A stretch of 48,102 bases of DNA. It comes from a virus. The notes under the pieces were generated by a model. That model saw only the letters and a list, made by a program, of their open reading frames with translations. It made no database searches and was not told the origin of the DNA. The stretch lies in IMG/VR virus record IMGVR_UViG_3300031364_000004, positions 1 to 48,102 of that record; one strand, given 5' to 3'. This document shows, in pieces, positions 1 to 48,102 of the stretch (position 1 is the first letter of the stretch; every line of letters starts with the position of its first letter). The translations under genes were made by a program, and so were the position numbers.

Positions 1-135
1 TATCTTTTTTAAAAAGTAAATCACAATCACAGACTGCAACATCCTGCTTATCTTTCAATATCTTTTTGCATGCTTGTAAATGTGCATAGCAGGTATCAAA
101 AGTATGTACAAGTTTTTTTTGTGGTGGACGTAATT
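1..135. repeat. Terminal direct repeat, left copy
   Basis: These 135 bases recur at 47968-48102 with one difference (G at 127, A at 48094). The glycosyltransferase frame reads continuously through the joint, so the repeat marks circular closure of an assembled genome rather than a repeat within it. It could also be a real short terminal redundancy; the sequence alone cannot separate the two. Confidence 0.95.
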
Positions 136-247
136 CATATTTTTCTACTTCCACATTCGGGATTCTTGATTTTGCACTTTCAACAAAAACCGGATATAGT
201 TTCCGATACCTTCCAGTGCTGTCAAAAAAAACAGTCAGTAGTTTCAT
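1..247 (-). CDS. Glycosyltransferase, N-terminal part (split by contig ends)
   Basis: This is the first third of a 262-residue protein whose remainder lies at 47426-48102. The ATG (245-247) overlaps the stop of the upstream glycosyltransferase as ATGA. The protein begins MKLLTVFFDSTGRYRKLYPV and runs off base 1 in frame with VCDCDLLFKKD in the other part. The DCD triplet after a hydrophobic strand is the nucleotide-sugar/metal motif expected of GT-A fold enzymes. Organisation matches the neighbouring enzyme at 244-1056, suggesting an old duplication. The single mismatch between the terminal repeats changes a Pro codon to Ser here. Acceptor and sugar are unknown. Confidence 0.85.
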   Translation of the reverse strand, partial: MKLLTVFFDSTGRYRKLYPVFVESAKSRIPNVEVEKYELRPPQKKLVHTFDTCYAHLQACKKILKDKQDVAVCDCDLLFKKD

Positions 248-1056
248 ACTTTTCTTTTATGCCTTTTTAATACCAATCGACTCGGTTCGACTTTTATTAT
301 TTCTTGCGGTTTATCAACTCTTACGGGGCGGCCAGTCATTTCTGCATACATATTATCCCATAACCTTTTCGCATATACATGTTCAAGCCGTGTCCCTCTT
401 TGTCTTAATACAGCTTTCCGCAATCCCGACTTGTAATGAATAAAACAAGTTGCAGGATTGTTCTCAATGTGCGCCCAATCACAGTCGACAGCATTCCATT
501 CTCTTGTTTTTACTGCAACAACTTTTGCGGTGTATTTGTCTTTATGTTCCATCATCCAGCCCCAGGATGCTTGATTCATCCCGGCCCATTTATTACGGTA
601 TTTATTATGTAATGCAAAATTACCGTTTACATCGCACTCATGCATTCGCAGATTTATCTGATACCATTGCTCAAAAAAATCAAGTGATCTTTCATTTGGC
701 CTGACAAATAATATTCCGCCATTCATTGGGATTCGTGTTGTTCTTGTCCGCTCGGTATAGCAGATATCAAAATCTTTTTCAAAGGCATGGCTGAAATTTC
801 TGATTGCCATCATATCGCAATCTGCAAAAATAATATTATCTTTTGTTTTTCGTAAATGGTCGCGCCATATTTTCAGTTTAACTGTATTATAAGTAAAATT
901 GTATGGTACTCTGTAATGTCTTTTCGGGGCCTGGATTTTGTATTCTATAAATTCACATTTCGGTGTGTACTTTTTACACGAATACCGGAAAACATCCAAC
1001 AGCTTTTTATAATCAGGGCCAGTTGTATAATTAAATTGTACTGTCACGATCTGCAT
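244..1056 (-). CDS. GT-A-like glycosyltransferase
   Basis: The protein has 270 residues. It starts MQIVTVQFNY and has IIFADCDMMAI near residue 100; the DCD is the likely DxD metal/nucleotide-sugar motif of GT-A glycosyltransferases. MNGGILFVRP and a WAGMNQASWGW segment follow, as in enzymes that handle a sugar nucleotide and then an acceptor. An AAGAAAGGAG ribosome site precedes the ATG. It lies directly after the terminase genes and is coupled by ATGA to a second glycosyltransferase, forming the head of a sugar-modification cluster inside the late operon. Likely targets are virion proteins or host surface glycan; this is inference. Confidence 0.75.
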   Translation of the reverse strand: MQIVTVQFNYTTGPDYKKLLDVFRYSCKKYTPKCEFIEYKIQAPKRHYRVPYNFTYNTVKLKIWRDHLRKTKDNIIFADCDMMAIRNFSHAFEKDFDICYTERTRTTRIPMNGGILFVRPNERSLDFFEQWYQINLRMHECDVNGNFALHNKYRNKWAGMNQASWGWMMEHKDKYTAKVVAVKTREWNAVDCDWAHIENNPATCFIHYKSGLRKAVLRQRGTRLEHVYAKRLWDNMYAEMTGRPVRVDKPQEIIKVEPSRLVLKRHKRKV

Positions 1057-1244
1057 TATATACTCCTTTCTTGATGTTTATTTTTCATCGGAAAGAATAC
1101 TATCCTTCCACAATGTTCACATTTCGCAATTTTACCGCCGCGCTTTTTAAAATATTGATGAAATTGCATTTTTCTTTTTTTAAAATATTCCCATGTATGC
1201 CGCCGCTTAATAATACAAGCCAGCCATTTAAATAATTCTTTCAT
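1056..1244 (-). CDS. Small basic protein with CxxC
   Basis: This 62-residue basic protein lies between terminase large subunit and the first glycosyltransferase and overlaps both by a few bases. It contains one CEHC pair near residue 43 and many Lys/Arg residues. One CxxC pair is too little for a complete zinc site unless it dimerises. No family was recognised. Its packing between clear genes and its upstream overlap support translation. Confidence 0.6.
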   Translation of the reverse strand: MKELFKWLACIIKRRHTWEYFKKRKMQFHQYFKKRGGKIAKCEHCGRIVFFPMKNKHQERSI

Positions 1245-2782
1245 AATGCCCTTTTCCTCAATTGTAGTTCCTCTCTGGTCTTTTTGTCTATAGTAATAGC
1301 TTGTTCTATTTGTAGTATATAGCCAGCCGTCAGATTGTCCACTGCATCGTCATGGTCTTTTCCCGATCCGTCAAATGTTTCTATTTCTTCAAGCCAGGAT
1401 TTATTCCAATCACCTCTTATTACGTGTACATGTTTCGGGGCTTCGAAAATTGGTTCAAGCGGCAATGCTCTTACTGCTTTATCAATTTTTCCACAGTCAA
1501 CTTTTTCCCATTTATAATCAGGAATATTTTGTTTTAAATAATAATATGCATCCTTTGCATCAATGCTTGATTCTACAGCATGGATTATAAAATGTCCTTT
1601 CATTTTTGTTTTCAGTTTTATTTTTCTGTCTCTCTCTGGTGCATTTTCTCTGAACCGTGCCCGGTCAAATACCCATAAATGAGGTACAGGATCACCAATC
1701 CTTCTTTCAAATGCCAATTCAGTTCCGCTTGTATAATCTGGATCATCCCCGGAGCGTTCTTTTGCTGTATGCGCCATATCCCACATTTGCACTCTCTTTA
1801 ATTGTCTGTAGTTCGGAATTACCGGATCATCAGGATTGTGAAATATAATTCCTACTGTTGAAAATACTGCTCCTTTTTTATGTTTTGGATCACAGTCCAT
1901 TAAAGCCTTTGATGAATATATTCCAAGTGTGGCATATTGTTCTTCATACCATTTATCTTTGTATCTTTCTGGAAAAAGATATTTTCCAAGATATTTACCA
2001 GGACCCTTATAATCAGAAGCACGCGCAGGGAAAGATAAAGATTCAAAATGCGGAAAAAGCGGATCTCTTTCCATTGCATCTTCAATCCTTCCGTGTGGAT
2101 CGTCCCAGTGCCAAATTGTAGAAAGCAGTATAACAATGTGAACGTCTGCAAGCCTTGTCATTAAATCGTCTGTAAATGCTTCCCATACTTTATCTCTGAT
2201 TGTTTTAGACTCTGAATCGGCACGCCCTGAAATGGGATCATCAATAAGAACAAGGTGACCGCCGGACCCAGTTATACCAGAAGACAACCCAGATCCGTAT
2301 AATTTTCCATATAAAGGTTCTTTTGTGGTTTTATCAATAAGTTCCCAATATGCCTTTGCATTCGATTCTTTTGATAATGCAAGGTCTGGATATAGTTCGG
2401 CGTATTTTGCTGAACGAAAAATATTTCTTGCATCTGAGGTAAATTTTTGTGTCAGATCTGCTTTATATGTTGTCGCCAACACTTCACAATTTGGAAACTC
2501 TCCAAGAAAATGAGGCGGCAAATATCTCGATAACATATCTGATTTCCCGCTTCTATGATGGATAGAAACTTTCAAATATGTTGATTTACCATTTCTAAAG
2601 TCTTCAAATGCTTTATCAATTCTGTCACATATTATTTTTGTATGAAATCCATGAATAAACGATTCGCTGGTTTTCATCCAGCAGTAATCTATGAAATCAA
2701 TATGATGTTTTCTTGCTCTTTCCCTTTCTTCAGCTTCCAGCAGTTCAAGCAGTTCAATTTCTTCAGCCTCAGTCAAGGGCAT
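1241..2782 (-). CDS. terL: Terminase large subunit
   Basis: This 513-residue protein is the ATPase and nuclease that packages phage DNA into the prohead. The N-terminal ATPase shows a Walker A-like HHRSGKSD near residue 76 and Walker B HLVLIDDP near residue 175. The C-terminal RNase H-like nuclease shows acidic positions in WDMAHT, VESSIDAKDAYYYL and DHDDAVDNL. The length is normal for the family. It starts immediately after the small subunit stop. The packaging strategy (cos or headful) cannot be decided here. Confidence 0.95.
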   Translation of the reverse strand: MPLTEAEEIELLELLEAEERERARKHHIDFIDYCWMKTSESFIHGFHTKIICDRIDKAFEDFRNGKSTYLKVSIHHRSGKSDMLSRYLPPHFLGEFPNCEVLATTYKADLTQKFTSDARNIFRSAKYAELYPDLALSKESNAKAYWELIDKTTKEPLYGKLYGSGLSSGITGSGGHLVLIDDPISGRADSESKTIRDKVWEAFTDDLMTRLADVHIVILLSTIWHWDDPHGRIEDAMERDPLFPHFESLSFPARASDYKGPGKYLGKYLFPERYKDKWYEEQYATLGIYSSKALMDCDPKHKKGAVFSTVGIIFHNPDDPVIPNYRQLKRVQMWDMAHTAKERSGDDPDYTSGTELAFERRIGDPVPHLWVFDRARFRENAPERDRKIKLKTKMKGHFIIHAVESSIDAKDAYYYLKQNIPDYKWEKVDCGKIDKAVRALPLEPIFEAPKHVHVIRGDWNKSWLEEIETFDGSGKDHDDAVDNLTAGYILQIEQAITIDKKTREELQLRKRAL

Positions 2783-3316
2783 TTATTTGTCCTTTTTTTC
2801 CAGCAGATAGGCAAGACGTTCTCTCCGTGCTTCAGCATCCATTTTTTCTGATTTCGACTGTTTAACCGCCGGTCCATCATTGCCGAGAATAGCCAAATAC
2901 TTACCAAGCAATTCAAGGGCTTTTGTTTTTGATTCGAGCTTTACGCTGATATTGGTTCCGGTCGTATTTGTTGTCTGTGATACTTCACTGATTGCATAAG
3001 CGGTATCGTTGTCTATTTTTTTAGATGATTTCAGGTTTACATGATCATCATCAAATTCAGCGATCTTCCGAATATCTGACTTGGCAATCCTCAAAACGTT
3101 CTGCAGCCATTCAAGAGTAATCTGTTCGGAGTCAGAAAGCATTGCTTTTATTTTTTCCTGTATATGATTTTTTATATATGGTTTATTAAGGTTTTCATAA
3201 GCCTGAGCGTTAGCGCTTTTTTTTGAATACCCCGCTTTAATTGCTGCCTGTAGGCCGTTGAAACCGTTCTCGATATAATATTGACAGAATAATATCTGTT
3301 TTGTAGTCATTTTCAT
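2783..3316 (-). CDS. terS: Terminase small subunit
   Basis: The protein has 177 residues from the chosen start. The N-terminal segment MTTKQILFCQYYIENGFNGL followed by QAAIKAGYSKKSANAQAYE is the helix-turn-helix DNA-recognition domain of Terminase_2-type small subunits. The C-terminal part is polar and helical, as expected for the oligomer ring and large-subunit contact. I chose the ATG at 3316 rather than an upstream in-frame one at 3346 because AAGGA lies 8 bases before it and it starts just after the previous stop at 3318. TerL follows with no gap. Confidence 0.93.
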   Translation of the reverse strand: MKMTTKQILFCQYYIENGFNGLQAAIKAGYSKKSANAQAYENLNKPYIKNHIQEKIKAMLSDSEQITLEWLQNVLRIAKSDIRKIAEFDDDHVNLKSSKKIDNDTAYAISEVSQTTNTTGTNISVKLESKTKALELLGKYLAILGNDGPAVKQSKSEKMDAEARRERLAYLLEKKDK

Positions 3317-3317
3317 A

Positions 3318-3515
3318 TCATATTTCCTTACGCTTTGAATCCGCATTTAATAGCTTTACTATTCTTTCAGCGTCTTTTTGTTCAAAGCATTCACATACAG
3401 CCATGCAATTATATTTATCCTCTCTTTCACTATCAACTACCGAATATTTAAAACAACATGAATGCCCTGCTCTGCTTGTATTATCTATATAATATCTATG
3501 CTTTTTCTTTTTCAT
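3318..3515 (-). CDS. Hypothetical protein, Cys-rich
   Basis: This 65-residue protein begins MKKKKHRYYIDNTSRAGHSC and has a good ribosome site (AAAGGAGAACCGG). It carries several cysteines (SCCF, NCMAVCEC). The C-terminal CECFEQKDAERIVKLLNAD resembles the last strand-helix of the upstream neighbour (AYCQNQEYAEMITDLLNRS), so the two may be diverged relatives. Function is unknown. Confidence 0.7.
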   Translation of the reverse strand: MKKKKHRYYIDNTSRAGHSCCFKYSVVDSEREDKYNCMAVCECFEQKDAERIVKLLNADSKRKEI

Positions 3516-3795
3516 CCGGTTCTCCTTTTGATAAATTGCTTCTATTCAATAGATCGGTAATCATTTCCGCATATTCCTGATTCTGACAATATGCAATTAT
3601 TTCAAGATATTTATTATCAGAAATTTTTATTGCCGTTTCCTTATTTCTCGGTTCTTTTGTTTCTCTGCATATGGTTGGATTGTATTCAATTGATTTTTCC
3701 ACAAAATTAACAATTTCTTCTTTTCTGTATTTGCTTTCTGGAAAATAAAAACCTGTTATTATTTTAAATTCATCATTCAATTTTGGTTTCTTCAT
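3496..3795 (-). CDS. Hypothetical protein
   Basis: This 99-residue hydrophilic protein starts MKKPKLNDEF after a GGGAGAATTAT ribosome site. The C-terminal segment LEIIAYCQNQEYAEMITDLL matches the pattern of the next gene. It is the first gene after the putative promoter at 3812-3842, so it may open the terminase transcript. It overlaps the next gene by 20 bases. No known family was recognised. Confidence 0.7.
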   Translation of the reverse strand: MKKPKLNDEFKIITGFYFPESKYRKEEIVNFVEKSIEYNPTICRETKEPRNKETAIKISDNKYLEIIAYCQNQEYAEMITDLLNRSNLSKGEPDEKEKA

Positions 3796-3811
3796 ATAAT
3801 TCTCCCTTTTC

Positions 3812-3842
3812 AGTATACCACAAGTTAAGCATTTTTTGTAAA
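3812..3842 (-). promoter_or_regulatory. Putative late promoter, extended -10
   Basis: The minus strand reads TTTACA, 19 bases, then TATACT preceded by TGG, which is an extended -10 (TGnTATACT). It lies in the only gap (47 bases) between the membrane protein ending at 3843 and the gene starting at 3795. It could start the terminase and structural transcript. The 19-base spacer is longer than usual. Confidence 0.45.
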
Positions 3843-4034
3843 TTATTTTTTATCAATTTTTGATATCCATAATACAAAGAATGAAAATAATACCGTTGCA
3901 GGCCAGAGAATTGAAAGCATTATATGGATATAAAAGGGCAGCTTTCGACTTTGCCTGTCATTGACATCTGTATAGATTGTGAATGCAAGCATTGCGATTG
4001 ATAAGACTACATAAATTATTATAAAAATTATCAT
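3843..4034 (-). CDS. Small two-helix membrane protein
   Basis: The protein has 63 residues and two clear hydrophobic helices, one at residues 1-22 and one around 34-58, joined by a polar loop TDVNDRQSRKLP. It ends with a Lys-rich tail. Length and topology resemble small phage membrane proteins such as class II holins, but the position upstream of terminase, away from the lysis genes, gives no direct support. Function is unknown. Confidence 0.65.
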   Translation of the reverse strand: MIIFIIIYVVLSIAMLAFTIYTDVNDRQSRKLPFYIHIMLSILWPATVLFSFFVLWISKIDKK

Positions 4035-4037
4035 TTG

Positions 4038-4277
4038 TTACTCCTTAATATTTATTAAACATCTTATACACATTGCAGCCGTTTGAATAAGTTCGTTTTT
4101 TATATCTTCAATTGTTTTATCTTCATATACACAATTTAGTGCTGCTCTTATTGCTTCTCCTGCTTCTTCATTCATAATTGATACTTGATGAATTATATCA
4201 CTCGGCCAATATGGATGTTTTTTAATAGCTGATTTTAATTCCTTAAGTATTAAAGTATTTATATTGTCTATTTTCAA
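4038..4277 (-). CDS. MazG-like nucleotide pyrophosphohydrolase
   Basis: This 79-residue all-alpha protein carries MNEEAGEAIRAAL and NELIQTAAMCIRCL, the paired acidic helices that bind Mg2+ and NTP in the MazG/dUTPase-type all-alpha pyrophosphatases. The second helix has ELIQ where EXXD is usual, so catalysis may be weakened. Known relatives in phages hydrolyse NTPs, dNTPs or alarmone precursors. It is coupled by ATGA to the helicase-methyltransferase gene. Confidence 0.7.
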   Translation of the reverse strand: MKIDNINTLILKELKSAIKKHPYWPSDIIHQVSIMNEEAGEAIRAALNCVYEDKTIEDIKNELIQTAAMCIRCLINIKE

Positions 4278-6505
4278 AACAGCCTCCCCTTTTTAGTTTC
4301 ATTCACTGCAGCAGCAAGGTTTTTTACAGCTTGATTATAATATGATTCTTTAAGTTCAATACCAATATATCTACGATTCATTTTTATGGCTTCATATCCT
4401 TCAGATCCTATTCCAGCAAAAGGACTTAATACAATATCGCCCTCAAGTGACCATAACTGCAAAGCCCTATGAATTACTTGTAACTGTAATGGACAAATAT
4501 GCCGTTCATCTTTTTCGTCTCTTGCAGACCTATGCTGTAATGTATCGCTTGGATTTATATCGGTCCATATTGGAGAAGCATATCTTTGCCATACATCAAT
4601 TGAATATCGTCCCTTTCCTATTTCTTCCGAAGCATCACCGACATAATGATCAAATTCGCCTTCTATCGGTTTCGGGTTTTCTCCGGGCTTTCTCATAGTT
4701 ACCAGATAATCAGGTATTCCTTGCCTGGACATTGCCGAATCTTTTACAATTTGCTTGTGAAGCAATCCAAGTGCCTTAGTTCGCTGCATTGCTATTACAG
4801 GATCTTTCCATATTACAACTTCTGAATGATAAATAAATCCTTCTTCCTGATACATTTTTATAAGTTCACCACGGAAATCTACTATTCCGATATATCCATC
4901 ATTTGTTTTAGACGTTGGTAAATTCATACAATGAAATGAAAGCAATCTACCGGGCATCAAAGTCCGGAATTGTTCTTTTACCAAATATTTGTAATGATCA
5001 TAAAATTCACTTCTTGATTTTGAATTACCCATATCCTTATTAGAATTTGAGTATGTATACAATGAGGCAAAAGGTGGAGAAAATATAGAATATCCGATTG
5101 AATTATCTTTAATTTTATTTATATGAATTTCCACAGTATCACCAAGATACATCATCCATCCTTTGCCTTGCGTTTTATGTTCCTTATATTCTGTTTTAGT
5201 TTTTTCCATTCCCCTAATGTTAAGCTCGTTTAGTGTATGCATATTTTTCACCATTTCCTCAGCCATTATCATTGCGTCTTTCTCCTTTCGTTCAATATTT
5301 TTTACTATAGCCCCCTCAAGCTGTGAAACTATTATTTTAACATTGACCTTTTTCTCCTGTCCGAATCTCCAGCACCTTCTCACTGCTTGATAATATTGTT
5401 CATAACTATCTGATAACCCAACAAATGCTATATTATGACAAATCTGATAATTCATACCATATCCGAAAATTGACGGTTTACTTACCAAACATTTTATTTT
5501 TCCGGCCGCAAAATCATGAGCTGATTTTTTCTTATGTTCTTCAGAATCGCTCCCCTTAACTTCAATACAATCGTTTATTGCTTTTTTTAATGCAGCTGAT
5601 TCATCATTAAGATTACACCACACAAGCCATATTTCATCAGATGCATTTATAATTTTTGCGCACATATTAACTCTATCATTAATTGTCTTTTTCCTTGCCT
5701 GTTGTCTTTCCTGTAGTGTTTGCGCTTCCATGGGGAATAAATAACCGTCTTGTATTTCTTCTGTTTCACATGTTAATTGCTTAATAGTTAATTCTGGCAA
5801 AATAAACTTTCCATCCTTATAGCCCAAATCTGACGGCTTTCTTATCATTACGGCCCAGGAACATACCCATTTCCAATATTCACTTTCTGCATGTCCTTTT
5901 AATCTCCATTTTTGAGTTTCTCCTCCATCATGAACAAAAAACATTGATAGCATTTCTGTCCTGGCCATAGCGCCAACAAACTCAGCATGATTACCAAGCT
6001 CCATAAAATCATTCGGTGCGGGGGTTGCCGTAAATGCATATCTAAACGGTATTTCCTTTGTATTATTAATTATATAATTCCTATATTTACCAGTATAAGA
6101 TTTTAATATTGACGATTCATCGAGAATAATACAGTCCAATTCAGAAAGATTAAATTTTTCTATTCTCTCATAATTAGTTATTGTTATTTTATTTCTCAAT
6201 ATGCCATCATTAGAGTAATCAATATCCGAAACATGGAATTTATCTGCTTCATGCAAGGTTTGATCTGATACAGCAAGTGGAGCAACTATTAAAATTTTTC
6301 CAAGAATACACTTTGCTACCTCTAACTGCATCGGCGTTTTCCCCATGCCACAATCGGCAAAAACACAAGCCCGCCCTCGTCTTAAAGCCCATTTACAAAT
6401 ATCAGATTGAAAATCAAATAACATTGGATTTAATTCGGGTATTTTATTAAGTCCCGTTGGTATTTCTTCAATAGTCTTTTTTGTTAAAAATTCCTTATAA
6501 TCCAT
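4274..6505 (-). CDS. SNF2-type helicase fused to DNA amino-methyltransferase
   Basis: The protein has 743 residues and two parts. Residues about 1-440 are a superfamily 2 helicase/translocase: Walker A FADCGMGKTP, motif II LDESS, motif III TATPAPND and motif VI QAVRRCWRFGQ. Residues about 455-743 are a methyltransferase in the beta-class order, with catalytic SPPF first and the S-adenosylmethionine loop PFAGIGSEGYEA near the C-terminus. SPPF favours N4-cytosine methylation, though N6-adenine is possible. There is no nuclease motif, so this is not a complete restriction enzyme. P1 DarB is a known phage protein combining helicase and methyltransferase domains. A role in protecting phage DNA is inferred. 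Confidence 0.88.
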   Translation of the reverse strand: MDYKEFLTKKTIEEIPTGLNKIPELNPMLFDFQSDICKWALRRGRACVFADCGMGKTPMQLEVAKCILGKILIVAPLAVSDQTLHEADKFHVSDIDYSNDGILRNKITITNYERIEKFNLSELDCIILDESSILKSYTGKYRNYIINNTKEIPFRYAFTATPAPNDFMELGNHAEFVGAMARTEMLSMFFVHDGGETQKWRLKGHAESEYWKWVCSWAVMIRKPSDLGYKDGKFILPELTIKQLTCETEEIQDGYLFPMEAQTLQERQQARKKTINDRVNMCAKIINASDEIWLVWCNLNDESAALKKAINDCIEVKGSDSEEHKKKSAHDFAAGKIKCLVSKPSIFGYGMNYQICHNIAFVGLSDSYEQYYQAVRRCWRFGQEKKVNVKIIVSQLEGAIVKNIERKEKDAMIMAEEMVKNMHTLNELNIRGMEKTKTEYKEHKTQGKGWMMYLGDTVEIHINKIKDNSIGYSIFSPPFASLYTYSNSNKDMGNSKSRSEFYDHYKYLVKEQFRTLMPGRLLSFHCMNLPTSKTNDGYIGIVDFRGELIKMYQEEGFIYHSEVVIWKDPVIAMQRTKALGLLHKQIVKDSAMSRQGIPDYLVTMRKPGENPKPIEGEFDHYVGDASEEIGKGRYSIDVWQRYASPIWTDINPSDTLQHRSARDEKDERHICPLQLQVIHRALQLWSLEGDIVLSPFAGIGSEGYEAIKMNRRYIGIELKESYYNQAVKNLAAAVNETKKGRLF

Positions 6506-6524
6506 TATTCCCCCTTGTTATTTA

Positions 6525-6689
6525 CTATGGCCCGTTTTTTCCGTCTTCTATATCTGACAACATATAAAAAGACATAAAACCCTCGCGCCAGCTTATTTTA
6601 ACAGTACTTGATAAAGCGTCGTCTATCTCAATCATATCAAGTAAGAGGCTATTCCCATCTCTCGGTGTCTTCGTTATATTTTTCAACAC
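6525..6689 (-). CDS. Possible small protein, GTG start
   Basis: A 54-codon frame follows the gene at 6649-6810 and overlaps it by 41 bases. It opens with GTG TTG and reads coherently (DGNSLLLDMIEIDDALSSTV, then KISWREGFMSFYML). A weak AGG lies upstream. An in-frame ATG at 6635 would avoid most of the overlap but has no visible ribosome site. Sequence character supports coding; the start is uncertain. Confidence 0.4.
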   Translation of the reverse strand: MLKNITKTPRDGNSLLLDMIEIDDALSSTVKISWREGFMSFYMLSDIEDGKNGP

Positions 6690-6810
6690 TTACCTGATTT
6701 TCCATATCAACATTTTCTAATGATTCAACGAAATCTTCAATTGCTTCATATTCTGTTTCATATTCTCCCTCAATATAATCATCATCATAGCCAACTCTAA
6801 AATATGGCAT
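6649..6810 (-). CDS. Small acidic protein
   Basis: This 53-residue protein begins MPYFRVGYDDDYIEGEYETE. It has a GAGGGGAAG ribosome site before the ATG. It is strongly acidic, with repeated Y-E pairs, and may be a DNA mimic or simply a small soluble protein. No family was recognised. Confidence 0.6.
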   Translation of the reverse strand: MPYFRVGYDDDYIEGEYETEYEAIEDFVESLENVDMENQVSVEKYNEDTERWE

Positions 6811-6837
6811 AAAATCTTCCCCTCGGCTTGCCTGGCC

Positions 6838-6854
6838 GGTGTACTCGGTGCTAA
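6838..6854. repeat. Junction repeat, copy 1
   Basis: The minus strand reads TTAGCACCGAGTACACC. The same sequence with one change is at 7205-7221, and a shorter form (TTAGCACCGAT) is at 7516-7526. In copies 1 and 2 the TAG is the stop codon of the upstream gene. The repeats mark successive gene junctions and suggest cassette-like gene gain. Confidence 0.75.
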
Positions 6855-7189
6855 ATATTCATTTTTATAACAATTGCCTTCTGTATCTTGTCAAGCGGAT
6901 TAGCCTTTTCAGCTTCTTCATAACTTTCAAAAAGTTCAAGATAATCGGTTAAATGTTCAATATAATCATCATAATCGTCAAAGATATAATTATCATAATC
7001 GCCAAAGATATAATCGTCTGTTTCTATCCATTCCCCAACTTTTACTATGCTTATATCTTGTGCTGTAAAAGCGTAATCTGCAAGCAGTGTATCATTGCTG
7101 ACAAAAATCTTAACTGGATAATCTGGATACTTTTGCATAAGTTCATAAACTTCTTTTATCTTTTCTCTATTATCTTTATTATTATTCAT
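6851..7189 (-). CDS. Acidic hypothetical protein with DDY repeats
   Basis: This 112-residue protein starts MNNNKDNREKIKEVYELMQK after AAGGAGGAAGGA. The middle has a short tandem repeat, DYIFGDYDNYIFDDYDDYI, encoded by repeated ATAATC-type triplets. The overall charge is acidic. The stop codon lies inside a repeated junction sequence (6838-6854). Function is unknown. Confidence 0.7.
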   Translation of the reverse strand: MNNNKDNREKIKEVYELMQKYPDYPVKIFVSNDTLLADYAFTAQDISIVKVGEWIETDDYIFGDYDNYIFDDYDDYIEHLTDYLELFESYEEAEKANPLDKIQKAIVIKMNI

Positions 7190-7204
7190 TCCTTCCTCCT
7201 TAAA

Positions 7205-7221
7205 GGTGTATTCGGTGCTAA
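7205..7221. repeat. Junction repeat, copy 2
   Basis: The minus strand reads TTAGCACCGAATACACC, followed by TTTAAGGAGGAAGGAATG. It spans the stop codon of the gene at 7218-7502 and runs into the ribosome site of the next gene. Confidence 0.75.
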
Positions 7222-7502
7222 GATTGTATCATCTCGTCACATTTCAGAATAATCATATCTGCATAATTCGCAATATTAGCTGCTTTCATTCTTAAAATTT
7301 CATACCACATTTTAGCATCATTTTCCTTCATATCAAATTCAATTTCTATAAGCTTTTTCATATTGCGTTTCATATGATAAATTGATATATCAATAGGAAA
7401 ATTATCCCATCGATCTTGAAACTCATCTTTACGAGAATTCTCTTCCATTTTTTCAATCTGTGCCTTGTTCCCTGCTTCAATTAGTTTGTCATATTTACTC
7501 AT
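7218..7502 (-). CDS. Hypothetical helical protein
   Basis: This 94-residue protein starts MSKYDKLIEAGNKAQIEKME after a strong AAAGGAGGAAGG ribosome site. It is predominantly polar and helical with several Met and Lys residues. No motif was recognised. The flanking junction repeats on both sides mark it as one unit of a cassette array. Confidence 0.65.
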   Translation of the reverse strand: MSKYDKLIEAGNKAQIEKMEENSRKDEFQDRWDNFPIDISIYHMKRNMKKLIEIEFDMKENDAKMWYEILRMKAANIANYADMIILKCDEMIQS

Positions 7503-7515
7503 CCCTTCCTCCTTT

Positions 7516-7526
7516 ATCGGTGCTAA
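7516..7526. repeat. Junction repeat, copy 3 (short)
   Basis: The minus strand reads TTAGCACCGAT and is followed at once by AAAGGAGGAAGGGATG. It shares the core of the copies at 6838 and 7205 but lies after, not across, the stop of the upstream gene at 7543. Confidence 0.6.
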
Positions 7527-7542
7527 AGTTTATTTCTCTTAT

Positions 7543-7776
7543 TTAGTTTTCCTTTTGCCTTTTCGCTTCCTGCTCTGCTTTGTATATTCTATCATAATAT
7601 TCTTCCATCGCAATTCTATCAGCTTCATAGTCATCTATATCAATTTCGTCGTCGGGATTCCAAGACGTACAAGGTGGTTCTATCGGCATCCCCCCCGGAC
7701 CACTTACCACTCCTCTACAATAGTCTGTATTATTTAACGGACAGATTTCACAGTCGTTTATTTCTGACGCTTTCAT
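7543..7776 (-). CDS. Small Cys-containing acidic protein
   Basis: The protein has 77 residues. It opens MKASEINDCEICPLNNTDYC and has a later PPCTSWNP. Four cysteines (residues about 9, 12, 20, 36) could form a metal site. The C-terminal half is acidic, then Lys-rich. A strong AAGGAGGAAGGA ribosome site is present. Family unknown. Confidence 0.65.
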   Translation of the reverse strand: MKASEINDCEICPLNNTDYCRGVVSGPGGMPIEPPCTSWNPDDEIDIDDYEADRIAMEEYYDRIYKAEQEAKRQKEN

Positions 7777-7786
7777 TCCTTCCTCC

Positions 7787-8383
7787 TTAAAGATTGTTTC
7801 TTGCTTTTAAAAGCTTCATTCCATATTTCAGGATTTTTATTTTTATTTTAGCAGCAGCATGAGTAGCATAAGCAGCAGAAGCAGCATTATAAGCAGCAGC
7901 ATAAGCATCATAAGCAGCATAAGCAGCAGAAGCAGCATTATAAGTAGCATAAGCAGCAGAAGCAGCATTATAAGCAGCAGCATAAGCATCATAAGCAGCA
8001 TTAGCAGCAGCATAAGTAGCAGTATAAGTAGCATAAGCAGCATAAGCAGCATTATAAGCAGCGTGCCTGTTTTCTTCTGTATCATTTTTTACACATCTTT
8101 CGGCCGCTTCAATTGCTTTTCTTGGCCGATCATCATCAGGATATTCTTTTTCAAAAATATGCAGCACCTGTTTTGCTACATACACAGTATATTTTATTCG
8201 CTCAATCCTGCTAAAATATCTGGAAATCCCCCAATTGCAGTAATCAAATATAGTATCATCATTCGATGCAATTCCTTTTTCGAGTAGCTCGATCGGATCA
8301 CTTGTTTTTTGTTCCTTTACCCATTCAATGCTCCCTAAACATGCGCCAAATCTTTTAAGCCATTTTTCCGTTATCTTTTCCAT
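7787..8383 (-). CDS. Ala/Tyr-repeat protein, putative immunity protein-like
   Basis: The protein has 198 residues. The N-terminal 110 residues (WLKRFGACLGSIEWVKEQ, then FEKEYPDDDRPRKAIEAAER and TEENRHAAYNAA) match the pattern of a widespread phage/bacterial family annotated as putative immunity protein (Imm-5-like). The C-terminal about 80 residues are a low-complexity array of AAYNAASAAYA and AAYDAYAAAY units, expected to be a long helix. The family name does not establish a function. The repeat-coding DNA contains near-perfect duplications of about 70 bases, so length variation between isolates is likely. Confidence 0.65.
   Translation of the reverse strand: MEKITEKWLKRFGACLGSIEWVKEQKTSDPIELLEKGIASNDDTIFDYCNWGISRYFSRIERIKYTVYVAKQVLHIFEKEYPDDDRPRKAIEAAERCVKNDTEENRHAAYNAAYAAYATYTATYAAANAAYDAYAAAYNAASAAYATYNAASAAYAAYDAYAAAYNAASAAYATHAAAKIKIKILKYGMKLLKARNNL
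7855..8062. repeat. Trinucleotide-type repeat tract coding Ala/Tyr array
   Basis: The plus strand consists of GCAGCATAA- and GCAGAAGCAGCATTATAA-type units. A block beginning gcataagcagcagaagcagc near 7873 recurs with little change near 7946. All units are multiples of three, so expansions keep the frame of the gene on the minus strand. The parallel open frame on the plus strand is a by-product. Confidence 0.85.
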
Positions 8384-8401
8384 ATATCCTCCTTAAAGAT
8401 T

Positions 8402-8417
8402 GCCCGTCTTTCCGGGC
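8402..8417 (-). other. Hairpin between tRNA and next gene
   Basis: GCCCG-GAAAGA-CGGGC can form a 5-bp hairpin a few bases past the tRNA 3' end and just before the AAGGAGG ribosome site of the next gene. There is no U tract, so it is not a typical terminator. It may help tRNA processing or protect the downstream mRNA. Confidence 0.45.
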
Positions 8418-8419
8418 TT

Positions 8420-8490
8420 TGCCGGATGTGGTGATCGAACCCACTCCCTCAGATTTTCAGTCTGGTGCGCTACCATTACGCTAACCCGGC
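8420..8490 (-). tRNA. tRNA-Phe (GAA)
   Basis: The minus strand folds as a cloverleaf: acceptor GCCGGGT/ATCCGGC (one G-U), D-stem GCGT/GCGC with a 7-base loop, anticodon loop CTGAAAA giving GAA, a 4-base variable loop and T-loop TTCGATC. Two mismatches stand out: C27-A43 at the base of the anticodon stem and G53-A61 in the T-stem. No CCA is encoded; A73 follows. It is probably functional, but decay is possible. Confidence 0.75.
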
Positions 8491-8496
8491 AGATCT

Positions 8497-8742
8497 TTAA
8501 TCAGTGTTTTTCATATGCTTTTCTCTAATCATTTTTTTCTTTTCTGCTTTCGTTAATTTCATTTTTTGAACTTTTCTTAAATATTGCCCGTCCTTAATAT
8601 CATAATCAGCCTTCCCTGATCTTCGGACAAGATATATTTTTTTTCCGCATTCGGGACAGTTCCCGGAATATACACCAGTTTTAATTTTTAAATTGATCAA
8701 CTCAACTGAGTTTTTACATTTTGGGCATCTTGTCTGAATCAT
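8497..8742 (-). CDS. Small zinc-ribbon protein
   Basis: The protein has 81 residues. CPKC at residues 6-9 and CPEC at about 29-32, separated by a short beta segment, form a rubredoxin-type zinc ribbon; the tail is Lys-rich (KKMIREKHMKNTD). Such small proteins bind nucleic acid or act as adaptors. It lies just upstream of the tRNA. Confidence 0.7.
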   Translation of the reverse strand: MIQTRCPKCKNSVELINLKIKTGVYSGNCPECGKKIYLVRRSGKADYDIKDGQYLRKVQKMKLTKAEKKKMIREKHMKNTD

Positions 8743-8976
8743 TTAATTCTCCTTTTCGTCTTCAACATTTTTTTTTATGAATCTGCAATAGTCGGGATGA
8801 ACGGCCATTGCTTCTTCATTCTGTAATTCAGCTTCCGGTTCATGATTCATAACAAGAAAAATGCTGAACATATTCCAGGTTTTTAAACAGCCTGTTTCTT
8901 TTATTTTTCCCCTTTTATATTCAACTAATCTCCCGATATCGTCATTTGTTAAATTACTGATTACCAGTTTTTCCAT
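8743..8976 (-). CDS. Hypothetical protein
   Basis: This 77-residue protein starts MEKLVISNLTNDDIGRLVEY. It is a mixed alpha/beta acidic protein with a hydrophobic core (NMFSIFLVMN) too short and polar-flanked to be a membrane segment with confidence. It overlaps the upstream gene by 34 bases and abuts the downstream one. Function unknown. Confidence 0.65.
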   Translation of the reverse strand: MEKLVISNLTNDDIGRLVEYKRGKIKETGCLKTWNMFSIFLVMNHEPEAELQNEEAMAVHPDYCRFIKKNVEDEKEN

Positions 8977-9310
8977 TTTCTTCTTTCTCCTTTTGGATTA
9001 TATTAAGTGCTGTTAATTCTGCCACAGCTTTTACTTTTTTGTAAACATGTGGAATATCTTTCCACGACAATGCTATTTTTTCTTTTTTTACTTTTTTATA
9101 TTTTATAAGATATCTTCCATCGGTTACATATGCAGTCCACTGCCCGATATAATCAACCGGAATTTCACCATGCTTGAATTTCCAATCTTCCAGCATTCTG
9201 TATACTCTATCCCGTTTATCAAACATGTATTCAAGTTTTTCAAGCTCAATATTATAGACTGTTTTAAACTCTTTGGTTTTCTTGATTTTCCTTAATTCTC
9301 GTTTTTTCAT
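8954..9310 (-). CDS. Basic hypothetical protein
   Basis: This 118-residue basic protein begins MKKRELRKIKKTKEFKTVYN. I chose the ATG at 9310, 5 bases after GGAGG, over the ATG at 9322 because the latter lies inside the TATAAT of a putative promoter. Later segments include WTAYVTDGRYLIKYKKVKKE. The charge suggests nucleic-acid contact. No family recognised. Confidence 0.65.
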   Translation of the reverse strand: MKKRELRKIKKTKEFKTVYNIELEKLEYMFDKRDRVYRMLEDWKFKHGEIPVDYIGQWTAYVTDGRYLIKYKKVKKEKIALSWKDIPHVYKKVKAVAELTALNIIQKEKEENGKTGNQ

Positions 9311-9320
9311 GAGTACCTCC

Positions 9321-9349
9321 ATTATACACTATTTTTATGATTTTTGAAA
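9321..9349 (-). promoter_or_regulatory. Putative promoter, TTTCAA-17-TATAAT
   Basis: The -10 TATAAT (9321-9326) overlaps the stop codon of the 43-residue membrane protein. A 17-base spacer and TTTCAA at 9344-9349 complete it. The stretch AAAAATAGTGTATAAT is nearly identical to that at 17306-17321. The expected start, near 9314, leaves only about 4 bases before the ATG at 9310. Confidence 0.5.
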
Positions 9350-9453
9350 GAATTAATTATATGGATCAGCACAAATATTAGAATTGATACCATGCCGAAA
9401 AAAAGAATATACATCAAAAACGGAATAATAAAAATCTTGATTAAAAATATCAT
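9322..9453 (-). CDS. Small membrane protein
   Basis: A 43-residue protein starts with an ATGA overlap on the upstream stop. Residues 2-33 are almost wholly hydrophobic (MIFLIKIFIIPFLMYILFFG onward), forming one long or two short membrane helices; the tail is SFKNHKNSV. It ends inside the promoter at 9321-9349. It is the last of three membrane proteins around the C39-type peptidase. Confidence 0.6.
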   Translation of the reverse strand: MIFLIKIFIIPFLMYILFFGMVSILIFVLIHIINSFKNHKNSV

Positions 9454-9917
9454 TCCAGTATCCCTGTATAATTTATTTTCGCAGCTGTTGAAATCCTGCT
9501 ATTCGTTATCATTTCTTCCTGCCTTCGGATTATCGCCAGTAATTTAGATTTTCGGGAATTGAAATCAACTGCTTTATCTTCTTCATATTTTAGCCGCCTT
9601 TTAAGGTCTTCAATAATTTTTCTGGTTTCTGCATCGATACGATTAAACCAGTTCTTTTTTTCAATTCTCCTGCCCCATAAATAACCAAGCAATAAAATTA
9701 CCATCCCTTCCGGCAGCAATACCCAGAATGTCACAATCAAAAAAGTATCACGCAAAGTATTCTGTTTAAACTGTGATATATCGGTTGCAGAAATTTGCAG
9801 CGGATTACAGATAATAAAAAATCCTATAATCCCGAAAATAATTCCGAATCCACATGAAACAACAATTATTGAAATTATTGTTTTTCTTTTTTCTCGTACT
9901 CTTTCCAGATCTGTCAT
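9450..9917 (-). CDS. Two-helix membrane protein with coiled coil
   Basis: The protein has 155 residues. A basic N-terminus (RVREKRK) leads into a hydrophobic helix at about residues 13-36, a 30-residue polar loop, a second helix at about 62-82, then a charged coiled-coil-like region RRLKYEEDKAVDFNSRKSKL. It lies between a cysteine peptidase gene and a 43-residue membrane protein. Holin or membrane-anchor roles are possible; nothing in the sequence proves either. Confidence 0.65.
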   Translation of the reverse strand: MTDLERVREKRKTIISIIVVSCGFGIIFGIIGFFIICNPLQISATDISQFKQNTLRDTFLIVTFWVLLPEGMVILLLGYLWGRRIEKKNWFNRIDAETRKIIEDLKRRLKYEEDKAVDFNSRKSKLLAIIRRQEEMITNSRISTAAKINYTGILE

Positions 9918-9926
9918 AATTCCCCC

Positions 9927-10532
9927 TTATTTTCTGAAAACAATTGCCCATTTATGAATGTTAAGTTCAAATTCTTCTTTGGTGATTTCTTCATGCCATC
10001 CACCATGTTTTAAATAAATACTTTCTGAGTTAGGATCACTCGTTAAGATAATATCTTTTTTATTATCATAAGCAATTGCTGCAACATAATGACCAGGTTT
10101 TTTCTTACAGATTAAAGCTCCATTGCCTTTAAATATTTCAGCCGTCAATGATTCCCAGGTCCATTCTGAATATACAGCTATTCCATATTTAAACATCATA
10201 GCAAATAATGTTTTATAATTTCTCATTACCCGGTTATCAAAAGTATTTCCGCCTGAAAATATATGATCATTTTTAGGATCATTCATAAACATTGCCAGAT
10301 AATCATCAAGCTGTATTCCCAATCCGAGAACATCCGGATAATCTTTTTCTATTATAAATCCCATTCCTTCAATAATAGTACAAAATGCTGATATGCCGCA
10401 CATTTCCAGCCAGTTGTATTTTGTGAGAATATTATTTTCGGAAAGCACTTTTTTTATCATATTGTCAGATGCATTTTTATTTTGACTGTACCTGATGTTT
10501 TTATTATTCCAATGTAAAATTCCGTTTATCAT
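9927..10532 (-). CDS. C39-like cysteine peptidase
   Basis: The protein has 201 residues. LEMCGISAFC places the nucleophile at Cys45, GHYVAAIAYDNKKD gives the His near residue 149, and TSDPNS the Asp about 16 residues later, the order of papain-like C39 (Peptidase_C39_2) domains. There is no signal peptide. C39-type domains occur in some phage endolysins and in protein-processing peptidases. It is flanked by three small membrane proteins, and no other endolysin was recognised in the genome, so it is a candidate lysin; distance from the late lysis region argues for caution. Confidence 0.7.
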   Translation of the reverse strand: MINGILHWNNKNIRYSQNKNASDNMIKKVLSENNILTKYNWLEMCGISAFCTIIEGMGFIIEKDYPDVLGLGIQLDDYLAMFMNDPKNDHIFSGGNTFDNRVMRNYKTLFAMMFKYGIAVYSEWTWESLTAEIFKGNGALICKKKPGHYVAAIAYDNKKDIILTSDPNSESIYLKHGGWHEEITKEEFELNIHKWAIVFRK

Positions 10533-10533
10533 C

Positions 10534-10602
10534 TTATCCCCTCCTTACCCAGCCAATAAAAATAAAGCTCATAATAATAAATATTATCGCAACAACTTTC
10601 AT
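10534..10602 (-). CDS. 22-residue membrane microprotein
   Basis: The reading frame MKVVAIIFIIMSFIFIGWV plus RRG starts with an ATGA overlap on the RuvC-like gene and has GGGGGTACAT before it. It is a single hydrophobic helix with two terminal arginines. Its stop lies just before the peptidase gene. Its size makes the call tentative, but start coupling and composition support it. Confidence 0.55.
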   Translation of the reverse strand: MKVVAIIFIIMSFIFIGWVRRG

Positions 10603-11135
10603 ATGTACCCCCTATATATTTTCCTTAATTGATCTTTTATTTTTATATCGGTTTCGGATAATGATTTTGTTTTCTTTGAAATATTTACTAATGCTCTATA
10701 CATCATATACGCATCAGCTTCATCAGTTGTATCAAATTCCATATTAAATTTCTGATATACTTCATCAAGATATTTTCTGATCAATGATTTCTTTGATTCG
10801 ATTCTGCAATAATGTTTCCATGTTTGTATAGGCATGGTTATAATTGGAATATCATGTAATGTCAACGTTAATCTAATTACACCGATCACCTCACCCATAA
10901 ATAGCATTGAGTTTCTTTTTTTTAGATTTACACCATAGCCTTCAATTATTGCGAAATTTATTTCTTCGCCATCAGCATATAACTCATTTACCATCACATT
11001 TAACATATCATGTATATTTACAAGCGCATATTCATCGGCTAATGGTTTTCTGTTTTTTATACAGAATGATTTTTCCAATGTTGTCGATTTATAAAAAATT
11101 CCTGTGCGGTATTTGCCCGGATCAATTGATATCAT
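10599..11135 (-). CDS. RuvC-like Holliday junction resolvase
   Basis: The protein has 178 residues with an RNase H-like fold. MISIDPGKYRTGIFY supplies the first catalytic Asp (residue 5), FAIIEGYGV the Glu near 66, and DTTDEADAYMMY the C-terminal acidic pair near 145. RuvC-type enzymes cut four-way DNA junctions; in phages they debranch replicated DNA before packaging. It has a GGGGAATAA ribosome site and its own putative promoter at 11195-11223. Confidence 0.85.
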   Translation of the reverse strand: MISIDPGKYRTGIFYKSTTLEKSFCIKNRKPLADEYALVNIHDMLNVMVNELYADGEEINFAIIEGYGVNLKKRNSMLFMGEVIGVIRLTLTLHDIPIITMPIQTWKHYCRIESKKSLIRKYLDEVYQKFNMEFDTTDEADAYMMYRALVNISKKTKSLSETDIKIKDQLRKIYRGYI

Positions 11136-11194
11136 TTATTCCCCTTTAATCACAGCCATTATTTCCGATTATATCGGCCTGCCTGTTAGCTAAT

Positions 11195-11223
11195 ATTATA
11201 TCACATTTTAATTGCTTTTTGTT
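11195..11223 (-). promoter_or_regulatory. Putative promoter with hairpin leader
   Basis: TATAAT is at 11195-11200 with a weak -35 (AACAAA) 17 bases upstream. The leader contains CCGAT-ATA-ATCGG, a 5-bp hairpin at about 11167-11179, before the RuvC-like gene. It could boost expression of resolvase and the peptidase/membrane set. Confidence 0.4.
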
Positions 11224-11638
11224 ACCTTTGGTTTTCGTTTTTAGGCTCAGAATGATTACCACATTCCGTCTTATAATAGTCGATTAGCTTATCGTCAATA
11301 TCCGCTTCTGTTAATTTTGCTTCCTTCCAGTGGTTACAACTATAGTCTTTACTGCCACAGTGATAACAGTATTCAGATATTAGATGGTATCGCTGTTCGT
11401 CTGTTAGATCATCGAGTTGTTCTTTTATGGTCTTCTCAGGCTGTCGGGTGTTCCACGCTTTGATTGATATTTCTTCAAGCCATTCCATAGTATGTCTTAA
11501 GGCTTTATTTGTAAGACTTATTCTACAGTTGTTACATTTAATTACTATTTTTCTCGTTGCTGTCATTTCGTTTCCGTATTTGAATAATTCTATTGTATCT
11601 GATCCGCAAAATGGACATGGTAAAAATTCATCGTTCAT
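11222..11638 (-). CDS. Lar-like restriction-alleviation zinc protein
   Basis: The protein has 138 residues. The N-terminus LPCPFCGSDTIEL, then IKCNNCRISL and IKAWNTRQP match the Lar/Rac-prophage zinc-ribbon family. A second cluster, YCYHCGSKDYSC, follows. Named relatives are linked with relief from type I restriction, but most phage members are untested. It overlaps the YopX-like gene by 4 bases. Confidence 0.75.
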   Translation of the reverse strand: MNDEFLPCPFCGSDTIELFKYGNEMTATRKIVIKCNNCRISLTNKALRHTMEWLEEISIKAWNTRQPEKTIKEQLDDLTDEQRYHLISEYCYHCGSKDYSCNHWKEAKLTEADIDDKLIDYYKTECGNHSEPKNENQR

Positions 11639-12039
11639 ATTCCCTCCAATAATAATTCGGGGTTTTCATGAATAGTGTCAATAACAATACAGTAACCAAT
11701 TATATTATATAATTCAGAATATATATCAAACGCGTCGTTTTCTATATACCAGGCTCCCCTATCAGTTTCCCAGATAACTTTACATATGCCATCTTCCATT
11801 CCCGGCGCATTTAAAAATTCCAGAATATCCCCCTCAAATATTTCTGCGATAGTTTCGTCTTTTAGTCCGGTAAACTTTCCTCTATACTCAAACTTTCCTT
11901 TTCTAAAAGTTTTTGATATAAGTTCGTTCAGTGTGTAAATCTGTGTTATTCCGCGGTCTTTGTCATATAGTCTGTATTTTTCAGTACTAAATGTAGGGTT
12001 TTCCTTTTTATCCCAAGCCCTAAACTTTAGTTCTCTCAT
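11635..12039 (-). CDS. YopX-family protein
   Basis: The protein has 134 residues. RELKFRAWDKKE at the start, YRGKFTGLKDETIAEIFEGD and the small beta domain KVIWETDRGAWYIE are the signature of YopX proteins, common phage and plasmid proteins of unknown function. Length and start are typical. Confidence 0.9.
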   Translation of the reverse strand: MRELKFRAWDKKENPTFSTEKYRLYDKDRGITQIYTLNELISKTFRKGKFEYRGKFTGLKDETIAEIFEGDILEFLNAPGMEDGICKVIWETDRGAWYIENDAFDIYSELYNIIGYCIVIDTIHENPELLLEGI

Positions 12040-12043
12040 TTCC

Positions 12044-12520
12044 TCACCTCCTATCTATACTCTCGGTTTCCAGCTTTTTTATTCTGTCTGTAAGTTCCTT
12101 TATTTTATCAAGTGCAAGCTGTATACCATCACAGTTGTTATTGACTGCTATTTGCACTCTTCCTAGGTCGTCGTCACAAACAATTGGGCGGCTTGTTAAA
12201 AATGGTAGTCTTTCCCACTCTGTCGGGGACCGGGTTTCTTCCTGCTTTGGCTCTATTCCGCTTCCATTACAATGATTACATATCTGCGGTTCTGCATCAG
12301 GAAAAACGGTGTCATTTGTTGTCGGTTCAAAAACAATCTGACCATGACATTTAGAACAGACCTGTTCTTCCTGCTCTGGCTGATAGCCTTTGCAGTTGTG
12401 CATATAGGTTTTTATAATTAATGCACAATGTGTATCCTTATTTGTATTTGTGTTATATGCGGGACACTCTTCATTCTGACACGGCTTGTTGTCTCTTTCG
12501 GTTGGTATGTATTTGTTCAT
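12044..12520 (-). CDS. Zinc-finger protein with DnaJ-type knuckles
   Basis: The protein has 158 residues from the ATG at 12520, chosen because GAGGAGAAAAT precedes it. Cys-rich segments PCQNEECPAY, VCSKCHGQIV and ICNHCNGSGI occur; the last two resemble the CxxCxGxG knuckles of DnaJ. The C-terminus is a coiled coil (LALDKIKELTDRIKKLE). It lies beside other zinc proteins. Function unknown. Confidence 0.65.
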   Translation of the reverse strand: MNKYIPTERDNKPCQNEECPAYNTNTNKDTHCALIIKTYMHNCKGYQPEQEEQVCSKCHGQIVFEPTTNDTVFPDAEPQICNHCNGSGIEPKQEETRSPTEWERLPFLTSRPIVCDDDLGRVQIAVNNNCDGIQLALDKIKELTDRIKKLETESIDRR

Positions 12521-12533
12521 ATTTTCTCCTCTA

Positions 12534-12746
12534 TCAAACGTGCGTCCATCCACAAAATGGACATGGAGTGTTCATTTTATAAAAAAGACTTTTCTTGCAA
12601 ATCATACGTGTTCTTTCCTCACGCTCTAAAAGCGTTAAGATTCTCTTTCTTAATTCTATGGGGCGATATCCATATTTAGGATATTTTTTATCACCCATTA
12701 ATATTCTAAATGTTTCATTTTCATATTCTTCTGCCGTTTCACTCAT
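12534..12746 (-). CDS. Small protein with C-terminal CPFCG
   Basis: This 70-residue protein starts MSETAEEYENETFRILMGDK and ends CPFCGWTHV. The terminal CPFCG is the first half of a Lar-like zinc ribbon, as though the gene were a truncated or split relative. The ATG overlaps the upstream stop by 4 bases. Confidence 0.6.
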   Translation of the reverse strand: MSETAEEYENETFRILMGDKKYPKYGYRPIELRKRILTLLEREERTRMICKKSLFYKMNTPCPFCGWTHV

Positions 12747-12925
12747 TCCTCTTTCTCCTTTGGCTTGTCCTTGAGGCGACAGGAAGTGAATAGTTCTGTG
12801 GTATTAGCAAATCTGTAATCATACATGCAACTAAACTCACCAGGCATATTTGTTACTCTGATATACGGGCAAATACCATTTCTTGTGTTTGCTTTCATGC
12901 AGCTTTCAACTTCGATTATTTTCAT
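12743..12925 (-). CDS. Cys-containing small protein
   Basis: This 60-residue protein begins MKIIEVESCMKANTRNGICP. A longer open frame exists upstream but overlaps the PAPS-reductase-like gene entirely, so I use the ATG at 12925, which follows GGGCGGCGAAGT. Cysteines at about 9, 19, 34 and 49 could bind a metal. The tail is Lys/Glu-rich. Family unknown. Confidence 0.65.
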   Translation of the reverse strand: MKIIEVESCMKANTRNGICPYIRVTNMPGEFSCMYDYRFANTTELFTSCRLKDKPKEKEE

Positions 12926-13664
12926 ACTTCGCCGCCCTTTTTTTTTCCGAAAACAATTCCAATTGCGTATCATATTCTTTATAAATTCGGGTATAATCTT
13001 CAATTCTGGTATAATCCATACGAAAGCTATTCCATGATTTATTTTGCATTTCCTCAAGTCTTTTCCATAATTTAGGAAAATAAAGATATAGTTTGTGGAG
13101 TTCTGAGTCTTTTTGCAGCGGACAACACCAGCAAGATACACGCTTAAAATGTTGATATAACCCTAACCAATTAAAGCCCCTTTCATAACAAAATGCCAGC
13201 GCCTCAGATTCTGTCATATCAATATCTATCAGCGGGAATTTAATATTTATTCCGCTGTTAATTTTTCTTTGAAGATTTTTGCTACCTGTTCTTTTAAGTT
13301 CATCGCTTGCAAATCCTATATATACCGTGTCACCTTTTGAGCTATATTTATCAAGAGCATTTGCTTTTTCTCTTGTACACCACCGACGCGTTGGTGATGG
13401 AAAGCCAAATGCTTTTTTCCCTTTATTTGGCCCTCTTGTGATAATGTGTTCAAACGCCAAATAATCAAAACTTTTGCGTGATGTTACTCTTGTAATTTTC
13501 ATTCCGATATATTTTTCAACCGACTTAATGTGATCATACATTTGCGGAAATTCCCATGTTTCTGCATCAAACCAAAGTATTTTATCAATCTCCATTTTGT
13601 TTTCTACCATATATATCAGCATGGCGGTAGAATCTTTCCCTCCAGAAAAATTAACAATTTTCAT
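12906..13664 (-). CDS. PAPS reductase-like PP-loop protein
   Basis: The protein has 252 residues. MKIVNFSGGKDSTAMLIYMV is the pyrophosphate-binding PP-loop (SGGKDST) of adenine nucleotide alpha hydrolases. RRWCTREKANAL and CWCCPLQKDSEL resemble the Cys motifs of PAPS-reductase/DndC-type proteins. These occur often in phages, in most cases with unknown substrates; DndC relatives act in DNA phosphorothioation but no other dnd gene is here. It overlaps the next gene by 20 bases. Confidence 0.82.
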   Translation of the reverse strand: MKIVNFSGGKDSTAMLIYMVENKMEIDKILWFDAETWEFPQMYDHIKSVEKYIGMKITRVTSRKSFDYLAFEHIITRGPNKGKKAFGFPSPTRRWCTREKANALDKYSSKGDTVYIGFASDELKRTGSKNLQRKINSGINIKFPLIDIDMTESEALAFCYERGFNWLGLYQHFKRVSCWCCPLQKDSELHKLYLYFPKLWKRLEEMQNKSWNSFRMDYTRIEDYTRIYKEYDTQLELFSEKKRAAKYENNRS

Positions 13665-13677
13665 ACTTCACCACCTT

Positions 13678-14001
13678 TTATCTTGATACTCTTATTTCAG
13701 CATCTGGATATTCTTTACAAACCTCAAGTACAGTCTCAAGCCATGGAATAAAATGTTCATATAAACCCCATCCGTTAGGAGAATCAAATTGTTTATAATA
13801 CTCGGGTCTTGCTTTCATATTATTTAATCCTTTCTCAAGTATATCGATAATATCAGATGCACTTTTATAACCATTCTCATCCGGCCTCCATAGTATGTTA
13901 TATATTCCAGCTTCGTTAGCCATTTTTCCTAAATTATGTGTTATATTTACTGACAAGACCTCGGTTGGCCTTATAGCTATTAAATCAAACCAAAGACTCA
14001 T
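13678..14001 (-). CDS. Hypothetical protein
   Basis: The protein has 107 residues and starts MSLWFDLIAIRPTEVLSVNI with an ATGA overlap on a tiny upstream frame. It includes THNLGKMANEAGIYNILWRP and PNGWGLYEHFIPWLETVLEV, a pattern I associate with small conserved phage proteins of unknown function that report nothing about activity. The ribosome site is AAGGGCGGTGAAGT. Confidence 0.7.
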   Translation of the reverse strand: MSLWFDLIAIRPTEVLSVNITHNLGKMANEAGIYNILWRPDENGYKSASDIIDILEKGLNNMKARPEYYKQFDSPNGWGLYEHFIPWLETVLEVCKEYPDAEIRVSR

Positions 14002-14048
14002 ACTTCACCGCCCTTGATAAACTGGCTTTTTGTTAGGTCTATTTTCAT
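13998..14048 (-). CDS. 16-residue coupling mini-frame
   Basis: The reading frame MKIDLTKSQFIKGGEV joins its neighbours by ATGA at both ends. Its last codons contain the GGGCGGTGAAGT ribosome site of the next gene. It may only keep ribosomes engaged between two genes, or it may be a remnant of a repeated gene start. Confidence 0.4.
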   Translation of the reverse strand: MKIDLTKSQFIKGGEV

Positions 14049-14398
14049 TCTGTTTCCTCCAGTGTTTTTATAATTTCATTCCATGGCAGGCCAAGGATTT
14101 TTTCTATGAGTTCAATGTCTTTTCCACACCAAGACTGCTTTAATCTTCTTAATTCTGCATTACTAACTACTACAAAATCATATGCTATTGTTTGACATCT
14201 TGTTTTTACATTTTTAATCAGCCGTTCCAGAAGTTCCCGGCGTTCTTTTTCACGCTCAATGATATCAACTGATTCCACTGCTGATTCAATCAGCCATCCA
14301 TGTATATTTCTTGCACAAGACATTATCTTTTCTCTCGTAGAATTATTGATATCACATAGCTCGCCAAGTTGCCTGTCGATTAGTTGTTTAGGGGTCAT
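14045..14398 (-). CDS. Hypothetical helical protein
   Basis: This 117-residue protein begins MTPKQLIDRQLGELCDINNS. It is charged and helical (VESVDIIEREKERRELLERL), with no recognised motif. It overlaps the upstream gene by 4 bases and shares the GGACGGTGAAGC-type ribosome site. Confidence 0.65.
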   Translation of the reverse strand: MTPKQLIDRQLGELCDINNSTREKIMSCARNIHGWLIESAVESVDIIEREKERRELLERLIKNVKTRCQTIAYDFVVVSNAELRRLKQSWCGKDIELIEKILGLPWNEIIKTLEETE

Positions 14399-14727
14399 GC
14401 TTCACCGTCCAGTAGCCACTGATACAGTTCTTTGGCGGACGAGAACATTTTGAAGCTGTAAAAAAGCGAACGGCATTCGGGGGAACAAGCCCAGTACTGT
14501 TCCATATCTCCTTTATATGCCCAAGTATCTGTAGGATTGATGGCAAGACCCTTTGCTGGCCCTCTAAAACTTATTAAATACCTTTTACCCTCTGCTTCCA
14601 TGCCCCAATAGCTCGACCGTTCGTATGCTTCTTCATAACTGTCCGGCCACGGTTTTTCATTTTTTAACCGTTCGATTTCCTTTCCGAGTTCTTCATATTC
14701 CTTTTCAAGTTCTTTTAAATCTTTCAT
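14395..14727 (-). CDS. Hypothetical protein with N-terminal coiled coil
   Basis: This 110-residue protein has a coiled-coil start (LKELEKEYEELGKEIERLKN) and then a compact aromatic-rich domain (SSYWGMEAEGKRYLISFRGP). Two Cys occur in WACSPECRSL. It overlaps genes on both sides by 4 bases. Function unknown. Confidence 0.65.
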   Translation of the reverse strand: MKDLKELEKEYEELGKEIERLKNEKPWPDSYEEAYERSSYWGMEAEGKRYLISFRGPAKGLAINPTDTWAYKGDMEQYWACSPECRSLFYSFKMFSSAKELYQWLLDGEA

Positions 14728-15173
14728 GACTGCTCCTTAATGGGGACTACCTGATAAAAGTAATCCCAGTTATCTGTATCGTCTTTTGGAAATCCATCTT
14801 CAATACAAATAAAATCATCTCCGTCATAAATACCGTAATAATTTAAGAACGCTATACTTTCTTTTATATTGTTCGTAAAATGATACTTATACCCAATTTT
14901 GCGATCAGTCTTTTTTACCGGGATGAGTTCGCAAGGGATGAGATTACGATCCATAAGATATGTACCTACACCCCAGGTATTTTTATCCCAATATAAGATG
15001 TGTTCCTCAAACCTGATTCCCAATCCGTCACCCTCTCCAATGGCTTGCTCAATCTTGATGTTATCCGGGACACGGATTATCTTTCTTTCAGGATGGGTTT
15101 TGAGATACTGCTTCACCTCTTTGATTTCCTGTTCGGCTTTCTGAAGCCGTTCCTGTGCTTCTTCTCTTGTCAT
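14724..15173 (-). CDS. Hypothetical protein with N-terminal coiled coil
   Basis: This 149-residue protein begins MTREEAQERLQKAEQEIKEV, a coiled coil like that of its downstream neighbour, followed by an acidic mixed domain (GEGDGLGIRFEEHILYWDKN). Both genes may encode partners. No family recognised. Confidence 0.65.
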   Translation of the reverse strand: MTREEAQERLQKAEQEIKEVKQYLKTHPERKIIRVPDNIKIEQAIGEGDGLGIRFEEHILYWDKNTWGVGTYLMDRNLIPCELIPVKKTDRKIGYKYHFTNNIKESIAFLNYYGIYDGDDFICIEDGFPKDDTDNWDYFYQVVPIKEQS

Positions 15174-15610
15174 AACCTTTCTCCTTTTTTTATGTAGCCT
15201 TTTTTGAGGGCTTCCTGACGGACGTATTTTAACAGGTTTTTTCTCAGTTCCCTTTCTGAAGATGCCCGGCAGTTACCTGAAATGTTTATTCCCCAAAGGT
15301 ATCTTCTTTCATCACCGCAAAATTTTCTTTCATCACCGCAAAACTTGTCTTTGCCCTTTGCTATTCTTCCGGTTACTATTACTCTCCAGATCCAGTAACC
15401 AGATCCCAATAGGAAGGCTGTATGGATATCCTTGGATGCGTGCAGTCCAGCTTCACATAATGTTGGTTCTGTGTATATTTCTACCTTATCAGTTATATCA
15501 TCAACATACCTATACGGCCATTTCATCTTGTGTGTAATGCCTCTGCGGATCAGGCGATTATCACCGTAGGCAAGACGTTTATCATCAGGTGAACAGTACC
15601 AGCCCTTCAT
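15170..15610 (-). CDS. DUF7666-like hypothetical protein
   Basis: The protein has 146 residues. CEAGLHASKDIHTAFLL followed by WRVIVTGRIAKGKDKFCGDE resembles a phage domain (I recall it as DUF7666) in which a Cys/His element precedes a beta segment. An in-frame duplication makes KFCGDERKFCGDER from two copies of ttttctttcatcaccgc-type DNA. Function unknown. Confidence 0.6.
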   Translation of the reverse strand: MKGWYCSPDDKRLAYGDNRLIRRGITHKMKWPYRYVDDITDKVEIYTEPTLCEAGLHASKDIHTAFLLGSGYWIWRVIVTGRIAKGKDKFCGDERKFCGDERRYLWGINISGNCRASSERELRKNLLKYVRQEALKKGYIKKGERL

Positions 15611-15765
15611 TTTGCTCTCCTTTTATACTTTTTCCTTTCCGGATTATCTTTATAGTCCATGTATTCAAGATCAGCCTTGATGTCTGCGATTTCCGCCTCG
15701 GTGTAATCTTCCCGGCTCAGTTGTGCCGCAAAAGTTAAACATCTGATTGTCGGTTTTAAATTCAT
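15607..15765 (-). CDS. Small helical protein
   Basis: This 52-residue protein begins MNLKPTIRCLTFAAQLSRED and has a canonical AAAGGAGAATATT ribosome site. Its stop overlaps the next start as ATGA. It is charged and helical with no recognised motif. Confidence 0.6.
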   Translation of the reverse strand: MNLKPTIRCLTFAAQLSREDYTEAEIADIKADLEYMDYKDNPERKKYKRRAK

Positions 15766-15777
15766 AATATTCTCCTT

Positions 15778-16224
15778 TTATCTGTCGTTTAATATTTCAA
15801 GTTGCTTTTTTCTTGATTTACTTTTATAGTGAGTCAAATATTCTTTCCCGTATCTTTTTTTTCCGGTTTCAGTTTCAACCAGTTTAAAAAAACAATTATC
15901 GCAATATTTTAATTTTCCTGCATATTCATACTGTTTATCATAAAGCCAGGTTTCACACTCCGGGCATTGAATAAAACAATCGCATGATGGTTCATAATAA
16001 ATCCCCTTGAGAAATTTATTATTAAATTCTATCTTAACCCATTCTTTTCCACATGTCGGACATTTTCCACCGAGCATTTCAAGATCAAATAATTTTTCAA
16101 ATATTTCTTTTTTTAATCTTTTGCCAAGTGCAATCATATGCCTTTTTCGTTCTTCAACAATCATATTCCATTTTGCTTCTTTTTGTTCTTCGTTGCATAA
16201 AGTTAAAACATTTTTAAAGTTCAT
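15778..16224 (-). CDS. Multi-Cys zinc-binding protein
   Basis: The protein has 148 residues. A helical N-terminus is followed by CPTCGKEW, CDCFIQCPEC and YCDNCFFKL, at least eight cysteines and enough for two zinc sites. It overlaps the DnaD-like gene upstream by 11 bases, so it may help replication (as loader, primase-like or RNA-binding factor), but no catalytic motif is visible. Confidence 0.65.
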   Translation of the reverse strand: MNFKNVLTLCNEEQKEAKWNMIVEERKRHMIALGKRLKKEIFEKLFDLEMLGGKCPTCGKEWVKIEFNNKFLKGIYYEPSCDCFIQCPECETWLYDKQYEYAGKLKYCDNCFFKLVETETGKKRYGKEYLTHYKSKSRKKQLEILNDR

Positions 16225-17011
16225 CGGATCTCCTGTTATTTAAAAAATCTGTTATATACATATTCATTTGATCGCGCGGAGTTGTTGATTTATTTTCTTT
16301 TTCAGTATCTGGTTTATCTGGTTTTGCTTCATTTAGATAATCATTAAAATGACTCGGGCGTGTTAGTGTCGATAATCTAATATATTGTTTCATTTGCGAA
16401 TCATTTTTCCATTGATTATATTTTACAGTAAAAACTTTTCGAAAATCATTTACTGTAAATCCTTCTTTTAATCTCGGGATAATCATTTTAAAATTGGATT
16501 CTACTGGTTTTGTATTTTTACCCGTAATAAAATTAAATATTTTAATTACTTCCCTTGCTTGTTCTGTTAATGATACGGGTTTTTCCTTTTCTTTTTCCTT
16601 TTCCTTTTCTTTTTCCTTTTCCTTTTCTTTAAGAGTATCCATACCCTTTGCATACTCTATGCATAGTCTTTCAAAAATACCATGTTTGCGCAGTAATGCT
16701 TGATGTGATTTAATTGGTTTTGACGTTGTATTTGTATTCAAAATGCTTTCACCATATTGTATATAACAATATTTTCTAATAAATAAATTTCCATTCGGTA
16801 GCACTATTAAATGACCATTTGATTTTATAACCAATTCCTTCCAGTTAATATTTGTTCCGACCATAAAATTTGCAAGCCTTTCTGATCCATCAATAACACC
16901 AACAGCATCACAATTTGTAAGCAAATAAAACCATGCTGCCTTTTCTTCCGGTGTAAGATCAAGAAACCATGCTTTTTTCCATATCTCAGTTTCGATAAAA
17001 CGCTTTGACAT
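16214..17011 (-). CDS. DnaD-like replication initiation protein
   Basis: The protein has 265 residues. The N-terminal 110 residues (KAWFLDLTPEEKAAWFYLLT and similar) look like the winged helix of phage replisome organisers. A Lys-Glu linker follows, then a C-terminal domain, FNFITGKNTKPVESNFKMII, with KQYIRLSTLTRPSHFNDYL, which matches the conserved C-terminal domain of phage replication proteins (Phg_2220_C). It probably binds the origin and recruits host helicase, as no phage helicase loader or polymerase was found. Confidence 0.82.
   Translation of the reverse strand: MSKRFIETEIWKKAWFLDLTPEEKAAWFYLLTNCDAVGVIDGSERLANFMVGTNINWKELVIKSNGHLIVLPNGNLFIRKYCYIQYGESILNTNTTSKPIKSHQALLRKHGIFERLCIEYAKGMDTLKEKEKEKEKEKEKEKEKPVSLTEQAREVIKIFNFITGKNTKPVESNFKMIIPRLKEGFTVNDFRKVFTVKYNQWKNDSQMKQYIRLSTLTRPSHFNDYLNEAKPDKPDTEKENKSTTPRDQMNMYITDFLNNRRSDEL
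16570..16635. repeat. Six-base microsatellite in replication gene
   Basis: The plus strand is a run of TTTTCC/TTTTCT units. On the minus strand it codes the KEKEKEKE linker of the DnaD-like protein. Since each unit is six bases, copy-number changes alter linker length by two residues without frameshift. Confidence 0.9.
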
Positions 17012-17178
17012 TAATTTTTCCTTTCATTATATATGCTTACATAATCATGCTGTAAAAAAAAGATTGTCCTGAAATATAATATTTTTATGAGTTCGAGATT
17101 GATTATATCTCTTATATTTATTGTACATCTGCAATTAATATGACCTGCCAGTTTATTTTCAAAAAAATCGTCTCCCAT
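17011..17178 (-). CDS. Small hypothetical protein
   Basis: This 55-residue protein begins MGDDFFENKLAGHINCRCTI. The ATG at 17178 is preceded by TTTAGGGGGATTT, a strong ribosome site, and is preferred to the longer frame from 17286, which would cover a structured leader and lacks a good site. It overlaps the DnaD-like start by one base. Family unknown. Confidence 0.55.
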   Translation of the reverse strand: MGDDFFENKLAGHINCRCTINIRDIINLELIKILYFRTIFFLQHDYVSIYNERKN

Positions 17179-17299
17179 AAATCCCCCTAAATAAAACATC
17201 CCTTCTGATAGCCGGATAATGAATGAGCTATATCTATCGGTTTTCTCTCCAATAAATATATATCCGGCCACCGAAAGGGATGGCATTTGCTCATTCGTA
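17179..17299 (-). ncRNA. Pseudoknotted 5' leader RNA (unknown class)
   Basis: Between a putative promoter and the gene at 17178 lie three perfect 8-base complementary pairs: GAATGAGC (17289-17296) with GCTCATTC (17221-17228); CATCCCTT (17275-17282) with AAGGGATG (17197-17204); GCCGGATA (17261-17268) with TATCCGGC (17211-17218). The last two nest as one long hairpin, while the first pairs the RNA 5' end with that hairpin's loop, making a pseudoknot. The predicted transcript starts about three bases before the first element. No known riboswitch or ribozyme family was recognised. Confidence 0.6.
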
Positions 17300-17305
17300 C
17301 TATTA

Positions 17306-17334
17306 ATTATATACTATTTTTACCTAACTTAAAA
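17306..17334 (-). promoter_or_regulatory. Putative promoter, TTTTAA-17-TATAAT
   Basis: TATAAT (17306-17311) and TTTTAA (17329-17334) are 17 bases apart, with AAAAATAGTATATAAT matching the promoter at 9321. It would drive the structured leader and the replication genes. Confidence 0.55.
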
Positions 17335-17344
17335 GAAAAACTTT

Positions 17345-17542
17345 TTAAATATACTGACTTTTTACTTCCTCATAAATCGATTCAGGGATTATCACAATAA
17401 CACCATTGGGATATTTTACTTCAAATACTTTATCTTCTTTTGTAAGTCCGCATTGCGGATTCAATTGTATTTTTACATGATCATATTTGACCGATGCTTC
17501 ACAGACTTTGTAAGGTGTTTTTCTTAATAATATTCCTTTCAT
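17345..17542 (-). CDS. Hypothetical protein
   Basis: This 65-residue protein begins MKGILLRKTPYKVCEASVKY after AAAGGAGTAAACA. It looks like a small beta-barrel (VKIQLNPQCGLTKEDKVFEV, then YPNGVIVIIPESI). No family recognised. Confidence 0.65.
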   Translation of the reverse strand: MKGILLRKTPYKVCEASVKYDHVKIQLNPQCGLTKEDKVFEVKYPNGVIVIIPESIYEEVKSQYI

Positions 17543-17545
17543 TGT

Positions 17546-17710
17546 TTACTCCTTTATTTCTGATTTTAATACAGTCTTAATTTCTTTATTTTCAAGCTGT
17601 ATCAATAATGTTTCTTCATGGCTTCCCGGTAAATAAACCCCGACAATCTGCCCTTTCCCTTCTGGCAATATAACTGCTTTTTTTTCATTTTTAAAATCCT
17701 TCAAACTCAT
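17546..17710 (-). CDS. Small beta-rich protein
   Basis: This 54-residue protein starts MSLKDFKNEKKAVILPEGKG at an ATG inside the 3' end of the gene at 17691. The sequence continues QIVGVYLPGSHEETLLIQLE, a plausible small beta fold. Overlap with the upstream gene is 20 bases and the downstream gene follows three bases later. Function unknown. Confidence 0.6.
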   Translation of the reverse strand: MSLKDFKNEKKAVILPEGKGQIVGVYLPGSHEETLLIQLENKEIKTVLKSEIKE

Positions 17711-17906
17711 TTGCCGATTTTTGCTGCGTTTCTGGATTTTCTTTTTTCAGTACAATATTAAAATCAGGCTGATTATCAGAATTCTTTTTTTCATTTTTGA
17801 AAACGATGATTTTAGTGGTGATATTATTTATAGTTATATTCCCGACCATAAATTTTTTACCGTTCTTTGTTGATACGTTTATCCATAATGCTCCGATATT
17901 ATCCAT
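17691..17906 (-). CDS. DUF736-like small protein
   Basis: The protein has 71 residues. GALWINVSTKNGKKFMVGNI followed by IIVFKNEKKNSDNQPDFNIV matches the pattern of DUF736-type proteins (GALW..., FxNxxK..., QPDF), small OB-like proteins of phages and plasmids. It lies in the recombination/replication block; a single-strand DNA role is a guess. Confidence 0.7.
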   Translation of the reverse strand: MDNIGALWINVSTKNGKKFMVGNITINNITTKIIVFKNEKKNSDNQPDFNIVLKKENPETQQKSANEFEGF

Positions 17907-17916
17907 GTTTTACTCC

Positions 17917-18945
17917 TTAAAATAATTCATCAAGTTCATCAGCCGATTCCATAATTATGTTTTCGGTCTGATCATCAATTGGTGCATAATCTCTTTTTAA
18001 GGCATGATTAACTTTTGTTGATAGGTGCGGAAATTTTTTAAGAAATTCTTCCCTTCCCTTTTCATGCCATAGCCGATGTGCTTCTGATGATAAATGCAGC
18101 CAATTCGATGTATAATTTTTCTTTGGTTCTTTTGTCCTGTCGTTTCCCATTCCGACCGACTTTATATGTGATAGTTCCCCTCCCCCATTTCCTATAAATC
18201 CCCCGGTTGCTTCACAGATAGGATTGTTTTCTTTGTACTCATCAATGGTCATTATTTCATCATTCAAAATAATTTCCTCTTTGTTGAGCATATCTCGCCA
18301 GGTTTGCCAGTAAACTCCAATATCTGCCGATGTATCAAGATGTACTCCCATGTAAGACAGCCGATTAAAAAGCATGTTAATCCAATTAGCCATTTCAACC
18401 GTGTTTAATTTTGATGTGCTGCGAATAAAGGATAATTTCATTTCAGTATCAGGCGGTAATTCTATTTTCAGAAACACCTTTATTTTTTCCGGTGTATCGA
18501 TTTGATATTTGCTGCCAAGTATTTCAACATATTCCAACCGTTCGTACTCTTCCCAATAGGCAATAAAATTTTTTCTGGTTGTAACTATCTGATTTCTTTC
18601 TGCATAATCAAGCAGGTCCTGTTCATATAAATCATAGATGCTGATTTGTTTATCTTTATATCCAAGATTGTCCTGACTCATTTCATTGGCAATGATACCA
18701 TAAAGCGACCACATTAAAGCATTCTGATCAACGTTCCGTTTTTTATAATAGTATTTTATTTCAATTTCCAAATCTCTGAGATAGTCTTTAGGTTCATAAA
18801 GCTGGCCGGATTCAACCAGCTTTTTTAATTTATTATTCTGGTATGTTAAAAGTTTATCAAAATATTCTTTTAGTTTCGCAGAATACATTTCTTTAGGTTT
18901 CATCCGGCCATCAACATAATTAGCAATATATTTGATCGTAGGCAT
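17917..18945 (-). CDS. HNH-type nuclease with NinB-like N-terminus
   Basis: The protein has 342 residues. The N-terminal region (NVDQNALMWSLYGIIANEMS) resembles the NinB recombination domain. The C-terminal part, ICEATGGFIGNGGGELSHIK, SVGMGNDR and HLSSEAHRLWHEKGREEFL, matches phage HNHc nucleases: Cys/His positions with a final H...H..G pair. It lies with the YqaJ and ERF genes and likely acts in recombination or DNA processing. Confidence 0.75.
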   Translation of the reverse strand: MPTIKYIANYVDGRMKPKEMYSAKLKEYFDKLLTYQNNKLKKLVESGQLYEPKDYLRDLEIEIKYYYKKRNVDQNALMWSLYGIIANEMSQDNLGYKDKQISIYDLYEQDLLDYAERNQIVTTRKNFIAYWEEYERLEYVEILGSKYQIDTPEKIKVFLKIELPPDTEMKLSFIRSTSKLNTVEMANWINMLFNRLSYMGVHLDTSADIGVYWQTWRDMLNKEEIILNDEIMTIDEYKENNPICEATGGFIGNGGGELSHIKSVGMGNDRTKEPKKNYTSNWLHLSSEAHRLWHEKGREEFLKKFPHLSTKVNHALKRDYAPIDDQTENIIMESADELDELF

Positions 18946-18954
18946 ATTTATCTC

Positions 18955-20058
18955 CTACATCTTTTCAATGTCTTCGAAGATGCAGTCCGCGATTTCAGCA
19001 AGACTCTGCTGCGTGATCCTCAAAATGTGTTTTGCCTCATCTGTTTTTACTTCCGGCATTGGATACAGTCTCAACGTTTCAGCAAGAGCTGTCAATTTTT
19101 CTTTGTCCGGGGCTTGTGATTTTTCCTTTTCCAGCCTTTCAGCTTCTTCTTTTTCTTCCCGGTCTTTTAACTCACGGTCAGCCCTTTCTTTTTCGAGTTT
19201 TTCACGTTCTGCACGTTCAACCTCAAGAACCCTTTCTGATTCTTCCCGTTCTTTTGCCAATGCCTTTTCTCTCTTTTCAGCTTCTTTTTTCAGGCTTTCA
19301 TTCTCTTTTCTGATCCGTTCCTGTTCTGCATCAAAATCAATTTTTTTCTGTTTCGCTTCTGCGAGCAGTTTTTCAAATTCTTCTCCGGTTACAGAAGTAA
19401 TCTGCGTTCTGGAATATTCAACAGTTCCATATTTAAAGCAAAACATTCCGAGTCCGTATCCGATTTCCATGAAGATATTTTCCCTGCGTTCATCTTCCAA
19501 TGCTTTCTCGGCGATGCGTATTTCTTCTGCTTTTTTGTCGGCATATTCTTTTTTTACAGATTCAAGATATGCATTCCAGGGCCTTTCATCCATCTTTCCG
19601 AGTTCGGGCGGAATATACATTGTTTCAGGATCATCTGTATACTGTTTCAATTCGGTAATTCTGTCGGCTTCAAGTTTCATTATTCTTACTTTTTCAATGT
19701 TGATATAATAATCCGCAATCTCGGAAAGTTTGTCTTCGCGCTCTTTGCTGATTTCAAGTTCCCGATTTTTCCACGCGTCAATGTAGCGGCCAGCATTCAA
19801 GAAAAATGCTTTTTCGGTTTTGTGTATATCAGCGGTTCTTGTCCTGATTTTGACATACTTCATCTTTAACGCTTTTGCCTCTGCGCATGTGCTTTCGGGC
19901 GGTTCGCCTGTCAGATTTTCAAAGTTTTTGTATTCCGGCTCCAATGCTGCCAGTTCTGTAACCGGATTTCGGAAGGCTTCGTCAATCTTGTCCGCCCTAT
20001 CCTTGCTCAATCCGTATATTTTCGGATCAATTACAATTAATTCTTTTGTATGTTCCAT
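18955..20058 (-). CDS. Coiled-coil recombination-associated protein
   Basis: This 367-residue protein has an N-terminal domain (LIVIDPKIYGLSKDRADKID) and a long Lys/Glu/Arg coiled coil at about residues 230-315 (EKREKALAKEREESERVLEV). The pattern fits phage DUF1351-type proteins found beside annealing protein and exonuclease genes, which is the context here. A scaffolding role in recombination is possible; activity is unknown. A perfect TCATCA-TCCA-TGATGA hairpin lies just upstream (about 20069-20084). Confidence 0.65.
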   Translation of the reverse strand: MEHTKELIVIDPKIYGLSKDRADKIDEAFRNPVTELAALEPEYKNFENLTGEPPESTCAEAKALKMKYVKIRTRTADIHKTEKAFFLNAGRYIDAWKNRELEISKEREDKLSEIADYYINIEKVRIMKLEADRITELKQYTDDPETMYIPPELGKMDERPWNAYLESVKKEYADKKAEEIRIAEKALEDERRENIFMEIGYGLGMFCFKYGTVEYSRTQITSVTGEEFEKLLAEAKQKKIDFDAEQERIRKENESLKKEAEKREKALAKEREESERVLEVERAEREKLEKERADRELKDREEKEEAERLEKEKSQAPDKEKLTALAETLRLYPMPEVKTDEAKHILRITQQSLAEIADCIFEDIEKM

Positions 20059-20090
20059 TTCTTTCTCCTATTATTCATCATGGATGATGA

Positions 20091-20276
20091 TTAAATACTC
20101 TTTCCGAAACAGCCTTTATGATATCCTTTTTTTGTTGCACAAAATGTATACACTTTTGGTGTAAATCTATTTTCCCGTTTTACGAAATTTGGATATGGTT
20201 TTCCGGCACTATTTTTTTTCCGTCGAAATATACCTGTAATAAATGCAAGTATAGATGCAAAAAATTCTATTTTCAT
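20091..20276 (-). CDS. Small basic protein with N-terminal helix
   Basis: This 61-residue protein starts MKIEFFASILAFITGIFRRK, a short hydrophobic helix then basic residues, perhaps a membrane anchor. The rest is basic and aromatic. The ribosome site AAAGGAGAATAAT is strong. Function unknown. Confidence 0.55.
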   Translation of the reverse strand: MKIEFFASILAFITGIFRRKKNSAGKPYPNFVKRENRFTPKVYTFCATKKGYHKGCFGKSI

Positions 20277-20277
20277 A

Positions 20278-20943
20278 TTATTCTCCTTTTATTTTTGATT
20301 CCAGTTTTTCAAGATCAAGTATATATTGATTTAATTCAAGATTAAATTTAATAAGTTCAATTGAAATTATTTTAATTTTTTCCTGATCGGGATATATAGG
20401 TGTTTTGAAAAACTGTAGCCATTCTAATTTAATATCAGGATTATATAAAATATAATCCCATGATTCCGCGCCAGTACAAAAAATGCTTGCCTGTATCTGT
20501 ATATAGGCGTTCTCGTCAATCTTTTTGCCAGAGATAATATCTTTTATCTCCGCAATGTGATTTGATGCCTTGCGGCACTTGATTTCAAAGCCCTGAGTGA
20601 TTTTTTTAAGGCTGTCTATCCCATCGGGGCTTATTCCAAAAAACGAATATTTTTCAGAATCTATAAAGCCAGCTTCATAAATCATTTTTCCTGTTCTGAG
20701 TTCGTATTCTGTTCTGGCATCTGCTTCAAGAATACTGCCTCTTTTCATGTCCTCACTTTCAAAGCGTTCTGTAAATACTCCTGTTAATCTTTCAATTGCC
20801 AGTTCCGCCATGTAGTTTTCACGCTCTTTTAAATATCTGCCAGTTTTTCCCGGAAGTATTTTCCAGATACTTGACGCAGAAATTTTCCCGGTTTTATATT
20901 TTTTCCATTCATCAGTACCCTGTTTAAATTCTGTATGTATCAT
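20278..20943 (-). CDS. YqaJ-family exonuclease
   Basis: This 221-residue protein belongs to the lambda-exonuclease-like fold. QGTDEWKKYKTGKISASSIW, the RGSILEADARTEYE helix, GISPDGI (catalytic Asp) and FEIKCRKAS (Glu-x-Lys) are the family signature. It degrades one strand of duplex ends to supply single strands to the annealing protein next door. Its start overlaps that gene's stop by ATGA, matching the usual exonuclease/annealing pair. Confidence 0.92.
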   Translation of the reverse strand: MIHTEFKQGTDEWKKYKTGKISASSIWKILPGKTGRYLKERENYMAELAIERLTGVFTERFESEDMKRGSILEADARTEYELRTGKMIYEAGFIDSEKYSFFGISPDGIDSLKKITQGFEIKCRKASNHIAEIKDIISGKKIDENAYIQIQASIFCTGAESWDYILYNPDIKLEWLQFFKTPIYPDQEKIKIISIELIKFNLELNQYILDLEKLESKIKGE

Positions 20944-21740
20944 TGCAACAGCTCCCTTTTTCTGCGAACATAGAGCTTCCTGTTTACTTCAAGTCCATGT
21001 TTATCGCCTATTTCTTCCAGCTCTTTTTTTATAGCCTGTCCGGTTGCATTGGCTGATTCCAATGTTATACATGCTGCATATCTTTGTTCAAGGTCTGCAT
21101 AAGTAGTTCCATCCTCAAATGATAGGCTGTTATACATATCCTCCCCGATAGTGATCATTCCGAATCCGTCTGCGTATGTAATTCTTTTTCCCACTCCTTT
21201 CTGAGCGTTTCTTGCCTGAGATTCGGTCGTCAGGCTGTTGGTTTGAATTACTGGTACATCTGTATATGTGTCGCTGTCAGTGTGACCATATCCTGATATA
21301 TGAATCCTGACCCTCAAAACTCCATTTTCCAATGGTTCTTCTGTCCAGCGATAACTGAATTTGTGTTTTGCAATTGCTTCTCCATTTATAGCCTGATAAT
21401 TTTCAATCGGCGCATATTTAAACGCGACCACCCCGTCATTCGTTTTGCTTCCGTCTTTATCTTTCGGAATTAATTTAAATTCCCTCTGCATTTCTGCAAA
21501 GTGAAAATCAAATTCCTTTTTACAGGCCCGGTCTTCTTCCCGGTTTTTCAGGGCCGTCAATCGTTCAATTATTTCCAGCCCCTTTTCGTTTTGCATTGCA
21601 GCTTTGAATAATGAAGGATAGTCAATTTCGGTTATATTATTGACTGATGTTTTTGGTTTATCAGTTTTTGCAATCTGTGTTTTATTATTCTTTTTTTGTT
21701 CTGTTTCATTTTTTGTCGGTGCAATTTTATTTTCTGCCAT
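20940..21740 (-). CDS. erf: ERF-family single-strand annealing protein
   Basis: The protein has 266 residues. The core from about residue 70 (FAEMQREFKLIPKDKDGSKT; VVAFKYAPIENYQAINGEAI) and AQKGVGKRITYADGFGMITI fit the ERF/Sak superfamily. Members anneal complementary strands during phage recombination. The N-terminal 40 residues are Lys/Asn-rich and the C-terminus is charged. It pairs with the YqaJ exonuclease. A promoter is predicted 84 bases upstream. Confidence 0.88.
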   Translation of the reverse strand: MAENKIAPTKNETEQKKNNKTQIAKTDKPKTSVNNITEIDYPSLFKAAMQNEKGLEIIERLTALKNREEDRACKKEFDFHFAEMQREFKLIPKDKDGSKTNDGVVAFKYAPIENYQAINGEAIAKHKFSYRWTEEPLENGVLRVRIHISGYGHTDSDTYTDVPVIQTNSLTTESQARNAQKGVGKRITYADGFGMITIGEDMYNSLSFEDGTTYADLEQRYAACITLESANATGQAIKKELEEIGDKHGLEVNRKLYVRRKRELLQ

Positions 21741-21823
21741 GATATTCCCCTTTTAATGTTGGCCGGAAATATTCCCGGCTATTAAAACCATGTTATTCAT
21801 AAGCTGTTAACAACAGCACATTA

Positions 21824-21852
21824 ATTATACACTATCTTTAATACTTTTAAAA
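21824..21852 (-). promoter_or_regulatory. Putative promoter for recombination genes
   Basis: TATAAT (21824-21829), 17-base spacer and TTTTAA (21847-21852), with AAAGATAGTGTATAAT like the motifs at 9321 and 17306. The leader has two hairpins: GCTGTT-GTT-AACAGC (about 21803-21817) and GCCGG...CCGGC near 21764-21780. Confidence 0.55.
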
Positions 21853-21878
21853 GCATTTTTATTTATTACTTTTAAGCA

Positions 21879-21977
21879 TTGACATATTTTAACTATAGCC
21901 TTAATATTAATGCAGAATCCGTTTGACTTTTTTGTCAGATATATTCTCCTTTACCGCCTTCGGGCGGTTTTCTTTTT
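21879..21977 (+). ncRNA. Candidate small RNA on plus strand
   Basis: A plus-strand promoter, TTGACA (21879-21884), 17 bases, TAATAT (21902-21907), is followed about 45 bases later by a terminator ACCGCC-TTCG-GGCGGT plus T-rich tract (21953-21977). The predicted RNA of about 60 bases contains ATATTCTCCTTT, the exact complement of the ribosome sites before the genes at 22961 and 15765. Regulation of these genes is speculative. Confidence 0.4.
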
Positions 21978-22259
21978 ATTTACCTGCTTTAATGCTCCGC
22001 AAGTTTCACACATATAAATTAAAATATTTTTATCATTGTCCAGATGGCCAATTGGAACTTTCCCGAAATTACATTTATGATTATTTTTTACCAGCAGTTT
22101 CTTTTGATAATTTGATTCCGCTATTATTTCATTTTTTTCTTTGATCAGGATTTTTAATTTTTCAATATATGATAAGTAATAGTTTTTTTCTTCTTCTGCA
22201 ATGGCAATTTTTAATTCCAGTTTAAGCAGGTCTTTATCAAATGAATAATTTCCTGTCAT
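21951..22259 (-). CDS. Coiled-coil protein with zinc pair
   Basis: This 102-residue protein has a helical N-terminal two thirds (LELKIAIAEEEKNYYLSYIE; KLKILIKEKNEIIAES) and a C-terminal zinc-like part: HKCNFG then YMCETCGALK. It ends KKTARRR inside the hairpin that serves as a plus-strand terminator. The ATG overlaps the upstream stop. Function unknown. Confidence 0.65.
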   Translation of the reverse strand: MTGNYSFDKDLLKLELKIAIAEEEKNYYLSYIEKLKILIKEKNEIIAESNYQKKLLVKNNHKCNFGKVPIGHLDNDKNILIYMCETCGALKQVNKKKTARRR

Positions 22260-22468
22260 GTTATTCTCCTTTGAATAAAATCTTTAATTTCTTTTTCAAG
22301 AACATTTATCATTCCCGCAACGGAATGAATTATAGTATGCTGATCTTCAGCAAAAACATTCATACAATATTTACATAAATTTTTATTATTATATTCTGTT
22401 AATTCATTTTGATTATCAAAATTTGCTCCACAATGATCACAATAAAATTCTTCGCCTTCTTGTAGCAT
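22256..22468 (-). CDS. Zinc-ribbon protein
   Basis: The protein has 70 residues. YCDHCGANFDN and LCKYCMNVF give a CxxC...CxxC zinc ribbon; a helical tail with IKDFIQRRIT follows. It starts 2 bases before the upstream gene and overlaps its successor by ATGA. Possibly a nucleic-acid adaptor. Confidence 0.65.
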   Translation of the reverse strand: MLQEGEEFYCDHCGANFDNQNELTEYNNKNLCKYCMNVFAEDQHTIIHSVAGMINVLEKEIKDFIQRRIT

Positions 22469-22469
22469 T

Positions 22470-22727
22470 TTATTCTCCTATAATATCAGATAGTTTTACG
22501 TTAAGAGTATAACCCGCGAAATCTTTTTTCGCTTTGTCATCCAGTGGAATAATAATACAATAATTTGCCAGTCTGTGATTTTCCTTTATTTCATCCCAGT
22601 GACATTCGATTAAATCTTCCCTGATTGCTATGCTCTTTTCCCATTCACCGTGACACGGTAAATAATTTTTCTTGTTTGCTATTAACCAGTTTTTAAAATA
22701 GAATATTACTTTGGATTTATTAATCAT
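22470..22727 (-). CDS. Hypothetical protein
   Basis: This 85-residue protein starts MINKSKVIFYFKNWLIANKK after a strong AGAAGGAGGGAATC site. The sequence HWDEIKENHRLANYCIIIPL suggests a small alpha/beta domain. A 7-bp hairpin precedes it (22758-22777). Family unknown. Confidence 0.65.
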   Translation of the reverse strand: MINKSKVIFYFKNWLIANKKNYLPCHGEWEKSIAIREDLIECHWDEIKENHRLANYCIIIPLDDKAKKDFAGYTLNVKLSDIIGE

Positions 22728-22757
22728 GATTCCCTCCTTCTATTTAATAGTTCACCA

Positions 22758-22777
22758 ATCAGCCCCGAAAGGCTGAT
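22758..22777 (-). other. Intergenic hairpin
   Basis: ATCAGCC-TTTCGG-GGCTGAT forms a 7-bp stem 30 bases before the gene at 22727. It has no U tract and no catalytic core of a hammerhead, so it is more likely an mRNA-stability or processing element than a terminator. Confidence 0.45.
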
Positions 22778-22787
22778 CAGAAAGCCA

Positions 22788-22961
22788 TTAACAATACGAG
22801 AATCTGTATTTGTTCATTGCTCCTTCCATTACGATATTTACATTTACTGCAAATGTCTGCTCGATATGATGGGCGGTTTCTGAAAAAGAATATCCTCTCC
22901 TTAACATATCGGCTGCAACTTCTCTGGCAATTGCAGTGCTGAAAATCTTTTTCGTTATCAT
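22788..22961 (-). CDS. Small helical protein
   Basis: This 57-residue protein begins MITKKIFSTAIAREVAADML after AAAAGGAGAATATT. REVAADMLRRGYSFSETAHH could be a helix-turn-helix-like pair, but is too short to be sure. Function unknown. Confidence 0.6.
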   Translation of the reverse strand: MITKKIFSTAIAREVAADMLRRGYSFSETAHHIEQTFAVNVNIVMEGAMNKYRFSYC

Positions 22962-22984
22962 AATATTCTCCTTTTCCCGATTCC

Positions 22985-23155
22985 TTATTCGGGATTATTT
23001 ATTTCGGGATGTGTCTTTTTCCCTGCCAGTTCCTGAAACAAATTATTCAGGGCATCCAGAAAATTTACAAATGCCTTGTGATTACGTTCTGAATTTTCGC
23101 GCAACTTTGCAAGTTCTTTTTCTAAATTGATTTTAACGTAATTGTCTGTGATCAT
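22985..23155 (-). CDS. Small coiled-coil protein
   Basis: This 56-residue helical protein (YVKINLEKELAKLRENSERN then FVNFLDALNNLFQELAG) begins at an ATGA overlap. Its last codons form TCCCGA...TCGGGA, a hairpin ahead of the next ribosome site. Function unknown. Confidence 0.6.
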   Translation of the reverse strand: MITDNYVKINLEKELAKLRENSERNHKAFVNFLDALNNLFQELAGKKTHPEINNPE

Positions 23156-23274
23156 ATTGTCCTCCCGTAATTCCTGGCTATCTTCGCAGCCAGCTTTTCA
23201 TATTTCAGCGCCCCTTTATAGTCGCCCCGATCTGCTGCAGATTCTGCCAGTTTCTTGATCTTCTGATAGTCCAT
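23152..23274 (-). CDS. 40-residue TPR-like protein
   Basis: MDYQKIKKLAESAADRGDYK then GALKYEKLAAKIARNYGRTI is a two-helix TPR-like unit. The pattern AExAxxRGxxxxAxxxxxxA matches the 48-residue protein at 23489, suggesting paralogy. Its stop overlaps the next start as ATGA. The upstream site is GGAGGATAAT. Confidence 0.6.
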   Translation of the reverse strand: MDYQKIKKLAESAADRGDYKGALKYEKLAAKIARNYGRTI

Positions 23275-23286
23275 ATTATCCTCCGT

Positions 23287-23487
23287 TTAAAAAGCAACCA
23301 CCTTTATCCAAGAACAAGTATAATTATTATTTTTTATCCAGTTTTGAGCATCTTTTTTTGAATTAAATATTTTTGCTTCTTTTCTTATTCTTGTAAATCT
23401 GTACCACGGAAGACCGTCTCGAATATTAATACATACAAAATACGATGGCTTTTCAGATTTATATGCAGACTCAATAATATATTCCAT
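23287..23487 (-). CDS. Hypothetical protein
   Basis: This 66-residue protein starts MEYIIESAYKSEKPSYFVCI. The ATG at 23487 follows GGGATTGAT and begins right after the upstream stop; a longer start at 23514 would overlap. FNSKKDAQNWIKNNNYTCSW suggests a small domain ending in a helix and strand. Function unknown. Confidence 0.6.
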   Translation of the reverse strand: MEYIIESAYKSEKPSYFVCINIRDGLPWYRFTRIRKEAKIFNSKKDAQNWIKNNNYTCSWIKVVAF

Positions 23488-23488
23488 A

Positions 23489-23635
23489 TCAATCCCACAT
23501 AATAAGCGCGTCAATCATCTTTGCCATAAGCCGACATTCGCGCGCTGCTTCTGCATACCATCTGACCGCTTCTTTTTTACGGCCCCGCGCTTCTGCGCGT
23601 TCTGCTTTTATAATGCAGTATCCTTTGTTGGTCAT
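23489..23635 (-). CDS. 48-residue TPR-like protein
   Basis: MTNKGYCIIKAERAEARGRK then KEAVRWYAEAARECRLMAK forms a helix pair like one TPR unit. The ATG at 23635 follows AAGGGGGACAAT; a longer upstream frame would run through a hammerhead ribozyme and is rejected. It is the gene just downstream of that ribozyme. Confidence 0.6.
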   Translation of the reverse strand: MTNKGYCIIKAERAEARGRKKEAVRWYAEAARECRLMAKMIDALIMWD

Positions 23636-23651
23636 ATTGTCCCCCTTGTTA

Positions 23652-23700
23652 TCGCTGACGGGCCGAAGCCCGTTTCGTCCTTCTGGACTCATCAGAGCGA
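23652..23700 (-). ncRNA. Hammerhead ribozyme 2 (type I)
   Basis: In order the minus strand reads: stem I TCGCT, core CTGATGA, stem II GTCC-AGAA-GGAC, core GAAA, stem III CGGGC-TTCG-GCCCG, TC, stem I AGCGA. All core bases match the hammerhead consensus and all stems pair perfectly. Cleavage is predicted between 23657 and 23656, after GTC. It starts one base past the stop codon of the 63-residue gene and ends 17 bases before the next ATG, so cleavage would separate the two messages and leave a short 5'-OH leader with the ribosome site. Confidence 0.93.
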
Positions 23701-23701
23701 T

Positions 23702-23893
23702 TTAATAAAAGGCACCGGGAAAATGTGCACTTAAATAGTCGAGTAATTTTGCATCAGCGGTTTTGATTGTATCTATCTCGTCCAGCGATTTTTTTTGGTT
23801 TTCAAGCCATGCAAAAACTACTTCGATAATTGGCAGATATTTTTCTTTTACTTGGTTCTCTTCTGCCGGTCTTTCTATAATATCCTTTGTCAT
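23702..23893 (-). CDS. Small hypothetical protein
   Basis: This 63-residue protein starts MTKDIIERPAEENQVKEKYL. The ATG at 23893 follows AAGGGGGACGGAA; an upstream in-frame start at 23932 lies in a structured spacer and has no such site. The middle is helical (IIEVVFAWLENQKKSLDEID). Hammerhead 2 follows one base after its stop. Confidence 0.65.
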   Translation of the reverse strand: MTKDIIERPAEENQVKEKYLPIIEVVFAWLENQKKSLDEIDTIKTADAKLLDYLSAHFPGAFY

Positions 23894-24015
23894 TTCCGTC
23901 CCCCTTAATAACCTTTCGTCTGTATTTTTCAATCGGGCTTCTTACCGACTTTGGCTACATTAACCCCCTTTCGGGGGCAGTTATTAAGGCCCGGAATCCG
24001 GGCCGCTTTAACTGA
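23894..24015 (-). other. Structured spacer with three hairpins and an anti-leader
   Basis: The minus strand contains GGCCCGG-ATT-CCGGGCC, CCCCC-GAAA-GGGGG and AA(G)TCGG...CCGATT in tandem. CCTTAATAAC (23980-23989) is the exact complement of GTTATTAAGG (23903-23912), which forms the leader and ribosome site of the 63-residue gene. It could hide that site, or sites in related leaders at 24398 and 24637. It has no CTGANGA core, so it is not a hammerhead. Confidence 0.5.
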
Positions 24016-24390
24016 CTAAACCAATAATCCTGATTGCTCAATTGTTGATAGCAGCTGTTTAATCTTGTCTGCTTTCGCGTTCGCAAATTCTACAATATAT
24101 CGGTAAGGTAAAATAGTTATACCTTTTTCAGATTTTTTTGGTTTTCTCTGATAAGACAGCATAACGTCAATAGCAGTTAAATCTGCATGAATTGCATTTA
24201 CAGCAGCGTTTAATTCAAATTCATCTCGCATCAACTTAGAGATTGTTGCTGCAATATTTTTGATAGCTTCTGAAATATCGTCGTGATGATCTGCCATTCC
24301 AGATCCTTTGAAAATGCTCCGCAATTGATCTCTTAAAAATTCTTCTGTCATTTCTCTAAAATCGTTAATCTTAATTTTTCTTGTACCCAT
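24016..24390 (-). CDS. Hypothetical early protein
   Basis: This 124-residue protein starts MGTRKIKINDFREMTEEFLR at the ATG at 24390, after AAGGAGGTGCCAA. It is helical with DDISEAIKNIAATISKLMRD and ends near a Leu-rich segment. Its leader is what remains after hammerhead 1 cleavage. No family recognised. Confidence 0.65.
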   Translation of the reverse strand: MGTRKIKINDFREMTEEFLRDQLRSIFKGSGMADHHDDISEAIKNIAATISKLMRDEFELNAAVNAIHADLTAIDVMLSYQRKPKKSEKGITILPYRYIVEFANAKADKIKQLLSTIEQSGLLV

Positions 24391-24410
24391 TTGGCACCTC
24401 CTTAATAACA

Positions 24411-24465
24411 TCCCTGACCGGGTTTCCCCGGTTTCGTCTCAATTTTCAGAGACTCGTCAGAGGGA
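24411..24465 (-). ncRNA. Hammerhead ribozyme 1 (type I)
   Basis: In order: stem I TCCCT, core CTGACGA, stem II GTCTC-TGAAAATT-GAGAC, core GAAA, stem III CCGGG-GAAA-CCCGG, TC, stem I AGGGA. It fits CUGANGA/GAAA with perfect stems. Cleavage is predicted between 24416 and 24415. It begins at the base after the TAA stop of the 54-residue gene and ends just before AAGGAGG of the next gene. Loop II (TGAAAATT) could contact the open stem I region; this is not visible from pairing. Confidence 0.93.
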
Positions 24466-24630
24466 TTATCTCCAACCAACAATCTGATTATTATCTTTCA
24501 GTCTGACTTCGTGACCACGGTCTGCCATCCAGATGAAAAAATCTTCGATTCGAGTAAAACGAACGCCAAGTCCCTTATATGGTACAATCTTCCAAATGCC
24601 ATCTTTTTTCTTTTCTACAGTCTTTGTCAT
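24466..24630 (-). CDS. First early-operon protein
   Basis: This 54-residue protein starts MTKTVEKKKDGIWKIVPYKG after GTTATTAAGGAGGTCAGAA. It is beta-rich (RFTRIEDFFIWMADRGHEVR). It lies immediately downstream of the operator-controlled promoter at 24660 and upstream of hammerhead 1. Function unknown. Confidence 0.65.
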   Translation of the reverse strand: MTKTVEKKKDGIWKIVPYKGLGVRFTRIEDFFIWMADRGHEVRLKDNNQIVGWR

Positions 24631-24659
24631 TTCTGACCTCCTTAATAACTTATATTAAT

Positions 24660-24688
24660 AATATATCACTATGTGTTATATTTATCAA
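24660..24688 (-). promoter_or_regulatory. Early promoter with embedded operator O1
   Basis: TTGATA (24683-24688), 17 bases, TATATT (24660-24665). The spacer holds AACACATAGTGA, one of three related operator copies. Start would be near 24653, before the first early gene. Binding of the Cro/CI-like protein here would shut the early operon. Confidence 0.7.
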
Positions 24689-24744
24689 TAAAATTCGCTC
24701 TTTTTTTAACTAAAATAAGCTTTTTTTTAATTTTCATTACTATA

Positions 24745-24924
24745 CTAATGTGTAGTACTTTTGGCCTGTTTATCAAGCATATCTTGGATAATTTTGACGG
24801 CAAGCCGGGACGGGTTCCTGATTCCGGATTCCCAATTCCCGACGGCTGACTGCCCGATACATAATTTTTCAGCCAGTTCTTTTTGTGTCAGGCCTAATTT
24901 TCCCCGCGCTTCTTTTATATTCAT
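24745..24924 (-). CDS. Cro/CI-like XRE repressor
   Basis: This 59-residue protein begins MNIKEARGKLGLTQKELAEK. LTQKELAEKL, GQSAVGNWESGIRNPSRLAV form a classic helix-turn-helix of the XRE/Cro family. There is no C-terminal peptidase domain, so RecA-stimulated cleavage is not expected; it resembles Cro more than CI. Its ATG is at the predicted transcription start of its own promoter, implying leaderless translation. The 5' region has no ribosome site. It likely represses itself and the early promoter. Confidence 0.85.
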   Translation of the reverse strand: MNIKEARGKLGLTQKELAEKLCIGQSAVGNWESGIRNPSRLAVKIIQDMLDKQAKSTTH

Positions 24925-24930
24925 ACATAC

Positions 24931-24959
24931 AATATATCACAGTGTGTTTATTATGTCAA
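24931..24959 (-). promoter_or_regulatory. Repressor promoter with embedded operator O2
   Basis: TTGACA (24954-24959), 17 bases, TATATT (24931-24936). The spacer contains AACACACTGTGA (O2). The expected start at about 24924 coincides with the repressor ATG. Confidence 0.75.
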
Positions 24960-25002
24960 GCTTGGAAATGTCCTTTATAGCGGCTCTGTATGCTGTCTTT
25001 AT

Positions 25003-25023
25003 ATATCACAATGTGTTTATATA
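25003..25023. promoter_or_regulatory. Operator O3
   Basis: ATATCACAATGTGTTTATATA is the third operator copy (CACA-A-TGTG core). The minus strand has TATATA in the same relative place as in O1 and O2, but no good -35, so this site may serve cooperative binding rather than a promoter. Confidence 0.6.
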
Positions 25024-25219
25024 TAGGCTATATATAGTGTCGTCTTAAAACGCCGCTATACGTAAATGTAAATCATTGTATTATATAGAGTTACGGCGTC
25101 GGCACAAAATAAGGCGTATCCATTAACAGAAACACGCTATATATGGTGTTTTTGGCCTGTTTTTTTGTCTATTTTTCTGGATTTTCTTGACATTATTACT
25201 CCGCTGAAATTTATTTTCA
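25024..25219. other. Gene-free control region
   Basis: No gene is visible. It is AT-rich with short inverted repeats (GGCTATATATAG, CGCTATATATGG) and several GGCG triplets. TTTTGGCCTGTTT at about 25150 also occurs near 24763 in the repressor gene's 3' end. It separates the divergent promoters; an origin or extra regulator sites are possible, with no direct evidence. Confidence 0.4.
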
Positions 25220-25248
25220 TTTACAAAACTCATAATATCGAATATACT
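25220..25248 (+). promoter_or_regulatory. Rightward promoter
   Basis: TTTACA (25220-25225), 17 bases, TATACT (25243-25248), with start expected near 25255. A second possible -35, TTGACA, at 25187-25192 lacks a good -10. No operator copy overlaps it, so it may be constitutive or controlled by another factor. Confidence 0.65.
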
Positions 25249-25277
25249 ATATTCAGACAGTAGACACGGAGACAGAT

Positions 25278-25559
25278 ATGATATTAAAAATCCGGCAATA
25301 CAGTGATTGTGATTATGGGCGTATTGAAGAAGACCATATTGTTGAGAATCCTAAAGAATTATCAATTCAAAGAAACAGGGTTTACAGTAAAGAACTGGCA
25401 GAAAAAATAAAAATGCCAGCATTATTTCCAGTTACAGAAAAAGAATGCATGTGTAATTTTATTACTTATTATTTGGATGATGAACCGCATGCATATGCAT
25501 GCTGGCCTGGCAGCATTTTCCTAATGAGCGATTCAGGAAAAACCATAGACAAATATTAA
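25278..25559 (+). CDS. Lone plus-strand protein
   Basis: The protein has 93 residues, MILKIRQYSDCDYGRIEEDH at the start, with an ACGGAGACAG ribosome site. It has Cys in ECMCNF and YACWPG but no recognisable domain; it looks like a small mixed alpha/beta protein. It is the only convincing plus-strand gene and has its own promoter and terminator. Position opposite the repressor fits a regulator, antirepressor or host-modifying protein, none of which is shown. Confidence 0.75.
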   Translation: MILKIRQYSDCDYGRIEEDHIVENPKELSIQRNRVYSKELAEKIKMPALFPVTEKECMCNFITYYLDDEPHAYACWPGSIFLMSDSGKTIDKY

Positions 25560-25580
25560 AAGTTATTCCTACTGTCTGAT

Positions 25581-25608
25581 ATTAAAATCCCGGCGTTGCC
25601 GGGTTTTT
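25581..25608. terminator. Bidirectional terminator
   Basis: CCCGGC-GTT-GCCGGG followed by TTTTT on the plus strand (25589-25608), and by ATTTTAAT on the minus strand. It lies between convergent genes ending at 25559 and 25607 and would end the late transcript as well. Confidence 0.85.
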
Positions 25609-26005
25609 AATCTGGAATCAATAAGCCGATGATAAATCCGCCGACAATACAACATCCGCCGATAATAAAATATGTAGTGATAGGAGATTTTTCTGTGATA
25701 AATTTAGGAAAATAATAACTCGGCATTGAAATTTCATAAGACAAATAATCAATTTTAATACTGCCCTTTTCTTCATTCGGATAGACAATCAAATCATTCT
25801 CGGTCGTCAGAATTGCGGTATAATCGGGTAAAGATATTTCCGGGATTGTATGTTCAATCCTATAATAATTAATTAAAATCGCTGTCTGATCATCATACGA
25901 TAACCGGATAAACCAATCCCAGATTTGTTCTGCTGATGGTTCATCCGCCATTACTGGCATTATTAAAAACAGTGTCAGTAATACAAATATGCTTAATTTC
26001 AACAT
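25607..26005 (-). CDS. Secreted/membrane protein, possible lysis accessory
   Basis: The protein has 132 residues from the ATG at 26005, 8 bases after GGAGG. A signal-like helix (MLKLSIFVLLTLFLIMPVMA) with likely cleavage before DEPS is followed by a soluble domain and a second membrane helix near the end (TTYFIIGGCCIVGGFIIGLL). Its start overlaps the preceding gene by 65 bases, recalling overlapping spanin pairs, but it has no lipoprotein box. Last gene of the late operon. Confidence 0.6.
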   Translation of the reverse strand: MLKLSIFVLLTLFLIMPVMADEPSAEQIWDWFIRLSYDDQTAILINYYRIEHTIPEISLPDYTAILTTENDLIVYPNEEKGSIKIDYLSYEISMPSYYFPKFITEKSPITTYFIIGGCCIVGGFIIGLLIPD

Positions 26006-26309
26006 GTACATTACCTCCGGGAGCTGATATTCCTACAGCTTTTATCTGATCGGCTGTAACTTGTTTATTGGTTCTTTTATCAATCGGCAAAGTTCTTTTG
26101 ACATATTCTTTTGAGTATTGATCATATACAGATATTGTATGGTCGTCTATTTTATGCCAACTTGTTTCTGTTCCCCGATCTACTTTCAGCAATTCGGCAA
26201 ATACTTTTTTTGCAAGAAATATCATTCCGACTATTCCGCCGATCCATAAAAATGGTTTTATAATCCAGGTCCATATTTTTTTCAAAACCTGTTTAAACTT
26301 TTCAGACAT
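25941..26309 (-). CDS. Single-helix membrane protein, spanin-like context
   Basis: The protein has 122 residues, starting MSEKFKQVLKKIWTWIIKPF at 26309. One membrane helix (FLWIGGIVGMIFLAKKVFA) is followed by a soluble domain (DDHTISVYDQYSKEYVKRTL). The layout resembles an inner-membrane spanin but lacks a long coiled coil. It overlaps genes on both sides. Function inferred from place only. Confidence 0.6.
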   Translation of the reverse strand: MSEKFKQVLKKIWTWIIKPFLWIGGIVGMIFLAKKVFAELLKVDRGTETSWHKIDDHTISVYDQYSKEYVKRTLPIDKRTNKQVTADQIKAVGISAPGGNVHVEIKHICITDTVFNNASNGG

Positions 26310-26601
26310 TTTTTGAATCAATCCATTTTGCCAAAAGTTTATAACAGACAGTTCCAAGCCCTGCATATTTTACAAAGCGAATTAATGCAGACCCTATACC
26401 GGAGATTATTGATTCATTGAAATCACCATTTTGCATAGAGATAAAAAACCCAACAGGAAGACATAAGCAGACAAATAAAATCATATAGAAAATATTTCTT
26501 TCTTCTGCCTTTTTATCTGCCCTTTTGAACATCTGGATTATTCCAACTAATGCAAGCATGATTCCAAGATCAATAAACTCATTCAAAAAACTTATTTCCA
26601 T
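26302..26601 (-). CDS. Putative holin
   Basis: The protein has 99 residues from the ATG at 26601, with GAGGGGATT before it. Three hydrophobic stretches are visible: LGIMLALVGIIQMF, MILFVCLCLPVGFFI and a weaker one near GLGTVCYKLL. Size and topology fit a class I holin. It follows an XhlA-like gene and precedes two membrane proteins, a typical lysis layout. Confidence 0.6.
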   Translation of the reverse strand: MEISFLNEFIDLGIMLALVGIIQMFKRADKKAEERNIFYMILFVCLCLPVGFFISMQNGDFNESIISGIGSALIRFVKYAGLGTVCYKLLAKWIDSKNV

Positions 26602-26608
26602 AATCCCC

Positions 26609-26929
26609 TCACTTAAAAACGGCAATTGCGATTGCCGCGATAATTGCAGCATATTGAGCAATTATGCCAATCGTTGACCGTTTGCTTTTATCATTTACAT
26701 CATGATTTGTGGTATGATTAGTTAATGCCAGTTTTACTTCGGCAACACATCTTTCAAGTAGCCTATGCTTATTATATAAATCGTTTCTTTCATATTCACC
26801 TTTTTCAACTGCTTTTTTAATTGAACTTACTTTTTCTTCGAACAGGTTTTTTAATGACTCTATCTGCTCCCGTAATCTCTCAAAAATAGTTTCAATAAAA
26901 TCCCTATCCTGTTTGGTCATGCTGTTCAC
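26609..26929 (-). CDS. XhlA-like membrane protein
   Basis: The protein has 106 residues. A long charged coiled coil (FERLREQIESLKNLFEEKVS) is followed by a C-terminal membrane helix (TIGIIAQYAAIIAAIAIAVF), the arrangement of hemolysin XhlA/holin-associated proteins. The start is GTG, seven bases after GGAGG; an ATG three codons later is an alternative. It is the first gene of the lysis set. Confidence 0.65.
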   Translation of the reverse strand: MNSMTKQDRDFIETIFERLREQIESLKNLFEEKVSSIKKAVEKGEYERNDLYNKHRLLERCVAEVKLALTNHTTNHDVNDKSKRSTIGIIAQYAAIIAAIAIAVFK

Positions 26930-26958
26930 CTTTATACCTCCGATAATATGTCGGTGGC

Positions 26959-26964
26959 ATTATA
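26959..26964 (-). promoter_or_regulatory. Possible -10 element before lysis genes
   Basis: TATAAT lies in the 45-base gap before the lysis set, with a weak -35. CCGA...TCGG can form a small hairpin just after it. It could give the lysis genes a separate transcript. Confidence 0.35.
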
Positions 26965-26974
26965 CCTTAGATTA

Positions 26975-27652
26975 TCATAGATTTATTATATTGTCTATTT
27001 TTCTGTGCAAATGTCTTTTTTGAGACAACTTATAAATCAATTGATAGTTTGTCTTGCATCCCTCTTTATCTCTCAATCTGTTGATTCTTTTATTAACCGC
27101 CGCAATTGTCATAAAAGTTTTTACAGAGATTTCTTTAATAGTAAATCCCTGCATCAATAAACCGATTATCTGTTCCATCTGATCTTCAATTTCCGAAATA
27201 GTTTGAACCCTTTTTTCTGTGAATAAAAAATAATAATAGCCAAAACTTATATAATAAATAAACAATAAATTGATTACCTGAATACTTGTTATCGGAATGA
27301 TTAAAGTTTTCAAAGCCAGGCATACCGTTACAAGAAATATTCTGATTATGGTTTTATTGCGGCCCGGATCAACATGAAATGCAAAGACAATAAAAATTGC
27401 TCCTGAGAAATTTCCTTCCGATCCAAGCAATGATATTATAAAACCGCATAGCGTCAAGAACCATGCGTTAATTTGTTTTTGATATTTTCTCATAGAGAAT
27501 AAAATAATAATTGCAATTATAAACGGCACAATATATAAAAAGATATATGATAAATCTGCACCCCGGATAAATATTGATAAGAGATTCATTACCGTCATAA
27601 ATCCAAGAGATAAGATATTTATTTTTGTGATGTTGTTTAACCGCTCCACCAT
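26975..27652 (-). CDS. Membrane protein with C-terminal LuxR-like helix-turn-helix
   Basis: The protein has 225 residues. Residues about 10-150 contain five or six hydrophobic helices (LSYIFLYIVPFIIAIIILFS; VINLLFIYYISFGYYYFLF). After a short coil (TISEIEDQMEQ) comes a helix-turn-helix, IIGLLMQGFTIKEISVKTF, MTIAAVNKRINRLRDKEGC, which follows the LuxR/GerE pattern. This fits a membrane-anchored transcription regulator, a rare design in phages. Ligand and target genes are unknown. It overlaps the upstream gene by 16 bases. Confidence 0.75.
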   Translation of the reverse strand: MVERLNNITKINILSLGFMTVMNLLSIFIRGADLSYIFLYIVPFIIAIIILFSMRKYQKQINAWFLTLCGFIISLLGSEGNFSGAIFIVFAFHVDPGRNKTIIRIFLVTVCLALKTLIIPITSIQVINLLFIYYISFGYYYFLFTEKRVQTISEIEDQMEQIIGLLMQGFTIKEISVKTFMTIAAVNKRINRLRDKEGCKTNYQLIYKLSQKRHLHRKIDNIINL

Positions 27653-27987
27653 TCCATTACCGACATTTGCATTTCTTCTTTAGTAAAAATCCTGCTGTTT
27701 AAAATTTCGTCAATCCGCTTCTGATTGTTATGACCATGCCTGCTTTGTCCATGTGTAAGTAAAAGCAATTCACACAAATCAAGATGATAGTTATATGCTT
27801 TTTTATTTACGGGATAAAAAGGCAATGCTATACTTGCACGTTCCCGGATTGATTTAAAATTCTTTTGTGCAAAAAATTCATTTCCGGTTAGTTCTTCAAG
27901 ATATGCTATATAAGCAAGCTGTCCGAATGCCCGGTTTACTCCGCAGGCATCCGGTATTATTTCTGTGAGATAAGTTTTTAATGTCAT
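27637..27987 (-). CDS. Hypothetical late protein
   Basis: This 116-residue helical protein begins MTLKTYLTEIIPDACGVNRA. It lies between the esterase and the membrane regulator in the late operon. A soluble all-alpha fold is likely (FKSIRERASIALPFYPVNKK; LDLCELLLLTHGQSRHGHN). No motif identified; it may be a virion or assembly protein. Confidence 0.65.
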   Translation of the reverse strand: MTLKTYLTEIIPDACGVNRAFGQLAYIAYLEELTGNEFFAQKNFKSIRERASIALPFYPVNKKAYNYHLDLCELLLLTHGQSRHGHNNQKRIDEILNSRIFTKEEMQMSVMEWWSG

Positions 27988-27997
27988 AAGTTACTCC

Positions 27998-28627
27998 TTA
28001 AAACGCCCCTGTTTTTTGTTTGGCGTACCCCGTAAGCAAATCATAGCCGAGCATTTTATAATTATGCATATTTAAGTGCCAGTCATCAACGCGAGGATAG
28101 TGTATTCCGTCATGCTTTCTGCCGGTATATTCTCCGGCAATTGTATCTTGCAGTTCCCGCAGGGTTACCATATTGCTAATAACGTCTCCGTCGTCCCCGA
28201 AATATGAAGATTTTGTTATATTAAAATCCGGGGTATATCCTAAATGTGTAATCACTGCATCGAAAAATCCCTCAGTGTATTCTTGAAAATGAGTCAGCAT
28301 TCCGTATAGAGCGTTATATCCACCCTGCAGCCAGAAGATGGCCCGGACTTCAAACTGTTCCCCCAACTGATCAATAAAAGCCATATCAGAAGTGTATCCC
28401 GTGTTTACGCCCTCGGCGTTAAACCAGTAATTAATTACCTGTCCCGGATGGCAAAGTACATAAACATATCCGAAAGCGCCAACAGCATCAAGCATTGCCT
28501 GCATTTGTGTGCCGATATAAGTGTGTGCATTACTTTGACCCATGATCATATATACCGGATACTTTCCCTCGGTTATCTCATATTCCGAAGATACCAAAGT
28601 TTTTAAAAGTGCAGAATAATCTTTCAT
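27998..28627 (-). CDS. SGNH/SASA-type esterase, tail-associated
   Basis: The protein has 209 residues. YMIMGQSNAHTYIG holds the block I Ser (GQSN), FWLQGGYNAL the block III oxyanion segment, and DDWHLNMHNYKML the C-terminal Asp-His pair (DxxH), as in sialate O-acetylesterase-like carbohydrate esterases. The ATG at 28627 overlaps the upstream stop as ATGA; a longer frame is rejected. Following a fibre gene, it probably removes acetyl groups from host surface glycan. Confidence 0.8.
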   Translation of the reverse strand: MKDYSALLKTLVSSEYEITEGKYPVYMIMGQSNAHTYIGTQMQAMLDAVGAFGYVYVLCHPGQVINYWFNAEGVNTGYTSDMAFIDQLGEQFEVRAIFWLQGGYNALYGMLTHFQEYTEGFFDAVITHLGYTPDFNITKSSYFGDDGDVISNMVTLRELQDTIAGEYTGRKHDGIHYPRVDDWHLNMHNYKMLGYDLLTGYAKQKTGAF

Positions 28628-29466
28628 ACTATTACCAACCTGAATAATCCGCTTATATACCAGGACTGCGCTCCTACTAAAAGTTGCTCTGATCCAGCAT
28701 CTTTCCAAAATTTTATACCATTAGTTCCGGTTATAATATCAAGATTGTCTGTATCTTTTGCAATCACTCCCAAGCCATATGCTAAATTTACGCTTCCCGC
28801 AAGATCAAAACTCACTGGGTTAAAAAGTGTGGCATCTGAATCGTTTCCGGTTGCGCTTAGAAAAAGTTTTGCGTCGATGTAAGGTAATGGAAACCCCATC
28901 CCATGTGTAACTGTTGCCAGCGTCCCCGTGCTGCCGCGCCAGTCGGTGAAATTAGTCCAGTCCCATCTATAAAAAATATTAAGTTCAAGCACAAGATAAT
29001 CTGAACCATTCGGGATTAGTTTAATACTGTTAAATTGATCAACCAAATAAACTGATGGCGCTCCGTTAATATTTCCGGCTGCCGGGACGATCTGCGCTCG
29101 TGCAACACCTGAATCAATTTTCATGATAGTAATTATATCTGATGCCATTAAAGTAGATGGATCAGGTATTGTGATCGTTAAATCTGCACCTGCTCCTGAT
29201 GTTATCAACAGTAAAACATTCCCGGATTCAAAATCACCTGCTGCATATGTTTCATCGCTGTTTGCTGTGAGGTTTGTCCGGCAAAACGGGAATTTATTAA
29301 GATCGGTTACAGTATTAACTCCATCCCCTATCATAACTTTTTTATCAGCTGTAATAATAGGTTCACCCTTCAACGGTATATATGCCCCCTGTACAGCGAG
29401 AAGTTGCGCAAGCGTATAATCCTGATCTTTTAAAATCCCTTTTCCCAAATATCTGTTACCCATCAT
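28624..29466 (-). CDS. Putative tail fibre/receptor-binding protein
   Basis: The protein has 280 residues. The N-terminal GNRYLGKGILKDQDYTLAQL, YIPLKGEPIITADKKVMIGD matches the start of several phage fibre or head-fibre proteins. The rest is beta-rich with Gly/Asp/Thr repeats, ending in a hydrophobic strand. It precedes the esterase and follows a tail gene. Binding target unknown. Confidence 0.65.
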   Translation of the reverse strand: MMGNRYLGKGILKDQDYTLAQLLAVQGAYIPLKGEPIITADKKVMIGDGVNTVTDLNKFPFCRTNLTANSDETYAAGDFESGNVLLLITSGAGADLTITIPDPSTLMASDIITIMKIDSGVARAQIVPAAGNINGAPSVYLVDQFNSIKLIPNGSDYLVLELNIFYRWDWTNFTDWRGSTGTLATVTHGMGFPLPYIDAKLFLSATGNDSDATLFNPVSFDLAGSVNLAYGLGVIAKDTDNLDIITGTNGIKFWKDAGSEQLLVGAQSWYISGLFRLVIV

Positions 29467-31363
29467 AATCCCTCATATCAAAAATTGTTGCATCGTCCCC
29501 ATAATCGCACAAATCATAAATGTCTGCACCATCTACATAGTCTGTAAAATCAAAAATATAATGTTCAACATAATCCGGCAGCAGCTTCCCGGTAATTGTA
29601 TTTCTGTTTAATGTCGTGTCCGGCTCAATTGATAAAATCTTTATTGCCTTAAATCCATAATATTCCCGGCCGCTTTCAATCTCCCGGTTTTCAATATCGA
29701 TTTCATCCGAATAACTCAAAGGCACAATTATAATATCAAATATTTTTAGATGCATATAATTATCACGGTCAACGGTTGTCGGTGCATCCAGAATTATTTT
29801 TACTATCTGCGGTACTGCTCTATATCGCAGGGCATCAAGGGCAGCTCTTTTATTGGCCGCATCTTCACTGATTAAAAATGTTTCCACAGGCAATGTTTTT
29901 GCCTGCCTGGTCTTGTCCTGATAGCTTAACCAGTCGCTGTTTTTTGCAAGATCAAATTTTTCATCTTCCGAAAAAGATAAATTATATTTAACTTCAATAT
30001 ACGAATATGACTGTTCCCGGTCGCTTTCAATCGGTAATTCCCATCTGTTCTTGATATCAAAATTATTTATTATCATTACCAGCCCGCGGTCTTCCCGGTC
30101 AATTCTTATTGTCCGTCTTCCGTCTGGCGTAAAATCATACCTGAATCCATAATTGCTTCCGTTCTGTATCTTGATTATTGCATCATAAAGTTTTAACTGT
30201 TCCTTAAAAACTATCCCGATCGGCTCAAGATATGTTTCCTCATCTTCCCATTCGGTTGTATCATAAAAATAATCATTGTAATCAATACCCTGATAATAAT
30301 CCACAAGCCATTTAATCAAATCAGATGCATAAGTAATTGATATTCCCTCTGCATTTAGCAACCTGCATTCTCTTACAGTCCCTTCATCGTCGGCAGCTTC
30401 ATCGCCCGGTAATGTAAACAGTCCGTTTGCTTCATCAGTATCTATCGGTGTTACCGTTGTCCAGGTGTTATCAATCAGTACCTGAATAGTTCCAAAATTT
30501 GTCATAGACAACGCAGCTTTGAAAATCGGATTCGCAAATGTACTGCCGGTATTAATCGGGATAGCGTTCATTTCTCTGATGTTTCCGAATGCAAGCTGGA
30601 TCGGCTTATTGAGAAATTCTTCATCGATATTCGGATAATCTGTTATAGAAAAAATGTCTGAACAGATTGACACGTTTTCATTTTCGCGCGGATCGATTAA
30701 ATCAATTGTGAATTTGGATATTTCAAAATCATAATCATTGATTTTATAATATGCAAGCTGCTGTATATCGTCCCTGGTTGCGTACTTTGTACCTGTTTCG
30801 TCAAGCCGAATATCTTCCGGATCTATATAGCCATAAAAAACACGGTTCCCATATATCGATGAATCTTTATATTTATCGCATTCACCGCCGATGTTATTAA
30901 GCTGTATTGTCCCCTGGCACAATGCAAACTTTTCATAGTTTACAAGGTCCTGCTGTCTGTTTATTTTAGGGGCTTCAATTAATAGTGGTTGTGACTCCTC
31001 ATCATCAATATAAATTATATCCAGATCATTATATAAATCTTGTGTCTCATAAAAGTAGTTATCTGAGTCATAATAGTAGTCATGCTCAAAATGTACGTAT
31101 CCAGTTTGATTATCGTCGTCCCAATAAAAAGATTTTTCTGTGGTTAGGCAATCGGCATAGGAATCAACTGTTTGATATTCGGCAAACGGCCCCCTGACAA
31201 ATCCAGTTAAATATAATTTATTTGTATTATTAACAAGCACTGGAAACAACGCCTGCAATGCTGGATCGACAATTTTATAACTCGGAATAAATTCTGCAAC
31301 AAATGGGGAAACAAAAGAAAATATGGTATTCCTGTTTAATATTCCGATCTGTGCTATTGTCAT
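29456..31363 (-). CDS. Large tail/baseplate protein
   Basis: The protein has 635 residues and is rich in Asp, Tyr and Thr with extended beta character. Acidic aromatic segments (CDYGDDATIFDMRDYDG) end the protein. Size, position after the tape measure and distal tail genes and before the fibre fit a tail-tip or tail-spike-like component. No enzymatic motif was recognised. Confidence 0.65.
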   Translation of the reverse strand: MTIAQIGILNRNTIFSFVSPFVAEFIPSYKIVDPALQALFPVLVNNTNKLYLTGFVRGPFAEYQTVDSYADCLTTEKSFYWDDDNQTGYVHFEHDYYYDSDNYFYETQDLYNDLDIIYIDDEESQPLLIEAPKINRQQDLVNYEKFALCQGTIQLNNIGGECDKYKDSSIYGNRVFYGYIDPEDIRLDETGTKYATRDDIQQLAYYKINDYDFEISKFTIDLIDPRENENVSICSDIFSITDYPNIDEEFLNKPIQLAFGNIREMNAIPINTGSTFANPIFKAALSMTNFGTIQVLIDNTWTTVTPIDTDEANGLFTLPGDEAADDEGTVRECRLLNAEGISITYASDLIKWLVDYYQGIDYNDYFYDTTEWEDEETYLEPIGIVFKEQLKLYDAIIKIQNGSNYGFRYDFTPDGRRTIRIDREDRGLVMIINNFDIKNRWELPIESDREQSYSYIEVKYNLSFSEDEKFDLAKNSDWLSYQDKTRQAKTLPVETFLISEDAANKRAALDALRYRAVPQIVKIILDAPTTVDRDNYMHLKIFDIIIVPLSYSDEIDIENREIESGREYYGFKAIKILSIEPDTTLNRNTITGKLLPDYVEHYIFDFTDYVDGADIYDLCDYGDDATIFDMRDYDG

Positions 31364-32604
31364 CTTGACGTAATCACCTTATATATTTCCGTTAATGTTA
31401 AATTAGAAAACAGAATTGTATTATCGGAAAATTTACATATTCCTTGTGATGAACCATCAGAAATATACATTGATGTATATCCTGAAACCTGAACCCAATC
31501 AGTTCCATTAAATTCATATAAAGTAAATTTTTGCCAATTGCCAACCGCCATTATAATAAGATTATCTGATAATGCTTTTATATAACCAGCCATTTCAGTC
31601 ATAGGTAATGCATTTCCTGTCAAAGTCCAATCAGTACCATCAAAATCATATGTTCTTAATGTATTCGTTCCAGTGTCATAAAAAGCAATACTTGAACTTG
31701 ATAACGCTGTTATTGATGAATTAGATATTCCCGGGATATTAAGATCATTTCCCACTTGCGCCCAATTCGCACCATCAAAATCATATGCTCGTAAATCCTT
31801 ATTCCCGGAATCTATAAAAGCAACTCTTGAACTCGTCAAACCTGCTATATCTGCACTTATCCCGAATCCGGCAATGGCTAATCCAGCACCTACTAACGAC
31901 AAATTACCAGCAACAAAATCATAAGCTCGCAATTCTTTATTGCCTTGGTCTGTAAAAGCAATTCTTGAACTTGATAAAGTTGTTATTGCAGGTAAATTTA
32001 CTCCGGCAATAACAAGCGTATCCAATGTACTAAATAAATTTGCTGAATATGATATGGCCATTAAAGTATCATTATTATCATCAATATAAGCATATAATGA
32101 TGAATCAATCATTGTTGTTATTGCTATTTTTCCAGATGCTCCAACGGTTGTTTTCGTCGGACCAGTGCGATATACTGGCCCGTCAAGATATAATCTCATT
32201 TTCAATGCTGTTTTACTACTGTCAAATTTTACTTCAGTAATTTCGTCTTTGTAATATGCCTCAACTTCTGAAAACAAATACAAATCCCCGGCAGCATAAT
32301 ACCCATTATACGCCTCATCCCATGTTACGCCTGCCAGCGATGCTACATAAGAGGCTGTCCGGGTCGTGTGGTCCACCTTGACGTATGGCGTTCTGTCCCC
32401 GGTTATACTTTCAGCGGCAGCGGCCTTCATTATCACACCACCGACATTCAAAACCGCGCCCTGCGGAATTTCATCATTCACAAAATCAATCGGAAAAATT
32501 TTGCAGGGATCAAGAGCAATAGCGTCAAGCCTTGCCAGTTCTGCCTGATAATCTGCATCAGCAAGAAGACTTGCTGATCCTGCTGCTATTATTGTCAAAG
32601 CCAT
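31360..32604 (-). CDS. Beta-propeller-like virion protein
   Basis: The protein has 414 residues. A helical/beta N-terminus is followed from about residue 200 by four or five repeats of about 48 residues with LSSSRIAFTDQGNKELRAYD, LTSSRVAFIDSGNKDLRAYD, then LSSSSIAFYDTGTNTLRTYD and FDGTDWTL-type ends. The spacing fits propeller blades. It sits in the tail module and may bind a host glycan or protein. The DNA repeats as well as the protein, so recombination between blades is possible. Confidence 0.7.
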   Translation of the reverse strand: MALTIIAAGSASLLADADYQAELARLDAIALDPCKIFPIDFVNDEIPQGAVLNVGGVIMKAAAAESITGDRTPYVKVDHTTRTASYVASLAGVTWDEAYNGYYAAGDLYLFSEVEAYYKDEITEVKFDSSKTALKMRLYLDGPVYRTGPTKTTVGASGKIAITTMIDSSLYAYIDDNNDTLMAISYSANLFSTLDTLVIAGVNLPAITTLSSSRIAFTDQGNKELRAYDFVAGNLSLVGAGLAIAGFGISADIAGLTSSRVAFIDSGNKDLRAYDFDGANWAQVGNDLNIPGISNSSITALSSSSIAFYDTGTNTLRTYDFDGTDWTLTGNALPMTEMAGYIKALSDNLIIMAVGNWQKFTLYEFNGTDWVQVSGYTSMYISDGSSQGICKFSDNTILFSNLTLTEIYKVITSR

Positions 32605-33317
32605 TAAAAAGCCTCCTGTAATTCTGTCTCAAAGCTGAATCGCCGATCAGCCTTAGTCGGGATAAACGGTTTTTCTATCCGCGCATATATCGGGGCAAGA
32701 AAATTCCTGTTGCCCTCAGTTAGATCAATAAATATCGGCTGCTTGCCATTAAGATTATAATTTGTTATCAGTTCATCAGCGGTTGCTTTTATTATTTCAA
32801 TGTGCCTGAATTTATATGCTCTGCGTTTCGGAATATCGTCGGTTGTCATTTGTCCACCCAACGATACATCTGTTAAACTATTATCAATCGTATCAATCGG
32901 CCATGCATTTAAAAAGTTTGGCATTTGATAATAAACACCGGAATCAAATCCACCAAGCCGCACATATGTATAGGCTGTTGTAATTGTCAGTTCAATACTC
33001 CGAATATTTTCAATCAGCGAAAAATATTCCACTCCAATATCATTGATTGTTGCCGGAACAATCGTATCAAGTATATTGCCGAGTGAATCCCGATACACCA
33101 CAGACAAAGCCGAAAGATTATGCCGGCCATAGAAAAAACACTTTGCGCATTGATCATCGTCAAACGGAATTGTAATTATCATATTATTACCAGCACCCTG
33201 GACCCGTTTTTTAATTGATGGATGCTTGATATTTTGCGGACTGTAATTGATAACTGCATTTGTGGCCGTTATTGTGCCTGAGTTATTTCTGACTATCGGA
33301 TTAAATAATGCCCTCAT
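32604..33317 (-). CDS. Distal tail-like protein
   Basis: The protein has 237 residues, follows the tape measure directly (ATGA-type overlap) and is beta-rich (NNMIITIPFDDDQCAKCFFY; TAYTYVRLGGFDSGVYYQM). The position corresponds to distal tail proteins that link tube and tip. No specific domain signature was identified. Confidence 0.6.
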   Translation of the reverse strand: MRALFNPIVRNNSGTITATNAVINYSPQNIKHPSIKKRVQGAGNNMIITIPFDDDQCAKCFFYGRHNLSALSVVYRDSLGNILDTIVPATINDIGVEYFSLIENIRSIELTITTAYTYVRLGGFDSGVYYQMPNFLNAWPIDTIDNSLTDVSLGGQMTTDDIPKRRAYKFRHIEIIKATADELITNYNLNGKQPIFIDLTEGNRNFLAPIYARIEKPFIPTKADRRFSFETELQEAF

Positions 33318-36256
33318 ATTTTCAACCTTACCATCCCACCATTAATATATTTTACCACAGACTCAGCCTCTTTACGACCATCGCGCATTAAAATTAATGT
33401 AAACTGACCACCACCTCCGGCAACCGATACTCTGCGAGCGAATTCATCAAGAAACGCCTTTCCAGATTCTCCAAGATTAAGAGCAAGTTCGGGACTTCCA
33501 TTTTCGGCAAGTACTGCATTCGTTCCACCAGTTTTCGGAAGTACAATTCCCCCGGTTTCAAGTTTCGGCGGCTGAGGTTTGACTTTTGCCTGTGTAGCAA
33601 GTTGGATTGCTCCCTGGGCCGTTGCAAATCCGATAGGAATTAAATTTACAGGCCACGGAGCAGACATCAAGGCTGTAGATATTGCCTGAGCAATATTCCC
33701 AATAATTGCCCAGTTCTGAGCCTGCCAGGCATTTAAATCTGCCTTATATTTCAATTGTGCAATCTGTTTCTGTCCGTCTTCTTCTGTTATTAATTCCTTG
33801 TCAATTTTTTCTTGGATGGCGTTAATAGCATTTTGGGTATCATGTTGATAAACTGTATTAAGCGAATCAACCAATGATTGATATAATGCAAGTGTACCGG
33901 ATACAAGCTGATCCCGGATATATTTTATTTTTTCCGCATGCTCTTTTTCTTTTTCTTCCTCGGTCTGCCTTGCTTCATCTTTTTTTCTTTCCTGTTCTTC
34001 AAGATATGCATCAATGGCTTCAAGTTCTTTCCTTCGCATTTCGTCGCGGATAGTATATGTGTTTTCTGCAACTGTTTTTTCTGTATCAACAGATTCTTTT
34101 AATCGTTCTTCATATTCACGTATACTGTCAATTGCTTTTCGTATTGCTCTATCACCAAATTCATTTGTCTCGCCAGTATAACCAACATCAAGAAGTGCAT
34201 TGACCAAATCCTCATTTGCGGCAATCAGTTTTTTTGTTTCTTCCTGTTCATCAATAAGACCGATCTTTCTTTCCTGTGCAAGCCGCGCTTCTATTTCAGC
34301 AAGTGTTTTTTCCTGTTCTTTTCTGACGCGAATTTGTTTTTCAATAAATGTTTCACCATCTGAATCTTCTCCGCTGTCAGCAGCAGCATTATTTGCTTTT
34401 GTATATTCTTTTAATTGTTCTGTTAATACTCCTATCTGTGCATCATATGTTGACAATGATTTTTCGCCCCATTCAACATATTCATCAAAGTCTTTTACAC
34501 TTTGTAATGCAATGCCATATTCAAAATTTGTTTCTCTTAAATATTGTCTTAATTCTTCAAGGGATCTGCCGGTATCACCGCGCGCAGCAAGTTCTTTTCG
34601 CAATGCTTCTTCAGTTTCAAGTACCTGTTTTTTATATTTACCCTGTTCTGCTGTTATTTTATCAAGACCGGCCTGAATTTTTGCTCTGTTTGATTCTTTT
34701 TGTGCAATTGCTTCCCGTAATAATGCTTCTTCATTATTTAATATTTCTTCTGTCAATCCCGGAATTGCTTCTTTTAAATCTTCTATTAGTTTATAATATT
34801 CAATTTGTTCTTTTCTTGTTAATTCAGACTGTGATTTTAATTCCCGATATCTTTTTATAAGTTTGCCAGTATTTTTATCTGTACCTTCTGTATCAATTGT
34901 TATATCATTTAATGCTTTTGCCATTTCACGAGCTGGCTTTGTTGCGGTTGAAATCGCTGATCCAATACTTATAGCAGCACCAATAATTAAACCAATAGGC
35001 CCAAGAGCTGCAGACGCAGACAGACCCATCAATCTAAATGCAGTTGACAATACTCCTACTGCCGCAGCTGCTCCGCCAAGACCACCAATCAAAGCTTTTA
35101 TTGGTCCAGGAAGACTTGTTATAAAATTCAAAATTTTAGTAGCAAATTCAAGCAGACTTCTAAAGGCAGGAACAAGCTGTTCAATTATTGAATTAGTTGT
35201 TCCCTCAAGAGCCGATTTAAACATATCAAATGATCCGGCAAGAGTATCATTTTGAATTGCATACTGTTCGGCTGCTGCATTTGTCCCAGTAACTGCGGTT
35301 GTATATTCATCAATCTTATCCTTTCCAGCTTCAATCAGTTTAATCATTGCTGGCCCGGCACGATCACCAAAGATCGCCATCACATCTGATGCATCAGTAA
35401 CTTTCTCCTGTAATGTCCCGAATATTTCTGCATAGGAATGCGTTTGCGGATTTATTTCATCAAAGGTCACGCCGAGAGCTTCAAGCTTTGCATTTGCCGG
35501 ACTGGTTGCATTTGCCAAATCAGATAATGCAGATCGTAATGCCGTTCCGGCCTGACTTGCCTCAAATCCATTATTATAAAGTATCTGCAAAAGTCCTACA
35601 GTTCCTTCAATCGATTGATTAAAGGCTGATGCAACTGGCCCGATATAACTCATCGAATTAGAAAGTTTCTGCATTGTTGCCTGAGAATTACCAATGGCAG
35701 CGGCAAAAACATTTGATACTCTTTCAGCGTCTTTTGCTTCCAGATTAAAAGCAGATATATTTGCGGCGACCGATTCAGCAGTACTTGCAAGATCAGACCC
35801 GGTTGCACCTGCAAGAGTTAAAACTCCATTTAATGCCTCGACTGATTGTGTGGCCGAAAACCCTGCCGACCCAAGATAATATAACGCATCTGCTGATTGT
35901 CCTGCCGTGAACCTGGTCGTCCTTCCGGCTTCTTCTGCCGCATTTTTTAAAACTGCAAATTCTTCTGCCGTTGCTCCGGTAACCGCCCGGACATTTGCCA
36001 ATGATTGTTCGGTGTTTGCAAATGTGGATATGGCTTTTTTAAAAGCAAGTGTCATTGCGGCGACTGCAACTGTACCTGCAAGACTCATTCCTGAAAAAGA
36101 TTTTTTCCAGGTTTTTTCCATTGTCTGTGATTGTTTTGTATTTGTGGTTCCGAATTTATCAAAGGCTATTTGTGCTTGTAAAATATCCTTGTTGAGTTTA
36201 TCAAGGGCAATTCTGATTTCGCTATATATTGATCCAGCATCAACACCTGCTGCCAT
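33314..36256 (-). CDS. Tape measure protein
   Basis: This 980-residue protein sets tail length. The N-terminal third (FANTEQSLANVRAVTGATAE and NAAEEAGRTTRFTAGQSADA) is the classic TP901-type tape-measure core. Hydrophobic segments near 370-440 (LIGGLGGAAAAVGVLSTAFR) are membrane-insertion candidates. A charged coiled coil follows (EEQERKKDEARQTEEEKEKE). The length suggests a tail of roughly 145 nm if the usual rise per residue applies. Confidence 0.93.
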   Translation of the reverse strand: MAAGVDAGSIYSEIRIALDKLNKDILQAQIAFDKFGTTNTKQSQTMEKTWKKSFSGMSLAGTVAVAAMTLAFKKAISTFANTEQSLANVRAVTGATAEEFAVLKNAAEEAGRTTRFTAGQSADALYYLGSAGFSATQSVEALNGVLTLAGATGSDLASTAESVAANISAFNLEAKDAERVSNVFAAAIGNSQATMQKLSNSMSYIGPVASAFNQSIEGTVGLLQILYNNGFEASQAGTALRSALSDLANATSPANAKLEALGVTFDEINPQTHSYAEIFGTLQEKVTDASDVMAIFGDRAGPAMIKLIEAGKDKIDEYTTAVTGTNAAAEQYAIQNDTLAGSFDMFKSALEGTTNSIIEQLVPAFRSLLEFATKILNFITSLPGPIKALIGGLGGAAAAVGVLSTAFRLMGLSASAALGPIGLIIGAAISIGSAISTATKPAREMAKALNDITIDTEGTDKNTGKLIKRYRELKSQSELTRKEQIEYYKLIEDLKEAIPGLTEEILNNEEALLREAIAQKESNRAKIQAGLDKITAEQGKYKKQVLETEEALRKELAARGDTGRSLEELRQYLRETNFEYGIALQSVKDFDEYVEWGEKSLSTYDAQIGVLTEQLKEYTKANNAAADSGEDSDGETFIEKQIRVRKEQEKTLAEIEARLAQERKIGLIDEQEETKKLIAANEDLVNALLDVGYTGETNEFGDRAIRKAIDSIREYEERLKESVDTEKTVAENTYTIRDEMRRKELEAIDAYLEEQERKKDEARQTEEEKEKEHAEKIKYIRDQLVSGTLALYQSLVDSLNTVYQHDTQNAINAIQEKIDKELITEEDGQKQIAQLKYKADLNAWQAQNWAIIGNIAQAISTALMSAPWPVNLIPIGFATAQGAIQLATQAKVKPQPPKLETGGIVLPKTGGTNAVLAENGSPELALNLGESGKAFLDEFARRVSVAGGGGQFTLILMRDGRKEAESVVKYINGGMVRLKI

Positions 36257-36949
36257 TTATTCCCCCGCATTTTGTCTATCATACAATTCAAGCCATGATC
36301 TTTTATCAATGTCTGCCCGATTAAAATCCGTAAATACTCCGCTTAAATGGTCGGATGGATTATCATGTCCTTTCTGAGCAAGTAAAGCAACTTCATACAA
36401 CATATCTGCACTTACTTTTTTAATGTCTGTTTCATCTATTTGCAAAGCATACGATACAACATCTCCGATAAAATCAGCAGGAAAAATAAATTCATATTGC
36501 ATTTTATTCACCGCGAGTTCATCGGCAAAAAGTTTTATTTCTTTTTGGCTGCCATGTTTAATTTCAAGTTCGTCAAGTTTTGTTTGGATAAATTTAATTC
36601 CCTTGTCAATCTCACTTTTATTTATTCTCCGGGTTTCCAATATTGTTTTATATATTTCATCAAATGTCGGATTTATTAAAGCAGCTCTCATGACATTATA
36701 CTGGAATTCCGAATATGCTATAATGTCCGAATATGCTATATCTTTTTCAAGCTCTTTTCGTAACAGCTTGTCATGAAAAGTTTCAATCAGAGAAAAATTA
36801 CCGCATGCTTTTACTTCTGCGTAAGTTGTTAATTGTTTACAAACTATTTCAATCAGATGCCCGTTATATTTAACAATTATTGGGTCGACTGAATAAGCCC
36901 CTATCCGCTCGATTGCAGAAGGGGCTTTCATTTCTTTTTTTTTGTGCAT
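36257..36949 (-). CDS. Tail assembly chaperone-like protein
   Basis: This 230-residue protein lies between the tail tube and tape measure genes, the usual site of tail assembly chaperones. It is helical and charged (ETFHDKLLRKELEKDIAYSD). No frameshift slippery site is obvious at its 3' end; a single-frame chaperone is assumed. Confidence 0.6.
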   Translation of the reverse strand: MHKKKEMKAPSAIERIGAYSVDPIIVKYNGHLIEIVCKQLTTYAEVKACGNFSLIETFHDKLLRKELEKDIAYSDIIAYSEFQYNVMRAALINPTFDEIYKTILETRRINKSEIDKGIKFIQTKLDELEIKHGSQKEIKLFADELAVNKMQYEFIFPADFIGDVVSYALQIDETDIKKVSADMLYEVALLAQKGHDNPSDHLSGVFTDFNRADIDKRSWLELYDRQNAGE

Positions 36950-37906
36950 TTAGATATTGTCCCAATCAAAAATTTCCCATTCGGCATTTGTGAATTCCTG
37001 ATCCATCATATCTGAATATGTTTCCTCTGTGCATGGATCGGTGTATTCTGTTCCGATAATTGGGAACCCGTGAATCTGGAAATTTCTGTCCCCTGCATCG
37101 TCGCCATATTTACCCATGGCTGTATAATATCTCTGTAAGAGCCAGCCGATATTATCGCCTTCTTTGTTTGTGCCTCTGCGATATATTTTCTTGGCAACTT
37201 CAATTGCGAAATAGATTACAGGTGATTGGCTGTTCGGCGGTGTATATGTATCATAATCCTCATCATATGTTCCACCTTCAACAATTTGCCTTACCGCAGG
37301 ATCTCTTGCGATATCAGATATTGTCCCGGTAAATCCTTTTCGGTATTGATCGGTAAGCAATTCCTGGTCTTTGCCATTTACATCATTCTGGCCAATTGTT
37401 TCAGAATCCTTGTATGTCGGGCTTATTTGTACTGTCTGTATAGTATCAAGATACAGAAAACGTGAACCGAATCCCTGACCAAATCCTGCAATCTCCGCAC
37501 ATTCGCCGTACACCTGTAGATATCTTTCGGTTGTGATATTTGTCAGTGCCGGGGTGTATTCAATTGATAAATACCCTCTCGCATCTACAGCGGCATCCAT
37601 GTCAGCAAAGCCAGCAAGATCAATTGCGTTTGCAAGTTCTGCTGCTGTAACTGCTGCAACCGATACTGCTCCGCTTACATCAATAGTATGAGTTTCCGGT
37701 TCTCCGTTATCCAGCTTTATTGTTAATTCAACGGCTGCCGGATCATCAACACCAGAAAAGTCATACGGGCCAGGACCTCCAAATCTTATAAGACTTGTTA
37801 ACGGTGCACCCGTAAGCGGTAGCGGTGTAGTCATTTCATAATCCAGGGGAATTATTTTTACCTTTTTCGGGCCGAAATTATATTCTGCATTTACATCTCT
37901 TAACAT
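36950..37906 (-). CDS. Major tail tube protein
   Basis: The protein has 318 residues and is beta-rich with Thr/Asp repeats (VELTIKLDNGEPETHTIDVS; TTERYLQVYGECAEIAGFGQ). Its place after neck genes and before chaperone and tape measure indicates the tail tube. It is longer than many tube proteins, perhaps because of an inserted surface domain near residues 70-140. Confidence 0.7.
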   Translation of the reverse strand: MLRDVNAEYNFGPKKVKIIPLDYEMTTPLPLTGAPLTSLIRFGGPGPYDFSGVDDPAAVELTIKLDNGEPETHTIDVSGAVSVAAVTAAELANAIDLAGFADMDAAVDARGYLSIEYTPALTNITTERYLQVYGECAEIAGFGQGFGSRFLYLDTIQTVQISPTYKDSETIGQNDVNGKDQELLTDQYRKGFTGTISDIARDPAVRQIVEGGTYDEDYDTYTPPNSQSPVIYFAIEVAKKIYRRGTNKEGDNIGWLLQRYYTAMGKYGDDAGDRNFQIHGFPIIGTEYTDPCTEETYSDMMDQEFTNAEWEIFDWDNI

Positions 37907-37918
37907 TAAATTTTCCTC

Positions 37919-38278
37919 CTAAAACATTAAGTCGGGTTTATAAAAAACTCTCTCTGATGATATCGTACCATTGTCATTATCAACTGTCAATTCAGATACG
38001 CCATTAAATTGATCAAACTCCAATCCGTTTGTTACGCCTTCTGAATCAGTAAACTCAAAATTACTAAGCAAATCTGAAACATCTTTCCGGCAATATCTTT
38101 TACAGCCCACAGGATCATCTTTTGGAAAATGTACAATTACCCGGTATGCTGTTCCGCGATTTAATATATCGTTTTCTTCTTTTACTACAATATATGGCGG
38201 AGAAGGTAATTTACATCCATACGGAATTACACGTTTTATTGTCCCGGTTTTTAATTTTGTCACAATTCCAATAATCAT
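37919..38278 (-). CDS. Putative tail terminator
   Basis: This 119-residue protein begins MIIGIVTKLKTGTIKRVIPY. It is beta-rich (YRVIVHFPKDDPVGCKRYCR) and sits just upstream of the tail tube, the usual position of the tail terminator. The family was not recognised by motif. Confidence 0.55.
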   Translation of the reverse strand: MIIGIVTKLKTGTIKRVIPYGCKLPSPPYIVVKEENDILNRGTAYRVIVHFPKDDPVGCKRYCRKDVSDLLSNFEFTDSEGVTNGLEFDQFNGVSELTVDNDNGTISSERVFYKPDLMF

Positions 38279-38625
38279 AAAATATCCTTTACTGCTTCTA
38301 AAAATCTTCCTGCAAATCTTTGAATTACTAGCCGGATTGCTTCATGCCTTCTGTCATTTGATAATTCAAGATATACTCCGTACTTTACACCATGGGCCAT
38401 TAACCAGCCTATATATGCACTCGTTTTAAATGGGTTTGTAAACATTCGATCCATTGCCTGATTCGTGACATTTTTCCAGAATTTATTCCCTGCCTGAGCT
38501 GATCTGAAATATCTCAAAGCAAGCGCACAATACTCAAGACATAGCGCATATACACCGGCGACTTTTCTACTATAAATATTTGTGATATTGCCTTTTACTT
38601 TGTTAATATCATTTACTATGCTCAT
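38275..38625 (-). CDS. HK97 gp10-like tail completion protein
   Basis: The protein has 116 residues from the ATG at 38625. FWKNVTNQAMDRMFTNPF and LMAHGVKYGVYLELSNDRRH fit the HK97 gp10/tail-completion pattern (W.N.T, AHGV.YG..LE). It overlaps the upstream gene by 17 bases; a longer start would overlap more and has no better ribosome site. Confidence 0.7.
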   Translation of the reverse strand: MSIVNDINKVKGNITNIYSRKVAGVYALCLEYCALALRYFRSAQAGNKFWKNVTNQAMDRMFTNPFKTSAYIGWLMAHGVKYGVYLELSNDRRHEAIRLVIQRFAGRFLEAVKDIL

Positions 38626-38809
38626 GCAGTAATAACTCCGTCGACCATCTTGATATCTGGTCAAATACTTCTTTCCGTGTCAAAGTTTTTTTATCAAAAT
38701 ACGAATTAATATAAATATCACTGCCAATAATAGTATTATCAATGTCTTTATCCAGCTCACCTGCTTCCCCGAATATTTTTATAAAATCAGCTTCTGTCGG
38801 TTCGTTCAT
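38609..38809 (-). CDS. Small neck-region protein
   Basis: This 66-residue protein begins MNEPTEADFIKIFGEAGELD at the ATG at 38809, with GAGGGAACAAA before it and an ATGA overlap on the upstream stop. A longer frame from 38941 overlaps the preceding gene and is rejected. Function unknown; position suggests a neck or assembly role. Confidence 0.6.
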   Translation of the reverse strand: MNEPTEADFIKIFGEAGELDKDIDNTIIGSDIYINSYFDKKTLTRKEVFDQISRWSTELLLHEHSK

Positions 38810-39192
38810 TTTGTTCCCTCGATTAATACTGCTTGATATGCATAGATACCGCCGAATTTTATTAACGGTGTTACGGCGTTGATTATATATTCCCTTTCCA
38901 GCCCGATAATAATAGCTTTTTCTGTGATTACTGTCTGCCAATCAGTAATAATAAAGCGTGCCAGATTAGTCGATAATCCTGCCGGACTCGGCCCATCCAT
39001 TACAGGCCCTTTCTGATCAAGCTGAACTCGCGCAATTATTTTTTTATCAATTAGCGGTTTTGAATCATCGGGAATTAAAACACCAAATCCGTTATCTTTT
39101 GTCGGATATGTTCTTAATGTAAGCTGTTGCCCTTCCAGCTTATTTAATCTTTGTATTCCTGACCTTGCCTGTTTGAGCATCATAAAATTCAT
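38806..39192 (-). CDS. Putative head closure protein
   Basis: This 128-residue protein starts MNFMMLKQARSGIQRLNKLE at 39192 after GGCGGCGAAAT. Beta-rich with Gly/Pro loops (QLDQKGPVMDGPSPAGLSTN). Position between adaptor and gp10-like genes fits a head-closure protein. The family is inferred from order. Confidence 0.6.
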   Translation of the reverse strand: MNFMMLKQARSGIQRLNKLEGQQLTLRTYPTKDNGFGVLIPDDSKPLIDKKIIARVQLDQKGPVMDGPSPAGLSTNLARFIITDWQTVITEKAIIIGLEREYIINAVTPLIKFGGIYAYQAVLIEGTK

Positions 39193-39683
39193 ATTTCGCC
39201 GCCAGCAATTTCCGGGGTTTTGGTCTGAACCATTGTTCCGCATGCTGTACCGTTTGCAGTGTTCAAATCTTTTTCCAGCAATGCAAGCAATCCCTTATAA
39301 TATGTCAATGCTTCAATAAGCCCGGTAAACTCGGTTGAATCAACACCTGCCTGATTTCTTTTAATTCTTATTTCAGATCCGAGTTTAAAAATTATTGCCT
39401 TTACGCCCTGAATCAATGCTTCCGTTTCTGTTAAATATGTATCAAGCCAATCCTCAATCTGGCTATCATCAAGATACATTTCCGGCTGATAATAATCCGT
39501 TGATGCTGCACCGCTTAATAGATCACATTGCCAGTAATACTCCGTATCCAGTGCATAATATGTTGCGCCTTTTTTCGGTACTGCCGGAAGTGCTGCCGCA
39601 TTAGCGACCTGAATAATTGATCTTGTTCCAGATGGATCATTAAGTTTTATACGGTAATTTTTTATTTGTGTAAATGTTGCCAT
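39189..39683 (-). CDS. Head-tail adaptor-like protein
   Basis: This 164-residue protein begins MATFTQIKNYRIKLNDPSGT and has a helical second half (DDSQIEDWLDTYLTETEALI; FTGLIEALTYYKGLLALLEK). It is the first gene after the capsid terminator and heads the neck module, consistent with a gp6-like adaptor. Confidence 0.6.
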   Translation of the reverse strand: MATFTQIKNYRIKLNDPSGTRSIIQVANAAALPAVPKKGATYYALDTEYYWQCDLLSGAASTDYYQPEMYLDDSQIEDWLDTYLTETEALIQGVKAIIFKLGSEIRIKRNQAGVDSTEFTGLIEALTYYKGLLALLEKDLNTANGTACGTMVQTKTPEIAGGEI

Positions 39684-39730
39684 ACTTTAGTTTGTACCTA
39701 TAGCCTATATTTGTCAATAAACACATAGGC

Positions 39731-39756
39731 AAAAAAAAGCCCTGATTTCTCAGGGC
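39731..39756 (-). terminator. Terminator after major capsid gene
   Basis: GCCCTGAGAAATCAGGGC followed by eight T on the minus strand is a strong intrinsic terminator. It lies just past the capsid stop (39765) and before the neck gene. TTGACA occurs 30 bases further on, but no good -10, so downstream genes depend on read-through, antitermination or an unseen promoter. Confidence 0.88.
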
Positions 39757-39764
39757 AATTTTTA

Positions 39765-41012
39765 TTAAGTGACATCCGGGGCAGGCGGCAATTCGACCTT
39801 GACGATTGCTCCATATCCGGGATATTCATCGCCATCAATGCTTGAATCAGATGATCCAAAAAATGGCTTGGCGTACCATCCACCTGCTGTATACCACGCT
39901 CTTTCTTCCTGCGATAACTGTAATACGTTTCCGGGTCCGGTTTCCATTGTAAGTCCACGTTTTGTGAGAATAGTAAAATAATCATAAGGAACAAACAGAT
40001 ATATCTCACCTTCCTCAACTCCGGGATAGGACATTACTTTTTTACCGTATTCGAAGCCATTATTGATACCCTGGTCATAAGCAATTATTGCATCAATCGG
40101 AAGTGCCTGAGCGTTCTGCGTAATCAGCATTCCATTTGCTCCGCCATTGGTGAGCTGTCCGAAAATAACCCTTTCAATAGTCCATGCATCGTTGGAATTA
40201 CAAAGCAGCTTGATTCCCCTTGATGTTGATATTTTCCTTGCTGTCTGAATATCAAGCAGGCTGCGCACAAGTCTCACACCTCCCAGAATTGTATTATAAA
40301 GATTGATATCATAAGTTGCTCCGGTTATTACAACTGGCTGCTGAATCTGCGAAGCATGGAAAGTAGTTGCAACTATCTGGCCGATTGTGACGGCATTCCT
40401 TAAATCTGTATACGCATCAGCGACCGCCTGTGAAACTTTTTGCAAATTATGAATCGGATTCCACAATAGATTTGCAAGTACTGTTCTCCAGCCGAGTCCG
40501 GCAATCATAAGTTCAACAGAATCTTTTTCACCGGTATGCTGTTCAATCAATGGAACTGAATCATTCGCGCCCTCAATACCCATGAACTCGCCACGATAAG
40601 GCAGAAAATTTGTTAATGAAACTGACTTCTGGAAATTGAGGTCTGTTATTTCTCTTGCAATCTGACTTGTCAGATCGGGGCTTTCAACTGCTCTGCGTGT
40701 TACATCAATCATATATTCGCCGATAAGCGCAATAATCTCAGCGGCACTCGGAGCCTGAGCAGCATTCATTTTATCACCCTGCGAAGTTTTATATTTACCC
40801 CGTATTTCGTGAATCCTGTTCCATGTCTTATAGAACGGTTCTGAATCTTCCCACACTGGAGTTGTGATTTTCATTTTTTTGTTAAACTCCGGTTCAGAAT
40901 CAGTTGTGTTCAAATTGAAATCTTTATCCCCTTTGAAAACCTGAATCGGATATACCTTTTGATTCCTGATCTTTTCGTCCATCAGGGATTTTAATGTAAT
41001 TAATTTACCCAT
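39765..41012 (-). CDS. Major capsid protein
   Basis: This 415-residue protein is the main shell component. The N-terminal about 90 residues are Lys-rich and polar, then an HK97-like pattern follows (LGWRTVLANLLWNPIHNLQK; TSRGIKLLCNSNDAWTIERV; IIAYDQGINNGFEYGKKVMS). It follows the protease/scaffold and decoration genes and is closed by a strong terminator, consistent with high expression. No clear protease cleavage site was found. Confidence 0.85.
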   Translation of the reverse strand: MGKLITLKSLMDEKIRNQKVYPIQVFKGDKDFNLNTTDSEPEFNKKMKITTPVWEDSEPFYKTWNRIHEIRGKYKTSQGDKMNAAQAPSAAEIIALIGEYMIDVTRRAVESPDLTSQIAREITDLNFQKSVSLTNFLPYRGEFMGIEGANDSVPLIEQHTGEKDSVELMIAGLGWRTVLANLLWNPIHNLQKVSQAVADAYTDLRNAVTIGQIVATTFHASQIQQPVVITGATYDINLYNTILGGVRLVRSLLDIQTARKISTSRGIKLLCNSNDAWTIERVIFGQLTNGGANGMLITQNAQALPIDAIIAYDQGINNGFEYGKKVMSYPGVEEGEIYLFVPYDYFTILTKRGLTMETGPGNVLQLSQEERAWYTAGGWYAKPFFGSSDSSIDGDEYPGYGAIVKVELPPAPDVT

Positions 41013-41022
41013 GACTCACTCC

Positions 41023-41400
41023 TTAGGTAGTTACCAGTTCAGTAAGAGGGAACTTGATAAACGTTATATAATCATTAGTACCCCTGACAAACTTTAGCTG
41101 GCCAACGATATAATATCCATCCTGTGCCGTATCAGAAAACTGCGCGTTATCCTGATCAAAATAAACAAGCTGATTGGGAGTTGCAAAAATGTCCTCTCCT
41201 GTTTTCAGTTCGTCTGTTCTGATTTCCAGCAATCCGCTTGCAGTATGAAATGATCCATATGCAGCAGCGGCAATTGCATTATCTGCAACACACGGCAGCG
41301 ATCCGATTACAGCCATGTCATGTTGAGCAAGAGCGCCGCCAACATCATTATACATTATGTGGTGGTCGCCGTCTTCCTGTAATACATATACTGTACCCAT
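41023..41400 (-). CDS. Capsid decoration-like protein
   Basis: The protein has 125 residues and is beta-rich: VGGALAQHDMAVIGSLPCVA then FHTASGLLEIRTDELKTGED and YYIVGQLKFVRGTND. The composition fits DUF2190-type decoration proteins. It lies between scaffold and capsid genes, the usual place. Probably stabilises the shell. Confidence 0.7.
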   Translation of the reverse strand: MGTVYVLQEDGDHHIMYNDVGGALAQHDMAVIGSLPCVADNAIAAAAYGSFHTASGLLEIRTDELKTGEDIFATPNQLVYFDQDNAQFSDTAQDGYYIVGQLKFVRGTNDYITFIKFPLTELVTT

Positions 41401-41410
41401 TTTCTACTCC

Positions 41411-41854
41411 TCAGCATTCAATAATATCGCCTTCTTCATCCTGCGATTCATTACCGTCAAGAATGTTTAAACGACTGTTATTATCTGCTCTGTTTTTTGC
41501 AAAATTAACCATTACAGGATCAGTTTTGAGTTTCTCAAATTCTGCATCCAGTTCTGATACCGCGACTGCTGCGGTTACCTTATCAGCGTATGCCCTTTCC
41601 AGGTTATCAGCCGATTCAGCTCCGTAAGCAACAGTCAGTTTAGCCGATCTTAAAATATCAGCATCGGATTTGATTTTCGTTTCAAGTTCATCTATTTTTG
41701 CCATAGGATCATCAATTTCTTTTGCTTTCAAATTTGCCAAAAGTTCCTGAGTATCTTTTGACATAATTTTAACATTGCAAGCCTCGGCAATTTCTTTGGA
41801 AGACATTTCTGCCTGTAATACTTCAAGTGCTTCTTCCTTTGTAATAGTTGCCAT
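41411..41854 (-). CDS. Nested scaffold protein from internal start
   Basis: Within the protease gene, AAGAAGGAGTCAAAA precedes an in-frame ATG at 41854. The product would be 147 residues beginning MATITKEEALEVLQAEMSSK, all helical and acidic. The design matches lambda C/Nu3. Expression is inferred from the internal site. Confidence 0.65.
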   Translation of the reverse strand: MATITKEEALEVLQAEMSSKEIAEACNVKIMSKDTQELLANLKAKEIDDPMAKIDELETKIKSDADILRSAKLTVAYGAESADNLERAYADKVTAAVAVSELDAEFEKLKTDPVMVNFAKNRADNNSRLNILDGNESQDEEGDIIEC

Positions 41855-42484
41855 TTTTGACTCCTTCTTGGGCCCGCTTTTCACGGTGTCCTTTTTTTCA
41901 TTAAAAACAATTGAAGCCGCCCTTTTCATGCATGCTTCAACTTCCTTCTTCCCGAATATAATTGAATTTTCTTTCCCTTCAATTTTATTTTCAATTGTAC
42001 TTTCATTTTCCAGTTTTGTTGCAAGCCCCAAATCAATTATCTCTTTCCCGTAAAGCCATGTTTCTTCATTCATCATTCCGAAAATTTCTTCAACGGTTTT
42101 TCCGCTTAATTCTGATAACCTTTCAGCAACATGTTTATTTATTCTCCGTAATTCTTTGGCTTCTTTTTCCATAGCCATAAAATCACCCATGATAATCGAC
42201 CACACATTATGTATCATATATGCTGTAGATGGATCGGCGATTATTTCATCCCCGGCAGTAGAGATATAAGTCATTGCAGATGCAACAAGTCCACCGAGTT
42301 TTATAATCACCTTGCCTTTATAATTTTTTATCTGCTGATATATTCCGAGTGCTTCATAAATAAGTCCCCCGGCAGAATGGAGATATAATTCAATGTCGTC
42401 GCCGTTTGCATTTTCCAGATCGGCAATAACGCTTTTTACTGTGACATCTTCCCCAATAAAACCAATCAAATTAATTCTTTTCAT
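41411..42484 (-). CDS. ClpP-like prohead protease with scaffold-like C-terminus
   Basis: The protein has 357 residues. Residues 1-165 are a ClpP/S14 serine protease: ELYLHSAGGLIYEALGIYQQ, GGLVASAMTYISTAG (Ser) and STAYMIHNVW (His). The remainder is coiled and acidic, resembling a scaffold (EELDDPMAKIDELETKI-like). An internal AAGGAG site at 41854 allows a separate scaffold product. The protease cleaves scaffold and perhaps capsid during maturation. Confidence 0.85.
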   Translation of the reverse strand: MKRINLIGFIGEDVTVKSVIADLENANGDDIELYLHSAGGLIYEALGIYQQIKNYKGKVIIKLGGLVASAMTYISTAGDEIIADPSTAYMIHNVWSIIMGDFMAMEKEAKELRRINKHVAERLSELSGKTVEEIFGMMNEETWLYGKEIIDLGLATKLENESTIENKIEGKENSIIFGKKEVEACMKRAASIVFNEKKDTVKSGPKKESKMATITKEEALEVLQAEMSSKEIAEACNVKIMSKDTQELLANLKAKEIDDPMAKIDELETKIKSDADILRSAKLTVAYGAESADNLERAYADKVTAAVAVSELDAEFEKLKTDPVMVNFAKNRADNNSRLNILDGNESQDEEGDIIEC

Positions 42485-42509
42485 ATTTTCAGATTACCAT
42501 AAATCAGAA

Positions 42510-43493
42510 TTATGTCAATGCTAATGGCTGATAAAAATTTGCATACCATTCATCAATATATTGTACGTTTTCTCCGTGTACCCACTCCTTTAAATCAGAT
42601 TCAAATTCTTTTCGGTCGCGGAGTACTGGCTGAATATAGCAGCGGCAGTTCGGATGCGGATATGCCGGAACATCTTCATATTTATACGGCCCGTTTTTAG
42701 CAATTGTTTCACAGTCACATTTAAAATCCTGCCGGCCTGCCGTCAATACCCAATTATATAAATCCAATGCAGCCGGATTAATTCTCCCCTGTTCTTTCGC
42801 AGCGTCCTGAATTGACATATATAATTCCGATCTGGCAATTCTTAACGCTCGCCAGTCTACCCGGTTTCCAATACGCTTCATAAATTCTTTTGATTCTCTT
42901 GTAAGCCGTCCATATCGTTTAGCAAATGCCAATTTACCATCTTTAGTATAAACATTTAAATCCCTTGCTATCTCGATTAAATCCCTATTCTGCGCAAGTC
43001 CAATTGATACTATATCTTTCATTTCCTGCTGATATTTTAATCCTGCATTCCAAATGCTTTGTGCGTAATTATAACCATCAGTAAAAACACGATTTACGAC
43101 CGATTGAATTACAAGATTATTTATCGCCATAAACATATTATTTATTCCGGTACTTGTGATAATGGAATTCGGAACATCTTTCAGGACATCAATAATATAT
43201 TTTTCGTTTATACCTGATGTCGTTTCAACTGCCTTTGTCATTGTGATTTTAATTTGTTTATCAATCAGTTTCATCAATTGATCTGCTGAGTTCTGAATCT
43301 GTATTTCTAAATTTCTTAATGAATCAATTGTTAATTGTGATTTTCCAGCGAGTTCAAGTTCCCTTATTGTTTTTGATATTTCAAGGCTGGCTGATATATA
43401 AGTCCGCTGAATATTTCTTGCTGTTTTTACACTTAATGCCCCAAATGATCTTTTTGCCTGTCTGTATGCTTTAAGAAATTCATATTTCGTCAT
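42510..43493 (-). CDS. Minor head protein, Mu gpF-like
   Basis: The protein has 327 residues. The helical body ends with DVPAYPHPNCRCYIQPVLRD; HPNCRC is the signature of Mu F-like minor head proteins. It overlaps the portal gene by 14 bases, the common portal-minor head order. In other phages such proteins enter or line the head. Confidence 0.82.
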   Translation of the reverse strand: MTKYEFLKAYRQAKRSFGALSVKTARNIQRTYISASLEISKTIRELELAGKSQLTIDSLRNLEIQIQNSADQLMKLIDKQIKITMTKAVETTSGINEKYIIDVLKDVPNSIITSTGINNMFMAINNLVIQSVVNRVFTDGYNYAQSIWNAGLKYQQEMKDIVSIGLAQNRDLIEIARDLNVYTKDGKLAFAKRYGRLTRESKEFMKRIGNRVDWRALRIARSELYMSIQDAAKEQGRINPAALDLYNWVLTAGRQDFKCDCETIAKNGPYKYEDVPAYPHPNCRCYIQPVLRDRKEFESDLKEWVHGENVQYIDEWYANFYQPLALT

Positions 43494-44922
43494 TGGTTAA
43501 ATCATCAGCTCCGGGCATTCCATCTTGTGACATTTGATAATCCTGCTCCCGGAATTGTTTAAATGATGCCATATCAGATATACCGAGTTTATATTCCTCA
43601 AATGTCTCTTTTGTGATATTCGGATATATCGTTTTCCATAATTCGAACATTTGATTTTTTGTCCATCCTGCTGAATCAATGCAGTTTTTAATCCCGGTTG
43701 AATAATCGGAAAAGATTTTTGCTTTTATTTCAGGTGCAACCATTTCGAGATCATTCCATTTAACGGTTATATCAATATCAGTGTTTATCATTCTGGCTAT
43801 TTTTTCCAGCATAATTGTTTTTTCAATTAACACTTCATATTTTTCTGTTTTCTGATCCTGTTTATTTTCAACATACTTCATACCTATATTCATCTGTTCA
43901 AATGCGCTTGCGTGATTACCTTCTGTTTTTAATCCCCAGAAAATTTCCGGTACGGTTGCGCCTTCTACTATTTTATGAAACAGATTTTTTAATTTGCTTT
44001 TTGCTGCTTCGTGTGCGCCTTTCGGCCAGATAAAATCTGTAGATTCCCCGGTTTGATTTATTATTAAATCCAGTTTTGGCAAATCTAACTCAGCCATTGA
44101 GGACCAGCTATTAACATCAAGCAATAACGATTTCCAGGATTCCCAATTTGTAACGGTCTGAACCATCTTGGTATTAAATTTTGCAAGCATTATTAAATCA
44201 GCATATTCAATATCATGATATGCTTTAAGGTCAGGAATAATTCTTTCATAATCAGAATGCCCTCTGTATTCATCGCCATCATTGTTATTCGAAAATGGAA
44301 TCGGAATTATTCCGGCTATATTTCTGGTTGTTCTGTTTAACGTTGTAATATCAATAGTTCCGCTCATTCGCGTATACTGATATGTAATTTTTGTTTTTTC
44401 ATATATCCTTCTGCGTTTGACAGTTGCAGTTTCATTATAGTCAGTTGATATTTTTATCTGATCTTCTACAATCAGTTTTTTGATTTCGTTTGTTTCAAAA
44501 TTTTTAATAATATCAGTTACAATATCATCGGTGATAAATTCCCAGATTACTTCACCGAGCTTTGCGGAATATCTTGGAAATATCCAGATTGTTCCTTCTC
44601 TATGGCATTGTGTATGTATCTGTTCATACTTTCGGAAAACTCTTTTATTGATATCAGCAATTAATTTCTGATCTTCTTCTTTATCGCTATTTGTAGTTAT
44701 TACCGGAATACCCATAAACCAAACAGGAACAGCAATCGGAGCATAGGCCAATGATCCGGCAAGTTTTAAATCGGGGTATGAATTATGATATAGCCCGGTA
44801 GTTAAATCTCTGTTGACATTAAGTGATTCAGTATAATCAACATTTTTGGGACGGAATACGGGATTCTGTGTAACATTTTTGACGACCTCTTTCCTTTTAA
44901 ACCAATCCATGATAGCACTCAT
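43480..44922 (-). CDS. Portal protein
   Basis: The protein has 480 residues. Segments AGSLAYAPIAVPVWFMGIPV, GTIWIFPRYSAKLGEVIWEF, NNDGDEYRGHSDYERIIPDL and IVEGATVPEIFWGLKTEGNH fit SPP1 gp6-like portals. Its length, and place directly before the minor head and protease genes, support the call. It forms the dodecameric DNA channel. Confidence 0.85.
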   Translation of the reverse strand: MSAIMDWFKRKEVVKNVTQNPVFRPKNVDYTESLNVNRDLTTGLYHNSYPDLKLAGSLAYAPIAVPVWFMGIPVITTNSDKEEDQKLIADINKRVFRKYEQIHTQCHREGTIWIFPRYSAKLGEVIWEFITDDIVTDIIKNFETNEIKKLIVEDQIKISTDYNETATVKRRRIYEKTKITYQYTRMSGTIDITTLNRTTRNIAGIIPIPFSNNNDGDEYRGHSDYERIIPDLKAYHDIEYADLIMLAKFNTKMVQTVTNWESWKSLLLDVNSWSSMAELDLPKLDLIINQTGESTDFIWPKGAHEAAKSKLKNLFHKIVEGATVPEIFWGLKTEGNHASAFEQMNIGMKYVENKQDQKTEKYEVLIEKTIMLEKIARMINTDIDITVKWNDLEMVAPEIKAKIFSDYSTGIKNCIDSAGWTKNQMFELWKTIYPNITKETFEEYKLGISDMASFKQFREQDYQMSQDGMPGADDLTNDEI

Positions 44923-45668
44923 GATTTATTTCCTTTAAACCGCTTGTTTGCCAAATACATTTGTCTGATTAATGTTGGATTATAATTTACAGCATCACAA
45001 AAAGCAATCAATGCAGGGATATCTTTATTCAGACAATGGCTGTCATAATATGGTTTATCTTCATATACAAAAGTATGTGATCTGTTAATTCTTGGATCGA
45101 CAAGCCATAATTCCCGTAATTCATTATAATCAACCCCGAAATGATTTGCGATTCTGTAAAATTCATTACAGAATGTCACCTTCATTGCCAACCAGGTATT
45201 TTCCATATACTTGCATAGTTCAGCAGTTTTAGCGGTGGTCATATATATCCTAAAATTAGGATGTTTAATTAATTTATATTCTTCAATTACTTTTTTGCAA
45301 TCTTCTTTATCACCGCCGACAATTAAAAAACCATAATCCACATTGTTTGCATGAATTGTTGATCCAAAATATTCAGGCGATACACATATTTTCTTATTAT
45401 ACTTTTTTTTAAGATAGTCAGTTGTTCCAGGCGGAATCGCTGATTTAATCAGAAAAACTTCCGCTTCTGATTCTTTTATTACTGATTCAACAATTGCGGT
45501 GTCTGCGCTTCCATCGGAATTCATTTCTGTCGGGACACAAATAATAGCCAGATCGGTTTTTATATTACAAATATTTCCCTTGCCTGGGTCATGTTTATAT
45601 GCATCGGGAAATAATTTCAGCATGTTTGTCCCGACTATTCCATTTCCTATAATTTTAATGCTTCCCAT
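44919..45668 (-). CDS. Shortened UDP-sugar dehydrogenase-like protein
   Basis: The protein has 249 residues. KIIGNGIVGTNMLKLF is the NAD-binding Rossmann loop. AIICVPTEMNSDG, SAIPPGTTDYL and CVSPEYFGSTI match UDP-glucose/GDP-mannose dehydrogenases, and YYDSHCLNKDIPALI carries the catalytic Cys and following Lys-Asp. The usual C-terminal sugar-binding domain (about 120 residues) is absent. It could be a partial enzyme, a reductase with another substrate or a regulator. It overlaps the portal start by 4 bases. Confidence 0.8.
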   Translation of the reverse strand: MGSIKIIGNGIVGTNMLKLFPDAYKHDPGKGNICNIKTDLAIICVPTEMNSDGSADTAIVESVIKESEAEVFLIKSAIPPGTTDYLKKKYNKKICVSPEYFGSTIHANNVDYGFLIVGGDKEDCKKVIEEYKLIKHPNFRIYMTTAKTAELCKYMENTWLAMKVTFCNEFYRIANHFGVDYNELRELWLVDPRINRSHTFVYEDKPYYDSHCLNKDIPALIAFCDAVNYNPTLIRQMYLANKRFKGNKS

Positions 45669-46349
45669 TTAGCCCTCGTAAAAATTTTCCAGCTTTACAA
45701 ACCATGTCCGGTTTACATCAAATTCGACAACATCACTCGGAAACATTTCATCAACTGCTTTTTTAACTCCCGGTAATCTTGGGTGATCATAATCATGTCC
45801 GCCAATCCATCCAGTTGATTTTATTTTTGGTAGCCACAATTCAATATCTTTCTTCACTCCATTATAAGAGTGATCACCATCGATAAAAACAAAATCAAGT
45901 GATTTATCTTCAAACTTTGCGGCTGCTGTTTCTGATTTCATTCTGTAATAGATTGCCCTCTTTCCTGCAAATGCACAAAGTTTTTTTGTTTTCTCATAGC
46001 ATTTATCAAACTGTTCTTTTGTCTGGCGCGAGTTATCGTCCCCAGTTTTATAATAATCAGATGATTTTGTCGGTGGTTTCCAGGGATCAATCATATTGTG
46101 TGTCAATAACGGTAATTCTTTCAATATTCGATGAGCTGTATTTCCATTTAATACACCAATTTCAGCTCCAAATATTTCTTTATCTTTTGGCAGCCTGGCA
46201 ATAATTGCATCCCATCTTTTTTTGGATTTCGGTTTGTTCACAGATACGGTCTTAATTTTTACTGGCCCTGGCTTACCTGCCTTTAACCTTCCGACCTTTT
46301 TATAGTTTATTGTCCTGCTTAATTCTGCAAGTGAGCGATTCGTTTTCAT
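45669..46349 (-). CDS. SAM-dependent methyltransferase (class I, Methyltransf_24-like)
   Basis: The protein has 226 residues. EIFGAEIGVLNGNTAHRILK holds the SAM-binding E/DxG, and LDFVFIDGDHSYNGVKKDIE with WIGGHDYDHPRLPGVKKAV is the hallmark of Methyltransf_24 enzymes near sugar-modification loci. The N-terminus is basic. The acceptor is unknown; O-methylation of a sugar is likely. Ribosome site AGGAGAAAAAA. Confidence 0.85.
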   Translation of the reverse strand: MKTNRSLAELSRTINYKKVGRLKAGKPGPVKIKTVSVNKPKSKKRWDAIIARLPKDKEIFGAEIGVLNGNTAHRILKELPLLTHNMIDPWKPPTKSSDYYKTGDDNSRQTKEQFDKCYEKTKKLCAFAGKRAIYYRMKSETAAAKFEDKSLDFVFIDGDHSYNGVKKDIELWLPKIKSTGWIGGHDYDHPRLPGVKKAVDEMFPSDVVEFDVNRTWFVKLENFYEG

Positions 46350-46948
46350 TTTTTTCTCCTGTAATATTTATTTCCGTCACCTATTCCCTGATAGTTTCTT
46401 ACGTCCGGGATTTTAATTCCGAAAAGTTTTTCCACTTCTCCAAATCCTTCTGCGAGTATTTTCTCAAAATGGAAAACCGGAATTTTATATGAATCAATAA
46501 GCTCATTATATTCAGCCTGAACTTTCCATACTCTTTTTGCTTTTCTCATATCAAACTTTTTTCTGTTTTTTGTATAATGAGTTATAACGCTTTCCGGGCT
46601 TCTCTTTAATGCGATGGCAATATGATCGGGCAAAAATTGTTTCCAGTACTGATATACAAAAGTAATATAAGGAAATTTAAATCCCCAATTCCTGTTCCGT
46701 TCATATCTGTACATGCAATATTGCTCAACTTCTTTGCGTTTAACAACAATATTTTCCGGTAAAAATAATGAATCTTTTTTGGGAGCCCCGATCTGCTGCA
46801 TTATTAACGAGCATCCAACTTCTTCTTCATATGGCTGGCCCGGATATTTTCCATCCTGCTCAATCCCGAAATTAATACCAGCTTTATGTAAAGCCCTTGC
46901 TGTCATTGTTGTCCCTGATTTTGAAAAACCCATTATTAAAACTACCAT
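46346..46948 (-). CDS. Sulfotransferase-like P-loop protein
   Basis: The protein has 200 residues. VLIMGFSKSGTTMTARALHK is the 5'-phosphosulfate-binding loop pattern (KSGTT) of PAPS-dependent sulfotransferases. ALKRSPESVITHYTKNRKKF may be the 3'-phosphate site. An alternative is a kinase-like P-loop protein. It lies amid glycosyl- and methyltransferases, so sulfation of a glycan is a fair guess. Confidence 0.75.
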   Translation of the reverse strand: MVVLIMGFSKSGTTMTARALHKAGINFGIEQDGKYPGQPYEEEVGCSLIMQQIGAPKKDSLFLPENIVVKRKEVEQYCMYRYERNRNWGFKFPYITFVYQYWKQFLPDHIAIALKRSPESVITHYTKNRKKFDMRKAKRVWKVQAEYNELIDSYKIPVFHFEKILAEGFGEVEKLFGIKIPDVRNYQGIGDGNKYYRRKK

Positions 46949-47541
46949 TTTATTCCCTTTGCTATAACCTTATCAGCCTTATTTTCCGTCACTATTATTT
47001 TAACACTGCTGAAATATTTTGCAAGTGTCTGAATGCCATTTGTTTTTTCTCTTACATCCATAATTAATACACCGTCATCAGACATAATCGGAATAATCTG
47101 GTCAATGTATGTGTCAACAGTGTAATGATATCCCCATGATAAAAGCGAAATCACAATATCTATATTGGATAATGTTGTCAGCGGCACTCCGGTTTGAGCA
47201 TCCAGATATTTAAAATTGGTCATTCCATTGGCCTTCATAAATTTTATTGTCTGCTCTTTTGAGTTATAACCGAAATATTTTTCGTTGAACCCGTATTTAA
47301 TTTTATTGGGATACACCTGATCAATAAAATCAAACAGATAAAACATTGGCTTATCTCTGTAATGCTGCATAAGCATTATATCAATTCCACCTATTCCGCA
47401 GCCTACATCAAGGATATTATTACATTTATAGGGCAGATAATTTTTTATATACTCGTAATCTTTTTTTATTTCTTCTTCGAAGTTCACTTTTCTTGTTCTT
47501 TGTTTTACGATCCAATCCATACAACTTTCTGGCACGATCAT
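46942..47541 (-). CDS. SAM-dependent methyltransferase
   Basis: The protein has 199 residues. NILDVGCGIGGIDIMLMQHY is motif I of class I methyltransferases; IDIVISLLSWGYHYTVDTYI and GVLIMDVREK follow. CMDWIVKQRTRKVNFEEEIK before motif I is part of the fold. Its start at 47541 has a strong GGAGGGAATATT site but lies 116 bases inside the upstream glycosyltransferase gene, so both products read the same DNA. Confidence 0.85.
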   Translation of the reverse strand: MIVPESCMDWIVKQRTRKVNFEEEIKKDYEYIKNYLPYKCNNILDVGCGIGGIDIMLMQHYRDKPMFYLFDFIDQVYPNKIKYGFNEKYFGYNSKEQTIKFMKANGMTNFKYLDAQTGVPLTTLSNIDIVISLLSWGYHYTVDTYIDQIIPIMSDDGVLIMDVREKTNGIQTLAKYFSSVKIIVTENKADKVIAKGIKW

Positions 47542-48102
47542 AATATTCCCTCCAAATTTTAATAATCGGTATAAGGTATTCAGGCGGTTCGCTTAATTGC
47601 CCGAAACAATATTTTCGCAATTTTGATTTTATATGTATAACGCGCGTATCTTTTGTTATAAACTCCCATTCATGCTGACAGGCATTCCATATAACGCTAT
47701 CAAGTTTTAATACTTTTGCATAATTGTTTTTTTCAATTGTTATTGCCAATGATGCCTGATCAATGCCGCCATGGTGTGCTACAAATCGCTTGGCAGGAAT
47801 ATCGTCATTGATAACCCTTCCCCGGATATATAAAGTATTCTTGACCCATTCTTTTATAAACCTTTCTGACCGTGAATTATGCCGATACCACCAGATCCCG
47901 GTATTATACGGAATTATTTTCCTGACTGTGATAGCAATATCAAAATCCTGTTTCCATAAATCTGTTATATCTTTTTTAAAAAGTAAATCACAATCACAGA
48001 CTGCAACATCCTGCTTATCTTTCAATATCTTTTTGCATGCTTGTAAATGTGCATAGCAGGTATCAAAAGTATGTACAAGTTTTTTTTGTGGTGAACGTAA
48101 TT
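47426..48102 (-). CDS. Glycosyltransferase, C-terminal part (split by contig ends)
   Basis: This holds residues from about 37 on; the start is at 1-247. Key parts are VAVCDCDLLFKKDI (DCD metal motif), IIPYNTGIWWYRHN, AHHGGIDQASLAITI and WNACQHEW, aligning with the order in the neighbouring glycosyltransferase at 244-1056. It ends in a Lys/Arg-rich tail (KTKNKKSELRRRNKKRLRVY) that is encoded in the region shared with the methyltransferase; the tail may be a by-product of overprinting. Confidence 0.85.
   Translation of the reverse strand, partial: LRSPQKKLVHTFDTCYAHLQACKKILKDKQDVAVCDCDLLFKKDITDLWKQDFDIAITVRKIIPYNTGIWWYRHNSRSERFIKEWVKNTLYIRGRVINDDIPAKRFVAHHGGIDQASLAITIEKNNYAKVLKLDSVIWNACQHEWEFITKDTRVIHIKSKLRKYCFGQLSEPPEYLIPIIKIWREYYDRARKLYGLDRKTKNKKSELRRRNKKRLRVYKKLSAL
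47968..48102. repeat. Terminal direct repeat, right copy
   Basis: It is identical to bases 1-135 except A at 48094 for G at 127. The unit genome is therefore 1-47967. Confidence 0.95.

Follow-up and report, generated by a model that had tools for sequence, protein, structure and literature searches.

Clustered hammerhead ribozymes of prophages were reported by Perreault et al. (2011) to flank single genes and were proposed to process long transcripts (PMC3088659). Self-cutting was observed in vitro for tandem prophage copies, and for the Agrobacterium ones in E. coli as well; examples include a triple array around ardA in Agrobacterium tumefaciens as well as elements of Clostridium scindens and Azorhizobium caulinodans, described in a text that makes no mention of ribosomes or translation (PMC3088659). 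Hammerhead products are established to carry a 2′,3′-cyclic phosphate and a 5′-hydroxyl, and the role of bacterial and phage hammerheads has been described as unsettled (PMC6155905). The element analyzed here, termed hammerhead B, is a further example of this kind, already known from phages. As in the Perreault clusters, the hammerheads are phage-borne, lie close together (two within 815 bp, flanking a two-gene block), border single genes or short blocks, and lead to the same processing hypothesis; unlike there, the genes concerned are others, and activity is predicted from sequence, whereas it was demonstrated for the published cases (PMC3088659). The processing interpretation, which an initial annotation of this DNA had put forward, had thus already been proposed, with cleavage shown, in 2011 (PMC3088659).

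The window, i.e. the complete stretch of DNA analyzed, is a virus record of 48,102 bases from a tailed phage (terminase, portal, head protease, tape measure) with nearly all genes on the minus strand. No relative of this phage turned up in viral contigs when the Erf-like protein, the terminase, the portal, and the 124-aa protein encoded between the two hammerheads served as queries. The latter two, run against phage records, yielded only distant portal matches, the nearest annotated ones (24–28% identical) belonging to Clostridioides, Bacillus, and Weizmannia phages. The phage also carries a tRNA-Phe (GAA; 8419..8491, minus strand), a phosphoadenosine phosphosulfate reductase-like protein (12906..13664, minus strand), and a fused helicase/DNA methylase protein (4274..6505, minus strand). 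A promoter-like site, TTGATA-17-TATATT with TG (24660..24688, minus strand), assigned by consensus match only (10 of 12 positions), is where the operon transcript plausibly starts. Small genes without a known family come first and lead to an Erf-like annealing protein; further members encode an exonuclease, a NinB-like protein, and a replication-initiation protein, and from this recombination and replication content we infer the operon to be the early region.

Hammerhead B (23701..23651, minus strand), complete by both its RF00163 match and its fold, looks like a genuine, textbook type I ribozyme predicted to cut itself. It exceeds the initially annotated 23700..23652 by one stem I pair. Aligned to Rfam, the RNA opens with the 5′ strand of stem I, AUCGCU (23696..23701), directly behind the TAA of the preceding gene, and continues with the core CUGAUGA (23689..23695), likewise recovered by the motif pattern. 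There follow stem-loop II (GUCC-AGAA-GGAC, 23677..23688), a GAA, and stem-loop III (ACGGGC-UUCG-GCCCGU, 23658..23673), which is closed by A15.1-U16.1 and topped by a stable UUCG tetraloop. The final C is C17 of the cleavage triplet GUC (23659..23657, of the NUH type), behind which the hammerhead consensus places the cut (23657/23656), as initially predicted. The downstream mRNA would begin with the 3′ strand of stem I, AGCGAU (23651..23656). The conserved core (CUGANGA ... GAA(A) ... U-H) is complete and surrounded by three fully paired helices, of which II and III are capped and stem I is open-ended, making this a type I element. Its minimum-energy fold is exactly the hammerhead structure (–20.7 kcal/mol, z –2.6).

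The covariance-model search suggested at the outset returned a match to RF00163 (Hammerhead_1) over model positions 1–45 of 45 with 33.2 bits, corresponding to E-values of 6.4e-6 in a 2.1-kb search against all families, 1.5e-4 for the whole window against all families, and 3.5e-8 for that family alone over the window. A default Rfam scan stays silent because this score falls 0.8 below the gathering score of 34 bits, which is a curator's threshold and no property of the ribozyme. Thus, hammerhead B shares with the RF00163 type I elements all core positions, the three stems, the open stem I, and the GUC site, and differs from them in its score and in a small stem II loop, AGAA, for which no tertiary partner was seen: inspection by eye brought out no pseudoknot joining loop II to the flanks of stem I. 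Fast hammerhead cleavage at cellular Mg2+ requires a tertiary contact. The A-rich flanks of stem I in hammerhead B resemble those of the class (5′ side in 77 of 105 and 3′ side in 71 of 105 of the matches listed). Among 400 first-order simulated windows, not one contained a motif whose stems reached 5, 4, and 5 pairs, and the motif of hammerhead B is no product of chance.

The only other match to the motif pattern in the whole window is hammerhead A (24410..24466, minus strand; RF00163 32.0 bits, E 1.7e-5), likewise of type I, with a predicted cleavage at 24416/24415. Its first A is also part of the TAA of the first operon gene (54 aa, 24466..24630, minus strand), a one-base overlap, and downstream it is followed by AAGGAGGU and the ATG at 24390. 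Two genes without family match, encoding 124 aa (24016..24390, minus strand) and 63 aa (23702..23893, minus strand), separate the two hammerheads, so that the second does lie two genes further on in the same operon and in the same order of stop, ribozyme, and ribosome site, as had been noted. Both cores are intact while stems and loops are quite different, implying that B is no recent copy of A. No further ribozyme emerged from an Rfam search of the window with E-values up to 5, and no type II hammerhead was found there. A twister type P1 (RF03160) reading of the spacer stretch 23966..23912 was rejected as too weak (23.8 bits vs. 67.2): the terminal P1 pairs are mismatched in the alignment, and by eye the loop UAAG cannot pair with GACGA, leaving the pseudoknot missing. 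In the surrounding spacer (24015..23894, minus strand), CCUUAAUAAC is perfectly complementary over 10 bp to GUUAUUAAGG, a leader bearing the ribosome site of the gene starting at 23893; this pairing encloses an CCCCCGAAAGGGGG hairpin and the weak twister-P1-like stretch (E 0.003, 151 bases), and the structure is possibly one that hides a ribosome site, or a decayed ribozyme. A near-identical leader, GTTATTAAGGRGG, precedes three successive small genes (24630, 24390, 23893), and the fourth (23635) has a similar one, GATAACAAGGGGG.

At the junction itself, the stop TAA (23704..23702) of the 63-aa gene touches the 6-bp stem I of hammerhead B, so the single base once reported between stop and ribozyme becomes a gap of 0 or 1, depending on how stem I is counted. 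From the cut, it is 9 nt to the ribosome site AAGGGGG (23647..23641) and 21 nt to the ATG (23635..23633) of the downstream gene (48 aa, no family match; 23489..23635, minus strand), in accordance with the initially noted position just ahead of a ribosome site. Cutting at both predicted sites would split the message into an RNA of one gene (54 aa), an RNA of two genes (124 and 63 aa), and a long polycistronic remainder headed by the 48-aa gene; hence, the anticipated division into single-gene RNAs applies to the first gene and fails for the middle piece and the remainder.

To place these elements in a broader frame, IMG/VR viral contigs were scanned with the motif pattern (at least 120 stretches; no census). 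Two sets were used: a pattern set of at least 122 non-redundant matches on 107 contigs, window included and unselected for stem I, and a detector set requiring all three stems, with at least 151 non-redundant hammerheads on 100 contigs, window excluded. In the class counts, identical motifs were counted once, contig kinship was removed only in part, and gene calls in the viral loci were simple open frames. Among the 122 pattern matches listed, stem I positions 1.1–1.5 pair in 86–95%, compared to 40–43% after shuffling, and pairing just beyond the sixth pair drops below the shuffle average. For 66 of 144 of the matches listed, the stop of an upstream frame of at least 45 codons falls into a 10-nt slot located 3–12 nt ahead of the core, as opposed to 3–10 of ~130 at shifted positions; with one hammerhead per contig, the listed matches still give 40 of 93 vs. 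2–6 of ~85. The gap from stop to stem I is –1 or 0 nt in 33 of 86 of the matches listed, and a ribosome site plus start codon follows the cut within 75 nt in 72 of 138 of them (3–24 in controls). The UGA of the core, considered as a common upstream stop, was rejected, being at chance level (34/144 vs. 28–43/~137 at control positions). Among the 77 junction ORFs flanking the matches listed, few encode known families (anti-restriction, thymidylate synthase, MazG, RusA), and head or tail families do not appear among the family matches listed. The highest number in one locus is eight (L113, among the matches listed); there (1330–6900), eight type I hammerheads occupy successive gene junctions, six of them with a near-identical stem-loop II. 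In 12 hammerhead-rich viral loci, none of the hammerheads reaches the Rfam cut-off, which is why routine annotation overlooks this gene-junction class and phage annotations under-report predicted self-cutting operons.

As no relative of the phage was found, orthologous junctions cannot be compared at the hammerhead B locus, and the proposed check for compensatory changes in related phages was possible for other phages only. An all-against-all comparison of flanking proteins from the viral loci of the survey uncovered at least 59 hammerhead pairs sharing a homologous neighbor. For instance, beside upstream proteins that are 75% identical (L006 and L035), GCCC/GGGC gives way to GUCC/GGAC in stem II, and stem III has an entirely different sequence that still pairs; where both flanking proteins are homologous (56% and 42%; L051 and L091), stem III is altered in compensating pairs. 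At such junctions, the core and its placement are kept while stems II and III vary in compensating pairs, precisely as predicted by selection for a working ribozyme. Judged by these comparisons, selection acts on the class at gene junctions, and the initial argument that differing stems around a conserved core reflect selected function is borne out at this level. Together with the positional counts, the survey shows the stop/hammerhead/ribosome-site arrangement to be common among viral sequences and, as the junction comparisons indicate, kept by selection. That the elements are inert or selfish remnants, mobile or decaying and devoid of a role, would agree with prokaryotic hammerhead functions being unproven (PMC6155905), and is in our opinion highly improbable given the compensating stem changes beside homologous genes, the positional bias of upstream stops, and the intact cores of two copies with such different stems.

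The explanation we consider probable is that the early message cuts itself co-transcriptionally at gene junctions, which would uncouple neighboring genes. Hammerhead B lies where two co-directional early genes meet; there, the nascent RNA would fold and cut after GUC (23657) as RNA polymerase moves along. The upstream mRNA would then end in two hairpins, stem II and the UUCG-capped stem III, plus a 2′,3′-cyclic phosphate, and the downstream mRNA would start with a 5′-hydroxyl and a 21-nt leader bearing the ribosome site. Going by bacterial mRNA turnover in general, terminal hairpins and ends of these two chemistries would be expected to slow decay. Both new ends should withstand the routes by which mRNA degradation normally starts, with the consequence that expression and decay of neighboring genes would be uncoupled despite one shared promoter; cleavage in this phage, protection of the ends, and the resulting benefit are what we infer. 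Against this explanation speak the score just under the Rfam cut-off, the loop II contact that was not seen, the failure to find relatives in which this very junction is conserved, and the abutting stop, since a ribosome terminating there would sit on stem I and might hamper the ribozyme. A small, compact element that recurs at gene junctions makes the processing model accessible to a test by a single core mutation combined with RNA-end mapping.

In 60 of 105 of the matches listed (~57%), stem III is capped by a GNRA or UNCG tetraloop, a frequency that fits a protective 3′ end. This enrichment of stable loops, along with the failure to find an intrinsic terminator on the transcribed strand of the hammerhead B junction, would also suit an element serving mainly to make a hairpin end for the upstream mRNA or to lower downstream expression as a control of mRNA dose, the other product being incidental. 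We deem this unlikely, as a ribosome site regularly follows the ribozyme and the downstream product accordingly appears to be used.

Stops abutting stem I far above expectation (the slot and gap counts given above for the matches listed) could instead point to a switch linked to translation, in which a ribosome terminating at the stop beside stem I keeps the ribozyme open, only poorly translated messages are cut, and, at hammerhead B, the cut also frees the next ribosome site. In the uncut RNA, the ribosome site after hammerhead B is computed to pair with the end of the upstream gene, and cutting lifts its computed probability of being unpaired from 0.06 to 0.79, more than in any other of the 85 cases. 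Over these 85 cases, however, the ribosome site is no better hidden by its upstream sequence than by a shuffled one (p = 0.11), leading us to reject a general release of the site by cutting; at hammerhead A, there is no effect (0.97 to 0.99), and an abutting stop may have no deeper reason than genome compactness, or than the conserved A beside stem I coinciding with the stop. Since no such hiding is seen across the class, the translation-linked variant stays a minority reading, to which we give little credence, and slightly less still to the elements acting as translation-gated cutters, with the terminating ribosome holding stem I open, cutting reporting low translation, and the cut at hammerhead B switching on the next gene. 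Self-cutting that uncouples neighbors remains the preferred account.

The literature searched contains neither a quantified stop-codon placement nor compensating evolution at shared junctions, nor sub-cut-off Rfam scores across the 12 hammerhead-rich loci, which is no proof of novelty. Among known phages, Cellulophaga phage phi18:3 (KC821620.1) has a type I hammerhead whose stem-loop II, GUCC-AGAA-GGAC, is identical to that of hammerhead B. It lies between the small genes gp50 and gp49, 7 nt past the upstream stop, in an unrelated phage with unrelated flanking genes, and stems I and III differ. This hammerhead (L129, 3995–4049) is unannotated and has an ArdA gene ~0.9 kb downstream; hammerhead B, unlike the phi18:3 region, adjoins no ArdA-like gene. 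Being a cultured phage, phi18:3 offers a convenient experimental model. A human gut phage contig (MT836189.1) shares loop II with hammerhead A along with a near-identical core (94% over 34 nt), stem II carrying a C-G to U-A change; unlike in the window, its upstream frame is stopped by the core UGA of the ribozyme itself, and the flanks are unrelated. Matches of hammerhead A in Streptomyces phages were set aside, since they read not as type I but as circularly permuted and type II-like. These phages, Salutena, Sentinel, and TrvxScott (L126, L127, and L128, ~3990–4060), carry an unannotated permuted hammerhead (GGCGAAAC...GGTC...CTGANGA) that is situated in the spacer between two small genes.
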